The translations under genes were made by a program, and so were the position numbers. The notes beneath the pieces were generated by a model. The model saw only the letters and a program-made list of their open reading frames with translations, searched no databases and was not told where the DNA came from. 64,000 bases of DNA from Nonomuraea thailandensis. Lineage in GTDB: Bacteria; Actinomycetota; Actinomycetes; Streptosporangiales; Streptosporangiaceae. Shown here one piece after another: positions 1 through 64,000 of the stretch. The DNA is taken from contig NZ_JAMZEB010000002.1 of assembly GCF_024172165.1 (NCBI RefSeq), positions 10,080,501 through 10,144,500 of the forward strand, written 5' to 3'. Numbering within the stretch: the first letter of the stretch is position 1; each line of letters starts with the position of its first letter.

Positions 1-479
1 TCGCGGTGGTCGGTGCGGGTCTTGGCGATGGCGTCGACGATCTCCTGGCCCTCGACGACCTCACCGAAGATCGTGTGCTTGCCGTTGAGGTGCGGCGTCG
101 GCACGACCGTGATGAAGAACTGCGAGCCGTTGGTGCCCTTGCCGAACCGGATGCCGGCGTTGGCCATGGCGAGCAGGTACGGGCGGTTGAAGTAGAGCTC
201 CGGGTGGATCTCGTCGTCGAACTCGTAGCCGGGGCCGCCGATGCCCTGACCGAGCGGGTCGCCGCCCTGGATCATGAAGCCGGAGATCACCCGGTGGAAG
301 ATCGTGCCGTCGTAGTAGCGGCCGGTGCTCTTCTCGCCGGTGCCGGGATGCGTCCACTCGCGGGAGCCTTCGGCCAGCTCCACGAAGTTGCGCACCGTTT
401 TCGGCGCCTTGGTGGGGAAGAGTTCTACCTTGATATTGCCGCGGTTGGTCTGCAGGTTAGCGATCAGCTTCTCAGCCAC
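1..479 (-). CDS. Peptidyl-prolyl cis-trans isomerase, cyclophilin type (3' end cut by window edge)
   Basis: Cytosolic single-domain cyclophilin that isomerises Xaa-Pro bonds during folding. The 159 visible codons carry the family hallmarks in order: FHRVISGFMIQGGD (catalytic Arg plus the F-x-x-x-Q core), the GTNGSQFFIT segment, then HLNGKHTIFGEV. Only the last few residues lie outside the window. The start is a GTG at 479 preceded by a G-rich ribosome binding site about 10 nt upstream, giving the N-terminus VAEKLIANLQTN, typical of actinobacterial housekeeping cyclophilins. In Streptomyces this gene lies near gyrA and oriC next to a small membrane-protein gene, as here. It is divergent from the next gene. 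Confidence 0.95.
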   Translation of the reverse strand, partial: MAEKLIANLQTNRGNIKVELFPTKAPKTVRNFVELAEGSREWTHPGTGEKSTGRYYDGTIFHRVISGFMIQGGDPLGQGIGGPGYEFDDEIHPELYFNRPYLLAMANAGIRFGKGTNGSQFFITVVPTPHLNGKHTIFGEVVEGQEIVDAIAKTRTDHR

Positions 480-638
480 GAGACAGCTGCCCCCCTCTAT
501 GCACAGGGTTGGTTTTGTGGTGTTTTGAGGATTATGGCCGTACGGCCTCCAGAGCCATCCTCCCATGGACGGCGATGATTGAGCCGCCTTGTCCGGGGCA
601 GGTCAGGCTGCGGGGCCCCAACGACAGGGGAGGTTGTC

Positions 639-1139
639 GTGTCCCTGAGAATGAAGAGACGCCGCGTGGTCATCGAAGTACCCGCCACGTGGATGGGTCG
701 CATGAAGGACCAGGCCGTACGAACCGGCCGCCGGATGCAGCCCATGGCGGACCAGGCCAAGGTGGCCGCCGCCCATCGGATCGAAGACGCCCGATACTGG
801 GCGGCGCCACGGCTGGAGTCCGCGGCGCACGGGTTCGAGGAGCAGATCGCACCCAAGGTCAGCTCCATGCTGACCAATGCGGCCAGGCGAATCGATCCCA
901 AGCCGTCGCGGTCGCGGCGGTGGCCGATGCTCGCTCTGCTGACCGGCCTTGCGGTGGGAACGATCGGTTACATGTTCTACCGCCGCAACGCTCAGCAGTG
1001 GACCGAGCACATGAAGGACTCCGCCTCCGATGCCTCACGCTGGGTTGATGAGAAGGCTGACAGGGCATCCGAGTCCTCGGACCGCATGGCGGCCAAGGTG
1101 TCTGACAAGGCGGATGAGGCGTCACGCAGAATGTCGTGA
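639..1139 (+). CDS. Ala/Arg-rich single-TM protein, DUF5324-like by position
   Basis: Protein of 166 aa that I cannot assign to a characterised family. It has a basic N-terminus, an amphipathic helical first half (residues ~15-85), one transmembrane helix (about 92-110, LALLTGLAVGTIGYMFY), then a charged Ser/Asp/Ala-rich tail of short helical repeats (ASDASRWVDEKADRASESS). Streptomyces carries a comparable helix-rich one-TM gene beside the same cyclophilin, so this is probably its positional counterpart. I chose the GTG at 639 because GGGGAGG ends 5 nt upstream; an in-frame start at 579 has no comparable site. A strong hairpin follows the stop. Confidence 0.75.
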   Translation: MSLRMKRRRVVIEVPATWMGRMKDQAVRTGRRMQPMADQAKVAAAHRIEDARYWAAPRLESAAHGFEEQIAPKVSSMLTNAARRIDPKPSRSRRWPMLALLTGLAVGTIGYMFYRRNAQQWTEHMKDSASDASRWVDEKADRASESSDRMAAKVSDKADEASRRMS

Positions 1140-1158
1140 CCGCCCCTGCACGCCGGTG

Positions 1159-1195
1159 GCGCGCCCCCGTGACGATCTTCGTCACGGGGGCGCGC
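1159..1195 (+). terminator. Factor-independent-type hairpin terminator
   Basis: Perfect 15-bp inverted repeat (1159-1173 and 1181-1195) around the 7-nt loop GATCTTC, 20 nt after the stop of the preceding gene. It lacks a T-run, as is usual for actinobacterial terminators. Confidence 0.8.
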
Positions 1196-1225
1196 TCCTG
1201 TGTGCGGCGTGTCGGGCGCGACCCG

Positions 1226-1261
1226 TTGACGTACGACCAAGCGCTTGTTAGAAAGCCGGGC
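1226..1261 (+). promoter_or_regulatory. Probable leaderless promoter with KstR2-type operator
   Basis: TTGACG (1226-1231), a 17-bp spacer and TAGAAA (1249-1254) form a sigma-70-like promoter. Only 7 nt separate the -10 from the ATG at 1262, so transcription should begin at or next to the start codon. The spacer holds a palindrome at 1236-1249, A-C-CAAG-CG-CTTG-T-T, which fits the published KstR2 motif AnCAAGnnCTTGnT exactly. A bound TetR-family repressor would cover the spacer and the first base of the -10. The regulator gene is not in the window. Confidence 0.65.
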
Positions 1262-2338
1262 ATGGCGCTGTCACCGCTCGACGACTACCCCGTCCACCAG
1301 GCCGCCCAGGTCATGCGGCACGTGACCACCGGAGACCGCAACTTCTACGACCGCTACTACTTCAACTGCCACGCCGCCTCCGACGAGCTCATGCTGATCG
1401 TCGGCCTCGGCCAGTACCCCAACCTGGGCGTCACCGACGCCTTCGCCTGCGTCCGCACGCCGGACCTGCACAGGGTCGTGCGCGCTTCACGCGAGCTGGG
1501 CGCCGACCGCATGGACACGCGGGTCGGGCCGTTCCGGGTCGAGGTCGTCGAGGGGCTCAAGCGGCTCAGGGTGATCCTGGAGCCGAACGAGCACGGCCTG
1601 TCCTTCGACCTCCTGTGGGAAGGGACGATCCCGGCCGTGCTGGAGCCGCGGCACTTCCTGCGGTGGCAGGAGCGGGTGGTGTTCGACTCCGTACGGATGG
1701 CCCAGACGGGCCGCTGGTCCGGACAGATCAGGATCGGGGACGAGGAGATCTTCGTCACACCCGATCGCTGGATGGGCACCAGGGACCGCTCATGGGGGAT
1801 CAGGCCCGTCGGCGAGCCGGAGCCGCCGGGAATCATGACCAAGAACTCCGGGACGTTCTACTGGCTCTACGCGCCGATGCGCTTCGACGACCACGCCATC
1901 CTCTGCATCGTCCAGGAGGACGAGCGCGGCCGCCGGCTGCTGGAGGAGGCCGTCCGCGTGTGGCCCGACGGCCGCGAGGAGGAGTACCTCGGCAGACCGG
2001 AGTACCGCCCGGTCTACGCCCCCGGCACGCGCGACGTCGTCGAGGCCACCATCACGTTCGCGCCGCCCGGCGGCAAGCCGTTCGACGTGCGCTGCACGCC
2101 GCTGCTGCCCGTTCATCTCATGGTGGGCACCGGGTACGGGCTGGAGCAGGAGTGGCGGCACGGGATGTACCAGGGGGCCGGGCCCGTCGTGCAGGGCGTG
2201 ACGTACCGGCTGCCCGACGACGCCGCCAGGATGTGGGGGCTGGTGGACGCCGTCGGGCGGTTCGAGTACGACGGGCTCGTGGGCCACGGACTCTTCGAGT
2301 ACTGGGCGCTGGGGCCGCACCCGTCGTTCCCCGCCTGA
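1262..2338 (+). CDS. Uncharacterised protein, DUF7064-like
   Basis: Protein of 358 aa, no signal peptide or membrane segment, rich in aromatic residues and beta-strand-like stretches (NFYDRYYFNCH near the N-terminus, GTFYWLYAPMRFDDHA in the middle, GHGLFEYWALG at the end). The pattern resembles actinobacterial DUF7064/DUF7065 proteins, often encoded among steroid, terpenoid or acyl-CoA degradation genes; no enzyme activity can be assigned from sequence. The ATG at 1262 is chosen because it coincides with the predicted transcription start; the frame runs open further upstream only through the terminator hairpin. The KstR2-type operator suggests control together with steroid-ring or lipid catabolism genes elsewhere. 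It is monocistronic, facing the convergent 2351-2899 gene. Confidence 0.7.
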   Translation: MALSPLDDYPVHQAAQVMRHVTTGDRNFYDRYYFNCHAASDELMLIVGLGQYPNLGVTDAFACVRTPDLHRVVRASRELGADRMDTRVGPFRVEVVEGLKRLRVILEPNEHGLSFDLLWEGTIPAVLEPRHFLRWQERVVFDSVRMAQTGRWSGQIRIGDEEIFVTPDRWMGTRDRSWGIRPVGEPEPPGIMTKNSGTFYWLYAPMRFDDHAILCIVQEDERGRRLLEEAVRVWPDGREEEYLGRPEYRPVYAPGTRDVVEATITFAPPGGKPFDVRCTPLLPVHLMVGTGYGLEQEWRHGMYQGAGPVVQGVTYRLPDDAARMWGLVDAVGRFEYDGLVGHGLFEYWALGPHPSFPA

Positions 2339-2350
2339 GCCCGGGACCGC

Positions 2351-2899
2351 CTACTCCTCGGGCTTCTTACAGATGATCTTGACGGTCTCGGCCGGGCCGC
2401 CCTCGGGCGGGGTCACGCCCTCGGCACGATCGGCACCCTCGACGCCCTCGACGCCCTCGGCGGGCAGGGCGGGCGTGGCGGGCACCGCCTTCAGGAAGTC
2501 GTCCGACGAGAGCTTCTCGGCCTCCTCCGGCGAGAGCTCCTTCAGCTTGGCGAGCTTCTCGGCCGCCTCGGGCGGCAGCTCCTTGACCTTGGAGAGCTTC
2601 TCGATCTCCTCGGGCGAGAGCGGCTCGGCCCTCTTGACCGCCACGCCCCCGTCGGGCAGCCGCTCGACCTTCACCGCACCGTTCTCGTCGAGGCGCGTCA
2701 CCTTGCCGTCGGGCCCGGCCACGAAGCCCTTCTTGGCCGGCAGCGCCTGGGCCAGCTCGACGACCTTGCCGTCGGCCGTCGTGCAGGTCACCTTCGCGCC
2801 CGGAGCCGGGGTGGGCTCGTCGGCCATGGCGGAGCCCGCCAGGCCGGTGACGGCGAGCACGGCGACCGTGCCGAGCACCGCGAGACGACGCTTGAACAT
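2351..2899 (-). CDS. Secreted helical-repeat protein
   Basis: Protein of 182 aa with a clear Sec signal peptide (MFKRRLAVLGTVAVLAVTGLAGSAMA, cleavage around residue 26), then a small domain with one Cys (VTCTTADGKVVELAQALPA). The middle has three tandem 14-residue units: LSPEEIEKLSKVKE, LPPEAAEKLAKLKE and LSPEEAEKLSSDDF. These look like short helix-turn repeats and run about 92-135. The C-terminus has a second Cys (KIICKKPEE) that could pair with the first. I do not recognise the family. It is divergent from a two-component system over an intergenic region full of 11-bp-spaced repeats, so it is probably a target of that system. Confidence 0.8.
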   Translation of the reverse strand: MFKRRLAVLGTVAVLAVTGLAGSAMADEPTPAPGAKVTCTTADGKVVELAQALPAKKGFVAGPDGKVTRLDENGAVKVERLPDGGVAVKRAEPLSPEEIEKLSKVKELPPEAAEKLAKLKELSPEEAEKLSSDDFLKAVPATPALPAEGVEGVEGADRAEGVTPPEGGPAETVKIICKKPEE

Positions 2900-2950
2900 G
2901 GATTCTCCTCAACTGGGGACAACCGAACGCCCCGAGGATGGCCGCTCGTA

Positions 2951-3010
2951 CCTGAAGTGACCCTGAAGAGCGCCTAAATGATCTTCAGGTTGGCTTTAGG
3001 TGCCCTGAGG
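2951..3010. promoter_or_regulatory. Array of 11-bp-spaced response-regulator boxes
   Basis: Two opposed triplets of direct repeats with exact 11-bp period. The first is CTGAAG (2952), CTGAAG (2963), CTAAAT (2974). The second is CTTCAG (2983), CTTTAG (2994), CTGAGG (3005). One helical turn per repeat is the classic pattern of OmpR/PhoB-family binding. The array lies in the region shared by the secreted-protein gene (starts 2899) and the response regulator (starts 3023), so it could control both. Confidence 0.7.
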
Positions 3011-3022
3011 CACCCTGGACGC

Positions 3023-3694
3023 GTGCGAGTGTTACTGGTGGAGGACGAGGAGCGGCTGGCCGACCTGGTCAAGGGCGGGCTGGCGGGCGAGGGTTTCGCG
3101 GTGGACGTGGCCCACGACGGCCGCGACGGCCTGTGGATGGCCACCGAGAACACCTACGACGTGATCGTCCTGGACGTGATGCTGCCCAGGCTGAACGGCT
3201 ACGCGGTCTGCTCCAGGCTGCGCGAGGCGGGCGACTGGACGCCGATCATGATGCTCACGGCCAAGGACGGCATCTACGACGAGGCCGAGGCGCTGGACAA
3301 CGGGGCCGACGACTACCTGGCCAAACCCTTCTCGTACGTGGTCCTGCTGGCCAGGCTGCGCGCATTGGTGCGGCGCGGCGGGCGCGAGCGGCCGGTGTCG
3401 ATCAGCGTCGGCGACCTCGTGATCGACCCGGCGGGGCTGCGCTGCCGCAGGGGCGAGGCGGGGATCCAGCTCACGCCGAAGGAGTTCGCGGTGCTGCACG
3501 CGCTCGCGCGCCGGGCCGGGGAGGTGGTCTCCAAGAGCGAGCTGCTGGCCCAGGCGTGGGACTTCTCCTACGACGGCGACCCGAACATCGTCGAGGTCTA
3601 CATCAGCGCGCTGCGCCGCAAGATCGACGTGCCGTTCGGCAGGACGACGTTGATGACGGTGCGCGGCGCCGGATACCGGCTGGAGGCCGCGTGA
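3023..3694 (+). CDS. OmpR/PhoB-family response regulator
   Basis: DNA-binding response regulator of 223 aa. The receiver domain (1-115) has the acidic pair in LLVEDEE, phospho-acceptor Asp51 (VIVLDVMLP), a Thr/Ala switch (MLTAKD) and Lys101 (LAKPF). A winged-helix effector domain follows (about 130-223, LTPKEFAVLHAL to MTVRGAGYRLE). The GTG at 3023 gives VRVLLVEDEE, the normal start for the family; an ATG at 2978 would put 15 extra residues inside the operator array. The stop overlaps the start of the kinase gene by 4 nt (GTGA). Probably autoregulated through the boxes just upstream. Confidence 0.93.
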   Translation: MRVLLVEDEERLADLVKGGLAGEGFAVDVAHDGRDGLWMATENTYDVIVLDVMLPRLNGYAVCSRLREAGDWTPIMMLTAKDGIYDEAEALDNGADDYLAKPFSYVVLLARLRALVRRGGRERPVSISVGDLVIDPAGLRCRRGEAGIQLTPKEFAVLHALARRAGEVVSKSELLAQAWDFSYDGDPNIVEVYISALRRKIDVPFGRTTLMTVRGAGYRLEAA

Positions 3695-5037
3695 GCCGCT
3701 GGGAGTGGGCGGTGGCGGGGCTGTCCTCCGTCCGCCTGCGGGCCACCGTGGCGGCCACACTCGTGGTGGCGCTGGCCCTGGGCCTGGCGACGCTCGTCCT
3801 GGTGCTGGCGCTGCGTGGCACCCTGGTGAGCACCGCCGACGCCGCGGCGGCCAAGAAGGCCATGGCGGCGGCCCCGTACGCGGGGACGGTCGAGCTCAAG
3901 CAGGCCGACGAGCCCGGGATGCGACCGGTGACGCCCGCCAAGCCGGTGGAGACCGCCCCGCCCGTCAAGGGCAAGGGCGGCGAGGTGTACCTGAGTGACG
4001 GCAAAGTGGTGCGGATGGCCGACCCCGACCTCCTGGTGACCAAGAAGCAGGCCGCCGTGGCCGCCGGGTGGGCGGACCCCGGCGAGTACGCGGTCGCCGG
4101 CATCGAGGTGGCCACCGCGACCGGGCCCGCCATGGTGATGGCCCGGGTGTCGCTGGACAACATGCAGCAGGCCCTCCAGACGCTGTACCAGGCCCTGCTG
4201 CCCGGCGTGCCCGCGCTGCTGGCCGTGGTGGCGGGGATGACGTGGCTCTCGGTGGGCCGGGCGCTCGGCCCCGTGGCGGCGATCAGGGCCAAGGTGGCCG
4301 ACATCACGGCCCGCGACCTGAACCAGCGGGTGCCCGTACCCCGCTCCAAGGACGAGATCGCCGCGCTGGCGACCACCGTGAACGGCACGCTCGACCGGCT
4401 GGAGACGGCCGTGGAGCGGCACAAGAGGTTCGTCGCCGACGCCGCGCACGAGCTGCGCAGCCCCATCGCGACGCTGCGGGCCCGGCTGGAGCTGGCCGAG
4501 CCCAGCGAGCTCACCGAGGAGGCCCTGGCCGACGTCGAGCGCCTGCAGTCGCTGGCGGCCGACCTGCTCATGCTGGCCAAGCTGGACGCCGGCGAGCCGC
4601 TGCGCGTGGCCGAGCTGGACCTGGGGCAGGTGGCCGCCGAGGCGGCGCTGCGGGCCAGGCGCCGCCCCGAGGTGCGGGTGGAGCTGGACGTCGAGCCCGA
4701 CGTGGTGCTGAAGGGGTCGAGCGCGCACCTCGACCGCCTGGTGACGAACCTGGCCGACAACGCCGTACGGCACGCCGCCTCGACCGTACGGGTCCGCGTG
4801 GCCGCCGAGGGCGGGCAGGCGGTGCTGGAGGTGTCGGACGACGGGCCGGGGATCCCGCCCGGTCAGCGGGAGGCGGTGTTCGGCCGGTTCACCCGGCTGG
4901 ACGAGGCGCGGGCCAGGGACGCGGGCGGCGCCGGGCTGGGGCTGCCGATCGCGCGGGACATCGCCCTCCTGCACGAGGGGTCGCTCGTGTACGGCGACCG
5001 GGGCTTCGTCGCGTGTTTCCCGCTACCTGACGGGTAG
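3691..5037 (+). CDS. Sensor histidine kinase, cognate to the upstream OmpR regulator
   Basis: Membrane histidine kinase of 448 aa. TM1 is at about 16-42, followed by an extracellular sensor of ~125 residues with a Pro/Lys-rich stretch (RPVTPAKPVETAPPVKGKG). TM2 is at about 170-188, then HAMP (190-245). HisKA has phospho-accepting His253 (VADAAHELRSPIA). The ATPase shows the N box (NLADNAVRHA), G1 box (DDGPGIP) and G2 box (GAGLGLPIA). The GTG start overlaps the regulator stop, so the two are translationally coupled. The ligand is unknown. The last 15 nt overlap the convergent GNAT gene. Confidence 0.93.
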   Translation: MSRWEWAVAGLSSVRLRATVAATLVVALALGLATLVLVLALRGTLVSTADAAAAKKAMAAAPYAGTVELKQADEPGMRPVTPAKPVETAPPVKGKGGEVYLSDGKVVRMADPDLLVTKKQAAVAAGWADPGEYAVAGIEVATATGPAMVMARVSLDNMQQALQTLYQALLPGVPALLAVVAGMTWLSVGRALGPVAAIRAKVADITARDLNQRVPVPRSKDEIAALATTVNGTLDRLETAVERHKRFVADAAHELRSPIATLRARLELAEPSELTEEALADVERLQSLAADLLMLAKLDAGEPLRVAELDLGQVAAEAALRARRRPEVRVELDVEPDVVLKGSSAHLDRLVTNLADNAVRHAASTVRVRVAAEGGQAVLEVSDDGPGIPPGQREAVFGRFTRLDEARARDAGGAGLGLPIARDIALLHEGSLVYGDRGFVACFPLPDG

Positions 5038-5955
5038 CGCGTAGTTCGTGCTGCTCCTGATGACCATGAAACCGGCCCGCTCGTACACGCCGACGGCGCC
5101 CGTCGGGTTGTCGAGGTCCACGTTCAGCCCGGCGTCGCGATATCCCTGGCGGGCGAAGGCGGCCAGCGCGTGAGCGATCAGCGCGCTCGCCACGCCCCTG
5201 CCGCGCCACTCCCGCAGCGTGCCGATGATCATGATGTGGGCCTGCTCCCCGGCGGCGTGAGTGATCAGCGCGCCCACCACCTGGCCCCCGGCCAGGGCCA
5301 GGAACGAGGACAGGGGGCGGAAGTTGCGCGTGCCGGTGATGTGGGCGGCCCAGCTCTCCCTGGTGTGCGGCACGGTGCCCCAATGGTCCCTGAACGACTC
5401 GTTGCGCACGTGACGGGCGCCGTCGTCCAGCTCGGGGGTCCAGGTGGCGATCGTCACCCCATCGGGGGCCCTGGGCTCGGGCAGGGTGTCCTTCAGGCCC
5501 CGCTCCATGAGCGCGAACCTGCGCACGGCGGCGAAGCCGGCACCCCTGGCCAGCGCGTGGACCCCCGGGTCGTGGTCGTCCGCGGCGAGGTGGATCTCCG
5601 CGGGGACGCCGGGGAAGGCCCGCTCGCTGAGCAGCGGCGCCGCGCCGACGGCCCAGCCGACGATCCGCCTGCCGATTCCCCGCCTGCGGTAGGCCGGGTG
5701 CACGCCGCCCCACAACCGCAGCACGTGCAGCCCGCCCTCCGCGGACTGCCTGACCGTCAGGTGGCCGAAGGCCGCGACGCGTTCGCCGTCCCTGGCCACG
5801 AGCGTGCTCCCGGCCAGGTCGATCGGGCGGTGGAAGAGCTGCTCGCGCACGTCCTCGACGCTGAACGGCTCACCGGTGCCGTCGGCGTCCGCCATCGCGG
5901 CCCACAGGCCGGCCAGCGAGCGGGCGTCCTCCTGTGTCAGCGGCCCCCATTCCAT
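5023..5955 (-). CDS. Tandem GNAT acetyltransferase
   Basis: Protein of 310 aa built of two GNAT modules, as in mycothiol synthase (MshD) and related actinobacterial tandem-GNAT enzymes. The N-terminal module has an acetyl-CoA loop of R-R-x-G-I-G-R type (YRRRGIGRRIVGWA, about residue 90); the C-terminal one has R-G-R-G-V-A (EWRGRGVASALIAHA, about 254) and ends with NVDLDNPTGAVGVYERAGF, the usual beta-strand/alpha-4 segment. It transfers an acetyl group to an unknown amine. It lacks the features that would securely identify MshD itself. Start: ATG at 5955. It ends 15 nt inside the convergent kinase gene. Confidence 0.85.
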   Translation of the reverse strand: MEWGPLTQEDARSLAGLWAAMADADGTGEPFSVEDVREQLFHRPIDLAGSTLVARDGERVAAFGHLTVRQSAEGGLHVLRLWGGVHPAYRRRGIGRRIVGWAVGAAPLLSERAFPGVPAEIHLAADDHDPGVHALARGAGFAAVRRFALMERGLKDTLPEPRAPDGVTIATWTPELDDGARHVRNESFRDHWGTVPHTRESWAAHITGTRNFRPLSSFLALAGGQVVGALITHAAGEQAHIMIIGTLREWRGRGVASALIAHALAAFARQGYRDAGLNVDLDNPTGAVGVYERAGFMVIRSSTNYALPVR

Positions 5956-5964
5956 GCGGGTGGC

Positions 5965-6759
5965 CTAGGCGTCGAGCTGCATGAAGGCGCGGGCGATCGC
6001 CTGGCGGGAGACGTCCTCCGGGTAGGGGAAGGACGTGATCATGTCGCGCAGCCCCTCCACGTGGGCCCGCTTGGCCAGGTCGGCCACCAGGGCCAGCTCG
6101 TCGTGCTGCGCCAGCACGTACGACCGGTCCACCACCGCGCCGTGCCCCGGCACGATCACCGGCTCGGGCATCTCGTTGAGCATCGCCGCCAGCGTGCCCG
6201 GCCAGTCGAGCGGGTAGGAGTCGCCGAACGCCGGCGGCGCCCCCTCCTCCACCAGGTCACCGGCGAACACCACGCCCGCGTCGGGCACGTGCGCCACCAC
6301 GTCGTTGCTGCTGTGCCCGAGCCCGAAGTGGCGCAGGTTCACGATGCGCCCGCCGATGTCGAGGCCGGCCGCCACCGTGAACGTGTGGTCGGGCGGCACG
6401 ATCGCCACCTCCTCCAGCTCCTCCCGCAGCTCCGGCCGCCGCTCGATCAGGACGGCGCGCTGCTGCTCCCCGTCCGCCTCGATCTCCTCGACGCACCTGG
6501 CATGGCCCCAGATCTCGGCGGGCTGGAAGATCGCGTTGCCGAAGCAGTGGTCGAAGTGGGAGTGGCTGTTGACGACCGTCCAGGGGCTGGCCGTGATCGT
6601 ACGGACCGCCTCGACGAGGTCGCGCGCCTCCCGGTGCGAGCTCCGGGTGTCGAGCACCAGACAGTGCCCGTCGCCCACGATCAGTCCCGTGTTGAGGTCG
6701 TACGACTCATGACGCCGGACGTAGACGCGGTCACCGACCTCCTGCCATGGCTCGTTCAT
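5965..6759 (-). CDS. Metallo-beta-lactamase-fold hydrolase
   Basis: Cytosolic MBL-fold protein of 264 aa. The metal-binding motif HxHxDH is present (VVNSHSHFDHCFGN), with further ligands in GHSSNDVV and PGHGAVVD, and an Asp-containing strand (VVFAGDLVEEGAPP). This organisation matches glyoxalase II-like and quorum-lactonase-like hydrolases; the substrate cannot be deduced. The ATG at 6759 (MNEPWQEVGD) is preferred over one 12 codons upstream, because the latter would overlap the divergent gene starting at 6789. It lies just before the GNAT gene, 9 nt apart, probably one transcript. Confidence 0.87.
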   Translation of the reverse strand: MNEPWQEVGDRVYVRRHESYDLNTGLIVGDGHCLVLDTRSSHREARDLVEAVRTITASPWTVVNSHSHFDHCFGNAIFQPAEIWGHARCVEEIEADGEQQRAVLIERRPELREELEEVAIVPPDHTFTVAAGLDIGGRIVNLRHFGLGHSSNDVVAHVPDAGVVFAGDLVEEGAPPAFGDSYPLDWPGTLAAMLNEMPEPVIVPGHGAVVDRSYVLAQHDELALVADLAKRAHVEGLRDMITSFPYPEDVSRQAIARAFMQLDA

Positions 6760-6788
6760 GCCAGGAACCCTACTTTTAGGATCTAGGT

Positions 6789-7220
6789 ATGGCATATGAC
6801 TTCCAGGTCGTCATCGACTCGGGCGACCCGCACCCCCTGGCCGACTGGTGGGCCGACGCGCTCGGCTGGCAGGTGGAGGCGCAGGACGAGTCGTTCATCA
6901 GGGAGTTGATCGAGAAGGGTCACGCCTCCGAGGACGACACGACGACGCACAACGGCGCGCTGGTGTGGAAGGCGGGCGCGGCCATCAGGCACCCCGACGG
7001 CCTCGAACGTGCTCCGCGCGTGCTGTTCCAGCTCGTGCCCGAGCCCAAGTCGGTCAAGAACCGCGCGCACCTCGACATCCGGGCCGGGGCCGGCAACATC
7101 GAGGCGGAGGTCGCGCGGCTGACCGCCAGGGGCGCCAAGGAGCTGCACAGGGGCCGCCAGGGGCCCAACTGGTGGGTCACGCTGGCCGACCCGGAGGGCA
7201 ACGAGTTCTGCGTGTCCTGA
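6789..7220 (+). CDS. VOC-superfamily (glyoxalase-like) protein
   Basis: Protein of 143 aa with a vicinal-oxygen-chelate fold of the Glyoxalase_6 type. It begins with YDFQVVIDSGDPHPLADWWADALGW, a standard first beta-alpha-beta unit, and ends with NWWVTLADPEGNEFCVS, the common final strand with its metal-site Glu. The two halves suggest paired beta-alpha-beta-beta-beta modules. The substrate is unknown. Its ATG lies only 29 bp from that of the divergent MBL gene, so both promoters must be compact or overlap the opposite coding region. It ends flush with the convergent response-regulator gene. Confidence 0.8.
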   Translation: MAYDFQVVIDSGDPHPLADWWADALGWQVEAQDESFIRELIEKGHASEDDTTTHNGALVWKAGAAIRHPDGLERAPRVLFQLVPEPKSVKNRAHLDIRAGAGNIEAEVARLTARGAKELHRGRQGPNWWVTLADPEGNEFCVS

Positions 7221-7862
7221 TCAGCTTCGCAGGTACGCCAGCACCGCCAGCACCCTGCGGTGCCCGTCGGCGGCGGGCGGCAGGTCGAGCTTGGTGAAGA
7301 TGTTGGCGATGTGCTTGGCCACGGCCGCCTCGGTGACGAAGAGCTCCCTGGCGATCGACGCGTTCGTGCGGCCCTCGGCGATCAGGCCGAGCACCTCCTG
7401 CTCGCGCGGGGTGAGCCTGGCCAGCGGGTCGCGCCGCCGCCTCAGGAGCTGGCGCACCACCTCGGGGTCCACGACCGTGCCGCCGCCCGCCACGCGGTCG
7501 AGGGCCTCGACGAACTCGCGCACGTCGCCGATGCGGTCCTTCAGCAGGTAGCCGACGCCCGCGCCGCCGCCGGACTCCAGCAGCTCGGCGGCGTACGTCT
7601 GCTCCACGTACTGGCTGAGCACCAGCACCGCCAGCTCCGGGTCGCGGGCGCGCAGCTCCAGCGCGGCGCGCAGGCCCTCGTCGGCGAAGCCGGGCGGCAT
7701 GCGCACGTCGGTCACCACGGCCTTGGGGCGGTGCTCGGCCACGGCCTCGACCAGGGCGGTCGCGTCGCCGACGGAGGCGACGACGGTGTGGCCGAAGCGT
7801 TCGAGCAGCCCGGCCAGGCCCTCCCTGAGCAGGACGGCGTCCTCGGCGATCACCACGCGCAC
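7221..7862 (-). CDS. NarL/LuxR-family response regulator
   Basis: Response regulator of 213 aa: receiver domain with phospho-acceptor Asp52 (AVVTDVRMPP) and Lys in YLLKDRIGD, followed by a GerE/LuxR-type helix-turn-helix (LTPREQEVLGLIAEGRTNASIARELFVTE). The receiver contains a short Gly-rich insertion (ESGGGAGVGYLL). It lies 22 nt after the sensor kinase gene and is transcribed with it. The pair resembles the many actinobacterial DesK/NarL-type systems of unknown signal. Confidence 0.92.
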   Translation of the reverse strand: MRVVIAEDAVLLREGLAGLLERFGHTVVASVGDATALVEAVAEHRPKAVVTDVRMPPGFADEGLRAALELRARDPELAVLVLSQYVEQTYAAELLESGGGAGVGYLLKDRIGDVREFVEALDRVAGGGTVVDPEVVRQLLRRRRDPLARLTPREQEVLGLIAEGRTNASIARELFVTEAAVAKHIANIFTKLDLPPAADGHRRVLAVLAYLRS

Positions 7863-7884
7863 GGTCTCTTCCCTTCCTTCGCGC

Positions 7885-9048
7885 TCAGCACGGGATCTCC
7901 GCCCGCAGGCGGGTCGGGCCGCCGGGCGGGCTCGACAGGGACAGTCTCCCCTCGACCACGGACAGCCGGTCCGCCAGGCCCGTCAGCCCCGACCCGGTGG
8001 CGGGGTCGGCCCCGCCGACGCCGTCGTCGCGCACCTCGACGACGAGCGTGCCGCGCTCGATCCGGCCGGTGACGGCTCCCCTGGTGGCCCCGCTGTGCTT
8101 GGCGAGGTTCGCCAGGGCCTCGCTGACCACGTAGTACGCCGTCACCTCGACCGGAGCGGGCAGCCGGGCCGGCAGGTCGACGTCCACGTCCACCGGCACG
8201 GGCGAGCGCCCTGCCACGTCCCGCACCGCCGCGGCCAGCCCCCGGTCGGTGAGCACCGGGGAGTGCACGCCCCTGATCAGCTCGCGCAGCTCGGCCAGCG
8301 CCTGCTTGGCCTCGTCGTGGGCCTGCCGGATCAGGCGGGCCGGCTCCGACCCCTCGGGCAGGTCCAGGCCGGCGATGCCGAGCGACATGGACAGCGCGAC
8401 CAGCCGCTGCTGGGCGCCGTCGTGCAGGTCCCGCTCGATCCTGCGGCGCTCCATCTCGAACGCGTCCACCAGCCGCGCCCGCGACCGCAGCACCTCGGTG
8501 AGCTCGGACTGCGCCGGCGCCAGGATCGCGCGGGCCATCGCGCCGCGCGCGCCCGCCCAGGCGGTGATCGTGTACGCGGCGACGGGCAGCAGCAGCACGC
8601 CCGCGATGGAGGCGAGCACGCCGACGATCGGCGCCACCTCGGCCTGCAGCACCGGGGACAGCGCCAGGATCAGCGGCCCGCCGATCGTGAACGCCAGCAT
8701 GACCAGATCGATCCACCACAACACGAGCAGAGTCATGATCGCCAGCCCGGCCTCGCGCCAGCGCCGGTGCGGCGCCTCGGGCAGGGGGACCACGTCCACC
8801 AGGCGCAGGCGGAGGCGTTCGAAGGGAGCGATCAGCAGGCTGCCCACGGCCAGCGCGGCCAGGCCCGTGACGACGCCGAGGGGAGCGCCGACGAGCGTGC
8901 CGCTGATGGAGGCCGCCACGATCAGCCCCGCCACCACGCCCGGGACGGCGCTGGCCGCCAGGTACACCGCGCCGCGCCAGGGCCAGGCGGAGGCCAGGAA
9001 CGGCAGCGGATGCCGGGTCAGGGCTTCGAGCGCGGTCCTGTTGAGCAC
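7885..9048 (-). CDS. NarL-type sensor histidine kinase
   Basis: Protein of 387 aa. The N-terminal half is a multi-pass sensor (hydrophobic segments about 27-50, 55-75, 101-130 and 138-165) with no large extracellular domain, so it likely senses membrane or envelope state. A HisKA_3 dimerisation domain follows with phospho-accepting His209 in ERRRIERDLHDGAQQR. The ATPase has the N box (EALANLAKHS), G1 (VRDDGVGGAD) and a short G2 (GSGLTGLADR). The overall plan is that of DesK-like kinases. It is the first gene of a kinase-regulator operon. Confidence 0.92.
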   Translation of the reverse strand: MLNRTALEALTRHPLPFLASAWPWRGAVYLAASAVPGVVAGLIVAASISGTLVGAPLGVVTGLAALAVGSLLIAPFERLRLRLVDVVPLPEAPHRRWREAGLAIMTLLVLWWIDLVMLAFTIGGPLILALSPVLQAEVAPIVGVLASIAGVLLLPVAAYTITAWAGARGAMARAILAPAQSELTEVLRSRARLVDAFEMERRRIERDLHDGAQQRLVALSMSLGIAGLDLPEGSEPARLIRQAHDEAKQALAELRELIRGVHSPVLTDRGLAAAVRDVAGRSPVPVDVDVDLPARLPAPVEVTAYYVVSEALANLAKHSGATRGAVTGRIERGTLVVEVRDDGVGGADPATGSGLTGLADRLSVVEGRLSLSSPPGGPTRLRAEIPC

Positions 9049-9111
9049 CTTGTGACCGTATCGGCCGAGGTCAGGGGCACGCAGTAGTGCTAGGGATAGC
9101 TTCCGCGCCCG

Positions 9112-9621
9112 TCACCCGGACGGCCCCGATGCCGCCGGCGTGCTGGTCGCCGCGGGGCGCCGGACGTAGGGCAGCACCCCGATCTGGAAGTCGTCCTCGT
9201 AGATGATCGTGCCGGGGTCGGGCGAGCGCACGACGTCGTACGCGACGCCGTACCGGCGCAGCAGATCCTCCAGCGGCGCGAGCGCGTCGATGAGGGAGGC
9301 CGCGCCGGGCTTGAACCAGGGGACGGCGCGGATGGTGTTGCCGTCGGCGTAGAAGGGCGGGTACGGCAACCGCGCGATGAACCAGTCGTCCACCGTCGTG
9401 AACAGCTCGTCGTCCGCCGGGGTGAGCCGACCGGCGCTGCGGAGATGGTGACAGGCGGCGAAGATGCCCACGGGCACGCCGAGCCGTCCGTAGTAGCGGA
9501 CCTGGAACCGTACAAAAGGGCCGCCGTCGCCTTGGCGCAGGGGTGCGCGGCTTCCATGAGTCACATGGCTGGGTCTACCCCGTCCGATGCGCGAGCCCAC
9601 GAACGCATACCCTACGGACAC
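9112..9621 (-). CDS. Hypothetical protein
   Basis: Soluble protein of up to 169 aa that I do not recognise. The plausible conserved core is VRFQVRYYGRLGVPVGIF, followed by DDWFIARLPYPPFY, ALAPLEDLLRRYGVAYD and DDFQIGVLPYV. The beginning is uncertain: GTG codons at 9621 and 9564 are both in frame, neither has a convincing ribosome binding site, and the core starts about 32 codons after the longest start. It is on the same strand as, and 19-76 nt downstream of, another small hypothetical gene. Confidence 0.55.
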   Translation of the reverse strand: MSVGYAFVGSRIGRGRPSHVTHGSRAPLRQGDGGPFVRFQVRYYGRLGVPVGIFAACHHLRSAGRLTPADDELFTTVDDWFIARLPYPPFYADGNTIRAVPWFKPGAASLIDALAPLEDLLRRYGVAYDVVRSPDPGTIIYEDDFQIGVLPYVRRPAATSTPAASGPSG

Positions 9622-9639
9622 GCTTGTCGCACGCCGCGG

Positions 9640-10083
9640 TCAGACGTTCGCGGCTCCCCGCCGGCCGAACTGGTCCGCCACGGCGTCGAACACGGGCACC
9701 GCCGCGCCCGGATCCGCGACCTGCGCCTTCGGCAGCCCGAGCTGCGGGTCGAAGCACTCGAACCCGGACTCGCGCTCCACCACCGACGCCACCTCGTACA
9801 GCAGGCCGACGACCCGCCTGGCGTCCTCGCCGTGGGTCCAGTAGGGCACGCTCATCTCCCAGCCGCCCTCCCAGTGGTTGACGGAGATGCCGGTGCCCTC
9901 GTGGTCCAGCTCCCAGTTCGGCGGGTACTCGACGATGCGCACCTCGCCGAGCAGGGCGCGGGTGCCGACGACGATGTCGCCCCAGGCCCTCAGGTCGGGC
10001 TGCAGGGCGCCGGGGGCCGCGTCCAGCGCCTCGTCCCAGGACTGGCCGGGGTCGCGGCGGTAGAAGTACAGGTCGTAGCTCAT
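9640..10083 (-). CDS. Hypothetical protein (MSYDLYFYRR type)
   Basis: Soluble protein of 147 aa beginning MSYDLYFYRRDPGQSWDEAL, a start seen in a loose group of small actinobacterial proteins that often occur as single genes. The core has WELDHEGTGISVNHWEGGWEMSVPYW, a Trp-rich stretch suggesting a beta-sheet ligand pocket. No catalytic motif is visible. Its stop lies 18 nt from the next gene's longest start and its ATG 12 nt after the monooxygenase stop, so the three probably share one transcript. Confidence 0.7.
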   Translation of the reverse strand: MSYDLYFYRRDPGQSWDEALDAAPGALQPDLRAWGDIVVGTRALLGEVRIVEYPPNWELDHEGTGISVNHWEGGWEMSVPYWTHGEDARRVVGLLYEVASVVERESGFECFDPQLGLPKAQVADPGAAVPVFDAVADQFGRRGAANV

Positions 10084-10095
10084 GGTGGACGAAGG

Positions 10096-11898
10096 CTACC
10101 GATCTTGACCCCCGCGGCGGAAGTCGAGACCCTCGAACGCGCCCGACTCGCGCCAGCCGTCGATGAAGGCGAAGTACGCCATCGCCCCGTGCGGGTGGCC
10201 GACGCCCAGCCAGCTCTTCCTGCCGGGGTCCTGGCCCTCGTTGTTGTAGTAGCCGGGCGTGCAGTCCTGGGAGCCCAGCAGGCGGCCGGTGCCCGACAGG
10301 AGGAGCTCCACCCAGGCCTCCTCCGCCTCCCTCGTGGCCTCGACCTCCGCGTACCCGTGGTCGAGGGCGTGCCTGACGGTGACGGCGATGGTCCTGCCGG
10401 CCTCCGTCAGGTTGTGCGGGATGTTGGAGATGAGGTTGGCGGCCTGCGTCGGCTGGACGAGGAAGGCGTTGGGGAAGCCGTGCACGTGCACGCCGTGCAG
10501 CGTGCGCATGCCGTCGGCCCAGTGCTCCGACAGCCGGACGCCGCCGCGCCCGGTCAGGTCGTAGCCGGCGCGGCGGGTGTAGTCGGTGCCGACCTCGAAG
10601 CCCGAGGCGTAGATGACGCAGTCCACCTCGTACTCCCGGCCCGCCACCACCACGCCCCGCTCCGTGATGCGCTCGACGCCCTTGCCGCCGGTGTCGACGA
10701 GGTGGGTGTTCGGCCGGTTGAACGCCTGGAGGTACTCGTCGTGGAAGCAGGGGCGCTTGCAGAGCTGGCGGTACCAGGCCTTCAGGGCGTGCGCCGTCGC
10801 CGGGTCGGCCACGACGGCGTCCACGCGGGCGCGGATCTCCTCCATCTTCTCGAAGTCGGAGTCCTCGAAGGCGGCCAGCATGCTCTCCTGGGTGAGCTCC
10901 TCGGGGCGCAGGTGCTCGATCCTGGCGCGGAAGCGGCGGGAGATGTCGGTCCAGCCGTCCATGACCAGGTCCTCCTCGGCCGGGGCGCCGGTCTGGTTGG
11001 CCGTGAAGTTCTCCAGCCAGCGCTGCTGCCAGCCGGGCGTCGCGACCGTGGCGAACCACTCGGGGTCGGTCGGCCGGTTGTCGCGCACGTCCACGGAGGA
11101 CGGCGTGCGCTGGAAGACGTACAGCTCGCCGCAGGCTCTGGCCAGGTGCGGCACGCACTGCACGGCGGTGGCGCCGGTGCCGATGACGGCCACCCGCTTG
11201 TCGGCCAGCCGGTCCATGGGCGCGCCCGAGGGGTCGCCGCCCGTGTACGCGTAGTCCCAGCGGCTGGTGTGGAAGGCGTGGCCGCGGAAGTCGTCGATGC
11301 CCGGGATGCCGGGGAGCTTGGGCACGTGCAGCGGCCCGATGCCCATGGCGACGAACTGGGCGGTGAACGCGTCGCCGCGGTCGGTCCTGATCACCCAGCG
11401 GGAGCGGGTCTCGTCCCAGGTCAGGTCCGTGACCTCGGTGTGGAGGAGGGCGTGGTCGTACAGGCCGTAGTGCTTGCCGATGCGGCGGCAGTGCTCCAGG
11501 ATCTCGGGCGCGTGCGCGTACTTCTCGGTCGGCATGTGGCCGGTCTCCTCGAGCAGCGGCATGTACACGAACGAGGCCGTGTCGCACTGCGCTCCCGGGT
11601 AGCGGTTCCAGTACCAGGTGCCGCCGAAGTCGCCGCCCTTCTCCACGATGCGCACGTCCTCGACCCCGGCCTCCTTGAGCCGGGCGCCGGTGACGAGCCC
11701 GGCGAAGCCGCCGCCGATGAAGGCGACCGTCACGTGGTCGGTCTTGGGGTCGCGCTCGATCCGCGGGGTGTAGGGGTCGTCGAGGTAGTGGGCGAAGCGG
11801 CCGGTGAGGCGGAGGTACTGGTCGTTGCCGTCGGGACGCAGCCGCTTGTCGCGTTCCTCGCGATATTTCCGGCGCAGGGCTTCCTTGTCGATGGTCAT
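10096..11898 (-). CDS. Baeyer-Villiger monooxygenase
   Basis: FAD- and NADPH-dependent class B flavoprotein monooxygenase of 600 aa that inserts one oxygen next to a ketone carbonyl to give an ester or lactone. It has an FAD Rossmann motif at 62-67 (GGGFAG), the BVMO fingerprint FxGxxxHxxxW at 204-214 ([11 protein letters not shown]) and an NADPH Rossmann motif near 240 (GTGATAV). The N-terminal extension before the FAD domain ([20 protein letters not shown]) and the 600-aa length place it with the long CPDMO-like enzymes acting on cyclic or terpenoid ketones. The ATG at 11898 has GGAGGA 6 nt upstream. A dyad lies in its promoter region. Confidence 0.9.
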
Positions 11899-11939
11899 GG
11901 ATGTCCTCCGCGAGAGGCGACGACAGATTGGCGACCCAA

Positions 11940-11962
11940 ATTCCAGAATGTCATTCGGTAAT
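11940..11962. promoter_or_regulatory. Candidate operator dyad upstream of the BVMO gene
   Basis: Imperfect 23-bp palindrome: ATT-CCA-GAATG-T-CATTC-GGT-AAT, 9 of 11 pairs matched, with a perfect GAATG-T-CATTC core. It sits 42 nt upstream of the monooxygenase ATG, in the divergent region shared with the glycosyltransferase gene. The binding protein is unknown. Confidence 0.45.
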
Positions 11963-12083
11963 GGCGCCGACAAGAGGGACGCGCGCGTTTCGGACGGACG
12001 GGAGCCTGCCTGCGGTATCCCCGCTCGGTGACCGGGATGTCCACTATTGTGGGGGCCCGGACACACGAGGAAGCGGATCTGTC

Positions 12084-13415
12084 TTGGCCCATCGCGCACT
12101 GGTCATCGCCATGTTGCCGGCGATCGGGCTGCGGGTGCTCGCGGTGCTCGGCTTCCCGCCCGCCATCCTCTTCTACGGCGACTCCTTCGCCTTCCTCAAG
12201 GAGGAGCTGGCGCCGGGCACCGCGCGCCCCTCCGGCTACTCCCTGCTGCTGGCGCTGCTGCGGCCCGCGCACAGCCTCACACTCGTGACGGTCCTGCAGC
12301 ACCTGCTCATGCTCGCGCTCGCCGTGGCCCTGTACGCGCTGCTGCGCCGCCGCGGCCTGCCAGGCTGGGGCGCGGCGCTGCTGGTCACGCCGCTGCTCTA
12401 CGACGAGTTCCTCATCCTGCTCGAACACATGATCATGGCGGACGCCGTCTTCGTCGTGCTCGTCTCGGCGGCCATCGCCCTGATCGTCTGGCGGGTCACC
12501 CCGGCCACGGCCGCCGTGGGCGGGATGTTGCTGGGCCTGGCCGGGATCACCAGGACCGTCGGCCTGCCGCTGCTGCTGCTGACCGCCGCGTACCTGCTGG
12601 TCAGGCGGTACGGCTGGCGCCCCCTGGTGGCGCTGCTGGTGGCCGGGACGATCCCGCTCGGCGCGTACGCGACCTGGATGAAGGTGGAGAAGGGCAAGTT
12701 CGGCCTCACCGAGGCCGACGGGAACTTCCTGTGGTCCAGGACCATGAGCTTCGCCGACTGCGCGGTCATCAAGCCGCCGGAGCGGCTGTCCGTGCTCTGC
12801 CCCGGCATGCCGGTCGAGCAGCGGCCATATCCGCCGCACTGGTTGTGGGAGAGCTTCTCACCGCTGCTCAAGGTGCCGGGCACGGCCAACAGGAACCAGC
12901 TCGCCGGGGAGTTCGCCAGGCAGGCCATCCTCGCGCAGCCGGGCGCGTACCTGGGGGCGGTGGCGACCGACCTCAAGCAGTTGCTGCGCTGGGAGCGCAC
13001 GGCGGTGGACGAGAAGACGCCGTACAAGCTGCCCGCCTCCGAGCGGCCGATCAGCGAGTCGGTGCGCGGGGTGGCCGAGTCGTACGAGGCGGGCCCGGCG
13101 GCGACGCGGGTGGTGGAGCCGTACGCCGGGTGGCTGCGGGCCTACCAGCGCTTCGGGTACGTGCCGTTCCCCCTGCTCATGCTGGCCCTGGTCGGGACGC
13201 TGGCGGCGGCGCTGGTCCGGCGGCGCTGGGACGCGCTGCTGCCCGGGCTGGCCGCGCTCGCGCTGGTCGCCTCGCCGCCGTTCCTGGCGGCCTTCGACGT
13301 GCGGTACGTGATCCCGGCGATCCCGCTGATCTGCCTGGCGGCGGGGCTGACCCTGGCCGCCAGGGGGGATCGGGCCGCGCCGGCGGCGGAGCGGGAAGCG
13401 GTCGAGGTGGCCTGA
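12084..13415 (+). CDS. Polytopic membrane glycosyltransferase-like protein (GT-C type)
   Basis: Integral membrane protein of about 443 aa with roughly ten hydrophobic segments and the overall look of the PMT/ArnT GT-C group, which uses polyprenyl-phosphate sugars. After the first helix comes a loop with acidic residues ([13 protein letters not shown]), where GT-C enzymes place catalytic Asp/Glu. A large outward loop (about 205-330) contains [18 protein letters not shown] with two Cys. The TTG at 12084 is preferred because GAGGAAG lies about 10 nt upstream; an ATG at 12111 has none. Acceptor and donor are unknown. Confidence 0.7.
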
Positions 13416-13460
13416 ATGTTACGGTGCCCCGAAGGTGACGCTCACAGGTGATGGGAAGCT

Positions 13461-13793
13461 ATGACGGAGGCCGGGCCGACGGGTGACGACCTGGTCGAGA
13501 TGCTCGCGGCGCTGGCCAACCCGCTGCGGCTGCGCATCATCGCCCGGCTCGCGGCCGGGCGCGACTACGTGAGCCACCTGGCCCGCGAGATCGGCGTCAG
13601 CCGCCCGCTGCTGCACATGCACCTGCGCCGGCTGGAGGCCGCGGGGCTGATCGCCGGCAGCCTGGAGCTGTCGGACGACGGCAAGGCCATGAAGTACTAC
13701 GAGGTCACGGACTTCAGCCTGCACCTGACCGCCGCGGCGCTGGCCGAGGCGGCCAAGACTCTCACGAGGCCGGACCCCGAGGAGGGCTCCTGA
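13461..13793 (+). CDS. ArsR-like winged-helix regulator
   Basis: Small DNA-binding protein of 110 aa with an ArsR-type winged helix: LANPLRLRIIARLAAGRDYVSHLAREIGVSRPLLHMHLRRLEAAGLI, then a wing (SLELSDDGKAMKYYEVTDF). There is no Cys metal-binding motif, so it is not a metal sensor of the ArsR/SmtB kind. It overlaps the next gene at TGATG, so the regulator and a small membrane/coiled-coil protein are made together. ArsR-like HTH plus a one-TM coiled-coil partner is a recurring actinobacterial pair of unknown role. Confidence 0.85.
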   Translation: MTEAGPTGDDLVEMLAALANPLRLRIIARLAAGRDYVSHLAREIGVSRPLLHMHLRRLEAAGLIAGSLELSDDGKAMKYYEVTDFSLHLTAAALAEAAKTLTRPDPEEGS

Positions 13794-14059
13794 TGTCGTA
13801 CACCTGGCCCGAGGTGATCTTCTTTCTCGGGGTGCTGATCCTCGTCACGTTCCTGATCAGCGTCTTCACCGTGGGGATGTTCGAGTCCCGCAAGTCCAGG
13901 CGGCAGGCCGACGCGGCCGAGGAGCTGCGGGGGCTCGTGGAGCGGTTCGAGGAGCTCGCCCGCAGCACGGTGGAGACGCAGGAGCGCATGGCCGCCGAGC
14001 TGGCGGAGCTGCGCTCCCGCACGGAGTCGATCGAGCGGATCTTACGGACCGTGGAGTGA
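13793..14059 (+). CDS. Small one-TM coiled-coil protein coupled to the HTH gene
   Basis: Protein of 88 aa: one N-terminal transmembrane helix (about 7-30, VIFFLGVLILVTFLISVFTV), then a basic turn (ESRKSRRQAD) and a long amphipathic heptad helix to the end (AAEELRGLVERFEELARS and on). It is predicted to be a membrane-tethered cytoplasmic coiled coil. Its ATG shares a base with the TGA of the HTH gene, implying translational coupling. It might tether or sequester the regulator; this is inference only. Confidence 0.85.
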   Translation: MSYTWPEVIFFLGVLILVTFLISVFTVGMFESRKSRRQADAAEELRGLVERFEELARSTVETQERMAAELAELRSRTESIERILRTVE

Positions 14060-14077
14060 GACCGGACCGTGGAGTGA
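14045..14077. repeat. 15-bp direct repeat spanning a stop codon
   Basis: CGGACCGTGGAGTGA occurs at 14045-14059 and again at 14063-14077, separated by GAC. The first copy ends with the stop codon of the coiled-coil gene. It is probably a recent small tandem duplication, not a regulatory site. Confidence 0.75.
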
Positions 14078-14084
14078 CGCCTTC

Positions 14085-14531
14085 CTACGGGGTGACGGGG
14101 GAGGCGTCGAAGCGGGTGACGAAGCGACGCTGCCACGGGGTCTCGACCGCGTGCCTGTCGTAGTGCTCGCGCACGTAGGCCACCGCGCGGTCGCCGGGGA
14201 CGCCGTCGAGCATCGCCAGGCAGGCCAGGGCCGTGCCGGTGCGGCCCTTGCCGCCGCCGCAGGCCACCTCGACGCGCTCGGTGGCGGCGCGGCTCCACGC
14301 CTCGCGCAGGGCCTCGGCCGCGGCCGCGCGGTCGGCTGGAAGCCAGAAGTCGGGCCAGCGCACCCAGCGGTGCTCCCACTCGACCCCCGGTGGCTCCTTG
14401 CCGAGCAGGTAGAGGGCGAAGGCGGGCCGCGCGCCCGCCGGGAGCGGGTGGCGCAGGCCCCTGCCGCGGACGAGGCGGCCCGAGGGCAGGCGCAGCACTC
14501 CTGCGGCTGAAGGGTCCCAGGTCTCGGTCAT
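14085..14531 (-). CDS. Protein-tyrosine-phosphatase-like protein
   Basis: Cytosolic protein of 148 aa with a Cys-based phosphatase signature, C-x5-R, in VEVACGGGKGRTGTALACLAML (nucleophilic Cys followed by GGGKG and Arg). An upstream acidic/aromatic stretch (EWEHRWVRWPDFWLPAD) could supply the general-acid Asp. The size and the G-R-T-G loop resemble compact dual-specificity phosphatases of actinobacteria. The substrate is unknown. The start is the ATG at 14531 (MTETWDPSAAG); the frame stays open another 51 codons upstream, but that part is low-complexity Arg/Pro/Ser and unlikely to be translated. Confidence 0.82.
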   Translation of the reverse strand: MTETWDPSAAGVLRLPSGRLVRGRGLRHPLPAGARPAFALYLLGKEPPGVEWEHRWVRWPDFWLPADRAAAAEALREAWSRAATERVEVACGGGKGRTGTALACLAMLDGVPGDRAVAYVREHYDRHAVETPWQRRFVTRFDASPVTP

Positions 14532-14735
14532 GGAGCCGAGCGTAGCCAGAACGGCCCGGCCCGGAGCGGGCTTCCGCTTTCGGCTGACACCGCTTCGGCG
14601 CGAGGCGCTACCAGCCGGCTTCCGCTCCCGATGGCGCAGCACGAGGGCGTGCGCCCCCGGGGCACGCTGGCCGGACCGTGTCACCCACCCGTACGACCTG
14701 GGCGGCGCGGTTCCCGCCGGTGAGAGGCTGCTCGG

Positions 14736-15524
14736 TCATGGCTCCGTGATGCCGCTCAGCCAGCCGCCGGCCAGCTCGGTGACGAGGGCGCCGCCCCGGT
14801 CGGTCAGGTGGACGTGGTCCACGAGCAGCTCGCGGCCTCCCGCGCGGGCGATGTCGTCCCAGGTGCGCCCGAGCAGGTAGTGCTGGGCGGCGACGCTGAA
14901 GGCGAGCGGGAAGCCGAAGCCGTACGGCGTCCGGGCGCCGTGCCGGAGGATGCCCGCCATGCGCTCGTGCAGGGCGAGGTGGTCGGCCCCCGTCCGGGCG
15001 GCGATGTCCTTGATCGCGGCGTTGTAGCGGGTGAGGGTGCGGTTGATCGGGGCGTTCAGGTCCTCGCCGAGGGGGGGCAGGGACATGAGGGCGACGCGGG
15101 CGCCGGTGCCGCTCCTGACCCGGTCCACGATGGCGCGCAGGTTGGCGCGGTACTCCTCCAGGGGGACGCCGTCGCGTACGTCGTTGGTGCCGATGAGGAG
15201 CGTCACCGCGGCCGGGCGGCAGGCCACGATGTCGGTGTCGACGCGCTGGAGCAGGTCGGCGGTGGTGTTGCCGTTGCTGCCCGCGTTGACGAACTCGTAG
15301 GCGGGGAACGCGGCGCGCAGCGAGGCCACCCAGTCGGCGCCGAGCGAGCCCTGCGTCATGCTGGCCCCGGCCGCCACGACGCGCGGCCGGGTCGCCCCCG
15401 TCGCGCAGGCGTCGGCGGGCGGGTTGTCGGCGGGGCGCAGGAAGGTGAGGTAGACGACGGTCCCGGCGGCGCAGAGCGCGGCGGCCAGCAGCAGGCTGAT
15501 GGTGATGACGATGGGCTTCTTCAC
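14736..15524 (-). CDS. Secreted or membrane-anchored SGNH hydrolase
   Basis: GDSL/SGNH-fold esterase-like protein of 262 aa. An uncleaved signal-anchor or signal peptide covers residues 6-29. Block I reads VVAAGASMTQG, so the usual GDS is GAS: the nucleophilic Ser is kept but the Asp is replaced. Block II Gly is in NAGSNGNTT, block III is LLIGTNDVRDG, and block V is VDHVHLTDRG, giving catalytic Asp and His. The GTG start at 15524 lies 2 nt after the TGA of the upstream gene, so the two are one operon. The substrate is probably an ester or acetyl group in the envelope. Confidence 0.85.
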   Translation of the reverse strand: MKKPIVITISLLLAAALCAAGTVVYLTFLRPADNPPADACATGATRPRVVAAGASMTQGSLGADWVASLRAAFPAYEFVNAGSNGNTTADLLQRVDTDIVACRPAAVTLLIGTNDVRDGVPLEEYRANLRAIVDRVRSGTGARVALMSLPPLGEDLNAPINRTLTRYNAAIKDIAARTGADHLALHERMAGILRHGARTPYGFGFPLAFSVAAQHYLLGRTWDDIARAGGRELLVDHVHLTDRGGALVTELAGGWLSGITEP

Positions 15525-15526
15525 GG

Positions 15527-16153
15527 TCAGTACCCCACGGAGATGGTGTGGCCGGCCGTGGCCGGGTCGTCGAGTGCGGCGAGGATGGCGTGGGCGAGGT
15601 CGGCTCGGGCGATGGTGATGCCGCCGCGCACGTTCCGGTCGACGGCGCTCCGGTACGGGCGGCGGGCGCCGTCCGTCAGGCGCGGCGGCCTCATGATCGT
15701 CCAGTCCAGCCCGCTGCCGCGGACGATCTCCTCGGTACGGGCGAAGTCGGCGAAGCCCTCGCGCAGGAAGCGTCGCAGCAGCGGCTTCACCAGGACGCGG
15801 TTCAGCAGGTCGTCCCCGGCGTCCACGACGTGACCGCCGGCGGTGACCACGACCAGGCGGCGCGCCCTGGCGGCGCGCATCGCGGCGGCGATCGAATGCG
15901 CGCCCTCGGCGCACACCTGCCCGGCGCCGCGCCCGCGCGGGCCCAGCGCCGAGATCACGGCGTCCCGGCCCGCCACGCTCGCCTCGATGGCCTCGGGCCG
16001 CATGACGTCGGCGACCACCGGTTCGAGGCTGCCGGAGGAGGGGAGCCCGGCGGGGTCGCGGACGACGGCGGTGACGTGGTGCCCGGCTTCAAGTGCCTGC
16101 TCCACGACGTGCCGGCCGGTGCCGCCCGTCGCTCCAAAGATGGTGATCTTCAT
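15527..16153 (-). CDS. NAD(P)-binding protein of the atypical SDR / NmrA-like group
   Basis: Protein of 208 aa with an N-terminal Rossmann motif GATGGTG (residues 8-14) and the pattern of SDR_a5 / NAD(P)H-binding proteins: ADVMRPEAIEASVAGRDAVISALGP, VVVTAGG, then RTEEIVRGSGLDWTIMRPPRL. These often act as quinone or flavin reductases or as redox-sensing partners. It lacks the classical Tyr-x3-Lys pair. It is divergent from a TetR gene across a double operator that overlaps its own promoter, so it is very likely repressed by that TetR. Confidence 0.87.
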   Translation of the reverse strand: MKITIFGATGGTGRHVVEQALEAGHHVTAVVRDPAGLPSSGSLEPVVADVMRPEAIEASVAGRDAVISALGPRGRGAGQVCAEGAHSIAAAMRAARARRLVVVTAGGHVVDAGDDLLNRVLVKPLLRRFLREGFADFARTEEIVRGSGLDWTIMRPPRLTDGARRPYRSAVDRNVRGGITIARADLAHAILAALDDPATAGHTISVGY

Positions 16154-16163
16154 CTAGACTCCT

Positions 16164-16216
16164 GGTTGGTAAACACTCACTAACCTCGATCGCAGGCTAG
16201 TGAGTGTTTACTAACC
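16164..16216. promoter_or_regulatory. Twin TetR operator
   Basis: Two 22-bp pseudo-palindromes with the same core in opposite orientation. Site A (16164-16185) is GGTTGGT-N8-ACTAACC; site B (16195-16216) is GGCTAGT-N8-ACTAACC. The inner eight bases are AAACACTC in A and its reverse complement GAGTGTTT in B. The centres are 31 bp apart, about three helical turns, so two dimers would bind the same face. Site A is 11 nt from the ATG of the NAD(P)-binding gene; site B is 24 nt from the TetR start. Confidence 0.85.
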
Positions 16217-16239
16217 ATGTCAACGGCGAGAGGGCGACC

Positions 16240-16845
16240 ATGGGCACCAGAGACGTGATCCTCGACGCGGCGGCCGAGGTCATGGCCGAGCGAGGCCTGG
16301 CCAACGTGACCACGCGACAGATCGCACGGGCCGCCGGGTTCACCGAGGCGGCCCTGTACAAGCACTTCCCCAGCAAGGCCGACCTGATGGTGGCCGTGAT
16401 GCGGGAGCGTTCACCCGACTTCTCCCCGCTCGCGGGAGCGCTGCGCGGCGGGGGCGACCTGGTGGCGGCTCTCACCGCCGTGGCCAGAGCGGCCATCGAG
16501 CTGTACCGGGCCGGGTTCCCCATGTTCGCCTCGGTGTTCGCCGACCCGGCCACCCTGACCGCGCACAAGGAGGAGCTGCGGCAGGAGGGGGCCGGGCCGC
16601 ACAGGCCGAACGAGGCGCTGGCCGCCTACCTGCGCGCCGAGCAGGCGGCGGGGCGGGTGCGGGCCGAAGCGGACGTGCGGGCGGCGGCGGGGCTGCTGCT
16701 CGGGGCCTGCTTCCAGCACGCGTTCCTGGGGCACATGTCGGAGGCGGGGTTCAGGGACGACGAGGAGGCGGCGGCCGCGTTCGTCCGCACGCTGCTCGGC
16801 ACTCTCACCCCCGCGCCGCCACCGTGTCCGCCGCCCACCGCCTGA
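16240..16845 (+). CDS. TetR-family repressor
   Basis: Regulator of 201 aa with a canonical TetR helix-turn-helix at about 8-52 (DVILDAAAEVMAERGLANVTTRQIARAAGFTEAALYKHFPSK) and a helical ligand-binding domain. The ATG at 16240 (MGTRDVILD) follows GAGAGGG; an upstream in-frame ATG at 16204 lies inside the operator. It should repress itself and the divergent 15527-16153 gene through the twin operator. The last 41 nt overlap an antisense coding stretch. The ligand is unknown, perhaps an electrophile or quinone given its target. Confidence 0.92.
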   Translation: MGTRDVILDAAAEVMAERGLANVTTRQIARAAGFTEAALYKHFPSKADLMVAVMRERSPDFSPLAGALRGGGDLVAALTAVARAAIELYRAGFPMFASVFADPATLTAHKEELRQEGAGPHRPNEALAAYLRAEQAAGRVRAEADVRAAAGLLLGACFQHAFLGHMSEAGFRDDEEAAAAFVRTLLGTLTPAPPPCPPPTA

Positions 16846-17119
16846 CGCGGTCCTCGTGCCCCTTCGCGGGGAAGGTGCCGTCCAGGGCGACGTCGGTGAT
16901 CGTCGTGGCGTACTCGGCCGGCGTGGCGTCGTTCGTCCGCTTCGCGTGCGCGTGCGCGGCCCCCGCGGCGGCGTCCGCCAGCGAGCGCCACCGTACGTCG
17001 CGCAGCACACGCGGGGGCGTGAAACCCACGGGAGTGAAGCGGAAGCAGCCCGGCTCGGCGACGAAGCCGGCCGTGGCGATCAGCCGGCCCTTGTGACGGA
17101 CCTGCGCGCCGGATTTCAG
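16805..17119 (-). CDS. Orphan coding stretch after cydB, start unresolved
   Basis: Open frame of up to about 104 codons with strong actinobacterial third-position G/C bias and a plausible protein: GAQVRHKGRLIATAGFVAEPG, FRFTPVGFTPPRVLRDVRW, AEYATTITDVALDGTFPAKG. Only a GTG at 17029 is a standard start, giving 74 aa, yet coding-like sequence continues up to the cydB stop at 17116. It could therefore be a short gene using that GTG, a gene with a rare start such as the CTG at 17119, or the remnant of a larger gene truncated by joining to cydB. I recognise no family. Its 3' end overlaps the convergent TetR gene by 41 nt. Confidence 0.45.
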   Translation of the reverse strand: MKSGAQVRHKGRLIATAGFVAEPGCFRFTPVGFTPPRVLRDVRWRSLADAAAGAAHAHAKRTNDATPAEYATTITDVALDGTFPAKGHEDRVRRWAADTVAARG

Positions 17120-18054
17120 AAGAACGTCACCGAGCGATCGCTCAGCCGGTGCCGGTGCACCCACCACAACGCCGCCTGGGCGGCCAGCAGGAACGGCAGG
17201 ATCGGCAGCGCCACCATCGTGAGCCCGCCGATCGTGCTCTCCCCCGCCACCCCTTCGAGCAACCGCCCGGCCATCAGCGCTCCGGCGGTCAGCGGCAGGC
17301 AGAGCGCGGCGAGCGCCGTCCCGGCGAAGGCCGCGCCGTCGCGGCCCTTCCTGAAGGCCCGCCAGGCCACGGCGACGGCGGCCGGGCCGGCGAGACCGGG
17401 GACGAGGGCGAGGGGCGCGAACCCGGACGCGGAGGCGAGCGGGGCCGTGACGACCAGCGCCGGCAGGAGCACCAGCACGACGGGCGCCAGCCGCTCGCCC
17501 GCGCGCCTGGCCCGCTCGCGCAGCTCGCCGGTCGTGCGCAGCGCCAGGAACGCCGCGCCGTGCAGGCCGAAGAGCGCCACCGTGGCCAGCGCGCCGAGCA
17601 GCGCGTACGGGTTCAGCAGCCACAGCACGCCGTCCCCTGGCTCCTGGACGGCGTTGCCGAGGAAGAGTCCGGCCGCCGCGGCGAAGACCGCGCTCGCGAC
17701 CGCCTGGGCCGTCTCCCACCGCCGCTGCCAGCCGGCCTCCGGCCTGCGCGCGCGGAACCACATCCCGAGGTCGCGGACGAACCACGCCGCGACCATCACC
17801 ACGATCACCGGGTACAGCGCGGTGAACAGCACTGCCTCGGCGTCGGGGAACGTGACCGCCAGCACGCCGGCGAAGGCGATCAGCCAGACCTCGCCGGCCA
17901 GGAAGAACGGGCCGATGGCGGCGACCACCCGGCGCCTGCCCCGGGCGTCGCCGCGCAGCACGGCCAGGAACATGCCCGCGCCGAGGGCGAACCCGTCGAG
18001 CGCGTGCCAGCCGGCCAGCAGCAGGCCGACGACGATCAGCCAGACGATCTCCAT
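17116..18054 (-). CDS. cydB: Cytochrome bd ubiquinol/menaquinol oxidase subunit II
   Basis: Integral membrane protein of 312 aa, about nine helices. It starts MEIVWLIVVGLLLAGWHALDGFALGAGMF, the characteristic first helix of CydB with W-x-x-L-D-G-F. Further family stretches are RRVVAAIGPFFLAGEVWLIAFAG and GLTMVALPILPFLLAAQAALWW. It supports subunit I in the quinol oxidase that reduces O2 without proton pumping, giving high oxygen affinity and peroxide/NO tolerance. Its ATG overlaps the cydA TGA (ATGA). It is slightly short, as in other actinobacteria. Confidence 0.93.
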   Translation of the reverse strand: MEIVWLIVVGLLLAGWHALDGFALGAGMFLAVLRGDARGRRRVVAAIGPFFLAGEVWLIAFAGVLAVTFPDAEAVLFTALYPVIVVMVAAWFVRDLGMWFRARRPEAGWQRRWETAQAVASAVFAAAAGLFLGNAVQEPGDGVLWLLNPYALLGALATVALFGLHGAAFLALRTTGELRERARRAGERLAPVVLVLLPALVVTAPLASASGFAPLALVPGLAGPAAVAVAWRAFRKGRDGAAFAGTALAALCLPLTAGALMAGRLLEGVAGESTIGGLTMVALPILPFLLAAQAALWWVHRHRLSDRSVTFF

Positions 18055-19292
18055 CAGCGCTCCCTGACCAGTTCCTCGTCCCCCAGGACACTTCCGAGCA
18101 CGAGCGAGCGCGGCCCCGCCTTCGCGATCCTGGCGATCAGGAGGTAGCCGACGACCACCAGCGTCACGTACAGGGTCGTGAAGATCACCAGCGAGGCCAG
18201 GACGCTCGCGGTGCTGACGTCCGAGACGGCCTCGCTCGTGGGCAGGACGTCGTAGACGGCCCAGGGTTGCCGCCCGATCTCGCGGACCGTCCAGCCGAGG
18301 ATCACGGTCAGGAACGGCAGCGGGATCGTCCAGACCCCGACCCCGAGCAGGAACCGCCGCCGCTCGATGCGGCCCCGGCCGATCAGCACGATGGGGACGA
18401 GCGCGAAGAGCACGTACAGGTAGGCGACCGACAGCATGACGGTGAGCGCGATGGGCACCCACGCGGGCGCCAGGTAGTCACCGGGGCCGTGCTCGGCGGC
18501 CATGCGCTCGGCGGCGCGCAGGGCCTCCGCGCCGCTCCCGAGCTTGGTCGGCTGGTTGCGCACCACCCACAGCACCGACGCGTCCCCGAAGCCGATGGTG
18601 AAGAAGGTGGCGACGTAGCCGACGGTGAGGCCGAGCCGCAGGGACAGGCGGAAGAAGGGCACCTCGCCGGTGCCCCGGCGGAAGTGCCAGGCGCTCACCC
18701 CTGCCATGAAGAAGCCGCCGACCATGAGCGCGGCGGGCAGGATGTGCCCCACGGCGAGCAGCGCGGCGGGATTGGTGAACACCGCGCCGACGTCGACCAC
18801 GCGCAGCGCGTCACCGGCCCGCTCGAAGCCGACCGGGTTCTGCAGGAATCCGTTCGCGACCACGATGAGGTACGCCGAGCCGATCGCCGCGATCGCCACG
18901 ACGTAGAAGGTCAGCAGGTGCACCACCTTCGGCAGCCGGCCCCAGCCGAAGATCCAGAGCCCGAGGAACGTCGACTCGACGAAGAAGGCGTAGAGCGTCT
19001 CCATCGCCATGGGCGCGCCGAAGAGCTCACCGGCGAAGTGCGTCAGCCCGCTCCAGTTGAGGCCGAACTGGAACTCCAGCAGCAGGCCGGAGATGATGCC
19101 GAGGCCGTAGTTGACGATGTAGATCTGTCCCCAGAACTTCGTCAGCCGCTCGTGCAGGGGGTTGCCCCGCACGACCCAGAGCGTCTGCAGGAACGCGATC
19201 AGCGGGGCGAGGCCGAGCGTCAGGGCGACGAAGAGGAAGTGCAGGCTCGTGGTGATCCCGAACTCGAGCCGAGCCAGGTCGAGCGCGTCCAC
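18054..19292 (-). CDS. cydA: Cytochrome bd oxidase subunit I
   Basis: Quinol-oxidising, haem-bearing subunit of 412 aa. Visible landmarks are His18 in TTSLHFLFV (haem ligand), the acidic helix ETLYAFFVESTFLGLWIFGW with the conserved Glu pair, the WVVRNQPTK region and the GRQPW motif (EIGRQPWAVYDVLPT) near 330. The Q loop is short, so it belongs to the short-Q-loop class. It is preceded 3 nt upstream by a 67-aa membrane-protein gene and followed by cydB with a 4-nt overlap: one operon. No cydDC is nearby. Confidence 0.95.
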   Translation of the reverse strand: MDALDLARLEFGITTSLHFLFVALTLGLAPLIAFLQTLWVVRGNPLHERLTKFWGQIYIVNYGLGIISGLLLEFQFGLNWSGLTHFAGELFGAPMAMETLYAFFVESTFLGLWIFGWGRLPKVVHLLTFYVVAIAAIGSAYLIVVANGFLQNPVGFERAGDALRVVDVGAVFTNPAALLAVGHILPAALMVGGFFMAGVSAWHFRRGTGEVPFFRLSLRLGLTVGYVATFFTIGFGDASVLWVVRNQPTKLGSGAEALRAAERMAAEHGPGDYLAPAWVPIALTVMLSVAYLYVLFALVPIVLIGRGRIERRRFLLGVGVWTIPLPFLTVILGWTVREIGRQPWAVYDVLPTSEAVSDVSTASVLASLVIFTTLYVTLVVVGYLLIARIAKAGPRSLVLGSVLGDEELVRER

Positions 19293-19295
19293 GGC

Positions 19296-19499
19296 TCAGC
19301 GCCCGGACCGCCGGAAGACCCCGAACTCGACCAGGAGCCCGAGGACGGCGCCTCCGGCGAAGGCGACCAGCTCGTCCACCCCGAGGCCGGTGTCCCGGGT
19401 CATCAGCAGGGTGACCAGCACGTTCCCGAGCACGATCCCCGCGATGACGAGGACGACGAGCCGCACCGTCCGTCCGGTGGATCCTCTGACCTGTTCCAT
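19296..19499 (-). CDS. Small two-TM protein, first gene of the cyd operon
   Basis: Protein of 67 aa: polar N-terminus (MEQVRGSTGRTVR), TM1 about 14-34, a short loop (TRDTGLGVDE), and TM2 about 43-62 ending FRRSGR. The ribosome binding site GAAGGAGA lies about 8 nt from the ATG, and the stop is 3 nt before cydA, so it is co-translated with the oxidase. It does not resemble CydX/CydH sequence (those have one TM), but its position suggests an accessory subunit or assembly factor. This is inference. Confidence 0.8.
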   Translation of the reverse strand: MEQVRGSTGRTVRLVVLVIAGIVLGNVLVTLLMTRDTGLGVDELVAFAGGAVLGLLVEFGVFRRSGR

Positions 19500-19519
19500 C
19501 TGGGAGTCTCCTTCACCAA

Positions 19520-19549
19520 TGTAGGCACGCTACACGTAGGCAGCCTACA
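19520..19549. promoter_or_regulatory. Two abutting palindromic boxes in the cyd promoter
   Basis: TGTAGGCACGCTACA (19520-19534) is followed directly by CGTAGGCAGCCTACA (19535-19549). Each 15-mer is a dyad (TGTAG-N5-CTACA; GTAGGC-A-GCCTAC), and the junction forms a third palindrome, CTAC-AC-GTAG. They lie 20-50 nt upstream of the first cyd-operon start codon, so a dimeric repressor or activator probably controls cyd expression here. Confidence 0.7.
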
Positions 19550-19567
19550 TGTTGGAGAACCCGGCCG

Positions 19568-20020
19568 CTAATCCTTGATGCGCTTCATGGTGAGGTGGGA
19601 GTCCACCCGCGAGACCGCGGCCAGCGGCAGGATCTGCTGGCTGAGGAACTTCTCGTAGGCGAACTGGTCGGCCACCGCCACGCGCATGTAGTAGTCGGGC
19701 CGCCCGAACATCCGCCGGAACTCCAGCACCTCCTCCAGCGCCGCCACCCGCGACTCGAACTCCTCCACGGTCTGCAGGTCGTTGACCGCGATCTCCACCG
19801 ACACGACCACCTCCAGCGACCGGCCCAGGGCCTCGGGGGAGATCTGCGCCCGGTAGCCGGCGATCACCCCGGCGTCCTCCAGGCGCTTGACCCGGCGCAG
19901 GCACGGCGGCGGCGTCAGCCCCACCCGTCGGGCCAGCTCCACGTTCGACATCCGGCCGTCCTGGGCCAATTGGAACAAAATTTCGCGATCAACGTGATCC
20001 AGGATAATTGAATTGCTCAT
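19568..20020 (-). CDS. Lrp/AsnC-family regulator
   Basis: Protein of 150 aa: N-terminal winged helix-turn-helix (LDHVDREILFQLAQDGRMSNVELARRVGLTPPPCLRRVKRLEDAGVI) and C-terminal RAM domain (EVVVSVEIAV, GRPDYYMRVAVADQ). It binds amino acids, commonly leucine or another branched-chain residue. It is divergent from azlCD, a branched-chain amino acid exporter, over 63 bp, the classic arrangement in which the Lrp protein controls the exporter. The cyd promoter boxes lie just after its stop and belong to the next operon. Confidence 0.93.
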   Translation of the reverse strand: MSNSIILDHVDREILFQLAQDGRMSNVELARRVGLTPPPCLRRVKRLEDAGVIAGYRAQISPEALGRSLEVVVSVEIAVNDLQTVEEFESRVAALEEVLEFRRMFGRPDYYMRVAVADQFAYEKFLSQQILPLAAVSRVDSHLTMKRIKD

Positions 20021-20083
20021 ATGCCCGATTTCTCCTAACGCGTGAAACCATATTATGCGGGATACGCACTAAAATTGCTTTTC

Positions 20084-20908
20084 ATGCGAACGCGGGATTT
20101 CACGGCGGCTGCGGCCGACACCGCCTCGGTGGGGCTGAGCCTGTTCCCCCTCGGGGTCAGCTTCGGCGTGCTGGTGGTGCACGCCGGGCTCGACTGGTGG
20201 TGGGCGACGGTGTTCACCGCGGTGATCTACGCGGGGTCGCTGGAGTTCCTGCTGCTCGGGCTGGTCGCCACCGCGACGCCGCTGGGGCAGATCGCCGTCA
20301 CGGCGCTGCTGGTGAACATGCGGCACGTCTTCTACGCCCTGTCCTTCCCGCTGCGCCAGGTCCGCCCGCTCGGCCGCGTCTACGCCACCTTCGCGCTCAC
20401 CGACGAGGCGTACGCGCTGACCGCGGGCGGGCGCGCCCGCGGCTGGAGCGGCGCGCGCATCCTGTGGATGCAGGTGCTGTGCCAGGGTTACTGGGTCGGC
20501 GGCGCCACCGCGGGAGCGCTCGCCGGAGCGCTGGTCCCGGTCACCCTGCACGGGCTGGACTTCGCGCTGACCGCCCTGTTCGTGGTGCTGACCATCGACG
20601 CCTGGCGGGACCGGCGCGACCTGCCGACGCCGCTGCTGGCCGCCGCGAGCTTCGCCGGCGCCGCGCTCCTGACCCCCGGCCAGCTCCTGCCGGTCTCGAT
20701 GGGCCTGTTCACGGCCGGCCTGCTCATCCGGTACGCCCTGCGCCACCTCCGGCGCCCGGCCGCGTCCGCACCCGCTTCCGCGTCCGCATCCACACCCGCG
20801 TCCGCACTCGCGTCCGCGTCCGCACTCGCGTCCGCGTCCACCGCTCCGGCGCCCTCGGCCCCTTCGCCCGTGCCGGCTTCGATCTCGGGCCTGGGCCCGG
20901 AAAGGTAG
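20084..20908 (+). CDS. azlC: Branched-chain amino acid exporter, AzlC subunit
   Basis: AzlC-family large subunit of 274 aa with 6-8 hydrophobic segments. Typical stretches are SLFPLGVSFGVLVV, GSLEFLLLGLV, ALLVNMRHVFYALS and FALTDEAYAL (the N-M-R-H and T-D-E motifs). With AzlD it exports branched-chain amino acids or analogues. The ATG at 20084 (MRTRDFTAAA) fits family length; a GTG at 20042 would add 14 residues inside the promoter. The last ~45 residues are a low-complexity Ala/Ser/Pro tail from DNA repeats, absent from typical AzlC. It is followed by azlD after 7 nt. Confidence 0.9.
   Translation: MRTRDFTAAAADTASVGLSLFPLGVSFGVLVVHAGLDWWWATVFTAVIYAGSLEFLLLGLVATATPLGQIAVTALLVNMRHVFYALSFPLRQVRPLGRVYATFALTDEAYALTAGGRARGWSGARILWMQVLCQGYWVGGATAGALAGALVPVTLHGLDFALTALFVVLTIDAWRDRRDLPTPLLAAASFAGAALLTPGQLLPVSMGLFTAGLLIRYALRHLRRPAASAPASASASTPASALASASALASASTAPAPSAPSPVPASISGLGPER
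20761..20841 (+). repeat. Short tandem repeats encoding an Ala/Ser tail
   Basis: Degenerate 6- and 18-bp repeats of GCGTCC/GCACTC type at the 3' end of azlC, encoding an Ala-Ser-rich tail. An almost exact 18-bp unit (GTCCGCACTCGCGTCCGC) occurs twice in tandem, which suggests slippage expansion. Confidence 0.75.
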
Positions 20909-20915
20909 CACCCGC

Positions 20916-21248
20916 GTGCCCACCCCGCTCTACCTGGCCGCCGTCGTGGCCGTCAGCACCGCGATCACGTGGGGCCTGCGCGCCCTGCCCTTCGCCGTGC
21001 TGGGCCCGCTGCGCCGCTCGTCCGTCCTGCAGTTCCTGGCCGTGCAGATGCCCACCGGCATCATGCTGATCCTGGCCCTGTACACCCTGCGCGACCTGCG
21101 CCCCACGCCCTGGACCGCCATGGTGCCCGCCGTCCTGGCCCTGGCGACCGCGGTCGGGCTGCACGTCAAGACCCGCAACGCGGTGATCAGCGTCCTGGGC
21201 GCGACCGCCGTGCACGTGGTGCTGTCGACGTTCTGGCACGCCGGCTGA
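20916..21248 (+). CDS. azlD: Branched-chain amino acid exporter, AzlD subunit
   Basis: Small membrane protein of 110 aa with four hydrophobic segments, matching AzlD: VAVSTAITWGLRALPFAVL near the N-terminus and QMPTGIMLILALYTLRDL in the middle. It forms the exporter with AzlC. The GTG start follows GAAAGG and lies 7 nt after the azlC stop. It ends 4 nt before the convergent kinase-like gene. Confidence 0.92.
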   Translation: MPTPLYLAAVVAVSTAITWGLRALPFAVLGPLRRSSVLQFLAVQMPTGIMLILALYTLRDLRPTPWTAMVPAVLALATAVGLHVKTRNAVISVLGATAVHVVLSTFWHAG

Positions 21249-21252
21249 CCCG

Positions 21253-22278
21253 TTAGGCGCGGTCGAGCTCCGCGTGCGGGAAGGGCGTCCGCTTGCTCTC
21301 GCCGACCAGCCGCTCGACGAACCCCTCGAAGACGAGAGCGGTCGCGGCGTGCCGATCGAGGAGCCCGGCGGCGGCCTCGGAGACCTGATCGCGCCTGGCC
21401 CGGCCCGCCACCCACTCGCGCAGGAGCCGGACGTGCTCCCGCCTCTCCCGCGTGCCGCCCGGCAGGTGGTGGCGGAGGAGGTGGCTGGTGGTGTAGTACC
21501 GGTCGTAGGAGAGATGATCGTCGAGGAAGCGGGACTCCTCGGCGGACAGCGTGAACCGCTTGCTCACGGCCAGCCCCAGATCGGCGAAGTAGATCTCGCG
21601 GCCGTCGGTGAGCAGGTTCAGGAAATGGGCGTCGAAGTGCACGAACCCCTGCGAGCTCAGGAACCGGGTGCCGCCGACGAGTGCCTGTTCGAGCCATGGG
21701 TACGGCTCGCTCCCCTCGCGCTCCGACAGCCACGACGCCAGCGTTCCCGGCAGGTGCTCCAGGAACAGGACCAGGCTGCGCGAGGAGGTCATGATGGCCT
21801 CCAGCCGCCTGCGCACCGCGTCCGAGCCGTCCCAGCGCGCCACGTATCCGTCGATGCCGCCGGGCTCGTCGGAGAACCCCTCCGGAGGGCTGTCGGGGAT
21901 CACCCGCCAGTGGCACAGGATGGGGAAGCCGGCGAAGGCGCCGGTCAGCACCCAGTTCGTGGTCATGACGTGGGCCGCCAGCTCCCGCCAGGCGCCGAAC
22001 CCGGCCGAGCCGACCCCGTACTGGTAGAAGGTCGGCAGGCCGAAGACGTTGGCCGTCGACCGGACGTGCTCCGGGCGGCACTCCAGGTCGGTGAGCGGGA
22101 CGCGCTTGACGAAGACGCGGGTGCCGGCCACCTCCAGCTCAGCGGACCGCCCGCCGATGCCCTCCCCCCGCGGCTCGGCCCCCGCGACCAGGTCGGCCAC
22201 CTGCCGGTCGCTCAGCACGGCGAGGGCGGTGGACACGGCGTCGTAGGCGGCCAGGCGAGCCGGGTCGGCGGGCGGCAT
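21253..22278 (-). CDS. Protein kinase-like phosphotransferase
   Basis: Cytosolic protein of about 341 aa with a divergent kinase fold: a candidate ATP-binding Lys in TRVFVKRVPLT, a catalytic-loop-like motif with Asp and Asn (GFVHFDAHFLNLLTDG) and a metal-binding Asp (EIYFADLGLA, in place of DFG). Downstream it has a His/Tyr-rich stretch (SYDRYYTTSHLLRHHLPGG). It resembles uncharacterised actinobacterial protein-kinase-family members; the substrate is unknown. The ATG at 22278 (MPPADPARLAAYD) has GGGAG about 10 nt upstream; a GTG at 22320 is possible. Confidence 0.75.
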   Translation of the reverse strand: MPPADPARLAAYDAVSTALAVLSDRQVADLVAGAEPRGEGIGGRSAELEVAGTRVFVKRVPLTDLECRPEHVRSTANVFGLPTFYQYGVGSAGFGAWRELAAHVMTTNWVLTGAFAGFPILCHWRVIPDSPPEGFSDEPGGIDGYVARWDGSDAVRRRLEAIMTSSRSLVLFLEHLPGTLASWLSEREGSEPYPWLEQALVGGTRFLSSQGFVHFDAHFLNLLTDGREIYFADLGLAVSKRFTLSAEESRFLDDHLSYDRYYTTSHLLRHHLPGGTRERREHVRLLREWVAGRARRDQVSEAAAGLLDRHAATALVFEGFVERLVGESKRTPFPHAELDRA

Positions 22279-22404
22279 GAGCTGTCGGCTCCCGGGGGCG
22301 GGGACGGGGCGTGTGCTCACTGTCGCACACGTACGGAGCAGCCGGTTCTTCACGCCCGGCCGTACGGACGGTAAAAACCTGACCGGGCACAAAACTGGGA
22401 CTGT

Positions 22405-22443
22405 TCGTTATCTTGTATCAATCGTGTTTATGGCGGTAGGTTG
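22405..22443 (+). promoter_or_regulatory. AT-rich furA promoter and candidate FurA box
   Basis: An unusually AT-rich stretch for this genome (TTATCTTGTATCAATCG and on) lies 8-45 nt before the furA ATG. TTGTAT (22413-22418) with TAGGTT (22437-22442) at 18-bp spacing would place the transcription start at or near the ATG, as in leaderless mycobacterial furA. FurA proteins bind AT-rich DNA at this position; I see no convincing perfect dyad. Confidence 0.4.
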
Positions 22444-22450
22444 TGGCGCC

Positions 22451-25154
<2,704 letters not shown>

Positions 25155-25204
25155 TCCTCTTCGTCGTAGCGGGTTCGATCGGGGAACCCGGGTGACGTAG
25201 CGCG

Positions 25205-25249
25205 AGGTCCTGTGCGGGCGGGCGGCCTTTCCGCCCGCCCGCACAGGAC
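25205..25249. terminator. 20-bp perfect hairpin between convergent katG and tctA
   Basis: Perfect 20-bp inverted repeat (25205-25224 with 25230-25249) around the loop CCTTT, located 50 nt after the katG stop and 46 nt before the tctA stop. It probably ends transcription from both sides. Confidence 0.92.
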
Positions 25250-25295
25250 CCGGAGGATCCTGATGCCACCCGGGCCAGGCGACGCCATCGTATGC

Positions 25296-26801
25296 CTACT
25301 CGTCCTCGGTGAAGACGACCTCGCGGCGCCTGCGGATCGCCGGGAGGACGGCGACCACCAGGGCCGCCACGGTCAGGAGCAGGAGGACGGCGGAGATGGG
25401 GCGGGTGAGGAAGACGGTCGCGTCGCCGCGGGAGATGATGAGCGCCCGCCGCAGGTTCTCCTCCAGCAGGGGCCCGAGGACGAAGCCGAGCAGCAGGGGC
25501 GCGGGCTCGCAGCCGCACTTGATCAGCACGTACCCGAGAAGGCCGAAGAAGACGATCGCGTAGACGTCGAACGCGTTGAACGACAGCGAGTACGTGCCGA
25601 TCGCCGCGAACAGGATGATCATCGGGAACAGCACCTGGTACGGGATGTGCAGCATGCGCACCCAGATGCCGATCAGCGGCAGGTTCAGCAGCACGAGCAG
25701 CACATTGCCGATCCACATCGACGCGATCAGGCCCCAGAACAGCGCCGGCTCGTCGGTGAGGACGTTCGGACCCGGGGTGATGCCGTGCACGATGAACGCG
25801 CCGACCATCAGCGCCATCACCGGGTGAGCGGGCAGGCCCAGGGTGAGCAGCGGGATGAACGACGTCTGGGCGGCGGCGTTGTTGGCCGACTCGGGCCCGG
25901 CGACGCCCTCGACGGCGCCGTGCCCGAACTCCTGGCGCCGCTTGGAGATGCGCTTCTCCACCGCGTAGGAGGTGAACGAGGCCAGCACGTGGCCGCCGCC
26001 GGGCAGGACGCCGAGCGCGGCGCCGAGCCCGGTGCCCCGCAGGATGGGGCCGACGATCCTGCGCCGGTCCTCGGGGGTCGGCCAGAGGTTCTTCACCCTG
26101 CTGACGACCATCGTGCGGGTCCGCTCGTTCTCCAGATTGCGCAGGATCTCGGCCACGCCGAACATGCCGACGGCGACCGACACGAAGTCGATGCCGCCGT
26201 ACAGCTCCCGCTGCTCGAAGACGAACCTGGGCGTGCCGGTGTAGATGTCCTGGCCGACGGTGCCGAGCAGCACCCCGAGCCCGATCATGGCCAGGGCCTT
26301 GAGCGCCGAGCCACGGGCCAGCGCGATCGACACGATCAGGCCGAGCAGCACCAGCGAGAAGTAGTCGGCCGCGCCGAACTGCAGCGCGACCCTGGCCAGC
26401 GGCGGGGCCGCGACGGCGAGCACGACGGTGGCGATCGTGCCGGCCACGAAGGAGCCGACGGCGGCGGTGGCCAGCGCAGCGCCGGCCCTGCCCTGCTTGG
26501 CCATCTCGTGGCCGTCGAGCGCGGTGACCGCGGCCGAGGACTCGCCGGGCAGGTTGATCAGGATGGCCGTCGTCGAGCCGCCGTACTGGGCTCCGTAGTA
26601 GATGCCGGCCAGCATGATCAGCGCCGTCACCGGCTCGAAGCTGAACGTGATCGGCAGCAGCATCGCGACCGTGGCCGTCGGCCCGATGCCGGGCAGCACG
26701 CCGACCGCCGTGCCGAGCAGCACTCCCACGAAGCAGTACAGGACGTTCTGGACGAGGAGGGCGGTCGAGAAGCCCAGCGCCAGGTTGTCGAGAAGTTCCA
26801 T
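25296..26801 (-). CDS. tctA: Tripartite tricarboxylate transporter, large permease TctA
   Basis: Polytopic permease of 501 aa with 10-12 hydrophobic segments. It contains the TctA signatures [18 protein letters not shown] near the N-terminus, [38 protein letters not shown] (the internal repeat of the G-x-L-P-G-x-G motif) and [18 protein letters not shown]. With TctB and the TctC receptor it imports a carboxylate using an ion gradient. Its substrate is set by TctC and not obvious from sequence. It is the last gene of tctCBA, and 23 nt follow tctB. Confidence 0.95.
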
Positions 26802-26824
26802 GCCCTCTCAATCCGGATGCCGCG

Positions 26825-27286
26825 TCAGAACCCCAGCCACGGGCCCACGAGCGGGATCCGCAACTGGAGTCCGACGACGAAGATGAGCGTGCCGGCCACG
26901 GCGAGCCCGGCCGCCACGGCCAGGGCCATGAGCGGGCGGACACGCGTGCTGGCCAGCGTGGTGAGCAGGGCGGTCACCGCCGACGCCGGTACGAACCCGA
27001 GGCCCCGTACGGTGAACCCGAAGAACAGCAGCGCGAGCACGATGACCGCGACCGCCCGCCAGGGGACCGGCCCGAACGCGGCCACCTCGCCCGCGACCAG
27101 CCCCTTGACGACGATCGCCAGCCCCAGGGCGGCCACGACCGCGCCGACCAGCAGCGGGAAGGCTCCGGGGCCCATCCGCAGCGGGGTGCCCAGCTCGTAG
27201 CCGAGCGACCCCGCCGCGAACGCGGCACCGATCAGGACGAAGACGCCTCCGGCGAGGACGTCGGGGAAGGATCGGCGGTGCTTCAC
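26825..27286 (-). CDS. tctB: Tripartite tricarboxylate transporter, small permease TctB
   Basis: Membrane protein of 153 aa with four hydrophobic segments: first helix LAGGVFVLIGAAFAAGSLGY, then the TctB-typical GTPLRMGPGAFPLLVGAVVAALGL, followed by a helix pair and the LRIPLVGPWLGF end. It stabilises TctA in the membrane. It begins 1 nt after the tctC stop and precedes tctA, the standard C-B-A order. Confidence 0.92.
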   Translation of the reverse strand: MKHRRSFPDVLAGGVFVLIGAAFAAGSLGYELGTPLRMGPGAFPLLVGAVVAALGLAIVVKGLVAGEVAAFGPVPWRAVAVIVLALLFFGFTVRGLGFVPASAVTALLTTLASTRVRPLMALAVAAGLAVAGTLIFVVGLQLRIPLVGPWLGF

Positions 27287-27287
27287 C

Positions 27288-28313
27288 TCAGGAGGCCTTG
27301 ACCCCGGCGTCGGCGATCACCTTGCCCCAGGTGCCGATCTGCTCCTGGAGCTTGGCCCGGTGCGCCTCAGGAGTCGCGTCCTCGGCCGGGACGGGCGCGG
27401 TGCCGAGCTTGGCCATCTGGTCGATGACCTTCTGGTCGGCCAGCGCCACCTTCAGCGCCTCGGTCAGCTTCTGGACGACGTCCGGCGGCGTGGCCTTCGG
27501 GACGTACAGGCCGTGCCAGACGCTGACCTGGAGCTGGGGCAGGCCGGCCTCGGTCGTGGTGGGCACGTCGGGCAGGCTCTTGACCCGCTCGGGCGTGGTG
27601 ACCGCGTACGCCTTGACCTCGCCCGCGGTGATCTGGCCGCTGGTGTTGGTCGTCTGGTCGCACATGAAGTCGACCTGGCCGCCGACGAGGTCGGTCAGCG
27701 CGGGGCCGGTGCCCTCGTACGGCACCTCCTGCAGCTTGACGCCGGCCGCGGTCTGGAACAGCAGGCCGCACAGGTGGGAGGCGGCGCCGATGCCGGCGTT
27801 GGCCAGGGTGACCTTGCTCGCGTTCGCCTTGACGTGCGCGACGAGCTCCTGGAGCGTCTTGGGCGCGAAGTCCTTGCGGGCGACGACCGTCATCGGCACC
27901 TCGGTGACGAGCCCGACCATCTGGAAGTCCTCGAGCGGCTTGTAGTCGAGGTTCTGGTAGAGGGCGGGCGCCGTGGACATGCCGATGTGGTGCATGAGCA
28001 CGGTGTAGCCGTCGGGCTCGGCCCGCGCGACCTCGCCGGCGCCGACGGTGCCGCCGGCGCCTTCGACGTTCTGTACGACGATCTTGCCGCCGAGCTTGGC
28101 GGCCATCGGCTCGGCGATCATGCGGGTGACGGTGTCCGTCGGGCCGCCCGCGCTGAACGGCACGACGAACGTGATGTTCTTGTCCGGGTAGCCTCCGCCC
28201 GTCGCGCCTCCCGTGGCGGTGCTGCCGCCGGTGCCGGAACAGGCGGCGACGAGCGAAACGACGCCGATCGCGGTGATGACCCGGGCGGCCCGGTACCTGC
28301 TGGTCGTTCTCAT
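27288..28313 (-). CDS. tctC: Tripartite tricarboxylate transporter receptor lipoprotein TctC (Bug family)
   Basis: Extracytoplasmic solute receptor of 341 aa. The lipoprotein signal ends with VVSLVAACSG (lipobox Cys about residue 25), followed by a Gly/Thr-rich linker. The Bug fold begins YPDKNITFVVPFSAGGPTDTVTRMIAEPM, with the usual ligand loop, then QNVEGAGGTVGAGEVARAEPDGYTVL and VPYEGTGPALTDLVGGQVDFMCDQ. It binds a dicarboxylate or tricarboxylate; which one is unknown. An upstream region with 30-bp-spaced direct repeats separates it from the divergent two-component genes. Confidence 0.94.
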   Translation of the reverse strand: MRTTSRYRAARVITAIGVVSLVAACSGTGGSTATGGATGGGYPDKNITFVVPFSAGGPTDTVTRMIAEPMAAKLGGKIVVQNVEGAGGTVGAGEVARAEPDGYTVLMHHIGMSTAPALYQNLDYKPLEDFQMVGLVTEVPMTVVARKDFAPKTLQELVAHVKANASKVTLANAGIGAASHLCGLLFQTAAGVKLQEVPYEGTGPALTDLVGGQVDFMCDQTTNTSGQITAGEVKAYAVTTPERVKSLPDVPTTTEAGLPQLQVSVWHGLYVPKATPPDVVQKLTEALKVALADQKVIDQMAKLGTAPVPAEDATPEAHRAKLQEQIGTWGKVIADAGVKAS

Positions 28314-28392
28314 ATGGCGACCTCCTCGTCAGCGCATGCCCGTTCGTCAGTGAGTGCGCGGCCTCAGTCTCGGGTGGCAGGGACGCGGATGG

Positions 28393-28445
28393 TGTCAGAG
28401 AAATCCCAAGGAATGCGCTGGATGTCAGAAGAATCCCAAGAAGTG
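28393..28445. promoter_or_regulatory. Direct repeats between tctCBA and its two-component system
   Basis: TGTCAGAGAAATCCCAAG (28393-28410) recurs as TGTCAGAAGAATCCCAAG (28423-28440), exactly 30 bp apart, each followed by a similar GAATG/AAGTG. Three helical turns between copies suit two regulator dimers on one face. They lie 80-132 bp upstream of tctC and 45-97 bp upstream of the response regulator, so this is the likely binding region of the TctD-like protein. Confidence 0.7.
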
Positions 28446-28489
28446 AAGGGCTAACACAAGCGTCCATCCGCGCCGTACAATCCGCCGGT

Positions 28490-29173
28490 ATGCGGATCAC
28501 CATCATCGAGGATGACGACCGCGTGGCGCGGGGCCTGGTGACCGTCCTGGCCCAGGCGGGCTTCGAGGTCCACCGCATCGCCACCGCCGCGGAGGCCGTG
28601 CGCGCCGCGCCGTCCGATGTGGTGCTCGTCGATCTGGGCCTGCCCGACGGCGACGGCCTCGACGTGATCCGCAGGCTGCGCGACCGGCCGGAGACCGCCG
28701 TCATCGCCGTGACCGCGCGCTCGGAGGAGCACGAGCGGGTACGCGGCCTACGCGCCGGCGCCGACGACTACATCGTCAAGCCGTTCGGCGTGCCCGAGCT
28801 GCTGGCCAGGATCGACGCGGTGCTGCGGCGCACCCGCGTGGCCCGGGCCCTGACCCACCCGGACGAGCCGCTCGTGCTCGGCCCGATGCGGATCGGCGTC
28901 GGCACCCGCGAGGTCTTCGTCGGGGACACGCCCCTGACGCTGACGCGCAAGGAGTTCGAGCTGCTCCTGCTGCTGGCCCGCCGCGCTCCGAACGTGGTCA
29001 GCCGCGACGTCATCCTCGACCAGATCTGGGGCGCCACCTGGGAGTCCTCCAGCCGCACCCTCGACACCCACATCGCGGCGCTGCGGAACAAGCTGGGCCC
29101 GTCCGTGCCCATCCGCACAGTCCACGGGGTCGGCTATCGGCTCCAGGCCGGCCAGCCGGAGCTGATCGGCTGA
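28490..29173 (+). CDS. TctD-like OmpR-family response regulator
   Basis: Response regulator of 227 aa. The receiver has acidic residues in TIIEDDDRV, phospho-acceptor Asp48 (VVLVDLGLPDGDG), a Thr switch (IAVTARSEE) and Lys97 (IVKPF). The C-terminal winged helix is LTLTRKEFELLLLLARRAPNVVSRDVILDQIWG to TVHGVGYRLQ. It is divergent from tctCBA and 6 nt upstream of its kinase, the arrangement of TctDE systems that induce the transporter when the carboxylate is present. Confidence 0.93.
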   Translation: MRITIIEDDDRVARGLVTVLAQAGFEVHRIATAAEAVRAAPSDVVLVDLGLPDGDGLDVIRRLRDRPETAVIAVTARSEEHERVRGLRAGADDYIVKPFGVPELLARIDAVLRRTRVARALTHPDEPLVLGPMRIGVGTREVFVGDTPLTLTRKEFELLLLLARRAPNVVSRDVILDQIWGATWESSSRTLDTHIAALRNKLGPSVPIRTVHGVGYRLQAGQPELIG

Positions 29174-29179
29174 CGCGCC

Positions 29180-30574
29180 GTGCGCCGTCGCCTGCTCGTC
29201 GTCCTGGTGCCGCTCGCGGTGCTGCTCGTCGCCGCGCTCGGGATCCCGCACAGCGTCACGCTGGCCGAGCGGGAGATGCAGGAGACGTACGTGGACCGGC
29301 TGGGCGACGTCGGCCGCTTCGCGTCGCTGGCCGAGACCGCGCTGTCGTCCGGCCGGACCGAGGCGCTCCAGCAGGAGCTGACGCGCTACCACGAGCTGTA
29401 CGGCATCCCGGCCGCAGTGATCGACACCTCCGGCGCGGTGCTGCTCGGGCCGGCCCGCGCGTACCAGGAGGCGGCGCGCGCCGAGCCCGCGCTGCCCCGG
29501 ATCGTGACCGCGGCGCTGGCCGGGACCCGCTCCGAGCCGTCCGGAGAGTGGGCGCCGTGGGACGGCTCCGCGCTCGTCGTCGCGGAGCCCGTGGGCCGGG
29601 ACAGCGAGGTCGTCGGCGCCGTCGTGACCATCTCCGACCTGTCGAAGACCCGCTCGCGCGTCCTGCTGCAGTGGGCCCAGCTCGCCGCGCTCGGCCTGCT
29701 GCCGCTGATCGCGCTGATCGCCGTCGCCTGGCCGGTGTCGGCGTGGGTGCTGCGCCCCGTGCGCGAGCTGGACGCCGCCAGCGGGCGGATCTCACAGGGC
29801 GACCTCACCATCCGGGCGGACGCCGAGGCGGGGCCGGTCGAGCTGCGGCGGCTCGCCGGCTCGTTCAACACGATGATGGACGCCGTGGAGAACGCCGTGC
29901 AACGGCAGCGGGCCTTCGTCTCGGACGCCTCGCACCAGTTGCGCAACCCGCTGACCAGCCTGCGGCTCGCCGTGGAGAGCATGGAGCCGCACCTGGCCGG
30001 GGGCGGCCGGCCGGTGTACGAGGTGGCCGTGGACGAGGTGAAGGCCATGCAGCGGCTGCTGAACTCGCTGCAGGCCAGCGCGCGGATGGAGAGCATCCGG
30101 ACGACCTCGCCGGTCGAGCTGGACTCGGTGCTGGCCACCCGGGTGGACCGGTGGCGGGCGCTGACGGCGACGTCGGGGCGGACGCTGGCGGTGGACGTGC
30201 CGCCCGGGCTGCGGCTGCTGGAGCCCACGGGCGGGCTCGGCAGCATCCTGGACGAGCTGGTCAGCAACGCTCTGCGGCTGTCGGAGGCGCAGGTGGTGGA
30301 GGTGAGCGCGCGGATCGACGGGGAGGTGGTGGCGATCGCCGTCCGTGACGACGGGCAGGGGCTCGACGCCGCCGAACGGGGTCAGGCGTTACGGCGCTTC
30401 TGGCGCTCGCCGCGGCACCAGAACGTGCCCGGCACCGGGCTGGGGCTGGCGATCTGCGCCGACCTGGTCGGGGCGGCCGGGGGTGAGCTGCTGCTGGAGG
30501 AGGGGCTGCCGCGCCCGGACGGGTCGGGGCACGGGTTCGCCGCGGTAGTGGCGCTGCCGATCGTGCGTGACTAG
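29180..30574 (+). CDS. TctE-like sensor histidine kinase
   Basis: Membrane kinase of 464 aa. TM1 is at about 5-22, then an extracellular sensor of ~140 residues (EREMQETYVDRLGDVGRFASLAETAL and on), TM2 at 166-190, and HAMP (191-240). HisKA contains His252 (FVSDASHQLRNPLTSLR). The ATPase shows an N box (LDELVSNALRLS), G1 (VRDDGQGLD), an F box (LRRFWRSPRHQ) and G2 (GTGLGLAI). It probably senses the tctCBA substrate. The GTG start lies 6 nt after the regulator stop. Confidence 0.93.
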   Translation: MRRRLLVVLVPLAVLLVAALGIPHSVTLAEREMQETYVDRLGDVGRFASLAETALSSGRTEALQQELTRYHELYGIPAAVIDTSGAVLLGPARAYQEAARAEPALPRIVTAALAGTRSEPSGEWAPWDGSALVVAEPVGRDSEVVGAVVTISDLSKTRSRVLLQWAQLAALGLLPLIALIAVAWPVSAWVLRPVRELDAASGRISQGDLTIRADAEAGPVELRRLAGSFNTMMDAVENAVQRQRAFVSDASHQLRNPLTSLRLAVESMEPHLAGGGRPVYEVAVDEVKAMQRLLNSLQASARMESIRTTSPVELDSVLATRVDRWRALTATSGRTLAVDVPPGLRLLEPTGGLGSILDELVSNALRLSEAQVVEVSARIDGEVVAIAVRDDGQGLDAAERGQALRRFWRSPRHQNVPGTGLGLAICADLVGAAGGELLLEEGLPRPDGSGHGFAAVVALPIVRD

Positions 30575-30601
30575 CGCCCGCGGACGCCCGGCCAGGCGGC
30601 G

Positions 30602-31576
30602 TCAGTGCTTGCGGGCGCGGAACCAGGCGGCCGCGCCCGGGTGCAGCGGGATGGACGCGGTGGCGATCCCGGTCCGCACGTTGATCTGCCACGCCTCGGG
30701 GACGGCGTCGGGGACGGGCGCGGTGTCGTCGCGGCTGCCCGAGGTGATCGTGCCGGTGTGGGTGAAGATCGTGTCGGTGATGGCGTACACCAGGTCGTCG
30801 GGCAGGTCGTTGCGGGCGAGCAGCACGTTCGGCACGGCGACCGTACGGGTGGCCGGGACCCCGGCGTAGGCGGTCGCGGGGATCCTGGCCGGGGCGTAGG
30901 GGCCGGGGAACGCCGTGAAGAGCGCGTCCGCCTGCTCGTCCAGCGGGATCAGCCGGACCGGGTGCCGCTGGGCCAGGTCCGTGATGGCCGGGGTCGGGAC
31001 GCCGGTGAGGGAGAACATCGCGTCGATCTCGCCGTCGCGCAGCGCCGCCGCCGACTCGGCCTGGCTGAGGTAACGCCCGTCGGCCCGCACCCGGCCGAGC
31101 CGCAGCACCCGCAGCGAGGTGAACTCGGTGCCCGAGTCGCGGGCGCCGAGTGACACGCGCGTGCCGTCGAGATCGCCGAACTCGCCGATCTCCGAGTCCG
31201 CCATGACCACGAGGTGCAGGTGACTGTCGTAGAGCCGGCAGACCGCCGAGAGCCCTTCGGGCGCGCGGCCGCCGGCCGTGAACAGCGCGTCGAGGCTCGT
31301 CAGCCCGAGCTGCACCTCGCCGGCCCGCAACATCCGGATGTTGTCGGTGGACGCCCCGCTCGGCACGGTCGTCACCGTGGCGCCCGGCACCTGCTCGGAG
31401 ATGTGCTCGGCCAGGGAGCCGCCGATGCGCCGGTACACCGCCCCCGCCGGGCCGGTGGCCAGCCGTAACCGGACCCGTCCCGCCTCGGGCCGGCGTGCGG
31501 AGCAGCCGGCGAGCAGCCCTCCGGCTGCCAGGAGCATTGCCCGCCGGCTGAGGCGCGGCTCCAGGTTCAGCACCAT
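30602..31576 (-). CDS. TAXI-family TRAP-type solute receptor, Tat-type lipoprotein
   Basis: Extracytoplasmic receptor of 324 aa. The N-terminus has a twin-Arg (RLSRRAMLLAAGGLLAGCS), and the following L-A-G-C is a lipobox, so export by Tat and lipidation is likely. The fold matches the TAXI group: RLRLATGPAGAVYRRIGGSLAEHI, then GASTDNIRMLRAGEVQLGLTSLD and GARDSGTEFTSLRVLR. TAXI receptors normally feed a fused TRAP permease; none is present here. It sits convergent to the TctE-like kinase beside a TctABC transporter, so it may sense or deliver a related carboxylate. Confidence 0.85.
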   Translation of the reverse strand: MVLNLEPRLSRRAMLLAAGGLLAGCSARRPEAGRVRLRLATGPAGAVYRRIGGSLAEHISEQVPGATVTTVPSGASTDNIRMLRAGEVQLGLTSLDALFTAGGRAPEGLSAVCRLYDSHLHLVVMADSEIGEFGDLDGTRVSLGARDSGTEFTSLRVLRLGRVRADGRYLSQAESAAALRDGEIDAMFSLTGVPTPAITDLAQRHPVRLIPLDEQADALFTAFPGPYAPARIPATAYAGVPATRTVAVPNVLLARNDLPDDLVYAITDTIFTHTGTITSGSRDDTAPVPDAVPEAWQINVRTGIATASIPLHPGAAAWFRARKH

Positions 31577-31615
31577 GCCGAGATGATACGGACGTCGGCC
31601 GCCGGCGGGCTCGGA

Positions 31616-32224
31616 TCAGGCGGCGCGGCCGGCCTTGAACGCGGCGGCGGTGTCCACGACGCGGCGGGCCTGGTGGCGGGCGCCCTGCAGCGGGACCTCG
31701 CCGGGCGGGCCGTCGCCGGCCACGTGCGAGGTGCCGTACGGGTTGCCGGTCCGGAACTGGATCGGGTCGGTGTAGCCGGGCGGCACGATGATCCCGCCCC
31801 AGTGGTAGAAGGTGTTCGCCAGCGCCAGGATGGTCGACTCCTGCCCGCCGTGGGCGGTGTTGGAGGCGGTGAAGGCCGAGTACACCTTGTCCGCGAGCCT
31901 GCCCTGGAACCACAGGCTGCCGACGCTCTCCATGAACACCCTGAGCGGGCTGGCCGGGTTGCCGAAGCGGGTGGGCGTGCCGAACAGCACCGCGTCGGCC
32001 CAGTCGAGGTCGTCCGCGGCGGCCACGGCCACACCGGCGGTGTCCCTGACGTGCTGGGCCCACTCCGGCCTGGAGTCGATCATCTCCTGCGGGGCGGGCT
32101 CGGCGACCTTGCGCAGCCGCACCTCGGCGCCGGCCTTCTCCGCGCCCTCGGCGGCGGCCTGCGCCAGGGCGTGCACGGTGCCCGTGGCACTGTAATAGAT
32201 GACCGCGACGTTGACGGGTTCCAT
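31616..32224 (-). CDS. wrbA: NAD(P)H:quinone oxidoreductase, WrbA type
   Basis: Flavodoxin-fold FMN enzyme of 202 aa that reduces quinones by two electrons, preventing semiquinone and superoxide formation. The FMN phosphate loop is IYYSATGTVHALA; other WrbA features are FGTPTRFGNPASPLRVFMES, STAH-region SNTAHGGQEST and GGIIVPPGYTDP. The start is the ATG at 32224 (MEPVNVAVIYY). It is divergent from an ECF41 sigma factor, and both genes have the same promoter element, so wrbA is a predicted member of the sigma factor's regulon. Confidence 0.93.
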   Translation of the reverse strand: MEPVNVAVIYYSATGTVHALAQAAAEGAEKAGAEVRLRKVAEPAPQEMIDSRPEWAQHVRDTAGVAVAAADDLDWADAVLFGTPTRFGNPASPLRVFMESVGSLWFQGRLADKVYSAFTASNTAHGGQESTILALANTFYHWGGIIVPPGYTDPIQFRTGNPYGTSHVAGDGPPGEVPLQGARHQARRVVDTAAAFKAGRAA

Positions 32225-32259
32225 GATCGTTCCTCTCTCGGCGTTGGGTTCGCCGGTAC

Positions 32260-32324
32260 GACGACGCAGCCGCGCGCGATGTGAGGCGGCGGGCCGGCCT
32301 CACAGTCCGGGCCGGTGTCTCGTC
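32260..32324. promoter_or_regulatory. Mirror-image ECF41-type promoters for wrbA and the sigma gene
   Basis: Plus strand: CCTCACA (32298-32304), 16 nt, CGTC (32321-32324), reading toward the sigma gene. Minus strand: CCTCACA (32286-32280), 16 nt, CGTC (32263-32260), reading toward wrbA. The published ECF41 promoter motif is TGTCACA-N16-CGTC, so both differ only in the first two bases and have exact spacing. The two -35 elements form an inverted repeat separated by 11 bp. Confidence 0.8.
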
Positions 32325-32366
32325 GGAGCTGTGAGGACATGAACGACCGAAGGAGCCGTCGACACG

Positions 32367-33284
32367 ATGGGCACGCGACCCGATCCAGGACTTGCCGCGA
32401 TCATGAGCGAGCGCCGTCACCTGATCAACCTCGCCTACCGGCTGCTCGGCTCGCTGGCCGACGCCGAGGACGTGGTGCAGGAGACGTACGCCCGCTGGTA
32501 CGCCATGTCCAGGGAGCAGCAGGAGGCCATCGGCTCACCCGCCGCCTGGCTGACGCGGGTCGCCGGCCGCATCTGCCTCGACCTGCTCCGCTCGGCCCGG
32601 GCCCGGCGCGAGCGCTACGTGGGCGAGTGGATCCCCGAGCCGCTGCCCGAGCGTACGGAGTGGCCGGACGCGCAGCCGGGTGACCCCGCCGACCGCGTCA
32701 CCCTCGACGAGTCCATCAACATGGCCTTCCTCGTCGTGCTCGAATCCATGACCCCGGCGGAACGCGTGGCGTTCATCCTGCACGACGTCTTCCGCTACCC
32801 GTTCGCCGAGGTGGCCGAGATCGTCGGACGCACCCCGGCGGCCTGCCGCCAGCTCGCCACCTCGGCGCGCCGCCGCATCCGCGACTCACGCGCCCCCGCG
32901 ACGCCCTCCTCCCAGCAGGCCGGCGTCGTCAGGGCCTTCAAGCGGGCCTGGGAGGGCAAGGACATCGGCGCCCTCATCGCCATCCTCGACCCCGAGGCCA
33001 CGGCGACCGGCGACGGCGGCGGCCTCGTCACGGCCGCGCTCCACCCCGTCCAGGGCGCGGAGCCGATCGCGCGCTTCTTCGCCGACCGGATGGACGCCGG
33101 ATCCGGCCTGGAGCTCGTCGAGCGCACGGTGAACGGCCAGCCGGGGCTGGTGGCTCAGCTCGACGGCGTCACCGTGTCGGTGCTGGCGTTCGACATCGTG
33201 GACGGCCGCATCAAGCACATCTGGGCGGTGCTCAACCCGGAGAAGCTCCGTCCCTGGACGGGGAGCCGGCCGCCCGCACCATGA
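32367..33284 (+). CDS. sigJ: ECF41-family RNA polymerase sigma factor (SigJ-like)
   Basis: ECF sigma factor of 305 aa with a fused C-terminal SnoaL/NTF2-like regulatory domain instead of a separate anti-sigma factor. Region 2 is at 10-80 (HLINLAYRLLGSLADAEDVVQETYARWYAM) and region 4 at about 125-180 (MTPAERVAFILHDVFRYPFAEVAEIVGRTPAACRQLATSARRRI). All three ECF41 signatures are present: WIPEPLPE in the linker, DGGG at the start of the SnoaL domain and NPEKL at the C-terminus. The ribosome binding site GAAGGAG precedes the ATG. It is probably autoregulated and controls wrbA. Confidence 0.94.
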   Translation: MGTRPDPGLAAIMSERRHLINLAYRLLGSLADAEDVVQETYARWYAMSREQQEAIGSPAAWLTRVAGRICLDLLRSARARRERYVGEWIPEPLPERTEWPDAQPGDPADRVTLDESINMAFLVVLESMTPAERVAFILHDVFRYPFAEVAEIVGRTPAACRQLATSARRRIRDSRAPATPSSQQAGVVRAFKRAWEGKDIGALIAILDPEATATGDGGGLVTAALHPVQGAEPIARFFADRMDAGSGLELVERTVNGQPGLVAQLDGVTVSVLAFDIVDGRIKHIWAVLNPEKLRPWTGSRPPAP

Positions 33285-33702
33285 ACACGTCCACCTCGTC
33301 CTCCGTCTCGGGCGCGAACCCGTGCCGCTCGTACAGCCGGCGGGCCGGGCTGCCCTGCAGCACCTGCAGCCGGACGGCGGCGCCCTCGCGGTCGCAGCGC
33401 TCCAGCAGCCGGCCCAGCACGGCCGTGCCGATGCCCCTGCCCTGCAGCCGGGGGTCCAGGAAGAAGTGCTCCAGCCAGTACGAGCCCCGCGCCGGCCGCA
33501 GCGCGACGCAGCCGGCGAAGGCCCCGCCCACCTCGATCATCCAGGCGTGGGCCGGCTCGAACGCGTCACGGAAGCGCTGGCGTACGCGGTGCTCGTCGTA
33601 GCGGCCCAGGCGTTCGAGGTCCGCGCGCAGCACCACGGCGCGCAGCTCGGCCACCGTCTCGACATCCTCCGCCAAAGCCGGACGAAGCTCCCAATCTGCC
33701 AC
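33232..33702 (-). CDS. GNAT acetyltransferase
   Basis: Protein of about 156 aa with a single GNAT domain. The acetyl-CoA loop is DPRLQGRGIGTAVLGRLLERC (Q-x-x-G-x-G/A type), and the C-terminal GSPARRLYERHGFAPE is the usual strand-helix end. The substrate is unknown. The start is ambiguous: GTG at 33702 (VADWELRPALAEDV) fits the family best, and another GTG at 33738 is in frame; neither has a clear ribosome binding site. It overlaps the 3' end of the convergent sigma gene by 53 nt. Confidence 0.82.
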   Translation of the reverse strand: MADWELRPALAEDVETVAELRAVVLRADLERLGRYDEHRVRQRFRDAFEPAHAWMIEVGGAFAGCVALRPARGSYWLEHFFLDPRLQGRGIGTAVLGRLLERCDREGAAVRLQVLQGSPARRLYERHGFAPETEDEVDVFMVRAAGSPSRDGASPG

Positions 33703-33816
33703 GATCGCGATGTTAGCGGTCGACGCCCAGCCGCCCACGACGACCCGGGCGCGACGAGACGGCTTCGCCGGCCGGGCTCGGACCGGCGTTCACCCGGAAT
33801 GTCGAGCCGGGCGTCC

Positions 33817-34500
33817 TCAGCCCGCGTCGCGGAAGACGAAGTAGTTCAGGTGGTCCGCCTGCAGGTACTGGTGGAACCGCGCGGCCCTGGCCTGGGCCGA
33901 CTTGTCCGCGGTGACGGCGGTGTAGACGACGTACCGGCCGTTCGCGCCGGACCGGATCCTGCCGTAGACGTACTCGTCGAGCATCGCGTCCCGGCGCCAC
34001 TTCACGCCGCGTGAGGAGCTCGCCAGGTGCTCGGCCGTCGCCTTGGCGGCCTTCTCGCCGGGGAAGACCATGATGACCTGGACAGCGGTGAGATGCCCGC
34101 TGTAGGCGGAGTAGGCGAGCTGGACGGCGCGCTCGCACCCGTTCTCGGCCAGCATGCCCTGCCTGTCGACCGGGGCGCAGGAGTCGTACGTCCAGCCGCC
34201 CGCCCTCTTGGCCTTGAACGCGACGTCGCCCATGCGGAAGTTCCAGTCGCCGAACTCGTCGTCGCTGATCAGCGCGTCCGGCCGCGCCTTCTCGCCGGGG
34301 CTCGGCCGGGCGGGCTCGGGTGCGGCGTCCGTGGCCGGCGGGATCGGGGCGGGGCCGTTCAGATACCTGTGGACGCTGAACGCCAAGCCGCCCGGCAGGA
34401 GCACCGCCAGGATCGCCACCATGGTGGCGACCACGCCGGGGTAGTCCCGCGGGGCGGGCTGCCGAGGGTTTCCCATGCCTTCGATTGTGCTGTAAGGCAT
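33817..34500 (-). CDS. Membrane-anchored extracytoplasmic protein of unknown function
   Basis: Protein of about 227 aa. After a short cytoplasmic start there is one transmembrane helix (YPGVVATMVAILAVLLPGGLAF, about 20-41), a Pro-rich linker (NGPAPIPPATDAAPEPARPSP) and a folded outside domain of ~150 aa with two Cys (SCAPVDRQGMLAENGC) that probably form a disulfide. I recognise no family. It is divergent from the periplasmic-binding-like protein over ~170 bp, which suggests a related envelope role. In-frame starts at 34524, 34500 and 34476 are possible; 34500 follows AGAAGG. Confidence 0.7.
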   Translation of the reverse strand: MPYSTIEGMGNPRQPAPRDYPGVVATMVAILAVLLPGGLAFSVHRYLNGPAPIPPATDAAPEPARPSPGEKARPDALISDDEFGDWNFRMGDVAFKAKRAGGWTYDSCAPVDRQGMLAENGCERAVQLAYSAYSGHLTAVQVIMVFPGEKAAKATAEHLASSSRGVKWRRDAMLDEYVYGRIRSGANGRYVVYTAVTADKSAQARAARFHQYLQADHLNYFVFRDAG

Positions 34501-34671
34501 CACCTTCTGCCCCATCCGCCCCAAAGGTGATCCGAATGATGTTCGCCGGCGGTTGTCCGGCCGCTATTGATCACGTTTTAATGACGGTGAGTTTAGGCGC
34601 CCGCCGCTTCAGGGAGGGAAAGCGTACGAGCGCTGCACGGTCACGGGATCAGTGACGGCCTTGGAGTCCAG

Positions 34672-36216
34672 ATGTATGACGAACCGGCGCCGGCCCCCTC
34701 CCCAGCCGCGCGCGCATGGAGCCTGTTACGCCAGGTGGGCGCGCTGTTCCAGCGCCGCCTGGTGGTGATCGTCGTCGTGGTCGCCGTCCTGATCTCCACG
34801 GTCGTGCTGGTGAACTACACCCAGGGCTGGTGGCCGTGGGGCGGCTGCGAGACGAGAAGCGCGGACGTCGTGGACGTCGACGGCGAATGCGTCGGGTTGC
34901 TGGACCCGGCCGACGGGACGATGGTGCTGGGCAAGCCGTACCAGCAGATCCTGGAGGCCATCGCGGCGGAGAACCGCCAGGTCTCCCAGGGCAAGGACTA
35001 CAGCACGATCGCGCTGATGGCCCCCATGGGGGCGGGCCCGCGCGGGCTGGTCGGCGAGCGCGCCCTGCACCAGCTCGAAGGGGCGTTCATCGGCCAGTAC
35101 CGGGCCAACCGGTCCGAGACGTTCCCCAAGATCCGGCTGCTGCTGGCCAACACGGGGCACGACGGCTCGCAGTGGCGGACGACCGTGCAGGCGGTGCGGA
35201 AGAACGCCGCGACGGGCGCGACCGGCAGCCCCGGGCAGATCGTCGCGGTCACCGGGATGGGCCCCAGCCAGCAGGAGAGCATCGACGCCGCGCGCGCCCT
35301 GGCCAAGGACCCCGGGATCCCGATGGTCGCCGACTTCATCACCGCGGCCGGGTTCAACACCACCGGCGAGATCGACGCCGCCGGGCCCATCCCCGGCCTC
35401 ACCCGCACGGCGGTCAGCACGTCCGCCCAGCTCGCCGCCATCGCCGAGGAGTTCAGGAAGAAGAAGACCGGCGGGAACGCGGCGCTGATGTGGGCCGACG
35501 TGACCCCGCAGGGCACCAAGGACCTGTACGCCCGCTCGCTCAAGGACGCCTTCCTCGACCCGAAGCTCGGCCTCAAGCCGTACGTCGACAGGTCAGGGCT
35601 CAGCTTCCCCTTCGACCCGCGCGGGGGCCCCTCGCTCCTGCGCACCATCAGCGACACGATCTGCGGCACGAAGACCGACATGATCTTCTACGCCGGCCGC
35701 CAGGCGTTCATGCCCACCTTCCTCAAGCTGCTGCGCAGCCGGCCCTGCCGATCCACGCCCATCACCGTCGTCACCGGCGACGACGCCCAGGACCAGGACC
35801 CGAACGACCCGTCGCTGCACGACCCCGAGGCCCCCATCAAGGTGATGTTCGTGCCGCTGGCCGACCCCAACCGGCTCGACCACGAGGACAACCCGCACCG
35901 CCAGCTCTACCGGGACTTCCGCAACGAGTTCGTGGCGCCGCACCACGGGGTGACGTTCCCCGCGGGGCACCTCGGCAGCGGGCTGGCCATCCTGGCCTAC
36001 GACGCGGTGACGGCCGCGGCGACCGCGGTGCAGAAGGCCGCCATCGGCGTGGATCCCTCCCAGCTCAGCCTGCCCTCGGCCGTGGCGGTGCGCGGGCAGC
36101 TCTACCTGTTCACCGGCACGAACGTCATCCGCGGCGCCAGCGGCGCCTTCACCCTCGACTCCCGGACCGGCGAACGCGTGAACGTCACCACGCCCACCCC
36201 CGTGACCATCCCGTGA
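34672..36216 (+). CDS. Membrane-anchored type-1 periplasmic-binding-like protein
   Basis: Protein of 514 aa: Pro/Ala-rich cytoplasmic N-terminus (1-28), one uncleaved transmembrane helix (about 29-48, RLVVIVVVVAVLISTVVLV), then a large outside domain. That domain resembles branched-chain amino acid/ANF-type binding proteins: YSTIALMAPMG, GAFIGQYRANRS, IRLLLANTGHDGSQW, QIVAVTGMGPSQQESIDAARAL, AVSTSAQLAAIAEEF, IFYAGRQAFMPTFLK, GHLGSGLAILAYDAVTAAATAV. A permanent anchor and the lack of transporter genes argue for a ligand sensor. Its 3' end overlaps the convergent kinase-FHA gene by 32 nt, and the whole phospho-signalling operon lies behind it. Confidence 0.82.
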   Translation: MYDEPAPAPSPAARAWSLLRQVGALFQRRLVVIVVVVAVLISTVVLVNYTQGWWPWGGCETRSADVVDVDGECVGLLDPADGTMVLGKPYQQILEAIAAENRQVSQGKDYSTIALMAPMGAGPRGLVGERALHQLEGAFIGQYRANRSETFPKIRLLLANTGHDGSQWRTTVQAVRKNAATGATGSPGQIVAVTGMGPSQQESIDAARALAKDPGIPMVADFITAAGFNTTGEIDAAGPIPGLTRTAVSTSAQLAAIAEEFRKKKTGGNAALMWADVTPQGTKDLYARSLKDAFLDPKLGLKPYVDRSGLSFPFDPRGGPSLLRTISDTICGTKTDMIFYAGRQAFMPTFLKLLRSRPCRSTPITVVTGDDAQDQDPNDPSLHDPEAPIKVMFVPLADPNRLDHEDNPHRQLYRDFRNEFVAPHHGVTFPAGHLGSGLAILAYDAVTAAATAVQKAAIGVDPSQLSLPSAVAVRGQLYLFTGTNVIRGASGAFTLDSRTGERVNVTTPTPVTIP

Positions 36217-37396
36217 GCACGACGGTCACCGCCAGCGCCACCGCCGTGACGAGGAGGAGCACCAGCCACCAGCGAGCGGGGTGGCTCCGGCCGAACCGTA
36301 CCCGCTCCAGCTCTCCCGCCTCGGTGAGGCGGAGCACCGCCGCGCCGATCCTGAACCGGTCGCCCGGCCGCAGGGTCGCGTAGAGGACGGGCCGGCCGTC
36401 GATGAACGTCCCCAGCCCGCCGCTGTGATCGTGCAGCCGGTAGCCCGCGCTCACCCTGCGTACGGTGGCGTGCGCGAGGGCGATCCCGTCCCCGTGGATC
36501 ACGATGTCGGCCGCCGACCCGCTGCCCAGCGTGGTGGTCTCCTTCAGCGTCCCGATGGTGACCGGCAGGACCACCGTGCGCGGCATCGTCGACTGCGTGG
36601 TCTCCGCCTGGTGGCCGACCAGGCGGCCGAGCAGATCCATGGCGGCCGGCCGCCGCGCCGGGTCCTTGGCCAGGCAGTCGGCGATCAGTGACCGCAGCGG
36701 CTCGGAGATCACCCTCAGGTCGGGGGTCTCGTTCAGGACGCGGTTGATGATGAAGGCCACGTTGCTCCCCGCGAACAGCGCCTTGCCGGTGGCGGCGAAG
36801 TACACCGTCGCCGCCCAGGCGTGCACGTCCACGGGCGGGCCCACCTCGGCGTCGACCCCTCCGACCTGCTCCGGCGCGAGATAGGCGGGGGTCCCCACGG
36901 GCGTGGTCATCGCCGCGGTCGCCTCCAGGGCGCGGGCGATGCCGAAGTCCACGACCCGCGGCCCGTCCGGGCCGACGATGACGTTGGCGGGCTTGAGGTC
37001 CCGGTGGACGACTCCCGCGCCGTGGATCGCCGCCAGCGCGGTGGCCGTGTAGGTCGCCAGGCGTTCGAGCGCGGACCCCGACAGCGGGCCGTGCGTCTCG
37101 ACGAGCTCCTGGAGGGACGGGCCCTCCACGTACTCGCTCACGATGTACGGCTGATCGCGGTCGATGGCCGCGTCGATGATCATCGCCGTGTACGCCCTGG
37201 GCACCCGAGACGCGATGGCCACCTCGTCCGCGAACCGCCTGCGCGCCTTCGGATCGGCCGCCCCCTGCGCGTGGATCACCTTGATCGCGACCCGGCCCGC
37301 CTCACCCTGCGCGAGGTAGACCGTACCCTGGCCGCCGGCACCCAGGCGGCCGAGCACCTCGTAGGGCCCGATCCGCCGCGGCTGGCCGGTGTTCAT
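36185..37396 (-). CDS. Membrane Ser/Thr protein kinase with FHA domain
   Basis: Protein of 403 aa. An active-type Hanks kinase domain spans 8-270: Gly loop GRLGAGGQGTVY, Lys39 (VAIKV), HRDLKPAN (His131-Asp133), DFG at 150-152 and GTPAYLAPE. The FHA domain is at about 285-355 (TLGSGSAADIVIHGDGIALAHATVRRV, RLHDHSGGLGTFIDGRPV), able to bind phosphothreonine. A C-terminal helix (WWLVLLLVTAVALAVTVVL) anchors it. Most actinobacterial kinases have the sensor after the TM; here only ~8 residues follow, so sensing must come from a partner. It starts immediately after the YegI-like gene. Confidence 0.93.
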   Translation of the reverse strand: MNTGQPRRIGPYEVLGRLGAGGQGTVYLAQGEAGRVAIKVIHAQGAADPKARRRFADEVAIASRVPRAYTAMIIDAAIDRDQPYIVSEYVEGPSLQELVETHGPLSGSALERLATYTATALAAIHGAGVVHRDLKPANVIVGPDGPRVVDFGIARALEATAAMTTPVGTPAYLAPEQVGGVDAEVGPPVDVHAWAATVYFAATGKALFAGSNVAFIINRVLNETPDLRVISEPLRSLIADCLAKDPARRPAAMDLLGRLVGHQAETTQSTMPRTVVLPVTIGTLKETTTLGSGSAADIVIHGDGIALAHATVRRVSAGYRLHDHSGGLGTFIDGRPVLYATLRPGDRFRIGAAVLRLTEAGELERVRFGRSHPARWWLVLLLVTAVALAVTVVLTGWSRGWAW

Positions 37397-38434
37397 TCAG
37401 ACTCCCAACGTGACCAGGGCGACGACGGCGATAGCCGCCAGGACGACGATCAGCACCACGACTCCTCCGTGCCGGGCGCGCGAGCCGTCCCCGACCGCCG
37501 ACCTCCCCCTCCGCCACGCCTCGCGCAGATTGGAGTCGGTCTCGACGTAGATACGCCCGGGAGTGACGAGCCAGCGCCACGACTCGCCCGCCGCCCGCCA
37601 TCGCTCGACGTCCACCGACTCGGGGGCGCCGTCCACGCACTGGCCGATCAGGCGGCGATGCCGCGACGGCAGGACCCTGGCGAGCGCGGTCTCGTCGAGC
37701 GACCACGTCTCGGCGCTCTCCTGGAGGCACCGTACGACGGCCCAGGCGAACTTGTAATAGTCCGATTCGGGGGTGAACGCCCCTTCACGGGGGAGCTTCC
37801 ACTGCTCGGGATCTGCCTCCGGCAGGGCGCCGCGCCCGCCGACCGGCAGGCAGGAGTCGCAGTCCAGCAGGTACACCGCGGGCGCCGGGTCGATGGTGAA
37901 GACGGCGTTGCGCAGTTGCAGGTCGCCCACCACATAGCCCTGCTCGTGCAGCCACTGCACGGTCGAGAGCAGCCGGCCGAGCACGGCCAGCTTGTACGGC
38001 GGCTCGTAGTAGCGCGTGCCGTAGTGCTCGCGCAGGGCGTTCACCCGCTCGGGCGACCGGGTGAGCTCGTCCAGGTGCCGCGGCACCCGCCGGTCGCGCA
38101 GCTCGGCGAACATCTCCTCGGGCGCGGGCCTGATCAGGATGCCGGTGACCCGGCCCCGCCCGACCGCCGCGATCGGCCAGGCGCAGCGCCGGTCCAGGGT
38201 CACGCGGTCCTGCCGGGGGAGCTCGCGCCGCCAGCGCACCATGGCGAGCAGGGCGTCCGCGTCCAGCCCCGCCAGCGTCTCCTCGTCGTAGCGCTTGAAC
38301 AGCAACCGGCCGGGCACGCCGCCGATTTCGCACGGCTCCAGGCTGCGCGCCTGACCGCCCGGGCGCAGGTGGTAGGCGTCCGCGTCCGCGGCGGGCGTCA
38401 GATCCGCCTCATCGACCAGGTCCGGGAGGTTCAT
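37397..38434 (-). CDS. YegI-like atypical protein kinase, C-terminally membrane-anchored
   Basis: Protein of 345 aa with a divergent kinase fold. The invariant Lys is probably in GRLLFKRYDEE (~47). The catalytic loop reads YVVGDLQLRNAVF (Asp171, Asn176) instead of HRDLKPxN, and the metal-binding motif is YLLDCDSCLPV (DCD at 191-193) instead of DFG. This G-D-x-x-x-x-N plus D-C-D-S pattern is that of the YegI group, encoded with a PP2C (YegK) and a vWA protein (YegL) in E. coli. A C-terminal helix (GVVVLIVVLAAIAVVALVTLGV) tethers it to the membrane, an unusual feature. It lies 21 nt after the PP2C gene. Confidence 0.8.
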   Translation of the reverse strand: MNLPDLVDEADLTPAADADAYHLRPGGQARSLEPCEIGGVPGRLLFKRYDEETLAGLDADALLAMVRWRRELPRQDRVTLDRRCAWPIAAVGRGRVTGILIRPAPEEMFAELRDRRVPRHLDELTRSPERVNALREHYGTRYYEPPYKLAVLGRLLSTVQWLHEQGYVVGDLQLRNAVFTIDPAPAVYLLDCDSCLPVGGRGALPEADPEQWKLPREGAFTPESDYYKFAWAVVRCLQESAETWSLDETALARVLPSRHRRLIGQCVDGAPESVDVERWRAAGESWRWLVTPGRIYVETDSNLREAWRRGRSAVGDGSRARHGGVVVLIVVLAAIAVVALVTLGV

Positions 38435-38455
38435 GCCGCTGCCGCCGCACTCCTG

Positions 38456-39529
38456 TCACAGGACGGCCGTGTCGTGACGGCCCGCCCACAACGCCAGAAC
38501 GGTCCGGTCGTCGTCGTAGGTCGAGAGCTGGAAGTCCACGTCGCACAGGAAGCTGCGCAGCGCGGGCGGGGAGCTCCACGAGGTGACGAGCCGCTGGGCG
38601 AGCACGCTGCCGCCGCCGCCCATGGCCGTGCCGAACCCGTCGCTGCACAGGACGAGCACATCGCCCGGCCCCCAATCGATCTGCCGTTCCCGCAGCTCGC
38701 CGAGGTCGTCCGGCAGGGCGGACGTGACGTTGCCAGGCCGCTGCCCCTCCGGCGGGAAGATCTCGGTCCACGTCCTGTCATGGAGCCACAGCGCCGGCGA
38801 GTCGCCGATGGCGGCGCACGCGGCGATCCCGCGCCTGCCGTCCGCGGGGACCACCCCGATCGTCAGCGTCGTGGCGGGCGGCTCCGACGCCCCGCCGCCG
38901 TGCCTGCCGGTGCGCCGGTCGGCGAGCCTGGCGGTGGCGCGCATGACCTCCCCCGCGATGGCGGCGAAGGCCGCGTGCCAGCCCAGGCCGGGAGTCAGGG
39001 AGAGGTTCGTGGCGGCGCGCACGGCCACCGCGGCCGCGTGCTCGGCGTGCAACGTGCTGCCGAGCCCGTCGGCCACGGCCGCGATCACCCACCGGCCGTC
39101 CGCGCTCAGCCGTACGGCGTAGGCGTCCTGAAGGGGTTCGCCCCGGTAGCGGTGGCGCCGGCCGCGCAGGCTCACGGCGCGGACCGTGGTCTGGGCGAGC
39201 ATGCCGCCGTCGAGCGCCACCCCAGGGGCGCGCGAATCCGCGCCGCCCGCCAGCAGCACGGGCAGCGGCTGCGGCAGCGGCCCGAGCGGCGTCCCGCCGT
39301 CAGCGGCGGCGCGGGCCCTGCGCCGCAACAGCATCTGCCCGAGCAGTACGGCGCCGCCGCCCGCGAGGCCGGACAGCACCCACCACGGCCAGCCCGACCC
39401 CGCGCCGCCCTGCCGCTGGCCTGGCGTCACGGTCACCGTCACGGTCGGCTCCGGCGCCGGACCAGCCCGCACTCCCACCGGCCCCATCCCGATGACCAGC
39501 AGTAACCCAGCCAGCGCCGCCCTGATCAT
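38456..39529 (-). CDS. Membrane-anchored PP2C-type phosphatase
   Basis: Protein of 357 aa. A signal-peptide-like helix (1-22) is followed by a short outside stretch rich in Thr/Val/Pro, a second helix (about 47-66, WPWWVLSGLAGGGAVLLGQML) and a cytoplasmic PP2C domain (115-357). Metal-binding motifs are visible: Asp135 (EPLQDAYAV), Asp154-Gly (AAVADGLGS), CSDGFGTAMGG and a C-terminal DDDRTVLALW. It should remove phosphates placed by one or both kinases of the operon. The ATG overlaps the vWA stop (ATGA); the same frame is open further upstream but only antiparallel to vWA codons. Confidence 0.9.
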   Translation of the reverse strand: MIRAALAGLLLVIGMGPVGVRAGPAPEPTVTVTVTPGQRQGGAGSGWPWWVLSGLAGGGAVLLGQMLLRRRARAAADGGTPLGPLPQPLPVLLAGGADSRAPGVALDGGMLAQTTVRAVSLRGRRHRYRGEPLQDAYAVRLSADGRWVIAAVADGLGSTLHAEHAAAVAVRAATNLSLTPGLGWHAAFAAIAGEVMRATARLADRRTGRHGGGASEPPATTLTIGVVPADGRRGIAACAAIGDSPALWLHDRTWTEIFPPEGQRPGNVTSALPDDLGELRERQIDWGPGDVLVLCSDGFGTAMGGGGSVLAQRLVTSWSSPPALRSFLCDVDFQLSTYDDDRTVLALWAGRHDTAVL

Positions 39530-40227
39530 CTCAGCTGCCGCATCCCCTCGGGCCCGCGCAGCACGGCCGTGTTCCTGTTGACGGAGGCGCTGATGCTGTC
39601 GGAGACGGCCTGCGCGATGCCGTGCAGCACCGTGGCCGCCCCGGTCGCGACCTCGCCCGCGAACGCCAGCACCTCGCCCCTGAGCGTGGAGGCCACGCGC
39701 CGCAGCGTCTCCTCCCGCACCGACCCGAACCCGAGCGCCACGATGTACGGGGCCGGTTGCAGGCTCGCCAGCCGGTCGCGCGCGGGGGCCCAGACCTCGA
39801 CGTCCTGATGGGATGTGCCGACGTACGGCTCCCCGTCGGTGATGAAGAAGACCACCGGCGCCCGCACGTCGAACTGCCGTGAGAGTTTCCGGTGATCCTT
39901 GTCGATGATTTTCACCAGCTCGCTGAAGACCGCCAGATAGTCCGTCTGCCTGCCCGGTCTCAGCGCCGGGACCCTCATCGCGTCGCACGGCCTGGTCAGC
40001 GGAAGGACCAGCTCGACCTTGTCGGAGAACGACACCACGGCCACGTGCGCGGCCTCGCTGACGCCGGGATCGCCCGCCTCCAGCTCGAAGAGCAGCTCGC
40101 CCACGCAGTTGGAGAGCACCTCGAAGGGGGTGGGCCGGCCGTCCTCGCGGGCGGTGTGCATCGAGTGCGAGACGTCGCAGACGATGTAAAAGGGGAAGGC
40201 GCGGGGGCGCCCGTTCGCCGATCTCAT
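39526..40227 (-). CDS. vWA-domain protein, YegL/TerY-like
   Basis: Cytosolic von Willebrand A domain of 233 aa with a complete MIDAS: DVSHSM (Asp18, Ser20, Ser22), a Thr in GRQTDYLAVF and an Asp in FFITDGEPYVG. This matches YegL/TerY proteins, which form phosphorylation triads with a PP2C phosphatase and an atypical kinase, thought to build metal-dependent complexes switched by phosphorylation. The last ~40 residues (VADSISASVNRNTAVL-like region) include Ser/Thr that could be modified. It is the first gene of the triad; PP2C overlaps its stop. Confidence 0.9.
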   Translation of the reverse strand: MRSANGRPRAFPFYIVCDVSHSMHTAREDGRPTPFEVLSNCVGELLFELEAGDPGVSEAAHVAVVSFSDKVELVLPLTRPCDAMRVPALRPGRQTDYLAVFSELVKIIDKDHRKLSRQFDVRAPVVFFITDGEPYVGTSHQDVEVWAPARDRLASLQPAPYIVALGFGSVREETLRRVASTLRGEVLAFAGEVATGAATVLHGIAQAVSDSISASVNRNTAVLRGPEGMRQLR

Positions 40228-40288
40228 CGGCTTTTCATCCTGATGGGGATCGGGGGTCTTGGCAAGGTTGCGGATTGAAGGGGGGACT

Positions 40289-40768
40289 TCAGGGGGTTCG
40301 CGGCCTTCGTCTGGGGGTCCTGCCGCGACGTACCGGAGCGGTTCGCGGATCGTAGCCGGACCATCGCATCACAACGAGGGAGATGCCGAGGCAGATCGTG
40401 AACGCACCGGAGAGGAAGGCCGCAGCCACCGCGAGGGAGCTGTCCTCCGGATCGCGGAGGCCGGGAGGACTTCCGTCGATCCACCTCGAAGCGGCCCGGG
40501 CCTGGGCGGCGACGACCACTCCGCACGCGGTCGTGACCGAGCCGAGGACGTAGCCAGGTGTGCGGGGCCACGAGCCGGTGGCGGCGAGCACGAGACCGGC
40601 CACCGACCCGATGGGCACCGTGACGACCTGGCCGATGACCAGCGCCACGAGCACCGCGTACCTCGCGTGCTCGAAGCCGTCGCCGCGCGGCTCCCCCAGG
40701 AAGGGCACCGCCACGGCGCCGCAGAGCAGGCTGATCGCCAGCAACCGGAGCATCGCCACGCCCGCCAT
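40289..40768 (-). CDS. Small integral membrane protein of the triad operon
   Basis: Protein of 159 aa with four predicted helices (about 5-22, 34-58, 64-90 and 112-135) and a basic cytoplasmic C-terminus (RGRTPRRRPRTP). Hydrophobic stretches include AMLRLLAISLLCGAVAVPFLG and FLSGAFTICLGISLVVMRW. I recognise no family. The ATG at 40768 (MAGVAMLRLL) lies 25 nt after the stop of the preceding same-strand gene, and 61 nt separate it from the vWA gene, so it is probably co-transcribed with the signalling genes. Confidence 0.75.
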   Translation of the reverse strand: MAGVAMLRLLAISLLCGAVAVPFLGEPRGDGFEHARYAVLVALVIGQVVTVPIGSVAGLVLAATGSWPRTPGYVLGSVTTACGVVVAAQARAASRWIDGSPPGLRDPEDSSLAVAAAFLSGAFTICLGISLVVMRWSGYDPRTAPVRRGRTPRRRPRTP

Positions 40769-40793
40769 GATCGCGCGCCGGCCCGTCGCGGTG

Positions 40794-41414
40794 CTACCCC
40801 GGCCAGGTCTCCTCGGAGCAGAGCACCCGCGCCGCCAACGCGCGGGAGACCGGAGTTTCAGGCGCCAGGTCGACCATGCGGGCAACCGGATCGAGCAACA
40901 TCGGCGAAACGGCCGGCCACCTCACCCCTTCCTCCCCTCGCATCGCCGCCCACTGCCCCGCCGTCGTGACCGGGACGGGCACCCGGCGCGGCTCCAGCGG
41001 CGACGCGGCCCCGGCCGGCTCCTTAGGCCTCAGGTGCACGAGCGGGTCGAAGACATCGCGGATCGGCCAGAACCGGAACGACCACCGCAGAAGCGACCCC
41101 TCGTCCTCGACGTGCACGCTCAGGCCGTACTCGAACAGGGGAGGGCCGATCAGGAAGTCACGGCCGCCGCCGTCCAGCACGCCCAGCTTGATCACGCCGG
41201 TCTCGGCCGTGAGGTTCGTCCGCTCGATCAGCCTCCACCCTGGCCCCGGGTCCGGCGGCTCGGCATCCCAAGCCTCCGAGTGGACGGTGGCGGTCGCGTG
41301 GTACATCTCCGGCTCGTCGTCGCGGAACTCCGGGCACCCGGTGGCCCCGTAGACACAGATCCGGCTGTACTGGACGTAGAGCTCTTCTTCGAGCCGGCGG
41401 AGCAGTCGGGCCAC
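40794..41414 (-). CDS. Hypothetical protein heading the signalling operon
   Basis: Soluble protein of 206 aa beginning VARLLRRLEEELYVQYSRICVYG. It is rich in Trp and acidic residues (HSEAWDAEPPDPGPGWRLIE, LLRWSFRFWPIRDVFD). No signal peptide, TM or catalytic motif is visible, and I do not recognise the family. The GTG at 41414 is chosen because GAAGGAAA lies 5-8 nt upstream; longer in-frame starts lack one. As the first gene of the run toward the vWA/PP2C/kinase genes it may be a substrate or scaffold (inference). Confidence 0.7.
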   Translation of the reverse strand: MARLLRRLEEELYVQYSRICVYGATGCPEFRDDEPEMYHATATVHSEAWDAEPPDPGPGWRLIERTNLTAETGVIKLGVLDGGGRDFLIGPPLFEYGLSVHVEDEGSLLRWSFRFWPIRDVFDPLVHLRPKEPAGAASPLEPRRVPVPVTTAGQWAAMRGEEGVRWPAVSPMLLDPVARMVDLAPETPVSRALAARVLCSEETWPG

Positions 41415-41480
41415 GGGGTTTCCTTCACGTCGCGGGGGGCGTCCTGAGGCAGCCTTCCTCACGGCACCGACAGAATCCGG

Positions 41481-42074
41481 CTAGCGGCGCCGCGACCCCC
41501 GTACGAACTGATCCACCGCCGTCTCCACGAGCCCGTCGAGCAGCTCCGGCACCACCAGGTTGCCGTTGACCAGCGTCGCGATGCCGTGGAGCGTCGCGAA
41601 CAGCACGATCCCCACGCGCCGCGAGTCACCGGCCTCCAGCACCCCCTGCGCCCGCCCCTGCGCGATGAGGTCGTCCATCAGCCCGAAAGGCGCGGCGGCG
41701 GCCGCGACGAGCCGGTCGGCGCCCTCGCGGTGCTTGCCGGTGAACATCAGCTCGAGCAGCGCCGCGTCCTCGGTGGCGAACCGCAGGTAGGCCGCCGCCA
41801 TCGCGTGCAGCCGCGGCGCGAACTCCGCACCGGCGGCCTCCAGCGCCGCACGCAGCTCGGCGTCCAGCCGGGCGAACCCGGCCTCGGCGAGCGCGTCCAG
41901 CAGCGCCTGCCGGTCGGCGAAGTGCCGGCGGGGCGCGGCGTGGCTGACACCGGCCTCGCGGGCCAGCTCGCGCAGCGAGAGCTGGTCGGCGCCACGCTCG
42001 CGCAGGCTCCGCTCGGCGACGGCGAGCAGCGTCGCACGCAGGTTTCCGTGATGGTAGGCGGGCACGGCGCCCAT
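41481..42074 (-). CDS. TetR-family regulator of the divergent SDR gene
   Basis: Regulator of 197 aa. The HTH is YHHGNLRATLLAVAERSLRERGADQLSLRELAREAGVSHAAPRRHFADRQALLDALA, of the TetR_C_33 type (HHGNLR start). The C-terminal domain includes FATEDAALLELMF. The ATG at 42074 faces the SDR gene over 55 bp containing dyads that overlap the SDR promoter. It very probably represses that gene; its ligand is likely the SDR substrate or a toxic analogue. Confidence 0.92.
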   Translation of the reverse strand: MGAVPAYHHGNLRATLLAVAERSLRERGADQLSLRELAREAGVSHAAPRRHFADRQALLDALAEAGFARLDAELRAALEAAGAEFAPRLHAMAAAYLRFATEDAALLELMFTGKHREGADRLVAAAAAPFGLMDDLIAQGRAQGVLEAGDSRRVGIVLFATLHGIATLVNGNLVVPELLDGLVETAVDQFVRGSRRR

Positions 42075-42083
42075 CCTACCCAG

Positions 42084-42140
42084 AATGTTGTCGTTGACAG
42101 CATAGTTGTCACTGCCTACATTGTTTGCCATGACAACATT
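42084..42140 (+). promoter_or_regulatory. Leaderless SDR promoter with TetR dyads
   Basis: A consensus TTGACA (42094-42099), 17-bp spacer and TACATT (42117-42122) end 7 nt before the ATG at 42130, so the transcript should be leaderless. The dyad TGACA-N7-TGTCA (42095-42111) covers the -35. A longer inverted repeat, AATGTTGTC (42084-42092) and GACAACATT (42132-42140), brackets the promoter and reaches into the coding sequence, consistent with two TetR dimers. Confidence 0.7.
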
Positions 42141-43029
42141 CACCGCCGCCCACCTCCCCGCCATGAACGGCCGCACCGTCGTCATCACCGGCGCGAACAG
42201 CGGCATCGGCCTCGCCGCCGCCCGCGCGCTCGCCGCCAAGGGCGCCCGTGTCGTCCTCGCCGTCCGCGACCCCGACAGAGGCCGGACCGCCGCCGCGACC
42301 CTCACCGGCGACACCGCCGTCCAGCGCCTCGACCTCGCCGACCTCTCCTCGATCCGCGCGTTCGCCGAGGACCTCACCGAGCCGATCGACGTACTGATCA
42401 ACAACGCCGGCGTGATGATCCCGCCACTCGCCCGTACCGCCGACGGCTTCGAGCTGCAGTTCGGCACCAACCACCTGGGCCACTTCGCACTGACGAACCT
42501 GCTGCTGCCCCGCATCCGCCGGCGCGTCGTCACCGTCTCCTCCAACGGCCACCGGACGGGCACCCTCGACCTCGCCGACCTCAACTGGGAACGCCGCCCC
42601 TACCGCGCCTTCGCCGCCTACGCCCAGTCGAAGCTCGCGAACCTGCTGTTCACCTCGGAGCTCCAGCGCCGCCTCACCGAGGCCGGCTCCCCGGTGCTCG
42701 CGACCGCCGCCCACCCCGGCATGGCCGCCACCAACCTCCTCGGCCACCTCGACCGCGACCCCACCCCGCTGGGCCGGCTCCGCACCGCGCTCACCGGCCT
42801 CCTCTCCCAGAGCGACGACGACGGCGCCCTGCCCACCCTCTACGCCGCGGTGGCGGACGTCCCCGGCGGCTCCTACGCCGGCCCGGACGGCTTCCTGGAG
42901 GGCCGCGGCGCCCCGAAGCTCGTCGGCCGGTCGAAGGCCGCCCGGGACGGCACGCTCGCCCGCCGCCTGTGGACAGCCTCCGAGATGCTGACCGGCGTCG
43001 GATTCCCGCTGATGGCGACGAAGGGCTGA
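42130..43029 (+). CDS. Short-chain dehydrogenase/reductase, retinol-dehydrogenase-like
   Basis: NAD(P)-dependent classical SDR of 299 aa. The cofactor motif is TGANSGIG (20-27), followed by an adenine-site Asp (RLDLADLSS), NNAG at 90-93, a catalytic Ser (VTVSSNGH) and YAQSK (Tyr163, Lys167). The arrangement with ELQFGTNHLGHFALTNLLLP is that of retinol-dehydrogenase/WWOX-like SDRs of actinobacteria. The substrate is unknown. The ATG at 42130 fits the start MTTFTAAHLPAMNGRTVVITG and the leaderless promoter. Confidence 0.92.
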   Translation: MTTFTAAHLPAMNGRTVVITGANSGIGLAAARALAAKGARVVLAVRDPDRGRTAAATLTGDTAVQRLDLADLSSIRAFAEDLTEPIDVLINNAGVMIPPLARTADGFELQFGTNHLGHFALTNLLLPRIRRRVVTVSSNGHRTGTLDLADLNWERRPYRAFAAYAQSKLANLLFTSELQRRLTEAGSPVLATAAHPGMAATNLLGHLDRDPTPLGRLRTALTGLLSQSDDDGALPTLYAAVADVPGGSYAGPDGFLEGRGAPKLVGRSKAARDGTLARRLWTASEMLTGVGFPLMATKG

Positions 43030-43204
43030 CGGGCCTTCCACGCGGCGCGAGCGGAGGTGACCGTACGGGCGGGGGTCCCAGGGTCATGTCAGCGGACGTG
43101 TCAGCGCAGCGGCGGTCCGATATCAGAGCGGTCGGTGATGGTTGACCCATGAACGGAGCGGCACCCGCCCGCTCCACCGGATCACTCACAAGGAGCACCC
43201 CGTC

Positions 43205-43600
43205 ATGTCCGTCACCCTCACCGTCCAGGACCAGCTCACCCTCCGCATCGCCGGCTGGGGCGCCGTCTCCCTCATGTCCGCCGCCGGCTCCGCCGGCTCC
43301 GCCCACAAGGCCGCCACCCACGGCTCCATCGCCCTCACCTCCGCCACCGGCCTCACCGGACACGTCCTGGCCAAAGCCCCCAAGGGCATCAAGCACGGCA
43401 AGACCGTCGCCTCCCTCGCCGACCAGGTCCTGCCCGCCCTGACCCAGTCCATCGACCTGCTCAAGCAGCAGGCCCCCGACGAGGCCGACAACTTCCGCCG
43501 CACCGTCCTCACCGCCGTCCAAGCCGCCCAGCAGGGCCAGACCAGCCCCACCACCACCGAAATGGCCCGCAAGATCACCGAAGCCCTCGACGCTGCCTGA
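43205..43600 (+). CDS. Small hypothetical protein
   Basis: Protein of 131 aa beginning MSVTLTVQDQLTLRIAGWGAVSLMSAAG, rich in Ala/Ser/Thr and basic residues, mostly helical (LADQVLPALTQSIDLLKQQAPDEADNFRRTVL). No signal peptide; the hydrophobic patches are too short for membrane helices. I do not recognise the family. The ATG at 43205 has AAGGAG 9 nt upstream; the codon bias is extreme (almost all C-ending), suggesting good expression. A terminator-like hairpin follows 23 nt after the stop. Confidence 0.72.
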   Translation: MSVTLTVQDQLTLRIAGWGAVSLMSAAGSAGSAHKAATHGSIALTSATGLTGHVLAKAPKGIKHGKTVASLADQVLPALTQSIDLLKQQAPDEADNFRRTVLTAVQAAQQGQTSPTTTEMARKITEALDAA

Positions 43601-43622
43601 CCACCATGCCAGGCCCACACAG

Positions 43623-43649
43623 CACGGGGGCCCCACCCGGACCCCCGTG
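43623..43649 (+). terminator. Hairpin terminator
   Basis: CACGGGGG (43623-43630) and CCCCCGTG (43642-43649) form an 8-bp perfect stem with an 11-nt loop just after the small hypothetical gene. Confidence 0.6.
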
Positions 43650-43739
43650 ACACGGGTCGGCATGCCACTCTGACGACGAACACCGGGGTGGCTGAAGCAT
43701 CGGACATGACCTCGGCAGCTCCCGTGACACGTGGGCGCC

Positions 43740-44267
43740 ATGCGAGAGACAGTCGCCGCAGGACTTCTCCTCCTGCTCCCCCTGACCACCCCGCATCCCG
43801 CCCACGCCACGGTCGCCGACGTCTACCCCGACTACCCGACCCTCGCCAAGACGGAGGTCGAGGGCCAGGACTACCTGCGTCTGCAACGCGTGCCGAAGGG
43901 CGCCGCCGTCGCGCACATCGCCGTCCACGGCGGCGCGATCGAGCCGCCGACCACCCAGCTCGCCGACCACGCGGCGGGCAGGACGTACGCCTTCTACTCC
44001 TTCGTCGGCATCAAGCCCGACGGCAACAGCCGGCTGCACATCACCTCGACCAACTTCGACGAGCCGCGCGCGCTCAAGCTGGTCGGCGCGGTCGACTACA
44101 CCGTCTCCTGGCACGCCGCCGCCGGCAGCACCGTGACCACCTATGTGGGCGGCCGGGACACCAAGCTGGCCGCCGAGGTGGCCGCCTCTCTGAGGGAGGC
44201 CGGGTTCGCGGTCGCCGAAACGGTCCCCGACAGGATCAACGGCACGAGCCCGCGCAACCTCGGCTGA
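43740..44267 (+). CDS. Secreted poly-gamma-glutamate hydrolase-like protein, C-terminally short
   Basis: Protein of 175 aa with a Sec signal peptide (MRETVAAGLLLLLPLTTPHPAHA). The mature part matches the phage/Bacillus-type PGA hydrolase family (DUF867-like): DVYPDYPTLAKTEVEGQDY, then HIAVHGGAIEPPTTQLADH with the His and Glu of the zinc site, YAFYSFVGIKPDGNSRLHITSTNFDEP, and VSWHAAAG with a further His. It ends at INGTSPRNLG, where family members normally continue with an N-x-x-G-x-G-x-Q-L-E-L segment. It therefore looks truncated and may be inactive or a diverged form. An in-frame GTG at 43731 is an alternative start. Confidence 0.75.
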   Translation: MRETVAAGLLLLLPLTTPHPAHATVADVYPDYPTLAKTEVEGQDYLRLQRVPKGAAVAHIAVHGGAIEPPTTQLADHAAGRTYAFYSFVGIKPDGNSRLHITSTNFDEPRALKLVGAVDYTVSWHAAAGSTVTTYVGGRDTKLAAEVAASLREAGFAVAETVPDRINGTSPRNLG

Positions 44268-44270
44268 GCG

Positions 44271-45467
44271 CTAGGGCTCCGGCACGACGACCGGACGCCC
44301 CGGCAGCCGTTCCTCGTGCCTGCCCAGCACCGCGAGGGCCAGGGTCACAGCAGCCGATCCGGCCGCCAGCACCGTCATCGCCGCCGCCGGGTACGTCAGC
44401 TGGGCCACCGCGCCCGCAAGAGCGGCGCAGCCGCCCTGCGTCGCGGACATGCCGACGAAGTGCAGGCCGAGGGCCTGGCCCGCGAGGTCGTCGGGAGTGC
44501 GGGACATCAGACGTTCCTGCAGGACCAGGCTCGCGCCGAAGCCGACCGAGGCGACGGTCACCGCCACGGCCGACAGCGCCACCCCCGGCTGCAGGACGAA
44601 GAACAGGTACGGCGTCGCCAGCAGCAGCCGCAGCGGCACCGCGAGACGGGGCCGCGACACGGGCGGCACCAGACGTCCCACCACCACGTCCCCCGCGAAC
44701 ATGCCCAGCGCCGCGCAGGCGAACAGCGTGCCGGCGGCCCCGGGGGCGTAGGAGACGTAGAGCGACTCGCAGCCCACCACCAGGCCGTTGGGAATCCACA
44801 GGCCCAGGTACGTCAGGCGGCGGGAGCGCGAGGACCACAGGAGTGCGTTGGTGCGCCAGGTCGCCGACACGGACGGGCGCCCGGAGGAGCGTGGCGGGCG
44901 AGCCGTGAGGCCCAGGCGGGTGGCCAGGGCCGACGTCACGTACAACGCCGTCGCCAGCAGCAGGCACGTCCCCGGCGTCAGCAGCGTCAGCAACGCGCCG
45001 CCCATCGCGAACCCGGCCACCTGCGTCAGGCCCCACACCATGTTGAACACCGATCGCCCCAGCACATAGCCGTCCTTCGGCAGGATCTCGGTCAGCAACC
45101 CTGAGCGCGCTCCCCCGCCCAGAGCCGCGATCAGGCCCTGCGCCAGGACGACCCCCAGGACCGCCGCGACCGGCAGGCCGGGCAGCGCCAGCACCGCCGT
45201 ACAGGCCGCGTAGGCGAGGGCGAGTCCGGAGAGGATCGCGCGCGGCGGCAGGCGGTCGGCGCCCGACAGCAGGAACGTGGCCCCCACGAGCTGCGCGAGC
45301 TGCGGGCCGAACATGCTCAACGCCGACAGCAGCGGGGAGCCGGTGGCCCGGAAGACCAGCGTGCCCAGGGCCAGGGCGCCGATCGTCTGGGCCGCGGCGA
45401 AGGCGGCGAAGGAGAGCAGGAACGGGGTGAACTCCGGGGTGTGGAGGAGAGCTCGGTAGCTGCGCAT
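44271..45467 (-). CDS. MFS transporter
   Basis: Major facilitator protein of 398 aa with about 12 hydrophobic segments and the loop between helices 2 and 3 shortened (SGADRLPPRAILSG in place of motif A). The sequence resembles actinobacterial MFS_3-like permeases near regulators, commonly drug exporters. The ATG at 45467 (MRSYRALLHTPEFTPF) is the family start; the frame is open upstream but only as Arg-rich, improbable protein. It is divergent from an ArsR-type regulator over 70 bp with a TTTCGC/GCGAAA dyad, so it is probably repressed by it. Confidence 0.9.
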   Translation of the reverse strand: MRSYRALLHTPEFTPFLLSFAAFAAAQTIGALALGTLVFRATGSPLLSALSMFGPQLAQLVGATFLLSGADRLPPRAILSGLALAYAACTAVLALPGLPVAAVLGVVLAQGLIAALGGGARSGLLTEILPKDGYVLGRSVFNMVWGLTQVAGFAMGGALLTLLTPGTCLLLATALYVTSALATRLGLTARPPRSSGRPSVSATWRTNALLWSSRSRRLTYLGLWIPNGLVVGCESLYVSYAPGAAGTLFACAALGMFAGDVVVGRLVPPVSRPRLAVPLRLLLATPYLFFVLQPGVALSAVAVTVASVGFGASLVLQERLMSRTPDDLAGQALGLHFVGMSATQGGCAALAGAVAQLTYPAAAMTVLAAGSAAVTLALAVLGRHEERLPGRPVVVPEP

Positions 45468-45507
45468 GCGTCGCAGTCTCCGAGTGGCCGGCAGGTCGTG
45501 TTTACTG

Positions 45508-45525
45508 TTTCGCCGACACGCGAAA
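45508..45525. promoter_or_regulatory. Operator dyad between the MFS gene and its regulator
   Basis: TTTCGC-N6-GCGAAA, a perfect 6-bp inverted repeat, 41 nt from the MFS start and 13 nt from the regulator start. A dimeric winged-helix protein bound here would block both divergent promoters. Confidence 0.6.
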
Positions 45526-45537
45526 GGTCGTACACGC

Positions 45538-46512
45538 ATGGGCTTGTGGCAGATCGACACCGACGCCCTCGCCCGCAGCCGGTTCGTGCTCTCGCCGTTC
45601 GCCGAGACGTTCGCGAGCCTGAAGCTGCTGCACATGGGGGCCGGCGCCCATCCGGGCGAGGAGGCCTGGCTGCGGGCGCACCTGCCCGGATACCGTGCCT
45701 ACCTCGCGGCCGACCCGGTGGCCGCGCTCCTCGTACGGGCGGCGCTCGGCAGGTCGTGGATCGCCGACTTCTTCTGCGCCACCTCGTGCGAGGGGGAGAG
45801 CTTCGAGCAGACCGTGGCCCGGGTGCGGGCGACCGGGCCGGCACAGGCGCGCGCCGACCTCCGCGTGTCCCTCGGGGGCCCGCTCCCCGCCGCCCTGGAG
45901 CGGGACGACCTGCCCGAGCGGGCGGGGGCGCTCCAGACGTACGTCTGGGAGGAGACCGTGCGGCCGTACTGGGAGCGCCGGCGGCGCGTCCTGGAGGCCG
46001 ACATGGTCGCGCGGACCGCGCGGGTGAGCCAGGGCGGCTGGGCGGCCGTGCTGGACTCGCTGCGGCCGGGAACGAGGTGGATCGGGGAGAGCCGGTTCCA
46101 GGTCAACCTGCACGCTGTCCCGCCGAGGGAGATCGCGGCCGGGGCCGAGCTGCTGTTCATGCCGGTGACGCCGAAGGCCGGGTGGGTGTCGTGGGAGGGG
46201 CGGGAGCGGTACGCCATCGTCTACCCGTGCCTCGGCGTGCTCGCCGAGCACCACGACCGGCGGCCCGTCCCGGCCGGGCTCGGGGCGCTCGTCGGGACGG
46301 CGCGCGCCGGGGTGCTGGTGTTGCTGAGCACGCCCATGAGCACGACCCAGCTCGTCGCCGTGACCGGTCATGGGCTCGGGTCGGTGGGAAGGCATCTGCG
46401 GGTGCTGCTGGACGCGGGGCTGGTGGAGCGGCGGCGGGCCGGGCGGTCGGTGCTGTACATGCGGACGGCGGCCGGGGACGTGCTCGTGGACGCCTCGGGC
46501 GCCGGCCGCTGA
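45538..46512 (+). CDS. ArsR-type regulator with N-terminal DUF5937 domain
   Basis: Protein of 324 aa: an N-terminal domain of about 240 residues of the DUF5937 kind (QIDTDALARSRFVLSPFAETFASLKLL, DFFCATSCEGESFEQ, RFQVNLHAVPP) and a C-terminal winged helix (VLVLLSTPMSTTQLVAVTGHGLGSVGRHLRVLLDAGLVERRRAGRSVLYMRT). Such proteins are common actinobacterial repressors of adjacent MFS genes. The ATG at 45538 (MGLWQIDTDALARS) follows AAAGG. Just after its stop begins the remnant of a sigma factor on the other strand. Confidence 0.9.
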   Translation: MGLWQIDTDALARSRFVLSPFAETFASLKLLHMGAGAHPGEEAWLRAHLPGYRAYLAADPVAALLVRAALGRSWIADFFCATSCEGESFEQTVARVRATGPAQARADLRVSLGGPLPAALERDDLPERAGALQTYVWEETVRPYWERRRRVLEADMVARTARVSQGGWAAVLDSLRPGTRWIGESRFQVNLHAVPPREIAAGAELLFMPVTPKAGWVSWEGRERYAIVYPCLGVLAEHHDRRPVPAGLGALVGTARAGVLVLLSTPMSTTQLVAVTGHGLGSVGRHLRVLLDAGLVERRRAGRSVLYMRTAAGDVLVDASGAGR

Positions 46513-46514
46513 CC

Positions 46515-46921
46515 CATTCAGCCGCGGCTGCATGACCGCCGCCGAGACCCGCTGCGCCACCCGCTCGTCATGGCTGGCGATCTCCCCGGCATCGGCGCTC
46601 CTGGCCGGCGCCCGGTACCTGCGCGCCTCGGCGCGATGATGGTCGGCGACCAGGTGGGAGGCGATGCCGTACAGCCAGGGGCGGGCGCTGGCGCTGGTGA
46701 GGTCGAAACGGTCCCGGCAGCGGGAAGGCGCGCAGGAAGGTCTCGGCGGCTAGGTCGTCCGCCGCCGACTCGCCCTGGCGCAGGTGGACGTAACGGTGGA
46801 TGGAGGCGAAATAGCGGTGGAAGACGGCGCCGAAGCGATCAGGGTCGCGCCGTGACGCCTCCATCACCTGCGCGTCGGTGTCCTCGCTGGGAGGCGCCGA
46901 GTCCTGAGGGGGAGCGGTCAT
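46515..46921 (-). pseudogene. Frameshifted, truncated ECF sigma factor
   Basis: The 5' part reads MTAPPQDSAPPSEDTDAQVM, then DPDRFGAVFHRYFASIHRYVHLRQG and ADDLAAETFLRAF, a good sigma region 2.1-2.4. Near 46722 the frame must change by one base to continue CRDRFDLTSASARPWLYGIASHLVADHHRAEARRY and IASHDERVAQRVSAAVMQPRLN, typical of ECF factors. Region 4, the promoter -35 reader, is missing: homology stops at about 46515, beside the regulator's stop codon. So this gene has both a frameshift and a 3' deletion and cannot make a working sigma factor. Confidence 0.85.
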
Positions 46922-47082
46922 GCATGCCGGCCTTTCAGGCTGTTACGTCGGAACACCCGTACTTCGGCGACCCCCCGATTCCTCTTCACGATCCATCGGC
47001 CGCCGAGCATATGTCGCGCCGGTCTGGTGAGGGCCGGGCTTTCCGGGGGCAGTGGGCGTAGATCAGCCACGAGGAGGAGCCG

Positions 47083-47250
47083 ATGGAGCCGTTCGGGAAC
47101 ACCGACTACGAGACCGAAGCTCGCAAGGCGCTGCAGAAGGGCGATGTGGCCACGGCGCAGGTATGGGCGAGCCTGCACCAGGCGCAGGTCCTCAGGCGGG
47201 GGTTGGAGAAGATCGAAGAGGCCGTGCACGCCATCGCGTTGAAGCCATGA
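47083..47250 (+). CDS. 55-aa helical hypothetical protein
   Basis: Short gene with a very good ribosome binding site (GAGGAGG, 6 nt before the ATG) and full actinobacterial codon bias. The product, beginning MEPFGNTDYETEARKALQKGD and ending VLRRGLEKIEEAVHAIALKP, is almost entirely helical and soluble, with a heptad-like pattern compatible with a small helical bundle. I know no function. It stands alone between the sigma pseudogene and the hydrolase-MerR pair. Confidence 0.75.
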   Translation: MEPFGNTDYETEARKALQKGDVATAQVWASLHQAQVLRRGLEKIEEAVHAIALKP

Positions 47251-47268
47251 CCTCGAGTCGTCGCAGCA

Positions 47269-47305
47269 AGGGGTTGGCCCTGACGCAGGGGCAACCCCTC
47301 AGCAT
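47269..47305 (+). promoter_or_regulatory. Candidate MerR operator/promoter
   Basis: Inverted repeat AGGGGTTGGCCCT (47269-47281) / AGGGGCAACCCCT (47287-47299), 12 of 13 pairs matched, centred 28 nt before the hydrolase ATG. TTGGCC (47274-47279) and CAGCAT (47300-47305) are separated by 20 bp, the long spacer typical of MerR-activated promoters, and would give a nearly leaderless mRNA. The same hairpin could instead terminate the 55-aa gene. Confidence 0.55.
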
Positions 47306-47311
47306 GGCGGT

Positions 47312-48127
47312 ATGACGACGAACGAAGCCGCCGGACGGCGCAGCGACACGGGCGACAGGACGCTGCGGCACCACACGATCCACCACGACGGCGTCACGAT
47401 CCCGGTGTCCCGAGGCGGCCGGGGCCGGCCGCTGGTCCTGTGCCCCGGGCTGAACTCCACCCAGGCCGACCTGCGCGAGCTGGCCGCGCTGCTGCGGCGC
47501 GACCACGACGTGGTGACCTTCGACCTCCGGGGCCACGGCCTCGCCTCGGCCGCCGAGCAGTACTCCTTCGAGGCGTTCCGCAGCGATCTCACCGCGGTGA
47601 TGACCGAGCTGGACGCGAAGCCCGTGCTGGTGGGCTACTCCCTGGGCGCGGACCTGGCCGTGCACCACGCCTGCGAGCATCCCGGCACCGTCGCGGAGCT
47701 CGTTCTCATCGACGGGGCGAACCCCGTGCCGGAGCCGTTCATCACCGAGGACGTCCTGCCGGTCTTCCGCGCCATGTGGGAGGACCTGGCGGCGCGGCAG
47801 GAGAGCCGGCGGGGCACCGCGCGTCAGGTGCTGCTCACCGGCCGGCAGATCCTCGACCTGAACCTGGAGATCGACGCGATCCGGTCCGAGATCCTCGACC
47901 GGTACAGGAAGATCGACCGGCCCATCCGCATGATCATGTCCACCTCGATGGCCGGCGACGGCGGCGAGCGGTTCAACCTCAACTGGCGGGCGGGTGTCGA
48001 GCGGCTCGTCCGCGAGCAGCCGCACATCGCCACGTCCTGGCTCGACGCCGACCACCAACTGGTCTTCACGCACGCCCCGCAGATCGCCCGGATCATCCGG
48101 GACGACGGCCGTGGGAGGCTGGCCTGA
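47312..48127 (+). CDS. Alpha/beta-hydrolase
   Basis: Cytosolic alpha/beta-hydrolase of 271 aa. The oxyanion region is PLVLCPGLNST, the nucleophile elbow is LVGYSLGADLAVHHA (G-x-S-x-G), and the likely catalytic His is in SWLDADHQLVFTHAP with an acid after IDRPIRMIMSTSM. It has no lid-specific signature, so the ester or amide substrate is unknown. The stop overlaps the MerR gene start (TGATG), so the enzyme is co-translated with its probable regulator; it may detoxify the compound the MerR protein senses. Confidence 0.88.
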   Translation: MTTNEAAGRRSDTGDRTLRHHTIHHDGVTIPVSRGGRGRPLVLCPGLNSTQADLRELAALLRRDHDVVTFDLRGHGLASAAEQYSFEAFRSDLTAVMTELDAKPVLVGYSLGADLAVHHACEHPGTVAELVLIDGANPVPEPFITEDVLPVFRAMWEDLAARQESRRGTARQVLLTGRQILDLNLEIDAIRSEILDRYRKIDRPIRMIMSTSMAGDGGERFNLNWRAGVERLVREQPHIATSWLDADHQLVFTHAPQIARIIRDDGRGRLA

Positions 48128-48918
48128 TGCTGACCATCGGCGAGCTGGCGTCGTACGCCGGAGTGACGGTGCGCGCGGTGCGGCACTATCACGCCAAGGG
48201 GCTGCTGCCGGAGCCGGAGCGGGACCACTTCGGCTACCGCAGATACGACGGCGGCGCGGTGGTCGAGCTGATCAGGATCCGGACGCTGGCCGAGGCCGGG
48301 GTCCCGCTGGCGCGGGTGCGGGAGCTGCTGCAGGCCGGCGAGGACGAGTTCGCCGCGGCGATCGCGGACATCGACAGGCGGCTGCGCGCGGAGATCCGGC
48401 AGCGGCAGCGGCACCGCGAACGCATCGCCCGGCTCGCCTCCGGTGACAGCCTGGTGCTGCCCCCTGAGGTGGTCGAGTACCTGGACCGGCTGCGGGCGCT
48501 CGGCGTCGACGAGCGGATCGTCCAGGCCGAACGCGACGGCTGGATCCCGCTGGCCGCGCACTCACCCGAGCGGGTCCCGGAGTGGATGGCGCGCAAGCGG
48601 GAGCAGCTCGCCGACCCGCGGCTCGTCGACTTCTACCGCACCCTCGGCCAGGCTCTCGACCGCTCCGACCACGACCCGCGGCTGGTCGGGCTGGCCGACG
48701 AGCTGGCCGCCTACCTCACGCGGATGGCGGAGGAGCGGGGTGAGGACTATGTCGACGACACCGATCTCGACTCGTCGCTCGCCAAGCTGATGGACACGCT
48801 GGCGTTCGACACCGTGCCACCGGCGCGCCGGCTGATCGAGCTGTTGAGGCAGCGTGGATGGACGGGGTGGAGCAAGCTCGAACGCGTGGCGGCCTCACGG
48901 GGTGCGGCTGATTCGTGA
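48127..48918 (+). CDS. MerR-family regulator
   Basis: Regulator of 263 aa. The N-terminal MerR winged helix is MLTIGELASYAGVTVRAVRHYHAKGLLPEPERDHFGYRRYDGGAVVELIRIRTLAEAGVPLARVRELL. A dimerisation helix follows (IADIDRRLRAEIRQRQRHRERIARLASGD), then a ~140-aa helical effector domain. No metal-binding Cys is seen, so it is a drug- or metabolite-responsive type. It overlaps the hydrolase stop by 1 nt and probably controls the pair through the dyad at 47269-47299. Confidence 0.92.
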   Translation: MLTIGELASYAGVTVRAVRHYHAKGLLPEPERDHFGYRRYDGGAVVELIRIRTLAEAGVPLARVRELLQAGEDEFAAAIADIDRRLRAEIRQRQRHRERIARLASGDSLVLPPEVVEYLDRLRALGVDERIVQAERDGWIPLAAHSPERVPEWMARKREQLADPRLVDFYRTLGQALDRSDHDPRLVGLADELAAYLTRMAEERGEDYVDDTDLDSSLAKLMDTLAFDTVPPARRLIELLRQRGWTGWSKLERVAASRGAADS

Positions 48919-48968
48919 AACTCGTCGTGGTTGGAGGTGGCGTTCACTGAGACACGCGAGCATGGGGC

Positions 48969-50375
48969 TCAGGCGAGAAACAAGCTGCTCGGCCCGTCAA
49001 AGGATTCATCGAGCCGGCCGAGCATGCGCAGGAAGCGGCGGCCGTGCGGATACAGGTTCTCCTTGGGAAGCCAGCCGGTGGCGCACCTGATGCCGGCCTC
49101 CAGGAGGTCTTGGCGGATGTGGCGGGCGAGCTTGCCGGCGACGGCTTGACCGTGACGGGTTCGGGTTATCTCGAACTCGGTGAATTTGCACATGTCAGGT
49201 GACGGTTGCCGGAGCTGGATCTCCACGGAGCCGAGCACTTCTCCGGCCGTCACTTCGCCCGGCGGCCGCTTCTGGTACGACCATCGGTGCAGATCCCAGA
49301 TACGGGGGTCATCGTGGGGCAGGGCCTCTCGCACCTGTATCGTCCCGCCGTCGTCCCCGACTACGGCGACGTACCGGACCCGGTTGTCGGAGCACGGCGT
49401 ATGCAGCATGTGGTGCCGTGAACAGAGCGGATCCCAGTGATAGGCGAACCAGATCAGCGAAGCGGCCAGGTCAGGATTGGCTCCGGCCCAGCGGTCATCG
49501 AAGAAGAACCACTGGTCGAAAAGGTCGCGGCCGTGGTTGATGAACATCTGGGCCAGATGTTCGCCCACCCGGATGACGGTACGTTCGCGGTGGCCTGTCT
49601 CGAGGAGACGCACTGCCGCGTCGTGGGAGGGAGGCGGGTGAGGCTGCTCTCCCGAATTCCACGAGTAGTCCGGCCACCGGTTACAGCGCTCCAAGGCGGG
49701 CCTGACGCCTTCCTCGCCAGGTGCGACCAGCACGGGCAGGACCTCCAGTTCGAGCGGCCACTCCTCGGTCGGAACGTCAAGATCACGTAGCGCCGCACCG
49801 AACTGCGGCAGCCGCACGCCGGGTAACGCATGAGTGGGATTCCAGCCGATGCAGTCACGCAGCGCCTTGAAGGTGAGCAGGACCGCGAACACGGTCCCTT
49901 CCCCTGATGGAGGGTGCTCAGCCAATTCGACGACTTGAAGCGGCGCCTTGAAGGTCGTCTTCTCAGGGCCGACATCGTCGGGCAGCGGCCCGTCGTGCAC
50001 GGCGAAGGACCACCGCTCGGGATGGGCCGCGACAGCGACGTCGTCCACGAGGTAATAGGCCACGTCATGGTCGAGACCGTTGGCGAGTACGCGCACGCTG
50101 TGCTCGTCAACGTTGCACTGATAGACCTCGGGGAGTCGCGTTCTGGCCAGGGTGCGCAGGTCCTGCATGGTCTCCGGGGCGGGGCCGCCCTCCGAGAAGA
50201 GCTGATCCAGCCCGTAGACGTTCGTGCCGAGCTCTTGGAGGAGCCAGTCGTACGCGTCCTGCGCGGAAGCCTCACTCCAGACACTGCGGACCCAGTCCAG
50301 CACCGTCGGCTCGGCCAGATGCCGGACCGACTTTCCTGCTGTCCCCTGATTCCAGGAGCGATAGATCACGTACAT
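48969..50375 (-). CDS. Large hypothetical protein
   Basis: Soluble protein of 468 aa that I cannot assign. It begins MYVIYRSWNQGTAGKSVRHLAE, has an acidic middle (NGLDHDVAYYLVDDVAVAAHPERW), a His/Tyr/Trp-rich core (WFFFDDRWAGANPDLAASLIWFAYHWDPLCSRHH with HTPCSDNRVRYV) and a basic helical end (GKLARHIRQDLLEAGIRCATGWLPKENLYPHGRRFLRMLG). The Cys/His residues near 320-345 could bind a metal. Third-position G/C is visibly lower than in neighbours (codons such as gtt, tca, gat recur), suggesting separate acquisition. It is a single gene, convergent with the MerR operon. Confidence 0.7.
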   Translation of the reverse strand: MYVIYRSWNQGTAGKSVRHLAEPTVLDWVRSVWSEASAQDAYDWLLQELGTNVYGLDQLFSEGGPAPETMQDLRTLARTRLPEVYQCNVDEHSVRVLANGLDHDVAYYLVDDVAVAAHPERWSFAVHDGPLPDDVGPEKTTFKAPLQVVELAEHPPSGEGTVFAVLLTFKALRDCIGWNPTHALPGVRLPQFGAALRDLDVPTEEWPLELEVLPVLVAPGEEGVRPALERCNRWPDYSWNSGEQPHPPPSHDAAVRLLETGHRERTVIRVGEHLAQMFINHGRDLFDQWFFFDDRWAGANPDLAASLIWFAYHWDPLCSRHHMLHTPCSDNRVRYVAVVGDDGGTIQVREALPHDDPRIWDLHRWSYQKRPPGEVTAGEVLGSVEIQLRQPSPDMCKFTEFEITRTRHGQAVAGKLARHIRQDLLEAGIRCATGWLPKENLYPHGRRFLRMLGRLDESFDGPSSLFLA

Positions 50376-50430
50376 GGGAACCGACGGTATCTCCGGCGAT
50401 CGAGGACAAGTACGCGACCATGCGCGTACC

Positions 50431-50475
50431 GAAGAGCGGACGGCCGGCCGGGGGTGCCGGCCGGCCGTTCTCTTC
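50431..50475 (-). terminator. Hairpin terminator of the S8 protease gene
   Basis: A 10-bp stem (ACGGCCGGCC at 50440-50449 with GGCCGGCCGT at 50459-50468), extended after a small internal loop by GAAGAG (50431-50436) with CTCTTC (50470-50475). It starts 7 nt after the protease stop codon. Confidence 0.8.
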
Positions 50476-50481
50476 AGGTGG

Positions 50482-53400
50482 TCAGCGCACCCCGTACGCC
50501 TCGTGCACGGTCTGCGTGAGGGTGTTGCCGGCGGCGTCGGACGCCTTCACCTTCAGGCTCGCCGTCACCGGACCCGTCGGCGCGGCCGGCAGGGCCGCGG
50601 TGACCGTGCCGTCCTTGAGCGCCCCCGTCCGGGCCTTCTGCCAGGTCTTCTCGCCGTCGTAGCTCACCCACGCCTCGATCGAGGCGATCGCCGGCCGCGG
50701 CGTGCCGGCCACCTCGTGGTAGGCGTGCAGCTCGATCCGGTGCACGCCCCGGCGGGTGGTGTTGCCGAGGTCCAGGTTCAGGTCGTAGCGCAGGTAGACC
50801 AGCGGTTGCACGGCACAGGGCTCATCGGAGACCTCCCATACGGTGCCTGCGCAGTTCAGCCTGCCCTTGTCGGCCGCGTTCACCCGAGAGGAGGTGAACT
50901 CCCACTCGCTGCTGACCCGCCTGTCGTGGAAGTCCGCCTTCATGGCCGGGACGAGCAGGTCCATCTCGTGGGTGAGCCGGTAACGGGCAGGCTCCGGCGG
51001 CAGGGTGTACGCGGTGATCACCCCGAGGAGAGGGGTGGGATCGATCTCCTGGCCGCCTCTGTAGAGGCGCAGCCGATCCGACTGGGCCGTCTCCATGTAG
51101 AACGACTCGACGTGCGGATCGGTGACGGCCATCGGGAGCAGGGGGCTGAACACGTCGCCCTGCCGGCAAGCCCCGCACGTGTTCAGCGCCGTGGCCGCCA
51201 GGTCGAACTCCGGAGCGCCGGGGACGCCCGGGCTCCCCCACCAGTCGCCTTCCACGACGGCGCCCGCGGTCACCGGGCGGACCATCAAGGGCACCGGCGT
51301 GTCCTCGATGATCCCGAGGTCGGTGGTGCTGCGCGAGATCTCGGCCTTCACCAGCTGGTCCGGGTGCGTGGCCGGGCCGACGTACTCCTGCCAGGTGATG
51401 GGGCCGCGCAAGCGGGTGCTGACCGCGATGGTGCCGGACTCTCGCCCCGGGATCCACTGGTGCCAGGCCGGGACGACGTCCACGGGCCGCTCGGCGTGGT
51501 AGTCGTAGTCGAAGCGCGCGAGCTCCCGCTCGCTCACCCGGTAGGTCTGGTCAGCCGGGATCTCGTCCATGCCGTAGAACTTCAGGTGGTAGACGTACGG
51601 GCTCGTCGGAGTGCCTTTCACCCTGATCGTGAGCCGGTTGCCCGACTCCGCCAGGTCCCGCAGCGCCCGTCCTTCGTCGGGCGGGACGGAGACCGCCGGA
51701 ATCCTCGACCGGTGGACCGGGTTGAAGACGAATCGGGTGTCGCACTTGTTCGGGGTCTCGTCGACCTTCATGAAGGCCACGACGCCTGCGGCTCCCGCAT
51801 CGGCCAGGGCGTCCAGGTATTCGGGGAAGACGAAGCAGCTGTACCTGGCGCCTGCCCCGTCCCAGTCGTCCTCGACCTCGATCAGAGCCAGCTTGCCCTT
51901 GACCCCGGACAGGTCACCGGGGATCTGGGAGGCCGGGTCCGCCAGGGCGTGCTGCACGCCGAGGTAGGCCATGTCCAGGGACCGGGAGCCGGAGAACTTC
52001 GGGACGCGCTCGTAGTACTCGCTGTGCCGGGGGTGCAGCCGCCTCTTCTCCTTGCCGAGGACCTCCATCTCGACGAGCGGCGCGATGGCGTCGATCTGGT
52101 GCTGGAAGAGCAGCGAGCCGTTCGCGACCTCGGGCTCGGGCACCGCCCAGTAGCCGTAGGAGCCATAACCGTGGAGCAGGCCGAACCCCGACCGGGCGCC
52201 CGATTCGCTGGTGCGCAGGACGCCGATCTGCTGGTCGAGGTTCTGGCTCGGCTTGGGGGTCCGCACGACGATCTTCCGCGCCTTCGAGGCGTCGAGCGTC
52301 ACCGTCATGGGGCCGGTCACCTCGATGTCCTCGGCGACGACCACCGCGAACTGGGGCTCCCAGGTGGCGGGGTCGAGCCAGGCGACGGCCGCCTGGAAGG
52401 AGTGACGTCCGGCGGAGAGCCGCTCGGTGAGCGAGCCGGGCATGCCGGTGCGGCCGTTGTCGTGATTGACGTACGTCAGCGCGGGGATCGCGTAGCAGCC
52501 GAAGGCAGTGGTCTTGCCGCAGGGCTTGCCGTCATGGCCGAGAATGTCGAACTTCACCGGGAAGGACTGCGGCTCGATCTGGAAGGCGACCGGTACCCGC
52601 ACCACGATCCCGCCGGACGGATCGGTGGCCGTCACGGCGCCGCTGTAGGTTCCCTTGGCCAGCGCCGCGACGTCGACCGAGACCGTGGCCGTGGTGGTGC
52701 CGCCGGCGGGGATCGTGACCGCCGGGCCGGTCGTGACCGCACCGGCGGGTGCCTCGGCCCCGGAGCCGGTGACCAGCGAGACGGCCGGCGTCAGCGTGAC
52801 CGGCTCGGAGCCGGCGTTGGCGTAGGTGATGGTCCGGCTCTGCTTGTCCTGGTCCCGCGAGAGGATGCCCAGGTCGACGGCGGGGGTCACCGCGTGCACC
52901 GGCTGGGAGACGGCCCTGGCCACGTCCAGCCGCCCCGCGCCGACCTCGAACGTCTTGAGCTTCACGTCCTTGGAGGTGCTCATCAGCGCGGCCTTGAGCC
53001 GGTCCGGCTTCCAGTCGGGGTGCTGCTGGGCGAGGATCGCCGCCGCGCCCGCGACGTGCGGGGTGGCCATGGAGGTGCCGGACGCGTCGGTGTAGAGGTC
53101 ACCGAGCCACGGGCTCTGCGACGCGCGGGCGGCGGTGATGTCCACGCCGGGGGCCGCGATGTCAGGCTTGAGCGTACGGTCGGCGTACCAGATCGGGCCG
53201 CGGCTGGAGAAGCTCGCGAGCCGGTCGGCGTTGTCGGTCGCCGCGACCGTCAGCGCGGCGCGCGCCACGCCCGGCGAGTTGATCGACTCGTCCTGGCCGG
53301 TGTTGCCCGCCGCGATCACGAAGAGGGTTCCGCTCTCCTCGGTCAGCTCGTCCACGGTCTGCGACTGCGGGTCGGGGTAGTCCATGGGCGCCTCGCCGCC

Positions 53401-54408
53401 CAGGCTGAGGTTGACCACGTCGGCGCCCTGTTCGGCGGCCCATTCCATGCCCGCGATGACCGACGAGGTCCAGCAGCCGCCGCGGTCGTCGCACACCTTG
53501 CCCACCAGGAGCGACGCTCCGGGGGCCACGCCCTTGTGCGTGCCTCCGGCTGCGGCGCCGGAGCCGGCGATGGTGGAGGCGACGTGCGTGCCGTGGCCGT
53601 GGCGGTCCGTGGCGTCCTGGGACTCGCCGCTGAAGTCGGCCTCGGCCACCACCTTTCCTGCCAGATCGGGGTGGGCGCGGTCAATGCCGGTGTCGAGGAC
53701 GGCGACCTTCACGCCGGCGCCGTCGTGCCCGGCCGCCCATGCCTGAGGGGCTCCGACCAGCGGCACGCTCTCGTTCAGCGAGATCTTGTTGACGCGGTCC
53801 AGCCACAGCCGGTCCATGCCGCCCGAGAGCCGCAGCTTGTCATGCTTGTGCGCGTCGGCGGGCCTGACCACCGGGTCCTGCACGCTCTTCCAGAACTGCG
53901 TGCCCCTGCCCACCTTCAAGGCGGCGCCGTTCACCGTGGGCAGGCGCCGCTTGGTCTCGGCTCCCGGGACCTTCGCCTGGGCGACGCGCGCGTCCTTGCC
54001 GTACTGGGCGATCACGGGGACGTCCTGGCGGGCGGCGTATCCGTTGCGGGCCAGGTAGGTGACGTTGAACAGGCCTTCGTCCACCGCGCCCGAGGTGATG
54101 TAGGGGCGTGCGTCCAGCGGCACCACGTAGGTGTCGCCGTCCTTGTCGTACGTCACGAACGTGCTCGTGCTGCCGTCGCTGCGGGTCGCGGGGGTGACCG
54201 TGACGCTCGGCACGCCGCCGGTGGTCGCGTACGTCACCTCGTCGCCGGTCACCAGAGTGATCCGGGCACGCTCACCCGGAACGGCGGGCGCGGGTGCGGT
54301 CGTGGAGGGAGGAGCCGCAGTCGCCGGGACGGGCACGGCGACGATCGACGCCATGACGATCGCGCCCGCGAGCAGGCACGACCGTCTGGCCGGTAAGCGG
54401 ATGGACAT
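50482..54408 (-). CDS. Large secreted S8 (subtilisin-like) serine protease
   Basis: Exported protease of 1308 aa. The signal peptide is MSIRLPARRSCLLAGAIVMASIVAVPVPATA (1-31), then a ~190-aa pro-region. The catalytic triad is Asp239 (VAVLDTGIDRAHPDL), His272 (DRHGHGTHVAS) and Ser446 (GTSMATPHVAG), with the oxyanion Asn in FVIAAGNTG. About 850 further residues follow: beta-sandwich and PA-like segments (LIEVEDDWDG, AAGVVAFMKVDETP) and a C-terminal Ig/fibronectin-like end (ASLKVKASDAAGNTLTQTVHEAYGVR). GGGAGCG precedes the ATG. It is controlled by the adjacent TrmB-LuxR gene through the upstream dyad (inference). Confidence 0.93.
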   Translation of the reverse strand: MSIRLPARRSCLLAGAIVMASIVAVPVPATAAPPSTTAPAPAVPGERARITLVTGDEVTYATTGGVPSVTVTPATRSDGSTSTFVTYDKDGDTYVVPLDARPYITSGAVDEGLFNVTYLARNGYAARQDVPVIAQYGKDARVAQAKVPGAETKRRLPTVNGAALKVGRGTQFWKSVQDPVVRPADAHKHDKLRLSGGMDRLWLDRVNKISLNESVPLVGAPQAWAAGHDGAGVKVAVLDTGIDRAHPDLAGKVVAEADFSGESQDATDRHGHGTHVASTIAGSGAAAGGTHKGVAPGASLLVGKVCDDRGGCWTSSVIAGMEWAAEQGADVVNLSLGGEAPMDYPDPQSQTVDELTEESGTLFVIAAGNTGQDESINSPGVARAALTVAATDNADRLASFSSRGPIWYADRTLKPDIAAPGVDITAARASQSPWLGDLYTDASGTSMATPHVAGAAAILAQQHPDWKPDRLKAALMSTSKDVKLKTFEVGAGRLDVARAVSQPVHAVTPAVDLGILSRDQDKQSRTITYANAGSEPVTLTPAVSLVTGSGAEAPAGAVTTGPAVTIPAGGTTTATVSVDVAALAKGTYSGAVTATDPSGGIVVRVPVAFQIEPQSFPVKFDILGHDGKPCGKTTAFGCYAIPALTYVNHDNGRTGMPGSLTERLSAGRHSFQAAVAWLDPATWEPQFAVVVAEDIEVTGPMTVTLDASKARKIVVRTPKPSQNLDQQIGVLRTSESGARSGFGLLHGYGSYGYWAVPEPEVANGSLLFQHQIDAIAPLVEMEVLGKEKRRLHPRHSEYYERVPKFSGSRSLDMAYLGVQHALADPASQIPGDLSGVKGKLALIEVEDDWDGAGARYSCFVFPEYLDALADAGAAGVVAFMKVDETPNKCDTRFVFNPVHRSRIPAVSVPPDEGRALRDLAESGNRLTIRVKGTPTSPYVYHLKFYGMDEIPADQTYRVSERELARFDYDYHAERPVDVVPAWHQWIPGRESGTIAVSTRLRGPITWQEYVGPATHPDQLVKAEISRSTTDLGIIEDTPVPLMVRPVTAGAVVEGDWWGSPGVPGAPEFDLAATALNTCGACRQGDVFSPLLPMAVTDPHVESFYMETAQSDRLRLYRGGQEIDPTPLLGVITAYTLPPEPARYRLTHEMDLLVPAMKADFHDRRVSSEWEFTSSRVNAADKGRLNCAGTVWEVSDEPCAVQPLVYLRYDLNLDLGNTTRRGVHRIELHAYHEVAGTPRPAIASIEAWVSYDGEKTWQKARTGALKDGTVTAALPAAPTGPVTASLKVKASDAAGNTLTQTVHEAYGVR

Positions 54409-54484
54409 GAACGCTCCCAGGACATGCTGAAGGAGAGGGATGCCGCGGGGACGAGAAACCCCCGACTTTCGGACAAAGCGTGAC

Positions 54485-54523
54485 ATGGCCAGTCATGGCC
54501 GAAAAGCGGCCAACCATGGCCAT
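54485..54523. promoter_or_regulatory. ATGGCC-rich dyad in the protease promoter
   Basis: Left arm ATGGCCAGTCATGGCC (54485-54500), 7-nt spacer GAAAAGC, right arm GGCCAACCATGGCCAT (54508-54523), 12 of 16 pairs matched. Each arm holds two GGCC-centred half-sites, so four half-sites lie in 39 bp. The dyad is 77 nt upstream of the protease start and about 95 nt after the stop of the regulator gene. Confidence 0.6.
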
Positions 54524-54618
54524 TTCCGGCACTGTCCCGGACCGGCCACCCATCCGGAACCCGACAACACGCCCGCGCCTCGAGCCGTGAGCGCGGTCCT
54601 GCGGAGCGAAAGCCGTGC

Positions 54619-55611
54619 TCAGTCCGGCGCGTCGTTGAGCCACCCGCGGCGGGCCGCCTGGCGGGCGAGCTGGAAGCGGGTGCGGGCGTTGAGGCGCTCC
54701 ATCAGGTAGTGGATGCGGCGGCGGCAGGTTCGCTCGCTCAGGCCCAGGGCGCGGGCGATGGCCTCGTCGGGGACTCCCGTGCTGAGCAGCTTCAGCAGAT
54801 GGCGTTCGTCCTCCGACGGCTGCTCGGGCTCGTCCGCGCCGGGGTGGGCCGGATCCAGGGGCAGGGCGATGTGCCACAAGGTTTCGAACAGCGCCGACAG
54901 AGCCTCCAGCAGCCCGGATCTGTAGACGAAGACAGCGCTGTCCAGCACCGCGGGCGTCGCCTGGAGCGGGACGATGGCGAGACGGTCGTCGACGAGCACC
55001 AGCTTCATCGGCAACTCGGGCAGGACACGGTGCCGCACACCCTTGGCGGTGGCCTTGCCGATGTCCCCCGCCAGGCGTCCCGGCAACTCCAGCGCCGCCT
55101 GGTCGAAGATGGTGCGCACCCTGCCGCCCCGCTCGATCAGCAGGCTGCCCGTCGCCTCGGCCACGTCCGGGGTGGGCTCGATGGCGTACGGCGGCTTGTC
55201 GAAGATCCGCAGCTCCTGGCGAGCGCTGCGCCGGGCGCTGTCGACCCGGTGGCGGACCGTCTCCCTGCCTGCCACGACCTCCACCAGCTGGGCGGGCGCC
55301 TGACGATCAGCGGCCTCGTGGAAGAGCTTCGACAGCTCCTGTGCGTGGATGCGGGCGTGCTTGATCTCCTCCTCGCGCCGGAGGAGCAGCACGTCCAGGG
55401 CGGTCCCGGGGTCGACGGCGGCGTACTGGAGGGGATCGTGCCGCAGGCAGCGGGCAAGTCCGCGGCCTTCCAGCGTGCCGAGGATCTCCCGCACCCTCGG
55501 CGCGGACAGGCCGCTGGCGGCGGCCAGTTCGTCGGCGCCGGTCGAGCCGAGGCCGATCAGCAGCTCATAGATCCGCTGCGCCTCGGCCCCCAGACCGATC
55601 ACATCCAGCAC
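54619..55611 (-). CDS. TrmB-LuxR hybrid transcription regulator
   Basis: Protein of 330 aa. The N-terminal TrmB-like winged helix (6-75, LGAEAQRIYELLIGLGSTGADELAAASGLSAPRVREILGTLEGRGLARC) is followed by a coiled stretch, a phospholipase-D-like TrmB ligand module (ARQELRIFDKPPYAI, ERGGRVRTIFDQAALE, VLVDDRLAIVPL) and a C-terminal LuxR-type HTH (LLKLLSTGVPDEAIARALGLSERTCRRRIHYLMERLNARTRFQLARQAARRGWL). Such hybrids commonly sit beside large S8 proteases in actinomycetes. The protease gene lies immediately downstream on the same strand, with its own promoter between. Confidence 0.9.
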   Translation of the reverse strand: MLDVIGLGAEAQRIYELLIGLGSTGADELAAASGLSAPRVREILGTLEGRGLARCLRHDPLQYAAVDPGTALDVLLLRREEEIKHARIHAQELSKLFHEAADRQAPAQLVEVVAGRETVRHRVDSARRSARQELRIFDKPPYAIEPTPDVAEATGSLLIERGGRVRTIFDQAALELPGRLAGDIGKATAKGVRHRVLPELPMKLVLVDDRLAIVPLQATPAVLDSAVFVYRSGLLEALSALFETLWHIALPLDPAHPGADEPEQPSEDERHLLKLLSTGVPDEAIARALGLSERTCRRRIHYLMERLNARTRFQLARQAARRGWLNDAPD

Positions 55612-55912
55612 ACGACCTCCACGCCGTCAGGCGACGCCCTGTACCGGGCCTTCCCCTACAGAAGGTCTCGGACTATGACGATCTTCGGATTCTAGACTTT
55701 CCTTCCAAAATTGCCCAAGGCGGCACGACCCGGTGTCGGCTCACGGATGGGAAAGCGAGGTGACGACGCGCAGCTCGGCCATCATGGCTCCAGGAGTGCG
55801 GACAACGTGCCGCCGGTGTCGTCGTCGTGGGAGGACGAGCCCTGGTGGATCCCTGGGCGATCGCCCCGAGCACGTACGGCGGCCGGCCCGGCTCCATGGC
55901 GATCGTAAGGCG
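55612..55912. other. 301-bp intergenic region, no gene found
   Basis: Lies between the M20 peptidase stop and the TrmB-LuxR start. The part next to the regulator is AT-richer, with TAGAAT on the minus strand near 55690 as a possible -10. Short open frames here (up to 74 codons) have poor codon bias and no ribosome binding site. Confidence 0.6.
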
Positions 55913-57352
55913 CTAGTTCTGCGGCGGATGCCCGCCCGCGCGGGCGTGCGCGTCGAGGAGGTGCGCGACCGCTTCGGTCACCTGTACGGCGAACGGGATG
56001 TGCAGCCATTCGTCAGGCACGTGCGCGTTCGAGTCCGCACCGAGCGCGCCCGTGACGACGAACTGCGCCTGCGGGTACCGCCTGCCGAGCATCTCCATGA
56101 ACGGGATCCCGCCGCCGATGCCCAAGCTCTGGCACGGCTTCCCGAACACGTCCTCACCGACCTGCCGCAACGCCGAGGCCAGCCAGGGGGCCGCCGCCGG
56201 CACGTGCCAGCCGTTCATGACCATGTAGTCGCCGACCTCGACCTGCGCCCCGTACGGCACGTCGGTCGTGAGGATCGTCTCCAGCGCGGCCCGCGCCGCC
56301 TCGGCGTCGGCCGAGGGAGGCAGGCGGAAGCTCAGCCGGAAGGAGGTCCAGGCCCGCAGCACGGCGCCCGCCACCGCGGGGTCCGGGAGCCCACCGGCGC
56401 CCGTCACGGACAGGGTCGGCCGCCAGGTGTTGTTGAGGACGAGCTCGACGTCGTCGCCGGAGGCTCGCCTCATGCCCGGCAGCAGCGGGAACCGCGGTAC
56501 GGCGACCTCCGGATGGAGCGCGACCAGCTGCGCCGCCTCCGCCCGCCGCTCCTCCGGGATGGGCACCACCATCTCGGGCAGCTTGACCTCGCCGGTCTCC
56601 GGATCCTCCACCCGATCGAGCAGCCGGCGCATGATCCGGAACGAGCTCGGCACGATGCCGCTTCCGAGCCCCGAGTGAACGCCCGTCTCAAGGACGCGCA
56701 CCGTGACGGTCGCCTGGACCGCGCCGCGCAGGCTGGAGGTCAGCCACAGCCGCTCGTAGTCTCCGCCGCCCCCGTCCAGGCAGACCACCAGCGACACCTC
56801 GCCGAGCCGGTCGGCGAGATGCTCCAGGTACGCGGGCAGGTCCGGGCTGCCGGACTCCTCGCCGGTCTCCAGCAGCACGACCGCCCGGGCGTGTTCGCCG
56901 CCTGCCCCGCGTACGGCCTCCAGCGCCGTCGTGGCGGCGTAACCCGAGTACCCGTCGTCGGCGGCGCCGCGACCGTAGAGCCGGTCGTCGCGGATCACCG
57001 CTTGCCACGGGCCCAGACCCTCCGACCAGTCACCGAGCGGCGGCTGCTTGTCGAGGTGCCCGTACAGCAGGACGGTCCCGCCCGCCGCCGCGCCCGGAGT
57101 CGCGGGCACGTCCACGAGCAGGAGCGGGGCGCGGCCGTCCAGCTGCACGACGTCGCACCGCGCGCCGGGCAGCCCCCGCGCCGCCACCCAGCCCCGCACG
57201 TGCTCGACGGCGGCCCGCAGATGACCGTGTTCCTCCCAGGCGGCGTCGTAGGCGGACGACACGGCGGGAATCTCGATCAACCGGGAAAGGCTGGGCAGCA
57301 CGTCCGTCGCCCAGGCCTCACTGATCGATTCGCGAAGTTTTTGATGGTCCAT
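55913..57352 (-). CDS. M20-family metallopeptidase (dipeptidase/carboxypeptidase-like)
   Basis: Cytosolic di-zinc peptidase of 479 aa. Metal ligands are the His of LLYGHLDKQP, the bridging Asp of YGRGAADDGYSG, the catalytic Glu pair of LLETGEESGSPD, the Asp of VVCLDGGGGDY and the C-terminal His of GADSNAHVPDEW. The arrangement with an inserted dimerisation domain (VTVRVLETGVHSGLGSGIVPS) fits the M20 dipeptidase group that hydrolyses dipeptides or carnosine-like substrates. The ATG at 57352 (MDHQKLRES) is likely; a GTG 6 codons upstream is possible and no ribosome binding site separates them. Confidence 0.9.
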   Translation of the reverse strand: MDHQKLRESISEAWATDVLPSLSRLIEIPAVSSAYDAAWEEHGHLRAAVEHVRGWVAARGLPGARCDVVQLDGRAPLLLVDVPATPGAAAGGTVLLYGHLDKQPPLGDWSEGLGPWQAVIRDDRLYGRGAADDGYSGYAATTALEAVRGAGGEHARAVVLLETGEESGSPDLPAYLEHLADRLGEVSLVVCLDGGGGDYERLWLTSSLRGAVQATVTVRVLETGVHSGLGSGIVPSSFRIMRRLLDRVEDPETGEVKLPEMVVPIPEERRAEAAQLVALHPEVAVPRFPLLPGMRRASGDDVELVLNNTWRPTLSVTGAGGLPDPAVAGAVLRAWTSFRLSFRLPPSADAEAARAALETILTTDVPYGAQVEVGDYMVMNGWHVPAAAPWLASALRQVGEDVFGKPCQSLGIGGGIPFMEMLGRRYPQAQFVVTGALGADSNAHVPDEWLHIPFAVQVTEAVAHLLDAHARAGGHPPQN

Positions 57353-57586
57353 GCGGTAATACTGGCGCACTCGCCGCGCCTCTCCCGTACGGCGAGCGCG
57401 ACGACCCAGCCAGAAGCCGTCGGCCCCGTACGCCATGGACCGGCCGTCGCGACAGCTCCCGAACCCGCGGATCGAACGATCGAGTCGAGGCCGTTCCGGA
57501 TCGTTCCATGCAGGTCACCGCCGGCGCGAGACACGACTGGACGGCCCGGAACGCCCTTGTCCCGCAACCCGAGGGGTCAGCTCACG

Positions 57587-58153
57587 TCAGGCGCAGCCGT
57601 CGCCCCAGGCAAGGTTGAAGTGCTCGGCCAGGTCTTCAGCCGTGCCCCCTCTGTTGAGGAGAGCCCGGGCCGCCTGGGCCTGCCTCGTCGTAGGCAGATG
57701 TCCATCGAGGAGGTAGGGCAGCGAGAGTCGCCGTCCCAGTACCTCACGCCACGAGATCCCGAACGGCCTGCGCACCACGGACACGTTGACCCGTAGTGCG
57801 TGCTCGTTGCCTGGCGGGACGCCGGGCCGGTCGATCTCGACAGCGACGTACCGGAAGCCGTTCGCCAGGTCGCAGGCAGTGCAGCCGGCCGGACCCCGGC
57901 TCAGCCTGCCGCCGCACTCGGTGCAGGTGAGCCGGTCGTAGGCGGCGTCCACGACCCGCCACAGGTGCCTGTCGGGCTCGTCGATCACCATCTCGGCGAC
58001 GTCGCGCTCGTCCGGGGCGGTCAGTGTGCCGAATTCCCGCGCGACGAACTCCCGCCATCCGGATTCGACGAGCTCGTCGACGATCCCGGCGCATCGCTCA
58101 CAGTCAGGCGCTCCGGCGGGCTCCCAGTGGCCGCATTCCCCGCACCGCCGCAT
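57587..58153 (-). CDS. Zinc-ribbon hypothetical protein
   Basis: Protein of about 188 aa with two Cys4 zinc-binding modules: MRRCGECGHWEPAGAPDCERCAG at the N-terminus (C-x2-C...C-x2-C) and LTCTECGGRLSRGPAGCTACD near 90. Between and after them are helical stretches (DELVESGWREFVAREFGTL; RQAQAARALLNRGGTAEDLAEHFNLAWGDG). It could bind nucleic acid or act as a scaffold; no family recognised. The ATG at 58153 places the first zinc ribbon at the very start; the frame is open for 37 further codons upstream. Confidence 0.68.
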   Translation of the reverse strand: MRRCGECGHWEPAGAPDCERCAGIVDELVESGWREFVAREFGTLTAPDERDVAEMVIDEPDRHLWRVVDAAYDRLTCTECGGRLSRGPAGCTACDLANGFRYVAVEIDRPGVPPGNEHALRVNVSVVRRPFGISWREVLGRRLSLPYLLDGHLPTTRQAQAARALLNRGGTAEDLAEHFNLAWGDGCA

Positions 58154-58466
58154 CCTCGAACAGTACTCCCCGGCCGAAGCTCCACTCAGCTGATTATCGT
58201 GCCGACAAGGTCGTTCGCTGAGCTTTCCCCCAGCTCGGACGCCGACCGTGCCTGATGTGGTCACGCGGACGCCCGGCTCAGGCTTCGGCAGGCCGGCCCA
58301 GCATGTTGCGCTTCAACAAGCGGGCATCCTCGCAGGAATGGCCTGGATGCAACGCAGGAAGCCTCTCGGGCCGAAGCCATGGTCAGCCGGATCGTCGGGT
58401 TACCGCACCGGCGGAGGGAATCGCCATCGCTCCGGTGAGACGGTCAAGCGACGCGTCAGCTCCGAT

Positions 58467-58675
58467 GGCGCCGCAGGCGCGGGGGTGCGCCGCAGGCGCG
58501 GGGGTGCGCCGCAGGCGCGGGGGTGCGCCGCAGGCGCTGAGGTGCGCCGCAGGCGCGGGGGTGCGCCGCAGGCGCGGGGGTGCGCCGCAGGCGCGGGGGT
58601 GCGCCGCAGGCGCTGAGGTGCGCCGCAGGCGCGGGGGTGCGCCGCAGGCGCTGAGGTGCGCCGCAGGCGCCTGGG
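58467..58675. repeat. Tandem array of eleven 19-bp hairpin repeats
   Basis: Eleven contiguous 19-bp units, TGCGCCGCAGGCGC followed by a 5-base tail that is GGGGG (A), TGAGG (B) or CTGGG (C). Order: A A A B A A A B A B C. The first unit begins with G instead of T. Each unit contains GCGCC-GCA-GGCGC, a 5-bp stem with a 3-nt loop, so the array would fold as a row of small hairpins. The 19-bp period makes all three frames open without stops, which explains spurious Arg/Ala-rich frames. Confidence 0.95.
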
Positions 58676-58818
58676 TGAAGGCGTCTGAGCTCTTCTTGCG
58701 CGAAGCGTCCTAGGGGAAGACCTTTGTGCGCGCCGAAGGCGCGCCCCAGAAAGACCGCCCGAGCGATAGCGAGGACCATCGGGGCGGGTCGCAACGGGCA
58801 ACCACCCAGACGGGCAAC

Positions 58819-58846
58819 GGGTGGGTGGGCTGCGGCCCACCTACCC
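58819..58846 (-). terminator. Terminator hairpin of tRNA-Ala
   Basis: GGGTGGGTGGGC (58819-58830) pairs with GCCCACCTACCC (58835-58846), 11 of 12 Watson-Crick plus one wobble, with a 4-nt loop. It lies 10 nt after the 3' CCA end of the tRNA on the minus strand. Confidence 0.8.
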
Positions 58847-58856
58847 GCGCCCTCCG

Positions 58857-58932
58857 TGGTGGAGCCTAGGAGATTCGAACTCCTGACTTCCTGCTTGCAA
58901 AGCAGGCGCTCTGCCAACTGAGCTAAGGCCCC
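58857..58932 (-). tRNA. tRNA-Ala (anticodon UGC)
   Basis: A 76-nt cloverleaf including an encoded CCA. Acceptor arm GGGGCCT pairs with AGGCTCC (one G-U), followed by the discriminator A. The D arm region is GCTC-AGTTGGCA-GAGC. The anticodon stem-loop is CCTGC-TTTGCAA-GCAGG, anticodon TGC, reading GCA and probably other Ala codons. The T arm is CAGGAGTTCGAATCTCCTA-like, with the universal GTTCGAATC. In actinomycetes this tRNA is one of the pair Ile-Ala located after gyrA, next to the DLW-39 gene. Confidence 0.97.
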
Positions 58933-58947
58933 TTCGACGAAGATAGC

Positions 58948-59676
58948 TTACCGGGCGGAGGAAGCTACCTGCGTCGTACCAAGGTCGTCGCTCAGGATCA
59001 AGTTCGGGAAGTCGGCGATCGAGTCGAGGATGTGGGTGGCGCCGCCCTTCAGGAGGCGCTCCCTGCTGTGCACGCCCGTCATGACCCCCGCCACGATCGA
59101 GGCTCCGGCTCGCTTGCCGCAGAGCATGTCGCTCTCCGAGTCGCCGATGACGGCCACCTGGCGTACGTCGGGCACTCCCAGCCGGAGTACGGCGTGGAGG
59201 ACCATGTCGGGCCAGGGGCGGCCGCGGCCGCCGGCGTCTTCGGGGGAGATGGCCAGGTCGATCTTGTCGTGCCAGCCCAGGACGCTCAGGACGCGGCTCA
59301 GCGTGGTGCGGCTGAAGCCGGTGATCAGGGCCAGCTTGATGCCGGTGCCGCGGAGCTTGTCGAGCACCTCCAGGACGCCGGGCATGGGGACGAGACCCGC
59401 CCGCTCCAGCGCGCCCTCGTAGGAGCGCTCGAACGTCAGGTTCGCCGCCTGGGCCTGGGCCTCGTTGCCGGGGAAGATCCCACGGAAGACATCGATCTTG
59501 GGGCAGCCCCGGGACCGGTGCACGTGAACCATGGCACGCGCGTACGCTCCGGTCCCGGGCACTATGCCTTGGGTCGCGATCGCCTCGGCGAAGGCGCGCT
59601 CGACCATGGCGATGTCACCGACTGTGGTGCCTGCCAGGTCCAGGCACGCCAGCTTGATGGGGACGACGTCACTCAT
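58948..59676 (-). CDS. HAD-family hydrolase, phosphonatase-like
   Basis: Protein of 242 aa with haloacid-dehalogenase motifs. Motif I is CLDLAGTTVGD, with the nucleophilic Asp and the D-x-A-G-T form typical of the phosphonoacetaldehyde hydrolase (PhnX)-like branch. Motif II is LALITGFSR, motif III has a Lys/Arg region at GRGRPWPDM, and motif IV is VAVIGDSESDMLCGKRAG. The cap helix lacks the Schiff-base Lys I would expect for true PhnX, so it is more likely a generic phosphatase of that branch. The stop lies 15 nt upstream of the tRNA-Ala gene. Confidence 0.85.
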   Translation of the reverse strand: MSDVVPIKLACLDLAGTTVGDIAMVERAFAEAIATQGIVPGTGAYARAMVHVHRSRGCPKIDVFRGIFPGNEAQAQAANLTFERSYEGALERAGLVPMPGVLEVLDKLRGTGIKLALITGFSRTTLSRVLSVLGWHDKIDLAISPEDAGGRGRPWPDMVLHAVLRLGVPDVRQVAVIGDSESDMLCGKRAGASIVAGVMTGVHSRERLLKGGATHILDSIADFPNLILSDDLGTTQVASSAR

Positions 59677-59691
59677 CGCCTCGCCGGTCGG

Positions 59692-59811
59692 TTAGTTCTC
59701 GCTACCGGTCGCCTCGGTCCAGAGATCGAGCTCTGCGCGGTCGGCCTGCACCTTACGCCAGATCAGCAACCCCCCGAGGGCGATCAGCGCCAGAACGAGC
59801 AGCTTCTTCAC
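59692..59811 (-). CDS. DLW-39 family small membrane protein
   Basis: Exactly 39 aa: a basic start (GTG, VKKLL), one transmembrane helix (LVLALIALGGLLIWRKV) and an acidic tail containing the defining D-L-W triplet (RAELDLWTEAT). The DLW-39 family is restricted to actinobacteria and lies beside tRNA-Ala near gyrA; function unknown. The gene is easily missed by automatic callers. A stem-loop precedes it by 22 nt and may act in its leader. Confidence 0.9.
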   Translation of the reverse strand: MKKLLVLALIALGGLLIWRKVQADRAELDLWTEATGSEN

Positions 59812-59833
59812 GGTGTGACCCCACTTCTTCGAC

Positions 59834-59857
59834 GGTCTCACCTGCCGGGGTGAGACC
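59834..59857 (-). promoter_or_regulatory. Stem-loop upstream of the DLW-39 gene
   Basis: GGTCTCAC (59834-59841) and GTGAGACC (59850-59857), 8-bp perfect stem with an 8-nt loop, 22 nt before the GTG start. It is either in the 5' leader or an operator. Confidence 0.5.
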
Positions 59858-59914
59858 CAACGGTTGACAAGCAGCCTAGCAAGGTATGGCTGCGGTCCCT
59901 GTGTCGTGCTCTGA

Positions 59915-59944
59915 CCAGATGGGCCGAATGTGTGGCCCATCTGG
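59915..59944. terminator. Inverted repeat upstream of DLW-39
   Basis: CCAGATGGGCC (59915-59925) and GGCCCATCTGG (59934-59944), 11-bp perfect stem with an 8-nt loop. It lies in a gene-free region, so it could be an operator or a relic terminator of a lost upstream gene. Confidence 0.4.
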
Positions 59945-60094
59945 GACAACAGCTCGATCATGCCAAATATCCAGCCCGGATGCGCAGGGGGTTCCCGGTG
60001 GTGTGAGGCGTGTCCGCGGTGCAGGAGGGGCAGGCGCGCTTCCCGAGACCACTTCCGCCTGCCGGTGACTCCGCTCCGGGCCACTTCACCCAGC

Positions 60095-60122
60095 TTGACA
60101 TACCCCCAGGGGGTGTATTAAT
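60095..60122 (+). promoter_or_regulatory. Copper-operon promoter with CsoR box 1
   Basis: TTGACA (60095-60100) and, about 16 bp on, ATTAAT (60117-60122) form a strong promoter, exceptional for this GC-rich genome. The spacer contains TACCCCC-A-GGGGG-TG (60101-60115), a C-tract/G-tract palindrome of the CsoR type. Copper-bound CsoR releases such sites, so the operon should be copper-induced. It lies ~200 nt upstream of copZ. Confidence 0.8.
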
Positions 60123-60140
60123 TTCCGAATTGTTCGAAGG

Positions 60141-60155
60141 TACCCCCTGGGGGTA
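60141..60155 (+). promoter_or_regulatory. CsoR box 2
   Basis: Perfect palindrome TACCCCC-T-GGGGGTA, centred 40 bp downstream of box 1 (nearly four helical turns), within the leader of the copper operon. Confidence 0.75.
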
Positions 60156-60249
60156 TGAGAAGCGGACAGGGGTGACGACGCGCCGCCGGGCGTACGTCAT
60201 CCGTATCCACAAGAGAAACGTGACCCGAATCTCCTGGAACCCCGATCCA

Positions 60250-60267
60250 GATACCCTAGGGGGGTAC
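60250..60267 (+). promoter_or_regulatory. CsoR-like box 3
   Basis: GATACCCTAGGGGGGTAC, an imperfect C-tract/G-tract palindrome 55 nt before copZ. It may drive a second, closer promoter. The stretch 59812-60322 otherwise holds only the hairpins and boxes listed and no gene. Confidence 0.6.
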
Positions 60268-60322
60268 GGTGTTGGACTCGAAGCAGAGACTGGAGAAGAC
60301 GATGACGCTCAGGGAGACGACG

Positions 60323-60535
60323 ATGAGCACCGCCACCTACACCGTGCACGGCATGACCTGCGGCCACTGCGTGAGCTCGGTCAAGGAGGAGGTCAGCGAG
60401 GTCGCCGGCGTCACGAACGTCGAGGTCGACCTGGCCTCCGGCCTGCTGACCGTCGACAGCGACGGCCCCGTCGAGCGCGCGCGGATCGCCGCCGCGGTGG
60501 AGGACGCCGGCTACGAGCTGGCGGATCGATCATGA
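60323..60535 (+). CDS. copZ: Copper chaperone, CopZ type
   Basis: Single heavy-metal-associated (HMA) domain of 70 aa. The Cu(I) motif is VHGMTCGHCVSSV (M-x-C-x-x-C), followed by the usual beta-alpha-beta pattern (VTNVEVDLASGLLTVDSDG, IAAAVEDAGYEL). It delivers Cu(I) to CopA. The ATG at 60323 (MSTATYTVHG) with GGGAG 8 nt upstream gives the family length; ATG at 60302 and GTG at 60269 are also in frame. Its TGA overlaps the start of the next gene (ATGA). Confidence 0.92.
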   Translation: MSTATYTVHGMTCGHCVSSVKEEVSEVAGVTNVEVDLASGLLTVDSDGPVERARIAAAVEDAGYELADRS

Positions 60536-61464
60536 ACACGGCCGCCAGGCTCGGCTCGTACGCCCTGGGTCTGGCCGTCCTCTTCGGCGGCGCCCTGGGC
60601 GTGGGCAAGCTGGTGGGCCCGTCCCCGACGAGCACAGCGACCACCGTGGGCACCGACGGCCACGCGGGCGACGACCACGCCACCCAGCCCGAGCAGCAAC
60701 ACCAAGCGGCAAGCCAGACCAGCAATACCCCCGGGGGGCTCCAAGTGTCACAGGACGGCTACACACTCAACCCGATCACCTCGCTCACGACCGGGGTTCC
60801 GACCGACTTCACGTTCACCGTGATCGGCCCCGACGGCCAGCCCGTCACCGACTACCAGGTCGAGCACGACAAGAAGCTGCACTTCATCGTGGCCTCCCGC
60901 GACCTGACGAGCTTCCAGCACCTCCACCCCGACCTGGCTCCCGACGGCACCTGGTCGGTCGGGCTCACGCTGCCGAAGGCGGGCGCGTACCGGGCGTTCG
61001 CCGACTTCGTCCCCACGGGCGGCGAGAAGCTCACGCTCGGCGCGGACCTCCAGGCCGCGGGCGACTACCGGCCCGAGCCACTGCCCCACGTCAGCCGTAC
61101 GGCGGCCGTCGACGACTACACGGTCAACCTGGCCGGCGACCTGGTCCCCGGCAGGGCCGGCAAGCTCACGCTGACGGTCAGCAAGGACGGAGAGCCGGTC
61201 ACCGACCTGGAGCCCTACCTTGGGGCGTACGGTCACCTGGTGGCCCTGCGCGCAGGCGACCTCGCGTACCTGCACGTACATCCGGAGGAGAGCAAGCAGG
61301 CAGGCCCCGAGATCACGTTCTACGCGGAGGCGCCCAGCCGCGGCGACTACCGGCTGTTCCTCGACTTCAAGCACGAGGGCAAGGTCCGTACGGCGAGCTT
61401 CACCGCCACGGCCACCCTGTCGGACGGGCACGCCCCCTCCGCGACCCACGACCACAGCCACTGA
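60532..61464 (+). CDS. His-rich membrane-anchored copper-associated protein
   Basis: Exported protein of 310 aa. An N-terminal anchor or signal peptide ([21 protein letters not shown]) is followed by a His/Asp/Gln-rich linker ([20 protein letters not shown]) and two similar beta-sandwich-like halves. The first contains [19 protein letters not shown], the second [19 protein letters not shown], each with an H-x-H-P motif. The tail is [12 protein letters not shown]. This looks like a periplasm-side Cu(I/II)-binding protein receiving copper from CopA or protecting the envelope. It is widespread between copZ and copA in actinobacteria but uncharacterised. Confidence 0.85.
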
Positions 61465-61489
61465 GAGCACGGAAGAAAGGAGAGAGGTG

Positions 61490-63697
61490 ATGTCTTCTCT
61501 GGTCGGAGCCACCGAGGACAGAGCCGTCGAACTCACGATCGGCGGCATGACCTGCGCATCCTGCGCCAACCGCATCGAGCGCAAGCTGAACAAGCTGGAC
61601 GGTGTGACGGCGACGGTCAACTACGCGACGGAGAAGGCGAAGGTCACCTTTCCCGAGGGCGTGGACGCGCGGCAGTTGATCGCGGAGGTGGAGAAGGCCG
61701 GTTACACGGCCGAGTTGCCCGAGGTGGCGCCGGTGCCGGGTGAGCCGGTGGACGAGCTGCGGTCGTTGCGGCAGCGGCTGGTCGCTTCGGTGGTGTTGTC
61801 GGTGCCGGTGGTGGCGATGGCGATGGTCCCGGCGTTGCAGTTCACGAACTGGCAGTGGTTGTCGCTGACGCTCGCCGCGCCGGCGGTGGCGTACGCGGGG
61901 TGGCCGTTTCACCGGGCGGCCTGGACGAATCTGCGGCACGGCGCGGCGACGATGGACACGCTGATCTCGATCGGCACGCTGGCGGCGCTGGGCTGGTCGG
62001 TGTGGGCGTTGTTCTTCGGCACGGCGGGCACGCCGGGGATGACACACCCGTTCGCGTTCACGATCGAGCGCAGCGACGGTTCGGGCAACATCTATCTGGA
62101 GACGGCGGCGGCGGTGACCGCGTTCATCCTGGCCGGCCGGTACTTCGAGGCGCGGTCCAAGCGGCGGGCCGGGGCGGCGCTGCGGGCGTTGCTGGAGCTG
62201 GGCGCCAAGGAGGTGGAGCTGGCCGACGGCCGGCGTGTCGGGGTCGAGCGGCTGAAGGCCGGGGACCGGTTCGTGGTCCGGCCGGGTGAGAAGATCGCCA
62301 CGGACGGCGTGATCGAGGAGGGCGCCTCGGCGGTGGACGCCTCGATGCTGACCGGTGAGTCGGTGCCGGTGGAGGTGCGGCCTGGTGATGCGGTGGCCGG
62401 GGCGACGGTGAACGCGGGCGGGCGGCTGGTCGTGCGGGCCACCCGGGTCGGCGCGGACACCCAGCTGGCGCAGATGGCCAGGCTGGTGGAGCAGGCGCAG
62501 ACCGGTAAGGCGCAGGTGCAGCGGCTGGCCGATCGCATCTCGGGTGTTTTCGTGCCGATCGTGATCGCGCTGGCGCTGGGCACGCTGGGCTTCTGGCTGG
62601 GCACCGGGGACGGGGTGGGGGCGGCGTTCACCGCGGCGGTGGCGGTGCTGATCATCGCCTGCCCGTGCGCGCTGGGGCTGGCCACGCCGACGGCGCTGCT
62701 GGTGGGCACGGGGCGGGGCGCGCAGCTGGGCATCCTGATCAAGGGGCCGGAGGTGCTGGAGTCGACCCGCCGGATCGACACGGTGGTGCTGGACAAGACC
62801 GGCACGGTCACCGAGGGCCGGATGACACTGACCGCGGTGCATCTGGCCGAGGGGGAGAGCCGTGAGCAGGTGCTGCGGCTGGCCGGGGCGCTGGAGCACG
62901 CCTCGGAGCACCCGATCGCCCGGGCCATCGCCCGCGAGGCCCGCTCGGAGGCCACCGTCGAGGACTTCGCCAACGTCGAAGGGCTGGGCGTGCAGGGGAT
63001 CGTGGACGGACACGCGGTATTGGTCGGCCGCCCGCGGCTGCTGGCGGAGTGGTCGCAGCACCTGCCGGAGCAGCTGGAGCGGGCGCTGGAGGCCGAGCAG
63101 ACGGCCGGTCGCACGGCGGTGGCGGTCGGCTGGGACGGGCGGGCGCGTGCGGTGCTGGTGGTGGCCGACGTGGTCAAGCCGACCAGCGGGCAGGCGATCA
63201 CCCAGCTCAAGGGGCTGGGGCTGACGCCGGTCCTGCTGACCGGTGATCACGAGGCGGTCGCCAGAAGTGTCGCGGCCGAGGTGGGCATCGATGAGGTGAT
63301 CGCCGGGGTGCTGCCCGCCGGCAAGGTGGACGTGGTCAAGAGGCTGCAGGCCGAGGGCAAGGTCGTCGCCATGGTGGGCGACGGCGTCAACGACGCCGCC
63401 GCGCTGGCCCAGGCGGACCTGGGGCTGGCCATGGGCACCGGCACCGATGCCGCCATCGAGGCGAGTGATCTGACCTTGGTGCGGGGTGATCTGCGGGTGG
63501 CGGCGGATGCGATCCGGTTGTCGCGGCGCACGCTGTCAACGATCAAGGGCAACCTGTTCTGGGCCTTCGCCTACAACGTGGCGGCTCTGCCGCTGGCCGC
63601 GCTCGGCCTGCTGAACCCGATGATCGCGGGTGCGGCGATGGCGTTCTCCAGCGTCTTCGTGGTCAGCAACAGCCTGCGCCTGCGCCGCTTCACGTGA
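61490..63697 (+). CDS. copA: Cu(I)-exporting P1B-type ATPase
   Basis: Membrane ATPase of 735 aa that exports Cu(I). N-terminal HMA domain with GMTCASC (Cys22, Cys25), eight transmembrane helices, actuator TGES (MLTGESVPV), ion-site CPC at 391-393 ([12 protein letters not shown]), phosphorylation DKTGT (Asp435), SEHPIARA (P1B His-Pro), and hinge GDGVND (about 630). C-terminal helices hold [25 protein letters not shown], including the Met-Ser-Ser residues of the Cu(I) site. GAGAGG precedes the ATG; it begins 25 nt after the His-rich protein gene and completes the copZ-copA operon. Confidence 0.97.
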
Positions 63698-64000
63698 AAC
63701 ACGGGCCCACCTGACGGCCGGCGCCATCACGGCGCCGGCCGTCACGAACATGGCGCCCACCACCAGCCAGCCCAGCGTCCCGCCGCCGAGCACGAGCGCG
63801 GTGAGCACGACCGGCCCGAGCATCCTGGCCACCGCCACCCCGGTGCCGAAGAAGGCCTGGTACTGCCCCTGCCGGTCGTCGGGCGCCAGCGCGAAACCGA
63901 TCTCCCAGCCTCCCGAGGCCAGCAACATCTCCCCCGCCACCAGCAGGGCCGCCGCCACCAGCAGGAACACCCACCCGTACGGGCTGAGCGCGAACACCCC
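63536..64000 (-). CDS. MFS transporter, C-terminal part (5' end beyond window)
   Basis: Visible part of an MFS permease: [67 protein letters not shown] and [20 protein letters not shown], the last four or so helices, with the helix-10/11 region E-x-x-G. The stop is at 63536, so the last ~54 codons run antisense through the end of copA, with Arg/Gln/His-rich content unlike an MFS tail. The natural end was probably near 63700, with the stop codon lost or displaced. A terminator hairpin lies inside its coding sequence. Confidence 0.7.
63712..63744. terminator. Hairpin after copA
   Basis: Perfect 14-bp stem, TGACGGCCGGCGCC (63712-63725) with GGCGCCGGCCGTCA (63731-63744), loop ATCAC, 14 nt after the copA stop. 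It lies inside the convergent MFS frame. Confidence 0.8.

Follow-up and report, generated by a model that had tools for sequence, protein, structure and literature searches.

We propose that a 65-bp stretch of the Nonomuraea thailandensis genome consists of two divergent ECF promoters, both of which would be read by the adjacent sigma factor carrying serine at residue 166 (Ser166), and that the CC opening their -35 boxes fits the loss of an arginine that reads G at position -35. We assign this reading a probability of about 0.82; the promoters, their conservation, the co-variation of residue and base, and the unlinked targets were all obtained by sequence analysis. The window, i.e., the whole 64-kb stretch of DNA that was analyzed (64,000 nucleotides), contains exactly two matches to CCTCACA-N16-CGTC, at 32260-32286 on the minus strand and at 32298-32324 on the plus strand, against a mean of 0.08 in shuffled sequence, and none of 100 shuffles reached two. 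The plus copy is directed toward the sigma open reading frame (32367-33284) and the minus copy toward wrbA (31616-32224), the intergenic region being 142 bp long. Such a pair, with identical bases and spacing, had been described in the initial annotation; the exact pair was indeed found, and the identity holds for the -35 boxes, the -10 boxes, and the N16 spacing, with spacers that differ in sequence. A genome scan for the pattern, which had been suggested there as a check, returned six exact copies in the whole 13.77-Mb genome versus two for the reversed control pattern.

The minus-strand promoter comprises a -35 box CCTCACA (32280-32286, a pattern match that is kept at wrbA orthologue loci) and a -10 box CGTC (32260-32263, a pattern match kept in relatives), and a Shine-Dalgarno-like GAGGAA read off the sequence lies at 32230-32235, before the divergent target gene wrbA (31616-32224, minus strand), which encodes an NAD(P)H:quinone oxidoreductase type IV of the FMN_red fold. 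On the plus strand, the sigma gene's own promoter has its -35 box CCTCACA at 32298-32304, likewise a pattern match kept in relatives, and its -10 box CGTC at 32321-32324 inside a conserved TGTSTCGTC context, followed by a Shine-Dalgarno-like AAGGAG at 32350-32355, also read off the sequence. The two -35 boxes are separated by an 11-nt gap (32287-32297, without strand), which is conserved in length and information content in relatives, where its consensus is CGACGCGCCGA. The Ser166 codon is located at 32862-32864 on the plus strand, within the sigma4 recognition helix (helix 157-174 of the structural model). A third, inverted CCTCACA (TGTGAGG on the plus strand) was observed at 32330-32336, just downstream of the -10 box of the sigma promoter and without a CGTC partner; among 87 distinct Ser-type regions, the same offset recurs in one other region (L151).

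The sigma gene encodes a 305-aa protein with a fused C-terminal SnoaL-like domain. In profile searches, the protein scored 310.1 bits against the SigJ model NF007214 (cut-off 271) and 284.8 bits against the related SigX4 model TIGR02957, under the cut-off of the latter (323.25). Sigma70 regions 2 and 4 (PF04542 and PF08281) are present; PF12680 reached 21.2 bits on the C-terminus, below its 27-bit cut-off. Structure comparison was made with an AlphaFold model built from a 35-row alignment (mean pLDDT 75, poor in the linker), in which residues 178-300 resemble NTF2/ketosteroid-isomerase folds. This model matched Mycobacterium tuberculosis SigJ (5xe7_B) with Z 23.6 over 260 aligned residues at 36% identity and the ECF56 factor SigG1 (7qh5_A) with Z 24.1 over 272 residues; by sequence, the match to SigJ (E 1.9e-50) was far stronger than that to SigG1 (E 9.7e-14). 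The earlier assignment to an ECF41/SigJ-like family is borne out by the profile score, the SigJ match, and the fold. The motifs WIPEPL, DGGG, and NPEKL, on which that assignment had relied, all occur in the protein; DGGG and NPEKL are what we take to be ECF41 signatures. In the 129 Ser-type rows, W[ILV]PEP is present without exception (129/129). The WLPEP-type motif of the sigma2-sigma4 linker is an ECF41 feature (PMC3426412), and neither DGGG nor NPDK(L) was found in the main text of that report. The wrbA product scored 158.2 bits against TIGR01755 (cut-off 132.5) and 160.9 bits against NF002999 (cut-off 141), and matched Pfam PF03358. Neighbors of the sigma gene that were examined encode WrbA (FMN_red), a TRAP-TAXI binding protein, and a GNAT acetyltransferase, with no adjoining anti-sigma gene. 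The locus thus combines sigma regions 2 and 4, a SnoaL-like C-terminal fold, a WLPEP-type linker, and an oxidoreductase neighbor without an anti-sigma gene, all of which are ECF41 characters; neighbors typical of that group encode a carboxymuconolactone decarboxylase (CMD), an oxidoreductase, or an epimerase. Its -35 sequence, CCTCACA, departs from the ECF41 promoter consensus TGTCACA-N16-CGTC, with which the spacing and CGTC agree. Because of this -35 mismatch, and as the consensus is a group property of ECF41 promoters that lies outside the protein definition, we classify the protein as ECF41-type and regard its promoter as a variant.

Relatives of the sigma factor carry the same promoter footprint. 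A sigma match at E 1e-60 was obtained in 51 of 54 genus genomes. Among the 30 loci retrieved from the genus with the sigma protein as query (that of the window included), TCACA-N16-YGTC precedes the sigma gene in 27, with C at -35 in 26, and the inverted partner site is also present at 15; no such site was found before the sigma gene at three of these loci (L051, L072, and L074). When the best 80 of 581 relatives (80 named loci) were chosen by similarity to the sigma protein, 78 had Ser166 and 72 had TCACA-N16-YGTC with C at -35, and these 80 loci belong to eight orders, namely Streptosporangiales, Kitasatosporales, Micromonosporales, Pseudonocardiales, Propionibacteriales, Mycobacteriales, Frankiales, and Jiangellales. 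The bare CCTCACA-N16-CGTC pattern occurs 240 times in 53 genus genomes versus 94 times for the reversed control, and 136 distinct CC/TC sites gave an extended consensus that is, in outline, CCTCACA-TT[CT]CGGGG[GC]GCTGT[CG]T-CGTC. Both wrbA and CC promoters are retained next to each of the four orthologues most similar to the window sigma (L046-L049, 88-94% identical). These data support the view that both window sites behave like conserved promoters. The initial annotation had taken CC as a local variant of TG; it is instead the norm of a clade found in eight actinobacterial orders, together with an Arg-to-Ser exchange at sigma4 residue 166.

We consider that CCTCACA replaces TGTCACA because the sigma factor belongs to an actinobacterial clade with Ser at residue 166, where Arg normally reads G at -35. 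Among the 23 SigJ-like loci examined in this genome, this residue is Ser in two and Arg in 21. Both Ser-type loci carry CC pairs; a CCTCAC site was found at none of the 21 Arg-type loci, at least eight of which carry TGTCAC, CGTCAC, or GGTCAC. Relaxed matches with C at -35 at two Arg-type loci (L026 and L036) have an N15 spacer and no A at the seventh base, and look like chance. Residue and base were then tallied over 267 loci for TCACA-N16-YGTC sites at a distance of up to 250 nt, without any constraint on the two bases that open the -35 box; some strains are included twice, and distinct sequences were counted. All 37 distinct sites at Arg166 loci have G at -35 (TG 27, CG 7, and GG 3), and 141 of 145 at Ser166 loci have C (CC 135, TC 5, and AC 1), the other four having G. 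A looser pattern (TCACN, N15-17) gave G in 62 and C in three of 71 Arg-type sites, and C in 155 and G in nine of 168 Ser-type sites; of the 130 Arg-type loci, no more than 33 show the strict site.

Residue 166 occupies a place in the recognition helix that corresponds to an arginine reading this base. Residues 161, 162, 167, and 168 around it barely vary, and position 173 is hydrophobic, mostly Leu, in both ECF41 types. S166 aligns without gaps to an Arg of M. tuberculosis SigE, five residues after the first Arg of the SigE helix, and by this spacing the aligned Arg would be sigmaE R176. In the part of PMC6713349 available to us, R176 together with R173 bonds G-35, and R176 also contacts C-36. 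If the conserved AC of TGTCACA corresponds to -32/-31, then its G2 would be -35 and its T1 -36, which are both of the letters that differ. In a quick tree built without the sigma4 columns (137 rows after identity thinning, with SH-aLRT as the sole support measure), all 45 Ser rows, together with two Ala rows and one Leu row, form a single clade (SH-aLRT 99), the deepest Ser branch of which (L190 and L191) already has CCTCACG. Because the Ser rows fall in one clade, one evolutionary switch is indicated, not many, and a Fisher test on the association of residue and base therefore overstates independence. Three loci nested inside the Ser clade (L303, L307, and L329) have Ser166 and G at -35, L329 with the commonest helix of the CC-type factors, and thus Ser permits G and something else must favor C. 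Arg appears to demand G, and Ser appears, from these alignments, to allow both bases with C somehow preferred; avoidance of cross-reading by Arg-type paralogues is a suggested reason for C. The Ala166 locus (L053/L103) has CG before the sigma gene and CC before wrbA. At L303 and L307, two of these G-35 exceptions, the divergent gene is presumably FAD-linked oxidase-like, judging by its sequence, and not one of the usual partners.

The back-to-back arrangement itself is constrained. The outer ends of the -35 boxes stand 11 nt apart in 34, and 10-13 nt apart in 49, of the 60 distinct pairs of Ser or Ala type, and a second count of 54 pairs gave 11 nt in 33. The 11-nt gap is found alike with wrbA, small membrane protein, DoxX_2, LUD, CMD, Pyr_redox_2, SnoaL_3, SnoaL_4, YceI, and methyltransferase-like partners, and this constancy across differing partners implies that output genes are swapped behind a control region that is itself retained. 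In 27 pairs less than 75% identical to one another, information per position amounts to 1.26 bits in the gap, 1.07 and 1.11 bits in the promoter spacers, and 0.47 and 0.69 bits in the flanks. Upstream polymerase contacts, co-binding of two holoenzymes, or shared ancestry may account for the conserved center. Helical phasing of the gaps outside the 10-13 cluster was considered and dropped: Rayleigh p values were 0.27 at a period of 10.5 (0.08 with Arg-type pairs) and 0.05 and 0.009 at a period of 10, and an unhelical period of 13 equally gave 0.009 for the larger set, and so no phasing is claimed. Fourteen extra CCTCACA boxes, considered as possible operators, are present in the 87 distinct Ser-type regions, and two of these boxes (at L055 and L106) are promoters outside the strict pattern; first-order Markov simulation gave 5.0 (SD 2.1) for all boxes. 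Tandem arrays of three to five -35 boxes, with a period of approximately 14-20 nt, lie between the divergent promoters upstream of the sigma gene at L121, L124, and L089.

Sites of the same type are found before wrbA genes that are separated from the sigma gene. The 53 genus genomes yielded 23 loci with close wrbA orthologues (at least 76% identity); the upstream site is exact at 15 and has one or two substitutions at seven, so that 22 of 23 carry it with at most two substitutions. The exception, L358, is truncated by the start of its contig, and the genus-wide pattern scan has a site there. At five of the 23 loci (L348, L349, L351, L352, and L355), wrbA is unlinked to the sigma gene, meaning that no sigma gene lies within the locus and the contig is without a listed sigma match. 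The seven loci of more distant wrbA paralogues that were examined among those listed (L363-L369) had no site under the same two-substitution rule (0/7). A second -35 form before wrbA, CCTGACA, with C changed to G at the fourth base, was seen at L347, L350, L353, L357, L361, and L362, and as CCTGACG at L360.

A free SnoaL_3 gene provides a further candidate target. In this genome it is located at C2:1014673, with CCTCACA-N16-CGTC 96 nt upstream (L010), and it is present in 25 of 53 genus genomes. Where no wrbA lies directly upstream, a CC-type site with at most one substitution precedes SnoaL_3 at 15 of 16 loci (13 exact), versus one of nine loci at which a wrbA gene of the same strand immediately precedes it (Fisher 7e-5); a two-substitution rule raises the latter to two of nine by admitting L388, whose substitutions include the -10 box. 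That SnoaL_3 rarely has its own site when it stands directly behind wrbA is as expected for an operon. A one-to-one blastp of the free SnoaL_3 protein against the sigma C-terminal domain returned a single 15-residue match (E 0.002), and homology of the two is not claimed. Among the remaining exact genomic copies, L009 is followed after 188 nt by a long open reading frame, and L011 and L014 are without a convincing gene. A stricter extended pattern retrieved three sites in this genome, all at the two Ser-type sigma loci, and it misses the SnoaL_3 site and one member of the pair at the second Ser-type locus, L022 (G000:C2:7201296). The CC pair of L022, whose sigma factor is a 75%-identical paralogue, faces a small membrane protein gene, followed by a gene like that of the L054 Pyr_redox_2 protein.

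In relatives, the divergent CC promoter faces at least eight gene families besides wrbA. Behind the CC/TC sites of the loci scanned, and apart from the sigma genes themselves, wrbA was found in 25 rows (22 distinct sites), a small membrane protein that matched no Pfam family in 17 (15), CMD in nine (eight), SnoaL_3 in eight (seven), two DoxX_2 groups in seven (six) and three (two), YceI and SnoaL_4 in five each (five each), LUD in three (three), and Pyr_redox_2 and a gene that we label methyltransferase-like in two each (one each), along with five single cases. Twenty stand-alone regions were picked by eye among the matches listed, and their target families serve as illustrations from which no rates follow. 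The CMD-family proteins behind CC promoters all lack CxxC (9/9: L061, L067, L077, L100, L123, L127, L133, L205, and L210). The Ser-type clade thus seems, to judge from these sites, to run a regulon beyond one neighboring target, and the set predicted for this genome comprises the window sigma, wrbA, the second Ser-type sigma with its divergent partner, and the free SnoaL_3 gene. The earlier proposal that SigJ activates itself and wrbA agrees with the conserved sites and probably remains the best reading as far as it goes; wrbA is not the sole output, as the divergent promoter faces other families in relatives and unlinked genes also carry CC sites.

ECF41 loci in which the sigma gene and an oxidoreductase gene diverge, each from its own promoter, have been described, as has the N16-CGTC layout (PMC3426412). 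In the available portion of that study (Wecke et al. 2012), 55 of 373 loci were divergent, with a sigma promoter in 36 and a partner promoter in 41. The present locus shares with those ECF41 loci the sigma2-sigma4 region with a fused C-terminal domain, the W[IL]PEP linker, the lack of an adjoining anti-sigma gene, a neighboring divergent oxidoreductase (FMN_red in their list), promoters on both genes, N16, and CGTC. It differs in its -35 box, CCTCACA instead of TGTCACA, and in Ser at the sigmaE R176 position, and the partners SnoaL_3, SnoaL_4, DoxX_2, YceI, and LUD fall outside the three classes given in the accessible text. The CMD proteins of ECF41 loci reported in that text all have CxxC, unlike those behind CC sites here, and the regulon of the CC-type clade seems to depart from the published single-target picture of ECF41. 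M. tuberculosis SigJ (5xe7) belongs to the same family model, NF007214, and has the same fold over its full length, but it has Arg at the Ser166 position; we regard it as a family relative and claim no orthology with the window sigma. ECF56 SigG1 of Streptomyces tsukubaensis (7qh5), as far as the accessible description goes, likewise joins sigma2-sigma4 to SnoaL_2 and ties with SigJ in overall fold, but is only 26% identical to the window sigma. The E. coli sigmaE and B. subtilis SigW factors on -35 elements have an equivalent recognition helix, and both keep Arg in the part of PMC6713349 available. That few residue-nucleotide pairs set ECF specificity was reported by Todor et al. 2020, as cited in the accessible text of PMC11588781, and their co-variation follows the same principle as the pairing of residue 166 with -35. 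In the open literature we found no report of a CCTCACA ECF41 promoter, where an earlier listing of a CC-type subgroup is possible, and no publication on ECF41 together with WrbA; the string TCACA is absent from the main text of the RIViT-seq paper.

Several other explanations were weighed against our reading. It is unlikely that these are ECF promoters whose physiological reader is another sigma, either the Ser-type paralogue or an Arg-type ECF41 factor. The paralogue L022 shares the core recognition helix ACRQLATSARRRI with the window sigma and has a CC pair of its own, and so cross-reading is expected; however, the retention of wrbA and CC promoters beside the closest orthologues L046-L049 argues for the adjacent factor, and the lack of CCTCAC at all 21 Arg-type loci of this genome argues against an Arg-type reader. 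We consider it improbable that CC reflects drift at a degenerate -35 position without specificity. Such drift could accommodate the Ser166 loci with G (L303, L307, and L329) and the use of both bases at the Ala166 locus L053/L103, but a drifting position in GC-rich DNA should give G and C alike, and the base left free was C in 141 of 145 Ser-type versus 0 of 37 Arg-type sites.

It is very improbable that TGTGAGG-N11-CCTCACA is the operator of a dimeric repressor or activator, beside which the CGTC boxes would be incidental, although the tightly constrained gap (11 nt in 34 of 60 pairs) with its conserved bases and the tandem extra boxes at a few loci (L089, L121, and L124) would suit an operator. 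Among 21 hand-picked regions away from the sigma gene (the 20 stand-alone regions plus L010), an inverted box is missing from the 45 nt upstream in 18, which nevertheless keep N16-CGTC; pairs with gaps of 0, 1, 6, 20, 41, and 51 exist; and the altered sigma4 residue reads the very base in which these promoters depart from those of other ECF41 factors. A chance likeness to the published ECF41 consensus without any promoter function is hardly credible: the motif is short, and of four other exact genome copies only L010 lies close before a gene-like open reading frame, but the exact window pair and the conservation at sigma loci, wrbA orthologues, and SnoaL_3 loci speak against chance.

In the reading that we prefer, namely two divergent promoters served by the Ser166 sigma, a trigger would release sigma2-sigma4 from the fused SnoaL-like domain; the C-terminal domain of other ECF41 factors has been reported to be inhibitory, in the accessible parts of PMC3426412 and PMC8999054. 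It is an ECF41 character that partial truncation of this domain activates transcription from the target promoter. Holoenzyme with the freed sigma would then read both CC promoters and raise expression of its own gene and wrbA, as well as of the unlinked SnoaL_3 gene. The second Ser-type sigma (L022) may share the CC promoters. The change at residue 166 would give the clade its own promoter set, one that Arg-type paralogues present in the cell are not expected to recognize. We infer the window sigma, or its 75%-identical paralogue, as the reader, and in the same way autoactivation, insulation, and ligand release of the SnoaL-like domain. WrbA proteins reduce quinones by family name (TIGR01755 annotation), and YceI lipocalins have been seen with bound ubiquinone, according to the available text of PMC9113575. 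Targets such as WrbA, DoxX_2, YceI, CMD, and pyridine-nucleotide oxidoreductases make quinone or lipid-oxidation stress plausible, and the quinone or redox signal that had been supposed would be compatible with the target list and nothing more. A more ambitious reading, which we hold to be tentative and on balance doubtful, is that loss of the arginine that reads G-35 (the R176 equivalent, replaced by Ser) opened a private, insulated promoter channel among the ECF41 factors of Actinomycetota with a multi-gene redox regulon behind it, in which the 65-bp module, its 11-bp center included, acts as one unit. Members of this regulon would be the sigma gene, wrbA, and the free SnoaL_3 gene and, in relatives, DoxX_2, YceI, CMD, LUD, and others; the module would have swappable outputs, perhaps with two holoenzymes, or a SnoaL-bridged sigma dimer, binding together.

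The 21 Arg-type and two Ser-type SigJ-like loci of one genome, with promoter letters that match, constitute a natural experiment in the co-evolution of sigma factors and promoters. The swap of one residue and one or two bases is directly testable and could serve orthogonal expression tools. These findings also argue that the control exerted by some ECF41 factors extends beyond the adjacent gene to a regulon, and the target list of WrbA, SnoaL_3, DoxX_2, YceI, and CMD provides a starting point for seeking the ECF41 signal.
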